DNA from: Betaproteobacteria bacterium
GTDB lineage: Bacteria; Pseudomonadota; Gammaproteobacteria; Burkholderiales; Usitatibacteraceae
Length of the DNA: 18,568 nt
Direction: 5' to 3'
Assembly: GCA_012274175.1 (NCBI GenBank)
Contig: JAAOZZ010000332.1
Location: forward strand, 1 to 18,568
Below are positions 1 to 18,568 of this stretch, one piece after another (position 1 is the stretch's first letter; each line of letters opens with the position of its first letter). The notes beneath the pieces are model-generated. The model was not told where the DNA came from, did not search any database, and worked only from the letters and a program-made list of their open reading frames with translations. A program made the position numbers and the translations under genes.

Positions 1-339
1 GCCAGGAAATTGGACGGCGCGACGGGTCGCGCCGCGCCTGGCGCGTCTTCGGGTGAGACCGGCTCGTACGACGACGTGACAGGCATCATGTTCCCGGTTC
101 GAGTGAGCATTGCGGGTGTCGGTTGGCTGACATACGGCGCCGCCCACCCCTGATTCAATATCGGGCGATTCCACTCCAACGCGCCGTTCCCCGTTTGCTG
201 CAAGGCAGCATCCGGCAGCCTACGCGACATCGCCAATCTCACACTGTATTCGATATTCCTGGAAGCGCGACAAGGATGGGGCGTCAAGGACCCCTCCGGC
301 TTCGACCCAGACCCGATCATTGAGCCCAGGAGGCTAGGG
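1..339 (+). other. Unassigned left edge, possible C-terminal gene fragment
   Basis: No gene is recognised here. Frame 1 is open from the window edge to a TGA at 151-153 (about 50 codons, mostly G/C in third positions) and could be the C-terminal end of an upstream gene, but it resembles no family I know. After that stop, frame 1 stays open and runs in frame into the DUF3604 gene at 340, with no ATG, GTG or TTG between 154 and 339. This stretch is therefore either leader or the remnant of a longer reading frame. The only regulatory element I can support is the AGGAGG at 328-333 in front of the next gene. Confidence 0.25.
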
Positions 340-2757
340 ATGAATAAGCTGACCGACCCGTCCGGAAATGCCGTTCAGAAGGGACTTTCCGAAAGTGAAC
401 TGCGCGAGCGACTTGGCCCCTATGTCGCGCCGGCCGGACTTTACGAGCGCAACAAGGCGCTACCCTTCGCGGGCCGCGTGGCCTGCAACCTCGACCGGCT
501 GGTTGCGGGAAGCTGGAGCGAAATCGTCATCGACTACGAGGTCGGCAGCTCGGGGGTCGCCGACGGGGCGTGGTTCAAGGCCACGTTCAAATTCTATTCG
601 GACTGGGCGCTCTTCCAGACGGTCGATCCGCAAGGCGCCAATTACGTGTCGGCGGAGTATCACGCCGGTCCCCTGGCGCCAGGCCAAAGTCCCGCCACCG
701 TGCAATCGCTCAAGGTTCGGTTCGATCAAAAGGGACACGAGCGCCCGTTCCAGAAGGCGGTGATCGTCGACACCGTCGACGGCTACCTCAATGCGGGAGA
801 CCACATCATTGTCCGTCTCGGGGACCGGCGCATGGGTGGGCCGGGGACGCGGGTACAAACCTTCGCGGAGGACAAGTTCCGATTCCGCTGCTACGTCGAC
901 CCCTTGGGAACCTCGCGCTTCGTGGCGGTTCCTGGAGACGTCGTCATCGATATCGTTCCGGGCGCGCCCGCGGCGCTATCGCTCGTCGGAGCGCGACTGG
1001 TAAGGCCCGATGTCCCGTTCTCCTTGAGACTCAGCGCGCACGATCGATGGGGCAATGCATGCGTCGGCACGGGAGGCTCCGCAGAAGTCATCGCGACCAT
1101 CGAAGGCGAGCAGGTCTACAAGAAAACGATCGCATTCAGCACCCAGGGGTGGGCTACTGCGGCACTCACGGACCTGCCGCGAGCCAAGGGCGAGCTCACG
1201 GTCGTAGCACGCATGCCCGGCACGCTGGACGTCTCGGATGCGATCCATTACGTCACGCTCGACGAGCGCTCTCCCTGTGCCCGGGTGTTCTACGGCGACC
1301 TCCATATCCACGCGCACGATACCGTGGGCACGAATAGCCCTGCCTATAACACCTCCTACGGGCGGGACATCGCGGGCCTGGATGTGATCTCCTATACAGC
1401 GAACGATTTCCAGATCACCGACGCCAACTGGCAGCTCGGCGTCAAGGCGATGGACGAATTCCAGAAGGATGGAGAACTGGTTTGCTACCCCGTGCAGGAG
1501 TGGTGCGGAAGCTCGGCCGCGGGGGGAGACCACAACGTGGTGTTCCTTCATGGCAAGGAACCGGAGTTCCCGTACAACAGCAAAGGGGAGCACAACCGCA
1601 CACTCACATGGAACGAGGACATGAAGGGCACGGGAGTCGACCTCGGCCGCTGGCCCATCGAGGAATTGTGGCTTGCCTATGCCCATGACCCGGAAAATCA
1701 CCTCATCATGCCCCACGTCGGTGGGCGCCGATACATTCCCGACTGGCACCATCCGGAACTCGAGCGCCTGGTCGAGATCACTTCCGCTTGGGGACACTTC
1801 GGCTGGCTCTATCAGGATGTGATCGGGCGCGGATACAAGCTGGGCGCATCGGCGAGCGGAGACGAGCACCGCGGCCGCCCGGGCGGTGGCCTGCCGGGAA
1901 CCCAAGTCTTCGGAACGAAGGGCGGGATCACCGGGATCATCGCGGATCGCCTCGATCGCCGGACCGTCGGCCGCGCACTGCGAGCCCGCCACACGTTTGC
2001 GGCCAGCGGCGAGCGCCTCGTTGCGCTGGCCAGCTGCGGAAAATTCATCCAGGGCGACGAATTCGATTGCAAGGGCAGGGCACTGATCGATTATCGCTTT
2101 CTCGGCAATACAGGCTGGGACGAGCTGGTTGCCTACGACCATAGCGGACCAATCTGGCGCCGCAATCTGCAGCGAGAAGCCGGGTATTCCGCGAGCCGCA
2201 TCCGGGTGCGCTGGGGTGGTGCGCGTATTCCAGACCGATATCGATGGGCTGAGTGGCGCGGCACGATCAGCATTACCAACGGCACGATCAACGGCTTCGC
2301 GGGTGGCGGATTCGAGCATCAGGAGGAATCCGTGTGGCGGGCGGGACCGATCGACATCGGATTTCGCACCGATACCTATGGTGACTCGGATTGCGCCGTC
2401 ATTGACATCACCAACCTGCGCGGCTGCAGGATCCGGATGTCCGGCAGGATCGACAGCTACGTGAAGGTCGGCAATCCGCTCGACGGCAACCCCTACGTGC
2501 ACTGTCCCACGTTCAATTGGGAGGTAAGCGGGGAAGAACTCATTTCGAAAGGCCATGTCCGTCTCGAACTCGGCGGCCAGGAGCTTTTCCTCGCGATCGA
2601 GCGCGTAACCGATTCGCCGCTGCCCCGTGACTTGGCCGGCACGTTGGAGATCGATCCGTCCAATGGTCCGCACGGATTCCGCCCCATCTATCTGTACGGG
2701 CGCCAGGCCGACGACGCGAAGGTGTGGACGTCCGCGATGTTCATTCGCTTCAACTAG
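340..2757 (+). CDS. DUF3604 family protein (PHP-like metal-dependent hydrolase fold), 805 aa
   Basis: A large protein with an N-terminal beta-rich part (about residues 40-310) and a C-terminal DUF3604/PHP-like part. The metal-site signature FYGDLHIHAHD is at about 317-327, followed by an E-W-C-G-S and G-G-D-H-N-V-V-F segment near 385-402, a PHVGGR motif near 460 and a SASGDEHRGRPGGG motif near 510. These His/Asp clusters are what DUF3604 shares with PHP phosphoesterases. No signal peptide or membrane segment is visible, so it is probably cytoplasmic. The start is fixed by a full AGGAGG at 328-333, six bases before ATG. It is convergent with the DASS transporter; the two stop codons are 53 bp apart and lie in a 6-bp inverted repeat (TAGCGG/CCGCTA) too far apart to be a terminator. 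Substrate unknown: the family is common in proteobacteria but poorly characterised. Family call firm, function open. Confidence 0.85.
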   Translation: MNKLTDPSGNAVQKGLSESELRERLGPYVAPAGLYERNKALPFAGRVACNLDRLVAGSWSEIVIDYEVGSSGVADGAWFKATFKFYSDWALFQTVDPQGANYVSAEYHAGPLAPGQSPATVQSLKVRFDQKGHERPFQKAVIVDTVDGYLNAGDHIIVRLGDRRMGGPGTRVQTFAEDKFRFRCYVDPLGTSRFVAVPGDVVIDIVPGAPAALSLVGARLVRPDVPFSLRLSAHDRWGNACVGTGGSAEVIATIEGEQVYKKTIAFSTQGWATAALTDLPRAKGELTVVARMPGTLDVSDAIHYVTLDERSPCARVFYGDLHIHAHDTVGTNSPAYNTSYGRDIAGLDVISYTANDFQITDANWQLGVKAMDEFQKDGELVCYPVQEWCGSSAAGGDHNVVFLHGKEPEFPYNSKGEHNRTLTWNEDMKGTGVDLGRWPIEELWLAYAHDPENHLIMPHVGGRRYIPDWHHPELERLVEITSAWGHFGWLYQDVIGRGYKLGASASGDEHRGRPGGGLPGTQVFGTKGGITGIIADRLDRRTVGRALRARHTFAASGERLVALASCGKFIQGDEFDCKGRALIDYRFLGNTGWDELVAYDHSGPIWRRNLQREAGYSASRIRVRWGGARIPDRYRWAEWRGTISITNGTINGFAGGGFEHQEESVWRAGPIDIGFRTDTYGDSDCAVIDITNLRGCRIRMSGRIDSYVKVGNPLDGNPYVHCPTFNWEVSGEELISKGHVRLELGGQELFLAIERVTDSPLPRDLAGTLEIDPSNGPHGFRPIYLYGRQADDAKVWTSAMFIRFN

Positions 2758-2810
2758 CGGATTCCGCCTGGAACGCGACTTGCGACAAGCCTCGAATGCC
2801 CGCCAGACCG

Positions 2811-4292
2811 CTACATCGGATATCCGATGACGGTCAGCCACAGCGGCTGCACCAGGATCACATAAAGATTCGCGATGACGGACAGCGGGGCGCCGAACTT
2901 GATCGCCTCCCACGTGCTCGTCCCGGATGCACCCCAGGCGATGAGAAACGCGGTGATCGAGATGGGAAGGAAGAAGGCGTAGCTCAGGCTGTTGATCACC
3001 ACCAGCGTGAATGGGAGCACGTTGTAGTGCAGTGCCTGGGCAATGCCGGCAACCAGCGGAACGAACGCCGCGCCCGCCGCGACCGCGCTCACGATTCCGG
3101 CTCGCGGGACGTGAAAGGCGAACACCAGGACCACCAGGACTACAAGCATCGGAAGATGCGCACTCTGGATCGGTGCGGCGACAAAATGCGCCAGCCAGGT
3201 CACGACCCCCGAATTGTAGAGGGCGGTGCTGAGCGATATCGCCCCGCCGAGAAGCATGAGGACATCCCAGAGCATGTGGCGATTGATCTCGCTGAAACGA
3301 ATGCCGCTCCATGGAACCAGCATCAGGAATCCGGCAAGCAGAGCGGTCATCCCCGGCTGCAACCAGCCGCCGATCCACAAGACCATCCCCACGGCGAGAC
3401 AAAGCAACGCCCATACCTCCGGCCACGTGATCCGGCCGAGGTCGTCTCGCATCTTGGCCAGCCCGGCTTCCGCGCCCGGCAGCTCAAGTCCCGTGAGCTT
3501 GAAGTACCACACTACGTAAGCGAAGACGACCGGCAGCAGGCCCCAGAGTGGCAGATTCAGCAGGAACCATTGGCCCCACGAGACATCGATGTGCTGCGCG
3601 CTCTTCAGGTATGCCACCAGGATCATGTTCGGGAAGTGGCTCGTGAGAATGAGCGGACCGATGAATAGGGGCATCAACCCCGCAATGAGATAGAGAATCG
3701 CGGTATTGATTCTGCGGGCTTCCGGAAGGTGCTCCTTCCCGTCCATGAATGAGGTGACGCCCTTGCAGACCGGCAGGAAAAGCGCGGTCTCGTTGACCAC
3801 GGGAATCACGGGATGGGTGACCAGCTGGGCGGCTGTCAGGCCGAGGAGGATCCGGGTCACTTTCGAGGATCGCGTAGTCGAGGCGATGACGAAAGCAATG
3901 CGCTTCCCAAGCGGCGTGCCCATCATGACCGCCGCGAGGAGGAAAGCCCCCGTCGCCAGGAAGAAGATGTCCTTGTTGAATGCATTGAATGCATCCGGAA
4001 TCTTCATGTGCGCCACGATCACCAGAAGCAGCGGCGAGGTGAGCCCGACCAGGGCCATCGGCAACGCATCCGCCACCATGCACGCAACGAACCACGAGAA
4101 GACACCGAGCACGCGTTGGCCCGTCTGGCTGAGCCCCGGAATGGCCGGGCCGAACGCGATCGCAAAGAGCAGCACGAATGCAAGGACCAGCCCGCCCGTG
4201 GCCCGCCACGGGACTGCGGGCATCCCATGGGCCCGGGCAAGGTCGGAAGGAATCGATTGGCCAATACGCGCTTCGGTCGCGGCGGTATTCAT
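2811..4292 (-). CDS. DASS/SLC13-family anion symporter, 493 aa
   Basis: An integral membrane protein with about 11-12 hydrophobic segments. It resembles the divalent anion:sodium symporter (DASS/SLC13, ArsB/NhaD-like) superfamily, which takes up dicarboxylates, tricarboxylates or sulfate. Two internally related halves each carry a loop like the family's Asn-Thr motif: V-V-N-E-T-A-L-F-L-P in the first half and S-L-S-Y-A-F-F-L-P-I in the second. Both diverge from the usual S-N-T form, so the substrate cannot be read off. The frame continues upstream, but ATG 4292 is chosen because GGAGGAG lies just before it and the hydrophilic N-terminus (MNTAATEARIG) is a natural beginning. It lies 157 bp downstream of a binding-protein-like gene on the same strand. 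The dyad TGTCGGC-CA-GCCGACA in that gap may regulate it. A link to the thiocyanate genes is not shown. Confidence 0.8.
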   Translation of the reverse strand: MNTAATEARIGQSIPSDLARAHGMPAVPWRATGGLVLAFVLLFAIAFGPAIPGLSQTGQRVLGVFSWFVACMVADALPMALVGLTSPLLLVIVAHMKIPDAFNAFNKDIFFLATGAFLLAAVMMGTPLGKRIAFVIASTTRSSKVTRILLGLTAAQLVTHPVIPVVNETALFLPVCKGVTSFMDGKEHLPEARRINTAILYLIAGLMPLFIGPLILTSHFPNMILVAYLKSAQHIDVSWGQWFLLNLPLWGLLPVVFAYVVWYFKLTGLELPGAEAGLAKMRDDLGRITWPEVWALLCLAVGMVLWIGGWLQPGMTALLAGFLMLVPWSGIRFSEINRHMLWDVLMLLGGAISLSTALYNSGVVTWLAHFVAAPIQSAHLPMLVVLVVLVFAFHVPRAGIVSAVAAGAAFVPLVAGIAQALHYNVLPFTLVVINSLSYAFFLPISITAFLIAWGASGTSTWEAIKFGAPLSVIANLYVILVQPLWLTVIGYPM

Positions 4293-4384
4293 TTTTTCTC
4301 CTCCCAGCCGCCCAGCGGCCCTGTCTCGGTGAGACCAAGCTCGCATGGGTGTTCGCTTCTTAGCATTCCGAAATGCGCCGCGTC

Positions 4385-4400
4385 TGTCGGCCAGCCGACA
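4385..4400. promoter_or_regulatory. Perfect 7-bp dyad upstream of the DASS gene
   Basis: TGTCGGC-CA-GCCGACA is a perfect inverted repeat with a two-base centre, 93 bp upstream of the DASS start and about 50 bp past the end of the upstream binding-protein gene. The short centre suits an operator for a dimeric repressor better than an RNA hairpin, and there is no T-run on either side. Function inferred only from symmetry and position. Confidence 0.35.
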
Positions 4401-4449
4401 TCGGGCGTTGGCCGTGGCTGGCGTGCGGTAGATTGCCGAGAGGGGGCGT

Positions 4450-5334
4450 CTAGCGAGCCGGGTCGAGCCCGTGGTCGCGGTACATGTGCGCGACTTCCTC
4501 GCCCAACATGAATTCAAGCAGGCGCGAGCCCCATTCCCCGCCATCCCCGACCAATGCAATCCCGGTCTTGCCGATTTCCTGGTCGGGATCGCCTTCGTGG
4601 GTAAGAGGCACCAAATCGAACATCCCTGGAAAGATGCGCGTGTAGCGCAGGGCGAGGTGGTGGAACACGACCGCGACGTCGGCACGATCATCGGCAAGGC
4701 ATTGCGGCGCTTCCCTGTGGTGAATGCTTTCGCCGTACACCACTCGGGACGAGGTGCCGGGGATGCGATCCAGGAACCCCATGTCGACACCGATGCGCGC
4801 CCCGACCCGCTGCAGCGTGGTCGCGTAGATCCGATAGCTGACCGACTCCTTTTGGGGATTCGAGAGAAAGAGCCGCACGTCTTCGCGGGCGAGATCGGCG
4901 CAACCGGCAATCCGCAGAGGATTGCCCTTGCGCACCAGCAGGGCGATTCCCCGGCTTGACGCGACGGCTTCGGGGTGGCCTACGGAGCCCTCCGCGTGCA
5001 GGCGCTCGAGGAGAGGGGTGGGCCCGATGAACACGTGCGGCCGGACCGAGAAACATAGTGAGCCCACGGCGAGAAAGCCGGCCTTCATGGCATCCGTCAC
5101 GACGCTGGGCGGCGTGGTGACGTAGAAGATGTCGCCCACTGCCCCATGGCGGCCGCGGAACGCTGCGAGCGCATCCGCGAGCGCCATGTGATGATTGCCA
5201 TCCGAGAAGACGACGAGCCTCGATACCCGCGGGTCGCCATGGAAGTCGAGGCAGATGTTCGATCCGGCTTGCGCGAAGCGGGGAGCGCCCGGAGGAAGCG
5301 GCGTAGCGCCTTCGTAAGGCCAGTCCAGCTGCAT
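4450..5334 (-). CDS. Periplasmic-binding-fold protein without signal peptide (ModA/TupA-like), 294 aa
   Basis: The sequence reads as a type-2 periplasmic binding protein of the molybdate/tungstate (ModA) sort. There is a segment after about residue 60 with A-L-A-A-F and V-G-D-I-F-Y-V-T-T-P-P, a hinge region with A-L-L-V-R-K-G-N-P near 150, and the characteristic R-L-F-L-S-N-P-Q-K-E near 175, which aligns with the S/A-N-P-E stretch of ModA-like proteins. There is no N-terminal hydrophobic stretch, so unlike ordinary ABC binding proteins it should stay in the cytoplasm. The start is supported by AGGAGGG (5343-5349) six bases upstream. No ABC permease or ATPase accompanies it; the next gene is a DASS symporter. 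It could be a cytosolic anion sensor, a regulatory domain, or a gene that lost its signal peptide. Confidence 0.6.
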   Translation of the reverse strand: MQLDWPYEGATPLPPGAPRFAQAGSNICLDFHGDPRVSRLVVFSDGNHHMALADALAAFRGRHGAVGDIFYVTTPPSVVTDAMKAGFLAVGSLCFSVRPHVFIGPTPLLERLHAEGSVGHPEAVASSRGIALLVRKGNPLRIAGCADLAREDVRLFLSNPQKESVSYRIYATTLQRVGARIGVDMGFLDRIPGTSSRVVYGESIHHREAPQCLADDRADVAVVFHHLALRYTRIFPGMFDLVPLTHEGDPDQEIGKTGIALVGDGGEWGSRLLEFMLGEEVAHMYRDHGLDPAR

Positions 5335-5363
5335 CGTTCGAGCCCTCCTGCATCATCCTGAGG

Positions 5364-5390
5364 GCGGATGGCGGGGAAGCCCCGATCCGC
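5364..5390 (-). terminator. Strong GC-rich hairpin separating the sulfur module from the binding-protein gene
   Basis: GCGGAT-gg-CGGGG-aag-CCCCG-ATCCGC folds into an 11-bp stem with one two-base bulge and a three-base loop. It lies between DUF1641 (ends 5473) and the next minus-strand gene (starts 5334). No U-tract follows on the minus strand, so it may be a weak or Rho-assisted terminator, or an RNA 3'-end stabiliser. It marks the likely downstream end of the scn transcription unit. Confidence 0.5.
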
Positions 5391-5472
5391 GCCCAGGTGC
5401 ATCAGCCCGATCCTACATCGAAGGCTTTCCGGGCAGATTTCGTGATGTTGGCTGGGACGATCGCTGCGCGTG

Positions 5473-5910
5473 CTATTTCGAAGAACCCGCTCCCCGCCTG
5501 TGCTGCTCGCGCAGGCTCTGGTTCAGGTGTCCGCCAAGCACCGCGAGGATGCGAAGGCCTTCCTGGGTTCCCGGGTTGCGGGCCGCGCTCAGCATTTCTC
5601 CGATGCCGCCCTTGGCCGGCGGGGCGATCGCAAGATCGCGGCTGGTGGCGCGCAGCGCTTCGGCCAGGCCGATCAGCAGCCGTTGGCTCTCCGGGTGGTC
5701 GAGCACCTGGAGCAGGCGCATCAGGCCCTTGTTGCGCGTGAGCCGGTCGAGCAGCGTGATGCCCTCGCTCATCGCCGAGGAGAGCCGCGTGATGATCTCG
5801 TCGGACATCGCGTCCTGGGCGGAGGTGACAAGCTGCGCGAACTCGACGAGCCGTTGCAGGTCGGCTCCCTCGACCGTCGCGGCGGGAGGTGCTTCCGTCT
5901 GGGTATTCAT
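5473..5910 (-). CDS. DUF1641 domain protein, 145 aa
   Basis: A small, mostly helical, soluble protein that looks like the DUF1641 family. After an acidic/Pro-Ala N-terminus (about 1-15) come amphipathic helices with L-L-D-R-L-T-R-N-K-G-L-M-R-L-L near 55 and G-I-G-E-M-L-S-A-A-R-N-P near 102, a Gly-rich turn, and a basic tail. DUF1641 proteins are often found next to FAD-dependent SQR-like oxidoreductases or formate dehydrogenase genes; their biochemical role is unknown. It follows the flavoprotein by 12 bp, with GAGAGGG before the ATG, so the two are almost certainly cotranslated. A partner or membrane-docking role for the flavoprotein is an inference from this pairing. Confidence 0.75.
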   Translation of the reverse strand: MNTQTEAPPAATVEGADLQRLVEFAQLVTSAQDAMSDEIITRLSSAMSEGITLLDRLTRNKGLMRLLQVLDHPESQRLLIGLAEALRATSRDLAIAPPAKGGIGEMLSAARNPGTQEGLRILAVLGGHLNQSLREQHRRGAGSSK

Positions 5911-5922
5911 GGCTGGGCCCTC

Positions 5923-7056
5923 TCAGAGCAGGCCGCGTACGCTGGTCCAGTACATCTGGTTGTAGGCCACCTTGAACCAATGCATGGGTTTCGATGGCGG
6001 TTTCAGGTCGGGCGGGTTGAAGTAGTTGAACATCGCATAGGTCGCGCGATCGTGGCCGGCCTCGATGAAGCAGTACACCTTGCCGTCGTAATCGCGCACG
6101 GGAGTGCCGATCTTCACGATCGAGGCCATGTTTTCGGCGAGCACCTCGGCCTCGAAATGGGCCGCCGAGCCGGTCTTGCTGACCGGCAGGTTGGTGGTGT
6201 CGCCCAGCACGAAGACGTTGTCGTGGCCCACCATGGAGAGCTTCTGGCGGTCGGTCGGGATCCAGCCGTCCTCGCCCAGCTTGTCGCGCTCGATCACTTC
6301 CATTCCGCGATGCTCCGGGATCGCGATCAGCAGGTCGTAGTGGGCCTCCGAGCCTTCCTCGCTCTTCACGATCTTGTTCTCGACGTCCACTTCCCGCATG
6401 TTGAAGAGCGTCTCGTACTCGACGCCGATGCGCTTGAATTCCGGCGTCGCCCATTTGGCCACGTTCTCGATGCTGTGGATGCGATTGATCGGGTAGTAGT
6501 ACTTGATCTGGACCTTGTCGCGGATGCCGCGCGACTTGAAGTAGTCGTGCAGCGAGAACGTGACCTCGACCGGGGCGATCGGGCACTTATGCGGAAGCCC
6601 CACGACGATGGCGACCTTGCCGCCCTGGAACTCGCGCAGGCGCCTGAACATCTTCATCGCCGATTCCTCGGTGTAGAAGAATTCGGCTCCCTCGGTCAGG
6701 CCGGGCGTCTCGTTGGGCACCATCCGCGAGCCCGTGGCGATCACGAGCATGTCGTACTCGTGGATCTTGCCGCTCGCGGTCTTCACGCGGTTCTGGTCGA
6801 GCTGGAACTGCTCGACGGGATCGACGTGGAACTCGATGGCCGGCTCGAGCAGGCTCGCCTGGTCGCGATAGAGCTGGTCGGGCGACATCTGCCCGAAAGC
6901 GACATACAGCAGGCCGGGCTGGTACATGTGCCGGTCGGAAGCCGAAAGCATCGTGAGGCGCACCTTTCCGGAGTCGGTTTCCGCCGACAGCCGCCGCGCG
7001 AGGTTGTTGGCGAGGATCGTCCCGCCCGTGCCGCCACCGACCACTAGGATTCTCAT
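5923..7056 (-). CDS. Sulfide:quinone oxidoreductase-like FAD flavoprotein, 377 aa
   Basis: A pyridine-nucleotide-disulfide-type flavoprotein of the SQR/FCSD class. The FAD-binding V-V-G-G-G-T-G-G is at 5-12, an A-T-G-S motif at 107-110, and the second FAD motif V-F-V-L-G-D-T-T-N at 281-289. The protein has only two cysteines: Cys158 in G-L-P-H-K-C-P and Cys329 in V-Y-C-F. These match the two redox cysteines that SQRs use to oxidise sulfide to sulfane sulfur while passing electrons through FAD to quinone. The C-terminal region (about 340-377) is aromatic and amphipathic, as expected for monotopic membrane attachment. The start at 7056 has AGGAG seven bases upstream and begins exactly at the Rossmann strand. 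It sits between tusA and DUF1641. It may belong to a divergent SQR type or act on another sulfur compound; the flavoprotein class is firm. Confidence 0.8.
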   Translation of the reverse strand: MRILVVGGGTGGTILANNLARRLSAETDSGKVRLTMLSASDRHMYQPGLLYVAFGQMSPDQLYRDQASLLEPAIEFHVDPVEQFQLDQNRVKTASGKIHEYDMLVIATGSRMVPNETPGLTEGAEFFYTEESAMKMFRRLREFQGGKVAIVVGLPHKCPIAPVEVTFSLHDYFKSRGIRDKVQIKYYYPINRIHSIENVAKWATPEFKRIGVEYETLFNMREVDVENKIVKSEEGSEAHYDLLIAIPEHRGMEVIERDKLGEDGWIPTDRQKLSMVGHDNVFVLGDTTNLPVSKTGSAAHFEAEVLAENMASIVKIGTPVRDYDGKVYCFIEAGHDRATYAMFNYFNPPDLKPPSKPMHWFKVAYNQMYWTSVRGLL

Positions 7057-7073
7057 CGGATTCTCCTGTCGCC

Positions 7074-7304
7074 CTACCTGGCCTTGCGGACCTTGATGTG
7101 CCAGACCTCTCCGACCTTCTCGCTGCCCAGCATGTCGTGGCCGGCCTTCGTGACCCATTCGGGAACGTCGTTGGCCGAGCCCTTGTCGGTCGACAGCAGC
7201 TCCAGCACGTCGCCCACCTTGGCGCGCTTCATGTGGGTGATGAGCTCCATCAGCGGCCCGGGGCAGTACGTGTTGCACGCATCGACGATCTTGCTTTCGC
7301 TCAT
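7074..7304 (-). CDS. tusA: TusA-family sulfur carrier protein, 76 aa
   Basis: A small single-domain protein with the TusA/SirA signature C-P-G-P (Cys14), preceded by a second Cys at 10, and the typical beta-alpha-beta-alpha-beta-beta size of about 75-80 residues. TusA proteins carry sulfane sulfur as a persulfide on the CPxP cysteine. In sulfur oxidisers they pass it between rhodanese, DsrE-type proteins and cytoplasmic oxidation systems. It lies 17 bp upstream of the SQR-like gene and just after a DsrE-family gene, the usual trafficking set. A purine-rich ribosome site (AGGAGGAC) precedes the ATG. This copy is more likely part of sulfur dissimilation than of tRNA thiolation, judging from its neighbours. 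Confidence 0.9.
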   Translation of the reverse strand: MSESKIVDACNTYCPGPLMELITHMKRAKVGDVLELLSTDKGSANDVPEWVTKAGHDMLGSEKVGEVWHIKVRKAR

Positions 7305-7350
7305 GGAACTGGTCCTCCTGGTGAGACTTCGTTCGGTCCCGGCGCCCCGG

Positions 7351-7737
7351 TCAAAAGGTGAGCAGCTGGCCGCCCTCGGCGTCGCTCAGGAAGCGCGTGA
7401 GTCCCGTCGGCGGTCCCAGCACGGGGTCGAGCCCGCCTTCCTCCACCTTGAGCAGGTCGACCGCCATCGAACACGGCAGGAGCTTCGCGTCGCCCAGCTC
7501 CGCGGCCTGGGAGAAAAGCTGCTTGAACGGCGGCACGCCCTTGCCCATGAGCGCTCCGAGCTCGCCCTCCGCCGGCGCCTCCGCGGAATGGCCCCTGACG
7601 AAATAGGGCAGGGCGTTCATCGAGAAGAACACCGTGACCTGGTCCCCGGACGCGGCCGCGACGGACGCGACCATCGCGGCCATCTGCAGTTTTTCCCGCG
7701 AGCCCGAGACGCAAACAATGTGAAGCCTTTGGGACAT
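7351..7737 (-). CDS. DsrE/DsrF-like family protein, 128 aa
   Basis: An alpha/beta protein of the DsrE superfamily. The N-terminal strand R-L-H-I-V-C-V-S-G-S is at about 4-13, and the predicted persulfide-bearing cysteine is Cys89 in L-L-P-C-S-M-A-V-D, the position where DsrE2/DsrE3-type proteins have their conserved Cys. It is probably cytoplasmic; no transmembrane helix is evident, although some DsrE2 proteins have one. DsrE-family proteins exchange sulfane sulfur with TusA, whose gene follows after 46 bp. GGAGG is placed before ATG 7737. The exact subfamily (DsrE2, DsrE3 or another) cannot be fixed by eye. Confidence 0.8.
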   Translation of the reverse strand: MSQRLHIVCVSGSREKLQMAAMVASVAAASGDQVTVFFSMNALPYFVRGHSAEAPAEGELGALMGKGVPPFKQLFSQAAELGDAKLLPCSMAVDLLKVEEGGLDPVLGPPTGLTRFLSDAEGGQLLTF

Positions 7738-7752
7738 GGCGCTATTTCCTCC

Positions 7753-8037
7753 TTACCATTTCTTCGACACGACGAGCTTCAGCGCCTGGTTACGCAGGGT
7801 GAGCTCGGCCACCAGCAGCTTCAGGCGCCGGTTCTCCTCTTCGAGCTCCTGCAGCCGCTTTGATTCCGAAGCCTTCGGGGCGCCGTGCTTCTCCCGCCAC
7901 CGGTAGAACGTTGTATCCGCGATGCCCAGCCTGCGGCAAAGGTCGCTCACCGACGCCCCGGCTTCAGCCTCGTCCAGCGCCGCGAGGATCTGCTTCTCGG
8001 AATATCGTGGCTTCGCTATCGCATTCTCCTCAGCCAT
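7753..8037 (-). CDS. Orphan HTH protein resembling IS3-family transposase OrfA, 94 aa
   Basis: The protein has the layout of IS3-group OrfA: an HTH (Y-S-E-K-Q-I-L-A-A-L to D-L-C-R-R-L-G-I-A-D-T-T-F-Y-R-W, about residues 12-48), then a leucine-zipper-like coiled coil (L-Q-E-L-E-E-E-N-R-R-L-K-L-L-V-A, about 62-80), and a stop soon after. No OrfB (DDE integrase) frame or terminal inverted repeats flank it. ATG 8037 overlaps the last codons of the NiCoT gene (stop 8030-8032), so translation is coupled. A GTG at 8061 gives eight more residues but lies deeper in NiCoT. The reading frame is intact and in register with the operon. It is either a domesticated DNA-binding protein or a remnant of an insertion. 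Confidence 0.75.
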   Translation of the reverse strand: MAEENAIAKPRYSEKQILAALDEAEAGASVSDLCRRLGIADTTFYRWREKHGAPKASESKRLQELEEENRRLKLLVAELTLRNQALKLVVSKKW

Positions 8038-9124
8038 TGGGCTCGCCCGCCGCCGCGACACCCGCGTCGAGGTAGTCGTAGCGTCCGATGCGGTAGACCA
8101 GCGTGGAGATGAACCAGCTCACGAGGAAGATCGACACGACGATGATCCCGATCATCTCCCAATGGTCGCTCAGCGCGTTGACCTGGTCCCACACCTCTCC
8201 CTTGAGATCGAACTGCCTGGAGGCGAGGGCGAGGACCTCGATGCCGGCCACCACCAGGGCCACGATCGCGGAGACGAGCGTGATCGTGAGGTTGTAGTAG
8301 AGCTTGCGGATGGGATTGCGGAACGCCCAATCGTAGGCGCTCACCATGAGCACGCTGTCGGTGGTGTCCGTGAGCGCCATTCCGGCGGCGAACAGCGCCG
8401 GGAACACGAGGATCATCCACATCGACAGGCCCTTGGCCGCTTGCGCGCCGGCGATTCCCAGCAGGCTGCCCTCGGTCGCGGTGTCGAAGCCCAGTCCGAA
8501 GAGGAACCCGATGCCCACCATGTGCCAGCTCTTGCTGACGAGGCGAAACAGCGGCCGGAAGATGCGCGAATACAGCCCGCGCTTGTTCAGGAGGACGTCG
8601 AAATCCTCCTCGACGTACGTGCCGCCGTTGCGGATGTGCCGGAAGGTCTGGTAGGTGGTCTTCGCGATCGCGAGGTTCAGCACGGCCATGACGATGAGGA
8701 ACGACGCCGACACGAACGTGCTCGCCACCCCGGCGGAAATGCCGGCGGACCCCGCCGCATCGCTCGCGGATCCCCACACCGCGAACGTGGCGATGGCGGT
8801 CACGAACACCACCAGCGCCATCGAGTGCCCGATCGCGAAGTGGAACCCGACCGTCGTGGGCCGCTTGCCCTGCTGCATCAGCTTGCGCGTGACGGTGTCG
8901 ATCGACGCGATGTGGTCGGCATCGAAGGCGTGGCGCAGGCCGAACGAATAGGCGAGCACCGCGGCCCCCAGCAGCACCGGGTTGCCGGCGAACGCGACGA
9001 TCGCCCATACCCACGCCGCGACGTTGAAGGCGATCAGCAGCGCGTAGAGTCCGACCACCTTGGTCCTGAAGTTCCCGGCGTTATCGCTGAAGATGTGATG
9101 CAGCGCGGCAAATACCTGGCTCAT
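8030..9124 (-). CDS. NiCoT-family nickel/cobalt permease (HoxN/NixA type), 364 aa
   Basis: A secondary transporter with about eight membrane segments. It carries the NiCoT signature R-H-A-F-D-A-D-H at 64-71 (the H-x4-D-H metal-recognition motif of TM2), followed by G-F-H-F-A-I-G-H-S at 93-101, L-G-F-D-T-A-T-E and G-M-A-L-T-D-T-T-D, all family hallmarks. NiCoTs import Ni2+ and/or Co2+ across the inner membrane. Given the Co-type thiocyanate hydrolase in the same unit, cobalt is the likely cargo. ATG 9124 is preferred over upstream in-frame starts because GGGAGGCGA lies seven bases before it. It is separated by 40 bp from cbtA and overlaps the HTH gene by 8 bp. Confidence 0.92.
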   Translation of the reverse strand: MSQVFAALHHIFSDNAGNFRTKVVGLYALLIAFNVAAWVWAIVAFAGNPVLLGAAVLAYSFGLRHAFDADHIASIDTVTRKLMQQGKRPTTVGFHFAIGHSMALVVFVTAIATFAVWGSASDAAGSAGISAGVASTFVSASFLIVMAVLNLAIAKTTYQTFRHIRNGGTYVEEDFDVLLNKRGLYSRIFRPLFRLVSKSWHMVGIGFLFGLGFDTATEGSLLGIAGAQAAKGLSMWMILVFPALFAAGMALTDTTDSVLMVSAYDWAFRNPIRKLYYNLTITLVSAIVALVVAGIEVLALASRQFDLKGEVWDQVNALSDHWEMIGIIVVSIFLVSWFISTLVYRIGRYDYLDAGVAAAGEPNG

Positions 9125-9164
9125 CGAGTCGCCTCCCATGGCGCAGCGTGCTGTGCGCAATCCC

Positions 9165-9974
9165 TCATTCCCGGACCTCCCGTTGAATCGCTTCTCCCAG
9201 GAAGCGCCTTACGGCCCAGCTCGACGCGCTACCCAGGGCGAGCCAGTACAGGGCGTTTGCGAAGGCAGTCTCCCAGACGAATCTTCGGGAGAGCACCGCG
9301 AGCTCTGCAGCGTCCGCCGGGAGATGGGCGGCGAAAGGGCTGGCCGGAAGCTGCGGAGCCCCGGCGAGGTACGGCAGCGCAAGGAACCCGAGGGCCGCCC
9401 AGCGCCACGGGCTCTTGCCGAACACCGCACCGGCGAGCCCCGCCGCGGTGCAGGCCACGCTGAACCACCACCAAGCCTGGCGCGCTCCCAGCGGCGAATC
9501 CGCCGCGCCCGGGATCTCCGGCGGAAGGCCCAGCGCCGGCGCCACGAAGAAGATGGCGTATCCCGCCGCGCCCCACAGCAATCCATATCGCCAATCCAAG
9601 GTCGCCGCGGGATTTCGCTTGAGGGCGGCCACCATGGCGACCAGCGTCAGCAGGGCGAAACCGGTGGCCGTGAGAAAGTTCGCGAGCAAGGTGTAGCCGA
9701 TGCGCTCCGCCCCTTCCGCCGGCTGCCATTCGCTTGCCGAGTGCCCGTTTTCCCCGCCTGGCGGCGCCGTGCCTTCCGCATGAACATGGTCCGCCGCACC
9801 GTGCTCCTGCTTCGTCCCGCGCGCCGCATCGGCCATCCGCGCCGCGAGCGCATCCTCGAAGCGCTCGGCGGCGTGGATGATCGGAATCACCCGCCAGAAC
9901 TCGATGGCGGAAAGCAGCAATCCCGAAAGAGCGCCAACCAGCAGCGCTGAAAGCACGATGCGGCGAAATATCAT
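9165..9974 (-). CDS. cbtA: CbtA-family cobalt transporter subunit, 269 aa
   Basis: A membrane protein with about six to seven hydrophobic segments matching CbtA. It starts with a membrane helix right after M-I-F-R-R and continues with a polar loop (about 40-85) rich in His and Glu (K-Q-E-H-G, D-H-V-H-A-E-G, N-G-H) that could bind metal. Further segments include G-L-L-W-G-A-A-G-Y-A-I-F-F-V-A-P-A-L-G-L-P-P-E, a family hallmark. CbtAB was first linked to cobalt uptake through cobalamin-riboswitch regulation. Here it follows cbtB by 6 bp and no riboswitch is visible, so control probably passes to the scn promoter. Confidence 0.88.
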   Translation of the reverse strand: MIFRRIVLSALLVGALSGLLLSAIEFWRVIPIIHAAERFEDALAARMADAARGTKQEHGAADHVHAEGTAPPGGENGHSASEWQPAEGAERIGYTLLANFLTATGFALLTLVAMVAALKRNPAATLDWRYGLLWGAAGYAIFFVAPALGLPPEIPGAADSPLGARQAWWWFSVACTAAGLAGAVFGKSPWRWAALGFLALPYLAGAPQLPASPFAAHLPADAAELAVLSRRFVWETAFANALYWLALGSASSWAVRRFLGEAIQREVRE

Positions 9975-9980
9975 CTCGGA

Positions 9981-10169
9981 TCAGTGGCAGGGAAAGCCCT
10001 GGGAATGACGGGTGTCATGCGCCGCGTTGTGCACGATGGGAGAGGACAAGAACCCTTCCCCGTACAGGATCACGAGCCCCAGGACCAGGGCGGCGGCAAG
10101 TTGAAGCCCGACGGAAATGCTCGCGGTACGCGGTGTTGCGGCAATGGAGACTTGGCTTTGCATGGTCAT
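9981..10169 (-). CDS. cbtB: CbtB-family cobalt transporter subunit, 62 aa
   Basis: A small single-span membrane protein. The N-terminus is polar, a transmembrane helix is at about 20-40, and the C-terminus is H-N-A-A-H-D-T-R-H-S-Q-G-F-P-C-H, the His/Cys-rich tail typical of CbtB and presumed to bind Co2+. AGGAGGA precedes ATG 10169 (a second ATG lies two codons later). It is paired with cbtA at 6 bp. The 87 bp between the ABC permease and cbtB is too short for a cobalamin riboswitch, and no B12-box-like sequence was seen in it. Confidence 0.92.
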   Translation of the reverse strand: MTMQSQVSIAATPRTASISVGLQLAAALVLGLVILYGEGFLSSPIVHNAAHDTRHSQGFPCH

Positions 10170-10256
10170 TCCTCCTCTGGTTGGACAAGCGCCTTCAAGT
10201 CGATCGGTGAAGCGGCCCGGCTTGCAATCGGTAATCGAGACGCGATGCGCATCTCG

Positions 10257-11075
10257 TCAGGTCTGGCGGTGCCAGCTGTAGCGGGTGATCAGAAGCATGC
10301 AGATGGAATCGAGCGCGAAGCCGATGACGCCGATCACCAGCACCATCGCCGTCAAGTGGTTGTACGAGAGCGTCTCGCGCGCATCCTCGATCGAATAGCC
10401 GAGGCCGGAGGTGACCCCGAGGAACTCCGCGGGCACGAGCACGATCCACGCGACGCCGAGGGCCAGCCGGATCCCGGTGAGGACGTCGAACGCGATCGCC
10501 GGCAGGATGATCTGGGAGAGCATGTGCCAGGGCCGGGCGCCCAAGTTGCGCGACACCTTGAACCACGCCGGATCCACCTTGGCCAGGCCGGCGGCGGTGG
10601 AGAACGCCACCGGCCACACCGCCGCGATCGCGATGAGGAAGATAATCGCCGCGTCCCATTTCGCGAACACGATCACCGCGATAGGCTCCCAGGAAAGCGG
10701 GCTGATCATCCGCAGCAACTGGAACGGCGTGTTGCTCAGCTGCCGGAAGGTCTGGCTGCGGCCCATGAAGATGCCGATCGGGACCCCGCAGGTGATGGCC
10801 AGCAGCAGCCCCATGCCGAGGCGATAGCCGCTGCTTTCGATCGCCCGCAGGATCGTGCCGTCGCCGATCAGTTCCGGGAACGCGCGGAACGTCGGGATGG
10901 GACCGAAGTTCGCGAAGCTGCGCGTCGCCGGGTTGAGGTAGAGCAGCAGGCCCCCGAGCCACCAGAGGCCGAACAGGAGCCCGAGCCCGACCGCGCCGTA
11001 GAACAGCCGTCGCACCGCCGGGGACGACAGGCGGGGAAGCGCGAACAGCCTGGCGGGCGCGACAGCGGCGTTCAT
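10257..11075 (-). CDS. NitT/TauT-type ABC transporter permease, 272 aa
   Basis: An inner-membrane permease of the nitrate/sulfonate/bicarbonate (SsuC/TauC/NrtB) group. It has about six membrane spans and the cytoplasmic EAA-type coupling loop N-L-G-A-R-P-W-H-M-L-S-Q-I-I-L-P-A at about 180-196, where the ATPase docks. The start ATG at 11075 overlaps the stop of the binding-protein gene in the ATGA arrangement, indicating translational coupling. Together with the preceding binding protein and ATPase it forms a complete importer. Thiocyanate is the likely substrate from context; members of this family carry small anions such as nitrate, cyanate, bicarbonate and sulfonates. Substrate not proven by sequence. 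Confidence 0.92.
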   Translation of the reverse strand: MNAAVAPARLFALPRLSSPAVRRLFYGAVGLGLLFGLWWLGGLLLYLNPATRSFANFGPIPTFRAFPELIGDGTILRAIESSGYRLGMGLLLAITCGVPIGIFMGRSQTFRQLSNTPFQLLRMISPLSWEPIAVIVFAKWDAAIIFLIAIAAVWPVAFSTAAGLAKVDPAWFKVSRNLGARPWHMLSQIILPAIAFDVLTGIRLALGVAWIVLVPAEFLGVTSGLGYSIEDARETLSYNHLTAMVLVIGVIGFALDSICMLLITRYSWHRQT

Positions 11076-12400
11076 AGGTCGATGACCTCCACCCGGGTAT
11101 AGGGATCGCCCGACTGGGGAACGCTCGCATCCTTCTTCCACTTGGGATTCTTCTCGAGCGCCTTCTTCACGAAGTCGTAGTTCACCAGGTCCTTGGCCAC
11201 GTGCTCGGGGCTCAGGCCCTCGAGGAACTTCGCGTCCCCGGTAATGACGGTCTTCTTCAGGTCGGTCACGACGAGCTCCGTGGCCGACTGGTAGGGCCAG
11301 CCCTGGAAGTTGATGCGGTCCATGCCCCAGTCCGGATGCTTGATGGCCTCGGGATTCTTGTAGTAGGCGGGGCTGTAGAAGAGCATCGCGCGCTCGACCA
11401 CTTCCTTCGGGAACGGAAGGTAGCCCTTGCCGTCGCGCGAGAGCATCTGCGCCATCGACTGGCGGTTCTCCGCGAGATGGATCTGGGCGGCGATGATGGC
11501 GTTGTGCACGCCCTGTGCCCACGCGGCGCGGGCGGGATCCATGGTGTCGGCCTCGTGCATGACGACCACGCAGCAGGGATGGCCCTTCCAGATGTCGCCC
11601 GTGAACCGCAGCATCTTGCCCCCGGCCTTGAGCTCGCCCAGCGCGTTGAACGGCTCGGCCACGCAATAGGCGTCGATCTTCCCGGCGGCGAGCGCGGGCG
11701 GCATGTCGGGCGGCGCGAGCACGAGGAAGTTGCACTCGTTGGGCGCCAGCTTCGCGGTCTGCGGGCGGATCACCGGGGTGATGCCGGCGTTCCTCAGCTC
11801 GAGCTGGGAGATGATGTTGTGGATCGAGTACCAGAACGGCATCGCGAACTGCTTGCCGCCGAAGTCCTTGAAGGTCTCGATGCCGCTGTTCTTGCCGACC
11901 ACGATGGCCGAGCCGTTGGTGTGGTCCCAGGCGGTGATCTTCACCGGGAACTTGTTGTTGTAGCGCATCCAGATCGGGATCGGGATCAGCAGGTGCGCAA
12001 GGTTGAAGCGATGGGAAGCGAAGGCCTCCACCAGCGGCGACCAGCCGCGGATGAGGGTCGGGCGCACGGAATCGAGACCTTCCTTCTTGAGGAATCCCAT
12101 CTCGTGGGCGACGATCAGCGCGGCCGCGTCGGTGATCGGCAGGTAGCCGATGCGCACCACAGGGTCGAACTTGTCGTCGGCGGCGAAGGAGCGGGAGGCG
12201 GGAATCACGCTTCCCAGCGCGGCGGCACCGGCGGCGTTGAGCAGGCTTCGCCGGCTCACCCCCGTGCCGAGGATCCCGCGGAACATCGGGTCATAGTCCA
12301 GCACGAGCTTCGGATCGACGATCCCGTCTCCCTGGGTCTTGTAGTCGAGCACCGTTTCCTCGAGCCCATCGCCTTGCTTGTCGTTCTCCCGCGTGGTCAT
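11072..12400 (-). CDS. NrtA/SsuA-like ABC substrate-binding protein with Tat signal, 442 aa
   Basis: An extracytoplasmic binding protein for the NitT/TauT importer. Residues 1-48 are an unusually long polar n-region, followed by a twin-arginine motif S-R-R-S-L-L at 49-54, an Ala-rich hydrophobic stretch, and a likely cleavage after A-S-R-S-F-A near 73. The mature protein starts with V-R-I-G-Y-L-P-I-T-D-A-A, typical of the NrtA/CmpA/CynA set, and has W-D-H-T-N-G-S-A-I and P-P-D-M-P-P-A-L-A-A-G-K-I-D-A-Y further on. ATG 12400 is chosen because AGGAGAG lies seven bases upstream; the frame itself stays open further. Tat export suggests folding before secretion. It lies immediately downstream of its ATPase and overlaps the permease by 4 bp. 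Confidence 0.9.
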   Translation of the reverse strand: MTTRENDKQGDGLEETVLDYKTQGDGIVDPKLVLDYDPMFRGILGTGVSRRSLLNAAGAAALGSVIPASRSFAADDKFDPVVRIGYLPITDAAALIVAHEMGFLKKEGLDSVRPTLIRGWSPLVEAFASHRFNLAHLLIPIPIWMRYNNKFPVKITAWDHTNGSAIVVGKNSGIETFKDFGGKQFAMPFWYSIHNIISQLELRNAGITPVIRPQTAKLAPNECNFLVLAPPDMPPALAAGKIDAYCVAEPFNALGELKAGGKMLRFTGDIWKGHPCCVVVMHEADTMDPARAAWAQGVHNAIIAAQIHLAENRQSMAQMLSRDGKGYLPFPKEVVERAMLFYSPAYYKNPEAIKHPDWGMDRINFQGWPYQSATELVVTDLKKTVITGDAKFLEGLSPEHVAKDLVNYDFVKKALEKNPKWKKDASVPQSGDPYTRVEVIDL

Positions 12401-12461
12401 GTCTGGCTCTCCTCTGTTGTGCCCTGCGCGTGGTGCAATCGATGTGTCTGTGTCGTCCCGT

Positions 12462-13334
12462 TCAAGCCCGCGCGGTGCCGAGGGATTCGGCCGCGGACAT
12501 TCCTGTGAATTCGGCGCTGGATCCGTGGTCCGCGTCGTGGGTATCACCGGCTTCGCTGCCGGCCGTGCCCGAGGCGGCGTTGGCCGCGCCCTCGAAGCTC
12601 TTCATGAGCTGCGCGCGCGCGGCCTGCACCGCCGGATCCTGGCGCTCCCGCGGATCCCCGAGGTCGATCGTGATGTCGTGCATGATCCTGCCGGGCGAGC
12701 CCGCCATGATGAGCGCCCGGTCTCCCATGAGCACCGCCTCGTCGATGTCGTGGGTGACGTTGACCAGGTTGATGCCCAGGCGCTTGGCGATGGAGCGCAC
12801 GTCGCGCTGCAGCGATGCGCGCGTAAAGGCGTCCAGCGCGGAGAAGGGCTCGTCCAGGAGCAGCAGCTCCGGCTCCATCACGAGCGAGCGGGCGAGCGCC
12901 ACCCGCTGCTGCTGCCCGCCCGAGAGGTCCTGCACGTTGTTTTCGGCGAAGTCTTCCAGGTCCACCAGGCGCAGCGCCTCGGCGACGCGGTCGCGCATTT
13001 CCGCCTGGGGCCAGTTGGCGAACCGCAATCCGATGCCCACGTTCTGCGCCACGCGCATCCAGGGAAAGAGATGGGGCGCCTGGAACATCATGACCCAGCG
13101 GGGCGACGGTCCCTCGACTGCCTTGCCGTCGAGGGAGACCTTGCCGCTCGTCGGGCGCACGAGGCCCGCCATGATGTGGAGCAAGGTCGATTTGCCGCAG
13201 CCGGAACGGCCGATGATGGCGAGGGCCTCGCCGCTCTGGGCCTCGAGCTTGACGCGATCGAACGTGAGCGCTCCGCGCGAGCTGTAGCGATGGCTGAGGT
13301 CCACGACCTCGATATGGACTCCGCGTATCGGCAT
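12462..13334 (-). CDS. NitT/TauT-type ABC transporter ATP-binding protein, 290 aa
   Basis: A complete ABC ATPase of the SsuB/TauB/NrtD type. Walker A G-R-S-G-C-G-K-S-T is at 42-50, the Q-loop glutamine at 85, the signature L-S-G-G-Q at 137-141, Walker B L-L-L-L-D-E at 157-162, the D-loop S-A-L-D right after, and the switch His at 195. The last roughly 40 residues form an Ala/Gly/Asp/His-rich low-complexity tail (A-A-S-G-T-A-G-S-E-A-G-D-T-H-D-A-D-H-G) not needed for the core, which could be disordered. The start is backed by GAGGAA upstream. The gene lies 123 bp after P15K; the gap holds a strong hairpin. It powers the adjacent permease and binding protein. Confidence 0.93.
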   Translation of the reverse strand: MPIRGVHIEVVDLSHRYSSRGALTFDRVKLEAQSGEALAIIGRSGCGKSTLLHIMAGLVRPTSGKVSLDGKAVEGPSPRWVMMFQAPHLFPWMRVAQNVGIGLRFANWPQAEMRDRVAEALRLVDLEDFAENNVQDLSGGQQQRVALARSLVMEPELLLLDEPFSALDAFTRASLQRDVRSIAKRLGINLVNVTHDIDEAVLMGDRALIMAGSPGRIMHDITIDLGDPRERQDPAVQAARAQLMKSFEGAANAASGTAGSEAGDTHDADHGSSAEFTGMSAAESLGTARA

Positions 13335-13358
13335 CGATCAGTTCCTCGGTCGACAAAT

Positions 13359-13388
13359 ATCCGCGCCGGCCTTCGCCGCGGCGCGGAT
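13359..13388 (-). terminator. Hairpin between P15K and the ABC transporter genes
   Basis: ATCCGCGCC and GGCGCGGAT form a perfect 9-bp outer stem, and GGC/GCC extends it across a two-base bulge around a CTTC loop. On the minus strand the 3' arm is followed by ATTTG, a weak U-run. It could act as a partial terminator or as an RNA-processing or stabilising element, giving more scnBAC-P15K message than transporter message. It is 25 bases before the ATPase start. Confidence 0.45.
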
Positions 13389-13457
13389 GCCGGGCATGCC
13401 GCCAGCCGGCGGGAGAACCTGGTGCTCGCTTCCGCCCAAGGGAGTGTGGATCCTCGC

Positions 13458-13844
13458 CTAGGCGCTGGTGAGGCGCTCGTGGACCTGCCGCATCCGACGC
13501 TCGAGCTCTTCCTCGTCGACCAGGCCGCGGCGGATCATCGTGTGGGCCAGGGCCATGAGCTGGCGCTCCGGCTGGGGAATGTCCCGGTAGAGCGTCTCGG
13601 AGAGATCGTCCTCGGAGGCGCGTCGATCGAGCGTCTCGAGGCAGTCGTGGACCGCGAGCGCCTCGCAGGTCGAGAACATGCTGACCTTCCACGGGGGATC
13701 GGGGTTGGTCACGCCGTATTGGACGGCCAGGTCCTCCCAGGCCCTTCCGCGGCTGCGGATCTTCTCCAGCAGCGTAATGGGGGAGGCGTCCGGGGCCTGC
13801 CGGCTCGCGCCTGCGCCTGCATTCTTCGCGTTCGTGTCGGCCAT
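13458..13844 (-). CDS. Thiocyanate hydrolase accessory protein P15K (nitrile-hydratase-activator-like), 128 aa
   Basis: It resembles the P15K protein encoded next to scnBAC in Thiobacillus thioparus and the small activator/beta-N-terminal-like proteins of nitrile hydratase systems. Hallmarks are F-x2-x-W-E-D-L-A-V-Q-Y-G near 35, W-K-V-S-M-F-S-T-C-E-A-L near 52 and a charged C-terminus E-E-L-E-R-R-M-R-Q-V-H-E-R-L. Such activators help load cobalt into the catalytic subunit and promote cysteine oxidation. ATG 13844 is chosen: its GAGGAA site overlaps the TGA of scnC, 10 bp away, giving coupled translation. An upstream ATG at 13883 would only add Thr residues read from the scnC His-tail DNA and is rejected. 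The Co-loading role is by homology. Confidence 0.87.
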   Translation of the reverse strand: MADTNAKNAGAGASRQAPDASPITLLEKIRSRGRAWEDLAVQYGVTNPDPPWKVSMFSTCEALAVHDCLETLDRRASEDDLSETLYRDIPQPERQLMALAHTMIRRGLVDEEELERRMRQVHERLTSA

Positions 13845-13854
13845 GGCGCGTTCC

Positions 13855-14574
13855 TCAGTGACCGTGGTCGTGGTCGTGGCCATGGTCGTGCTGTATCGGA
13901 TGCACCGCCGGATGGATCGGCCGCTTGTCGTCCTGCTTGCGGTCGGGATGGGGCAGCGCCACGCCGATCATGCAGTCCCGGGTCACGATGGAGGCGAGCT
14001 GCTCTTCGCTCCAGCCGTCGGTCCCGGCGGGACGCATCGGCAGCACCATGAAGCGGCACTTCTGGTTCGAGTCCTCGACGCGGATCTCGACGTCAGCGGG
14101 GAGCTGCAGGCCGAACTCGGCGAGCACCTGCCGTGGCCAGCGCACCAGCCGGCGCCGATAGTTGGGAGTCCGGTACCACTCCGGCGAATGGCCGAGGATC
14201 GGGCGCGGATAGCACGAGCAGAGCGTGCACACGACCACGTGCTTCACCTTGGGTGTGTCCTCGAGGACGCGCAGGTCCGTGTAGTCGCTCGGCGTGCCGA
14301 ATCCGGTCGGGTTCAGCCAGTCGATGCCGACCTCGAGGCTCGCCTTCACTCCATCCTTCAGGGCGAGCTTCTTGAACTCCGGATTCAGCCAGGCCTTGGC
14401 CACGAGGCGCGCCGCGGGCAGCGGCCCGATGCTGTGGGCGAATTCCGTGAATCGCCGGTGGTCGTCGGCGGTGAAGAGTCCCTTCTCGATGGCGAGCTCG
14501 CGAACGGCGGCTTCCAGGATCTCGAAGTCGCTCACCTCGTCGACCATCGGTGCGGCTTTGTGCTTCTCTGCCAT
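13855..14574 (-). CDS. scnC: Thiocyanate hydrolase gamma (catalytic) subunit, 239 aa
   Basis: The cobalt-bearing catalytic subunit, homologous to the alpha subunit of nitrile hydratase. The metal motif V-C-T-L-C-S-C is at 115-121 (Cys116, Cys119, Cys121). Thr rather than Ser in the second position is the Co-type form, and Cys119/Cys121 correspond to the cysteines oxidised to sulfinate and sulfenate in these enzymes. S-P-E-W-Y-R and N-Y-R-R-R-L-V-R-W-P-R-Q follow, as in known ScnC. Reaction: SCN- plus two waters to COS, NH3 and OH-. The C-terminus (221-239) is His/Asp-rich and may hold metal; in T. thioparus I recall a His/Asp run at the N-terminus instead. It lies 37 bp after scnA; AAAGGAAAA precedes the ATG. 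Confidence 0.95.
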   Translation of the reverse strand: MAEKHKAAPMVDEVSDFEILEAAVRELAIEKGLFTADDHRRFTEFAHSIGPLPAARLVAKAWLNPEFKKLALKDGVKASLEVGIDWLNPTGFGTPSDYTDLRVLEDTPKVKHVVVCTLCSCYPRPILGHSPEWYRTPNYRRRLVRWPRQVLAEFGLQLPADVEIRVEDSNQKCRFMVLPMRPAGTDGWSEEQLASIVTRDCMIGVALPHPDRKQDDKRPIHPAVHPIQHDHGHDHDHGH

Positions 14575-14611
14575 GTGCTTTTCCTTTCTGTTCCGTGACC
14601 GTCGCGGCGCG

Positions 14612-14965
14612 CTATGCCTTCTCGAGCCAGCGTTCGGAGAATTCCGTCTGCACCGAGTCGTTCGGATACGCGTCGGGATAGTCGCCCCAAAGATCCTTCT
14701 GCTTGAAGCGCACGATGTAGAACCATTCGGGCTTGTCGGTGTTGTCCCAGGCCTCGTCTTCCGGGGCCGGGCTCTCGTGGGTCACGACGGCGACGGTGCC
14801 CTCCGCGCCGCGGGTATAGACCTGGCAGCGGGTATAGAAGATGTCCGGCAGGTTCTTGATCCGGACGCGTTCGCCCACCTTGAACTTGGCCGGGCCGGCT
14901 TCGCCAGTGAAGCATTGGGGATCGCCTTTCCCCGTGGACTTCTCAGCGTGGTGACTTCTTTTCAT
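14612..14965 (-). CDS. scnA: Thiocyanate hydrolase alpha subunit, 117 aa
   Basis: A small subunit equivalent to the C-terminal part of nitrile hydratase beta. It matches ScnA closely: H-H-A-E-K, G-D-P-Q-C-F near 15-20, F-K-V-G-E-R-V-R-I-K-N-L-P-D near 29-42, F-Y-T-R-x2-x-Y-T-R-G-A-x-G-T near 43-58, E-W-F-Y-I-V-R-F-K-Q-K-D-L-W, and ending E-R-W-L-E-K-A. It is slightly shorter than the roughly 126 residues known in T. thioparus. It makes the heterotrimer core with ScnB and ScnC. The start overlaps the end of scnB by 23 bp, so its ribosome site lies inside scnB and the pair is translationally coupled. Confidence 0.94.
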   Translation of the reverse strand: MKRSHHAEKSTGKGDPQCFTGEAGPAKFKVGERVRIKNLPDIFYTRCQVYTRGAEGTVAVVTHESPAPEDEAWDNTDKPEWFYIVRFKQKDLWGDYPDAYPNDSVQTEFSERWLEKA

Positions 14966-15389
14966 GGCGCTTCCTGACCTCTTCGATCTTGTTGATGAGC
15001 TCGGTGAGCGTGACGTGCTGCTTGTCGACCAGGATCCTCGCGGCCGAGAGCAGCCAGCGCCCGTAGTAGGGCAGGCCCAGGTACTGCGTCTGGCCCAGGT
15101 CGACGTTCTGCCGGCGGCGCCGCTCCTCGGCGTTCCAGATGCCGCGCCAGGCCAGGCACTCGCAGGTCACGTACGTGTTCACCTCCCACTGCTCTTCCTG
15201 CTTCTCCTCCCACCGGATGGGAATGTCCGGCTCGCCGCCCACGTCGTGGGACGTGCGCATGTAGGCCCGGAAGAGGGCGTGATCGATGGCATCGGGGTAG
15301 GGCGCATGTTGCGGCCGATGCAGGGCCGGCTGCAGCTGACCGACAAGGTCGATATGCCGCATTACGCTTTCTCGGCTGGACGACGACAT
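14943..15389 (-). CDS. scnB: Thiocyanate hydrolase beta subunit, 148 aa
   Basis: It corresponds to the N-terminal part of nitrile hydratase beta. Diagnostic stretches are Q-P-A-L-H-R-P-Q-H-A-P near 18, D-V-G-G-E-P-D-I-P near 47, C-E-C-L-A-W-R-G near 77, R-R-R-R-Q-N-V-D-L-G-Q-T-Q-Y-L-G near 90, and P-Y-Y-G-R-W-L-L-S-A-A-R-I-L-V-D-K-Q near 108. Order scnB-scnA-scnC is the one known from Thiobacillus thioparus. ATG 15389 (M-S-S-S-S-R-E) is preferred; AAAGGAG lies 11 bases upstream, a little far. The frame could extend 34 codons to 15491, but that part matches no ScnB. First gene of the unit, read from the promoter shared with cynR. Confidence 0.94.
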   Translation of the reverse strand: MSSSSRESVMRHIDLVGQLQPALHRPQHAPYPDAIDHALFRAYMRTSHDVGGEPDIPIRWEEKQEEQWEVNTYVTCECLAWRGIWNAEERRRRQNVDLGQTQYLGLPYYGRWLLSAARILVDKQHVTLTELINKIEEVRKRHEKKSPR

Positions 15390-15593
15390 GGTCTGGACAA
15401 CTCCTTTCGTGGATTCGAAAAACTTATCCGCATATTCGGGATAGCCATCAACGAGTTGGGCCATTCCCGACACTTCGCGAATCGCTCTCACTTGCGCGGA
15501 TGCAAGTCCGCAAACGTTCGACGTGCAAATTTATGGATTACACGGATAGAATTGTCCAAGACTATATTTCGATGGGTTCGATAGGATTCGGCT
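15390..15593. promoter_or_regulatory. Divergent scnB/cynR control region
   Basis: A 204-bp gap between two divergent starts. It contains a TATATT (15563-15568) that could be a -10 for cynR and, on the other strand, TATAGT (plus-strand 15561-15566) as a -10 towards scnB, with no good -35 in either direction, as expected for an activator-dependent promoter. The LysR-like dyad (15546-15565) and most of the duplicated block (15553-15596) lie here. The 165 nt from the TATAGT element to scnB is a long leader. Confidence 0.55.
15546..15565. promoter_or_regulatory. Candidate CynR (LysR-type) operator
   Basis: ATAGAATTGTCCAAGACTAT is an interrupted dyad, ATAG-nn-TTG-nn-CAA-nn-CTAT, with 14 of 20 positions symmetrical. 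It contains the T-N11-A form of LysR-type recognition sites and overlaps the -10 elements in both directions. Its position between a LysR-type gene and the divergent target is the classic LTTR arrangement. The right half recurs upstream of cynS, the left half does not. Assignment to CynR is inference. Confidence 0.45.
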
Positions 15594-15596
15594 ATG
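15553..15596 (+). repeat. Duplicated promoter block, copy A (cynR start/scnB promoter)
   Basis: These 44 bases, running from TGTCCAA through ACTATATTTCGATGG and CGATAGGA to GGCTATG, align without gaps to 17152-17195 with 38 identities. In this copy the final ATG is the cynR start codon. Within it, CGATGG and CGATAG occur nine bases apart. Read on the minus strand, the block presents TATAGT towards scnB. Confidence 0.85.
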
Positions 15597-16604
15597 GCGC
15601 AGCGCATCACCTTTCCCCGTTCCCTGCGATACCTGCTCGCCGTCGCCGAGCACGGCAGTTTCACGCGGGCGGCCGAAACGCTGTTCGTCTCCCAGCCCAC
15701 GCTTTCGCAGCAAATCAAGCAACTGGAGGAGCTGCTCGACGTGCAGCTGCTCGACCGCTCGGGGCGGACGGTGCGCCTCACGGAGGCGGGCGAGCTCTAC
15801 CTGCGACACGCCCGCCGCGCACTGCAGGAGCTGGACGCGGGCAAGCGCGCCGTCCACGAGCTGCAGGACCTGAGCCGGGGCTGCCTGCGCCTGGGCATCA
15901 CGCCCATCACGGAGTACATGACGACGCCGCTCCTTCACCTGTTCAATACCCGCTTCCCGGGCATCACGGTGAACGCCCAGGAAATGGCCCAGACGGACAT
16001 CGAGGCAGGAGTGGCGGACGACCACATCGACGTGGGCATCGCGTTCACCAATACGCTTTCCACGGACGCGCGCTCGAGCGAGATCGACACCCACGTGCTT
16101 TTCATCGAGCCGCTCAACCTGGCGGTGGGCGAGGGTCATCGGTTTGCAGGGCAGAACGCTCCCGTGGGCAAGCGCGAGCTGGAAAAGGAGTCGCTCGTGC
16201 TCCTCAACACGAACTTCGCGCTGCGCCGGCACTTCGACCTGTATTGCCTGGAGCACGGCATCACGCCGCAGATCGGCATGGAGACCAACTCCGTGAACGT
16301 GATCGTGGAGATCGTGCGGCTGGGCAAGCTCGCCACGATCCTGCCCGACACCATCGCGTGCTCGCAGCGGGGCCTGCACCCGGTGATGCTGCTCCCGGAG
16401 CTGCCGCACCACTCGATCACGCTCATCTGCCGCAAGGGGACGTACAAGAGCCCGGCGTGCCAGGCGTTCGGGGAGCTCGCGATGGAGTGGAGCACGAGCC
16501 GATGCCTGGTATCGGCCGAAAGGACGCGGCCCTGCGCCATGGCCGAGGTATGCAATCGGCAGGCGCCCCAGGAGCAACCGCAAGCTGCGGTTCCCGGAGA
16601 CTGA
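15594..16604 (+). CDS. cynR: LysR-family regulator CynR, 336 aa
   Basis: A full LysR-type activator. The N-terminal HTH (F-L/L-A-V-A-E-H-G-S-F-T-R-A-A-E-T-L, S-Q-P-T-L-S-Q-Q-I-K-Q-L-E) spans about 12-50, then the linker helix D-R-S-G-R-T-V-R-L-T-E-A-G-E and a two-lobed effector domain to about 300. Similarity to E. coli CynR, the cyanate-responsive activator of cynTSX, is high throughout (R-A-L-Q-E-L-x-A-G-K-R-A, D-V-G-I-A-F). It is about 35 residues longer than the roughly 300-residue family norm: the C-terminal tail (303-336) has three cysteines (304, 314, 320) and a Gln/Pro-rich end. It is divergent from scnB and convergent with cynS; in E. coli cynR is divergent from cynTSX. TAGGA is nine bases before ATG. 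Confidence 0.9.
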   Translation: MAQRITFPRSLRYLLAVAEHGSFTRAAETLFVSQPTLSQQIKQLEELLDVQLLDRSGRTVRLTEAGELYLRHARRALQELDAGKRAVHELQDLSRGCLRLGITPITEYMTTPLLHLFNTRFPGITVNAQEMAQTDIEAGVADDHIDVGIAFTNTLSTDARSSEIDTHVLFIEPLNLAVGEGHRFAGQNAPVGKRELEKESLVLLNTNFALRRHFDLYCLEHGITPQIGMETNSVNVIVEIVRLGKLATILPDTIACSQRGLHPVMLLPELPHHSITLICRKGTYKSPACQAFGELAMEWSTSRCLVSAERTRPCAMAEVCNRQAPQEQPQAAVPGD

Positions 16605-16611
16605 TTCCCCC

Positions 16612-16643
16612 GGGGCCCGCACTACGGCCGCGCCGGGCGCCCC
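16612..16643. terminator. Hairpin between convergent cynR and cynS
   Basis: GGGGCCCG (16612-16619) and CGGGCGCCCC (16634-16643) pair with a two-base bulge, filling the 40-bp space between the two convergent stop codons. GC-rich and symmetrical, it could end transcription from either side, although there is no T-run. Likely a bidirectional terminator. Confidence 0.45.
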
Positions 16644-16644
16644 G

Positions 16645-17085
16645 TCACCAGGACTTGTAGGGCAGGAACTTGCCGTTCAGCGTGAGCACCACGCGCACGC
16701 CCTTGGGATCGTCCTGCTTGCCGATGTCCATCGAGAAGTCGATCGCACTCATGATGCCGTCACCGAAGTTCTCGTGGATCACTTCCTTGATGGTCTCGCC
16801 GTACACGCCGACCATCTCGTAGAGGCGGTAGATCACCGGGTCCGTGGGAACGACCTGGCTCCAGGTCTTGTGGGGGAATTGCTGCAGCGCCGTGGAGACC
16901 TGCTTGCCCAGGCCCAGCACCTTGGCCACCCCGTCGGCCTGCTTCTTGTCCATGTGGTTCATGCCGAGGCAGGCCGAGCAGGTGTACTCGACGGAAAGCC
17001 CCGCGGCCTTGGCGATGTCCTTCCACTTGAGGCCCTTGTCGAGCTTGGCTTCGAGGATCGCTTCCTTCATCGCGGCTTTGTTCAT
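16645..17085 (-). CDS. cynS: Cyanase (cyanate hydratase), 146 aa
   Basis: It decomposes cyanate with bicarbonate to ammonia and CO2 (via carbamate). The catalytic triad of the family is intact: Arg87 and Glu90 in Y-R-L-Y-E-M, and Ser113 in D-G-I-M-S-A-I-D-F, corresponding to Arg96, Glu99 and Ser122 of the E. coli enzyme. The N-terminal helical domain (L-K-W-K-D-I-A-K-A-A-G-L-S, about 19-31) and the C-terminal L-N-G-K-F-L-P-Y-K-S-W are typical. It is ten residues shorter than E. coli CynS. ATG 17085 has only a weak GGGCGA site. No cynT (carbonic anhydrase) or cynX accompanies it. Its promoter region carries copy B of the block found at cynR/scnB, implying shared control with thiocyanate hydrolase. 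Confidence 0.96.
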   Translation of the reverse strand: MNKAAMKEAILEAKLDKGLKWKDIAKAAGLSVEYTCSACLGMNHMDKKQADGVAKVLGLGKQVSTALQQFPHKTWSQVVPTDPVIYRLYEMVGVYGETIKEVIHENFGDGIMSAIDFSMDIGKQDDPKGVRVVLTLNGKFLPYKSW

Positions 17086-17151
17086 GTGCGTCGCCCATTC
17101 GAGTTGAAGACGGATGTATCGACTCGGGAATATGTTCGGTCGACTCGCGGC

Positions 17152-17195
17152 TGTCCAACACTATATTTCGATGGAAGCGATAGGAGTTGGCTATG
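17152..17195 (+). repeat. Duplicated promoter block, copy B (cynS promoter, relic cynR start)
   Basis: Ungapped counterpart of 15553-15596 (38 of 44 identical), including the GGCTATG that is the cynR start in copy A. Here the ATG opens no convincing gene: the frame runs antisense through the STAS-like gene and does not resemble CynR. On the minus strand TATAGT (plus 17160-17165) points at cynS, giving a leader of about 68 nt. It sits within the 158-bp gap between cynS and the STAS-like gene, and is the only structured element seen in that gap. Confidence 0.85.
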
Positions 17196-17243
17196 CACCG
17201 CGGGCGGGCGGCGACAGCCAAATTCGCATGGAAGGCATTTACT

Positions 17244-17609
17244 TCACGTGGCCTTCAGCCAGCCCAGCGCCTTTACGTCTTCGGAAAAGGGAAAGTGCCG
17301 CACTTCGGCCGACGTAAAGTGCCTGCCGAGCGCTTCCGCAATGCCGGCGACCTGACTGTCCGTCACGACCGCCACGCGGTCGATCCTCTTGTGGTGGTCG
17401 CGGACGAAGTGCATGTGCGCGGTGAATCCCCCGAAGCTCTCCCAGCCGGGAAATCCTTTCGAATGGATCAGCACGCCATGGAGCATGGCGTGGTCGGAGA
17501 GATAGGAATCGACCGCCGCGCCCAGGCCATCGAAGTCCTCCTTGCTTAAGGGTGCGCGCGGCTTGAGCACCAGGATGCCTTCGGGCTTCATGATCGAATA
17601 GTCGAGCAT
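17244..17609 (-). CDS. SpoIIAA-like (STAS/SEC14-type) domain protein, 121 aa
   Basis: A short cytoplasmic protein that looks like the SpoIIAA-like family (DUF3478). It has an N-terminal strand pair (I-L-V-L-K-P-R-A-P-L-S-K-E-D-F), then V-L-I-H-S-K-G-F-P-G-W-E-S-F-G-G-F near 47-62, R-D-H-H-K-R-I-D-R-V-A-V-V-T-D near 69-83, and a C-terminal F-P-F-S-E-D-V-K-A-L-G-W. Members are widespread in proteobacteria and bind small lipophilic ligands or act as STAS-like adaptors; none has a firm role. ATG 17609 is fixed by AAGGAG seven bases upstream; the extra upstream residues in frame lack a ribosome site. It precedes cynS in the same direction but 158 bp apart, with a cynS promoter between, so it is probably a separate unit. 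Confidence 0.75.
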   Translation of the reverse strand: MLDYSIMKPEGILVLKPRAPLSKEDFDGLGAAVDSYLSDHAMLHGVLIHSKGFPGWESFGGFTAHMHFVRDHHKRIDRVAVVTDSQVAGIAEALGRHFTSAEVRHFPFSEDVKALGWLKAT

Positions 17610-17816
17610 GGGATTCTCCTTGAGTGAGCCCATCAACATAGGACACCGGGCGTGGCTGGTCTGTTCGCCAGCGAGCTGATGGGGCCACTGCCAGGGCGGC
17701 GTGCAGACGAAAAGGCTGCGGTCGGGCGAACTCGAGCGAGGTGAATTGAGCCACGTACGCCAAGGGGAAACGTACTGGAGCTAGCTACGTCTTGGCTGCG
17801 GTGAGGTCGGAAGAAG

Positions 17817-17840
17817 GACCTAGCTTCGAGCTAAGTCTTT
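17817..17840 (-). terminator. Terminator hairpin just downstream of the tRNA-Asn 3' end
   Basis: On the minus strand GACTTAGCT-CGA-AGCTAGGTC forms a 9-bp stem with one G-U pair and a three-base loop, 8 bases after the CCA of the tRNA-Asn fragment, followed by pyrimidine-rich CTTCTTCC. It looks like the original terminator of the tRNA gene, which would mean the DNA to its left is the native downstream flank of that tRNA. The rest of 17640-17816 holds nothing I can name. Confidence 0.6.
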
Positions 17841-17848
17841 GAGGCATT

Positions 17849-17899
17849 TGGCTCCCCGACCTGGGCTCGAACCAGGGACCTGCTGATTAACAGTCCGTC
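17849..17899 (-). tRNA. 3' part of tRNA-Asn (GTT), truncated: probable attachment site
   Basis: Read on the minus strand this is GACGGACTGTTAATC, a variable region, the T-arm CCTGG-TTCGAGC-CCAGG, the acceptor 3' side TCGGGGA and GCCA. The anticodon loop CTGTTAA gives GTT, asparagine. The 5' half is missing: past 17899 the sequence does not form a D-arm or the 5' acceptor strand TCCCCGA. A tRNA 3' end next to an integrase gene is the usual footprint of site-specific integration, so this is annotated as a partial tRNA serving as att. It is not a functional tRNA gene. Confidence 0.8.
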
Positions 17900-17909
17900 T
17901 TTCCTTGTC

Positions 17910-17929
17910 AACCGGTGTCCAAGCCGGTT
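17910..17929. repeat. Inverted repeat at the element end
   Basis: AACCGG-tgtccaag-CCGGTT is a perfect 6-bp dyad with an 8-base centre, 10 bp inside the element from the tRNA fragment. The position suits an integrase or excisionase recognition site, but this is inferred from location only. Confidence 0.35.
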
Positions 17930-18008
17930 AATGGCTGTCTCGTAACCCCTTGTATTTCCTATTGCATCGTAAACCGAGGTTTGCTATTGTCTCCGGCAGT
18001 CGTGCCGA

Positions 18009-18030
18009 TACTGCAACGGTACTGCAACGG
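18009..18030 (+). repeat. Two tandem 11-bp direct repeats upstream of the integrase
   Basis: TACTGCAACGG occurs twice back to back, 47 bp before the integrase start. Short direct repeats between att and int are often arm-type sites for the integrase and may also overlap its promoter. Role inferred from position. Confidence 0.55.
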
Positions 18031-18077
18031 AAATGCGGCGCGACCGACCTGCGGACTAGACGAAAGCGAGGGCGGCG

Positions 18078-18568
18078 ATGGGGATTTCGGATGCAGAACT
18101 GCGGGGCAGATGGCACGGTGCGGACCGATGGGTTTCCGATGGCGGCTCGCGCGGAGCGGGGCGCCTCGTCGCGAAGATGGCGCAAGCGGGTGTCACGTTC
18201 TACTTCGCGCACTTCGACAGCGCGGGCGCTCGGCGCTTCCTCCCGATAGGCGACTACGACCAGACAGGGAAGCGCGGCATGACGCTGCGGACCGCACGCG
18301 ACCGCACGGCCGAGGTGTCGATCCTCTACCGCAGCGGCGTGCGCGACCTTCATGCGCACTTCGAGGAGCAGCGCGCAGCGCAGGAGCGGGCCCGCGAGAG
18401 GGCCGCCCAGGCGGCGCGAGAGGTGGAGCTGCAGACGGAGCAGACCAGTTTGCGGAAACTCCTCGACGCCTACGTGGCGCACCTCGAGCGCAACAAGAAG
18501 CAATCCGCCGGCGACGTGCGCCGGATGTTCGCGAAGTACGTCTACAAGGTGGACGCGGACCTCGCGGC
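18078..18568 (+). CDS. Tyrosine-type integrase, N-terminal part (runs off the window)
   Basis: Open for 163 codons to the window end. The N-terminus (M-G-I-S-D-A-E-L) leads into a DUF4102-like arm-binding region: V-T-F-Y-F-A-H-F-D-S-A-G-A-R-R-F-L-P-I-G-D-Y near 39-60, then T-L-R-T-A-R-D-R-T-A-E-V-S and L-Y-R-S-G-V-R-D-L near 70-93. A charged Ala/Glu/Arg coiled-coil linker follows (about 95-125), then the start of a core-binding domain (L-L-D-A-Y-V-A-H-L-E-R-N-K-K near 129-142). The catalytic R-H-x-x-R and Tyr lie beyond the window. An in-frame TAG at 18057-18059 excludes a longer start, and GAGGGCGG precedes ATG 18078. It points away from the tRNA-Asn fragment, so the mobile element should extend to the right. 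Confidence 0.82.
   Translation, partial: MGISDAELRGRWHGADRWVSDGGSRGAGRLVAKMAQAGVTFYFAHFDSAGARRFLPIGDYDQTGKRGMTLRTARDRTAEVSILYRSGVRDLHAHFEEQRAAQERARERAAQAAREVELQTEQTSLRKLLDAYVAHLERNKKQSAGDVRRMFAKYVYKVDADLA

Follow-up and report, generated by a model that had tools for sequence, protein, structure and literature searches.

Gene content of the locus

The window, the whole 18,568-nt stretch of DNA that was analysed, carries a thiocyanate hydrolase operon, the regulator gene cynR and the cyanase gene cynS. The operon is identified by scnC (13855..14574, minus strand), encoding the catalytic gamma subunit of thiocyanate hydrolase, which scores 391.7 bits against TIGR03887 and thus exceeds the curated cut-off of 291.45. 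The other two subunit genes on this strand fall below the cut-offs of their models: scnB (14943..15389) is nitrile hydratase beta-like, and scnA (14612..14965), corresponding to the C-terminal part of nitrile hydratase beta, is named from its position and its homology to scn loci. The true start of scnB is likely the ATG at 15389 and not the GTG at 15491, since the matches to most homologues begin around residues 32-42 of the longer reading frame. The remainder of the operon (10257..13883, minus strand) encodes a nitrile hydratase beta-N-like protein, an ABC ATPase, a substrate-binding protein and a permease, and the complete order from scnB to the permease recurs in 12 of the 18 loci of one homologue set.

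The LysR-type regulator is encoded by cynR (15594..16604, plus strand), which scores 375.3 bits against the NCBIfam CynR model NF008416 (cut-off 277). Its product shares 46% identity with the CynR protein of E. coli, and the N-terminal DNA-binding regions of the two are closely similar. The cyanase gene cynS (16645..17085, minus strand) reaches 161.6 bits against TIGR00673 (cut-off 113.3).

A repeated block with the architecture of a LysR-type operator

Two 44-bp blocks, A (15553..15596) and B (17152..17195), face scnB and cynS on the minus strand. Re-alignment confirmed the repeat described in the initial annotation: their ungapped alignment gives 38 identities in 44 bases (86%), and the blocks lie 1599 bp apart from start to start, forming the longest direct repeat among those listed for positions 12000-18568. 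A 24-base core pattern allowing up to 3 mismatches finds blocks A and B and nothing else in the 3.14 Mb assembly (reversed pattern, 0), as does a looser 20-base pattern with the same tolerance; as the assembly is 80.56% complete, additional copies could be missing.

Read towards scnB or cynS, both copies consist of a LysR-type transcriptional regulator (LTTR) T-N11-A box, ATAG-N7-CTAT, followed after 21 bp by TTGGAC. The box is a 15-bp inverted repeat of the ATAR-N7-YTAT type, reading ATAG-GATTCGG-CTAT on the plus strand at site A (IR1; 15581..15595) and ATAG-GAGTTGG-CTAT at site B (17180..17194). Site A adjoins the CynR gene, and on its plus strand block A also carries a Shine-Dalgarno-like AGGA and the ATG of cynR, which overlaps the box. 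In each block TTGGAC provides the predicted -35 element, at 15554..15559 for scnB and at 17153..17158 for cynS (both minus strand). The predicted -10 elements, on the same strand and 18 bp beyond, are CATAAA (15530..15535; weak, 1.55 bits) for scnB and CATATT (17129..17134; 3.4 bits) for cynS, so that transcripts would be expected to start near 15523 and 17122. Counted from these predicted starts, the box is centred at about -65, at site A as at site B. The region where second and third inverted repeats would be expected (about -44 and -34) is conserved as part of the block and by eye contains no clean dyad.

A motif model built from related loci and scored leave-one-out recovered 57 sites of at least 20 bits in 29 of 34 loci (all but L071, L077, L080, L081 and L082), and reversed sequence gave none above 8 bits. 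One duplicate locus (L072, of L020) and the copies of the window (L001, L002, L021, L025-L027, L037) were dropped, and short loci (L022-L024, L028-L036, L038) were replaced by longer stretches. Two regular-expression sites, L003:3946 and L070:3477, were omitted from the model; the latter, which nevertheless scores 28.9, is one of the 57. With leave-one-out scoring, and with block B absent from the seed set, A scores 54.1 bits and B 44.5 bits.

The full model reached a maximum of 5.7 bits in a 3 Mb Markov null. A functionless chance or low-complexity repeat, for which the shortness of the block is the one argument, is refuted by this gap and by the conservation of the block described below; its probability is practically nil.

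Conservation across relatives

The initial annotation had proposed a comparison across relatives, and there the block recurs. A site faces scnB in all 28 scnB genes compared (at least 65% identity, at least 350 nt upstream), and a site is found at 26 of 29 cynR genes, in 23 of which the ATG lies 39 bases after the T of TCCAAG. In a class sample of 369 genomes, all 10 of those with scn and 3 of the remaining 359 show the pattern (reversed control, 0). All ten scn genomes contributed to the motif, which leaves the scarcity of matches in the 359 as the independent part of this result. The three scn-free genomes with a match are G161, G273 and G380, the last of which looks chance-like by eye. Among 61 genomes (its own and 60 relatives) the strict pattern retrieves the block in its own genome only, scnB being present in 3, and in the phylum sample scnC was found in its own genome only (1/398).

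Sites in front of cynS are rarer. A site of at least 20 bits stands directly before cynS in 3 of 20 cynS rows (the window, L012 and L074), and L078 has a shared site of 11.6 bits; in the other rows cynS follows cynR or a different gene, 7 rows being without any site. Nor did a wider cynS regulon emerge: among 31 cynS-only loci scanned (L039-L066, L080-L082), sites were found only in L050 and L059, which lie in scn genomes (G385 and G350, respectively). The 29 siteless loci also include some from scn genomes (L045, L048, L061, L080 and L081).

Placement of the -10 element

The initial annotation had described a TATAGT -10-like element and a CGATGG/CGATAG pair in both copies; in a promoter layout built on these, TATAGT would be the -10 element and the pair the activator site. 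Among the 57 sites, TATAGT occurs in these two copies alone. Its place is taken by a -10-like hexamer (>2 bits) in 27/57, a frequency close to that found 18 bp after TTGGAN (29/57), so by sequence the place stays a candidate. With near-identical loci removed, the 18-bp spacing retains 24 of 46 sites; a spacing of 17 accounts for 9/46, equal to spacings 20 and 23, and does not stand out. A -10 at TATAGT would, however, put the LTTR box at about -34, against -66 in E. coli (in the passages of PMC5002191 on this operator). In E. coli, by a register counted by hand, the corresponding place reads ATGAGA, which is not -10-like, whereas the hexamer 18 bp after the -35 position reads TAGTCT (2.3 bits). 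Moreover, -10 likeness at this place may be incidental, because the AT-rich AGTC stretch belongs to the conserved operator block. We consider this layout improbable and retain the promoters predicted from TTGGAC.

Origin of the second copy

GGCTATG, which contains the cynR start codon in copy A, is kept in copy B, and the initial annotation took this as evidence of a DNA duplication. The sequence is there, but CTAT within it forms the second half-site of the LTTR box. Of the 29 sites other than copy B where no cynR starts at this place, 26 retain CTAT or TTAT and 10 read TATG. GGCTATG in copy B therefore needs no duplication and is better understood as an operator half-site than as a relic start codon; the inference of a duplication from the retained start codon is rejected. 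A search for CynR in the 400 bases after each of 30 sites gave no cynR beginning at any half-site. Three of the TATG sites (L016:8754, L010:2040 and L011:2276) continue with GGAT and could be relics themselves. For genome reading, the case warns that conservation of a start codon may stem from its position inside an operator.

Copy B might still be a duplication relic, left by a cynR-plus-promoter segment that formerly lay divergent to cynS and of which, after the loss of cynR, selection retained only the operator half. The arrangement itself exists: an intact cynR is divergent from cynS in L078, and in L012, which has the closest CynS found (79% identity), a broken cynR fragment is divergent from cynS at a matching site 70 nt from the gene, against 69 nt between block B and cynS. 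The likeness of the copies points the same way, A and B being joint top among 42 within-locus site pairs and sharing the same base at 13 of their 18 low-information positions, against an expected 6.8 (SD 2.0), which hints at copying of the operator or at shared tuning to one CynR. Beside copy B, tblastn of CynR against 17196-17960 gave no match better than E 0.021 (two-sequence database). Both flanks are at background, with 3/20 and 4/20 identical positions and local alignments of the 300-base flanks at p 0.35 and 0.48; the cynR duplicates in L013 (intact) and L012 (decayed) match at 15/20 and 13/20 positions on the cynR side, compared with 4/20 for A and B. Nor are A and B especially close to the cynS-side site of L012 (28 and 27 of 44; average between-locus pair, 26.9), and the start-codon argument is void. 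A past divergent cynR-cynS pair at this locus has precedent elsewhere and no credible remnant here, and we regard the relic as a serious but rather doubtful possibility.

High identity at variable positions could also reflect gene conversion between the copies, and the initial annotation had pictured a block-flanked cynR-cynS cassette that recombination could delete. RecA-dependent recombination in E. coli usually needs some 20-odd bp. The longest exact run shared by A and B is 15 nt, which makes cassette loss by homologous recombination unlikely, and identity ends at the borders of the functional block; both conversion and deletion appear very unlikely.

A probable shared CynR switch

The suggestion that the block is a promoter/operator element facing scnB and cynS is supported, with the specification that it is of the CynR type: the two copies are very probably two binding sites and promoter fronts of one local regulator, CynR, as judged from conservation, architecture, co-occurrence and the match to the E. 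coli operator. Against this reading stand the likeness of A and B at low-information positions, for which constraint on the operator is not a sufficient explanation, the few cynS rows with a site directly upstream and the weak predicted -10 at site A.

In the proposed mechanism, in which the binding of CynR, its activating role and effector, the promoter elements and the points where transcripts start are all inferred, site A would drive scnB and the thiocyanate hydrolase/ABC operon leftwards while overlapping the cynR start codon and its ribosome-binding site, and site B would drive cynS. One CynR dimer would occupy ATAG-N7-CTAT at about -65 and a second the less conserved stretch adjoining the TTGGAC -35. 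Effector-bound CynR would then contact RNA polymerase and switch both operons on; the effector is cyanate in E. coli and may here be cyanate, thiocyanate or both. Occupancy of site A would also limit cynR itself. The near-identity of the copies would thus reflect function.

The arrangement resembles the E. coli system, which likewise has a LysR-type CynR and a divergent cynR. Passages of PMC5002191, citing Lamblin and Fuchs, place the E. coli inverted repeats at -66, -44 and -34, the first of these close to the position of about -65 predicted here for the box, which in both systems is of the ATAA/ATAG-N7-TTAT/CTAT type. Although not part of the motif model, the E. coli cynR-cynT site is recovered by it in the same register, with 24.4 bits, and the scored site contains R1 (ATAAGTAAA). 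Unlike in E. coli, the predicted targets are thiocyanate hydrolase and a separate cynS, the half-sites are ATAG/CTAT, TTGGA is strongly conserved, and the cynR ATG overlaps the half-site instead of beginning 9 bp after it. ATAG-N7-CTAT also fits the general LTTR box (T-N11-A; CTATA-N9-TATAG in the corresponding passages of PMC5002191), but the extended 41-bp block with its fixed 20-bp spacing to TCCAAG departs from it.

As here, cyanase and cobalt uptake genes lie near the scn loci of Thiobacillus thioparus and Thioalkalivibrio thiocyanodenitrificans, and the passages of PMC5328954 on these loci mention neither a regulator nor an operator of the scn genes. No description of thiocyanate hydrolase induction was found in the literature searched. 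The prediction of a CynR regulon that takes in both thiocyanate hydrolase and cobalt uptake is new. A wider reading, to which we give a little less than an even chance, would make CynR the master switch of thiocyanate use in beta- and gammaproteobacteria, sensing thiocyanate and cyanate, controlling scn, cyanase, cobalt uptake, a porin and a formate/nitrite-type channel, and throttling cynR through the start-codon operator. Cobalt uptake in such a regulon would serve the cobalt enzyme.

Thiocyanate hydrolase is of interest for the treatment of mine waste water, and a shared CynR operator would offer a precise answer to how scn genes are induced, together with a list of further target genes. 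It would also bear on a question left open in the relevant part of PMC12096828, namely whether CynR recognizes thiocyanate itself or only traces of cyanate.

Genomic context of the repeated block

Two blocks in the window, A at positions 15553-15596 and B at 17152-17195, align without gaps at 38 of 44 bases and lie 1599 bp apart, as the initial annotation had reported, with a longest exact run of 15 nt. The adjoining flanks share only 3/20 and 4/20 bases, and alignments of the 300-base flanks of A and B score within the range of shuffled sequence (p 0.35 and 0.48), so the similarity is confined to the block. The 3.14 Mb assembly, 80.56% complete, contains no third match to the core pattern at up to 3 mismatches, and 0 matches to the reversed control pattern. 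The pair is a real feature and very probably a functional one, although ordinary in kind: two predicted operators of a single LysR regulator.

Block A faces scnB on the minus strand and contains the start of cynR (15594..16604, plus strand), which matches the CynR equivalog model at 375.3 bits against a cut-off of 277, while block B faces cynS (16645..17085, minus strand), identified as cyanase by a curated model. For scnC the thiocyanate hydrolase gamma model gives 391.7 bits, above its cut-off of 291.45. The nitrile hydratase beta model hits scnB and scnA with scores under its cut-off, and their names rest on location and homology; beyond the scn genes comes an ABC transporter. The listed scnB frame, starting at 15491, is probably about 34 residues overlong: most homologues align only from approximately residue 32-42 of the longer frame, so the true start is probably the ATG at 15389, which fits the homologues. 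To the right of site B lies a SpoIIAA-like protein (PF11964; 17247-17639, minus strand), to which the motif scan assigns no separate CynR site. Further on, 17853-17905 (minus strand) resembles by eye the 3' half of a tRNA-Asn and adjoins an integrase-like frame from about 18080; ARAGORN detects no complete tRNA, positions 18080-18568 yield no Pfam matches, and the segment is a possible attachment site of an island. Since scnB is missing from the five genomes sampled in the same genus and from nearly the whole family (found in 3/61 sampled genomes, its own included), the cluster may have been horizontally acquired, or the contig mis-binned.

Motif model and promoter layout

Relatives comprised 18 loci from one scan of genome contigs together with loci from genome searches, for which longer stretches were then taken, giving 34 loci with the window included and one duplicate dropped. 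Searching with a loose regular expression gives 42 matches to the block, against 1 in the reversed sequence; 40 of the 42 seeded the motif model, site B not among them. Under leave-one-out scoring, in which each locus is excluded along with its near-identical kin, 57 sites in 29/34 loci reach at least 20 bits and nothing in reversed sequence exceeds 8 bits, while 3 Mb of a first-order Markov null peaks at 5.7 bits with the full model. Sites A and B score 54.1 and 44.5 bits, respectively.

Read towards the target, the architecture is ATAG-N7-CTAT (T-N11-A), 21 bp, then TTGGAN, the predicted anatomy of a LysR-type activator site. With hexamers scored by E. coli weights (threshold >2 bits), a -10-like element lies 18 bp past TTGGAN in 29/57 sites and 17 bp past in 14; among the other offsets from 8 to 39, 23 also gives 14 and the remainder 1 to 9. 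Once near-identical loci are removed, offset 18 alone is prominent (24/46), offsets 17, 20 and 23 having 9 apiece and all others between 0 and 6. The predicted promoters are TTGGAC-N18-CATATT for cynS (-10 at 3.4 bits) and TTGGAC-N18-CATAAA for scnB (-10 at only 1.55 bits), which would centre the LTTR box, the ATAG-N7-CTAT repeat, at about -65.

TATAGT had initially been annotated as the -10 element, and a hexamer above 2 bits does occupy that place in 27/57 sites; however, TATAGT as such occurs only in the two window copies among the 57. PMC5002191 locates the CynR inverted repeats of E. coli, which follow the pattern ATAA-N7-TTAT, at -66, -44 and -34. One place in the E. coli cynR-cynT region, which lies outside the model, scores 24.4 bits in the motif register and includes the R1 sequence ATAAGTAAA given there (PMC5002191). 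Counted by hand, this region reads ATGAGA at the TATAGT place and TAGTCT (2.3 bits) 18 bp past the -35 position. On account of these E. coli sites, TTGGAN as -35 is the preferred reading. Over 291 residues, the CynR proteins of the window and of E. coli share 46% identity, with closely similar N-terminal DNA-binding regions.

Conservation across relatives

Conservation is strong at scnB and cynR and weaker at cynS. A site faces scnB within 450 nt in 28/28 genes (identity at least 65%, at least 350 nt of upstream sequence). At cynR, 26/29 genes carry a site of at least 20 bits, the exceptions being L070 (16.9 bits), L078 (11.6 bits, spacing 1 base shorter) and L079 (none in range). The cynR ATG of 23 of these 26 genes lies exactly 39 bases past the T of TCCAAG, and the start codon therefore overlaps the half-site CTAT; in L012 and L014 CTAT persists although the ATG there is lost, and L069 is shifted. 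A site of at least 20 bits lies directly upstream of cynS in only 3 of 20 cases, namely the window, L012 and L074. L078 has a weaker site common to cynR and cynS, cynS stands behind another gene that has the site in L018, L019 and L075, and it lies behind cynR in the same orientation in L003-L007 and L020; the remaining 7 have no site.

Origin of the two copies

The GGCTATG retained in copy B had been taken to make a duplication likely, its ATG being the cynR start codon in copy A. This argument fails: 30 sites, with near-identical L010 and L011 both counted, do not adjoin a cynR start, and apart from copy B itself 26/29 of them read CTAT or TTAT, and 10/29 TATG. The evidence on whether the site was copied is mixed, with copying somewhat less likely than not. 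Among 42 within-locus pairs, A and B share first place in similarity, and the two copies are identical at 13/18 low-information positions, against 6.8 (SD 2.0) expected from column frequencies; between loci, near-identical ones included, 31/1554 pairs reach that level. Shared tuning to one CynR would likewise raise A-B similarity. In L012, whose CynS is the most similar found (79%), a broken cynR fragment (4941-5200; matches in two frames, with stops) lies divergent from cynS, between it and an intact cynR, and the site-to-cynS distance is 70 nt, against 69 nt in the window. Against copying, A and B share no flanks, no credible cynR remnant was found beside B, and the cynR duplicates of L012 and L013 have 13 to 15 of 20 bases in common on the cynR side.

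At L016:8754, an scnB site without an adjoining cynR is followed by ATGGATCGA, resembling a cynR beginning; the 400 bases past it contain no CynR match. As a candidate for a genuine relic, this site is stronger than copy B. Exact identity extends over only 15 bases, less than homologous recombination usually needs in E. coli, which makes the suggested loss of the cynR-cynS cassette by this route unlikely.

A putative CynR regulon including thiocyanate hydrolase

Occurrence of the motif tracks thiocyanate hydrolase. In a class sample of 369 genomes, the pattern (up to 2 mismatches) occurs in 10/10 genomes with scnC and 3/359 others, the independent part being its rarity in the 359, as all ten gave sites to the model; the reversed control has 0 matches. 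Loci fetched for cynS alone yield a site in 2/31, each from an scn genome. Further targets, assigned by Pfam, suggest a CynR regulon in these relatives: CbiM-like cobalt uptake (L018, L019, L070), HupE/UreJ (L075), formate/nitrite transporters (L010, L078), an Alginate_exp-type porin (L075) and, 464 nt from the cynR-side site, a NicO nickel/cobalt transporter (L016); a porin-like protein in L006 has no Pfam match. Cobalt uptake fits such a regulon because thiocyanate hydrolase is described as a cobalt enzyme (PMC6504805). An Fe-S protein with CCG domains also stands behind sites in four relatives (L019:5739, L016:2076, L075:15802, L070:3477), a target whose connection to cyanate or thiocyanate is not evident.

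The literature searched, with most subscription journals outside its reach, contains no paper with both "thiocyanate hydrolase" and "cynR", and among the matches listed no title or abstract opening describes a CynR site or another regulator for scn. The interest of the pair lies in a predicted operator that overlaps the start codon of the regulator itself and in the putative extension of the CynR regulon to thiocyanate hydrolase. In E. coli, cynT expression is reported to rise on thiocyanate treatment (PMC12096828), for which that paper leaves two options, recognition of thiocyanate by CynR or cyanate contamination; the sites found here make this question of thiocyanate versus cyanate recognition directly testable.
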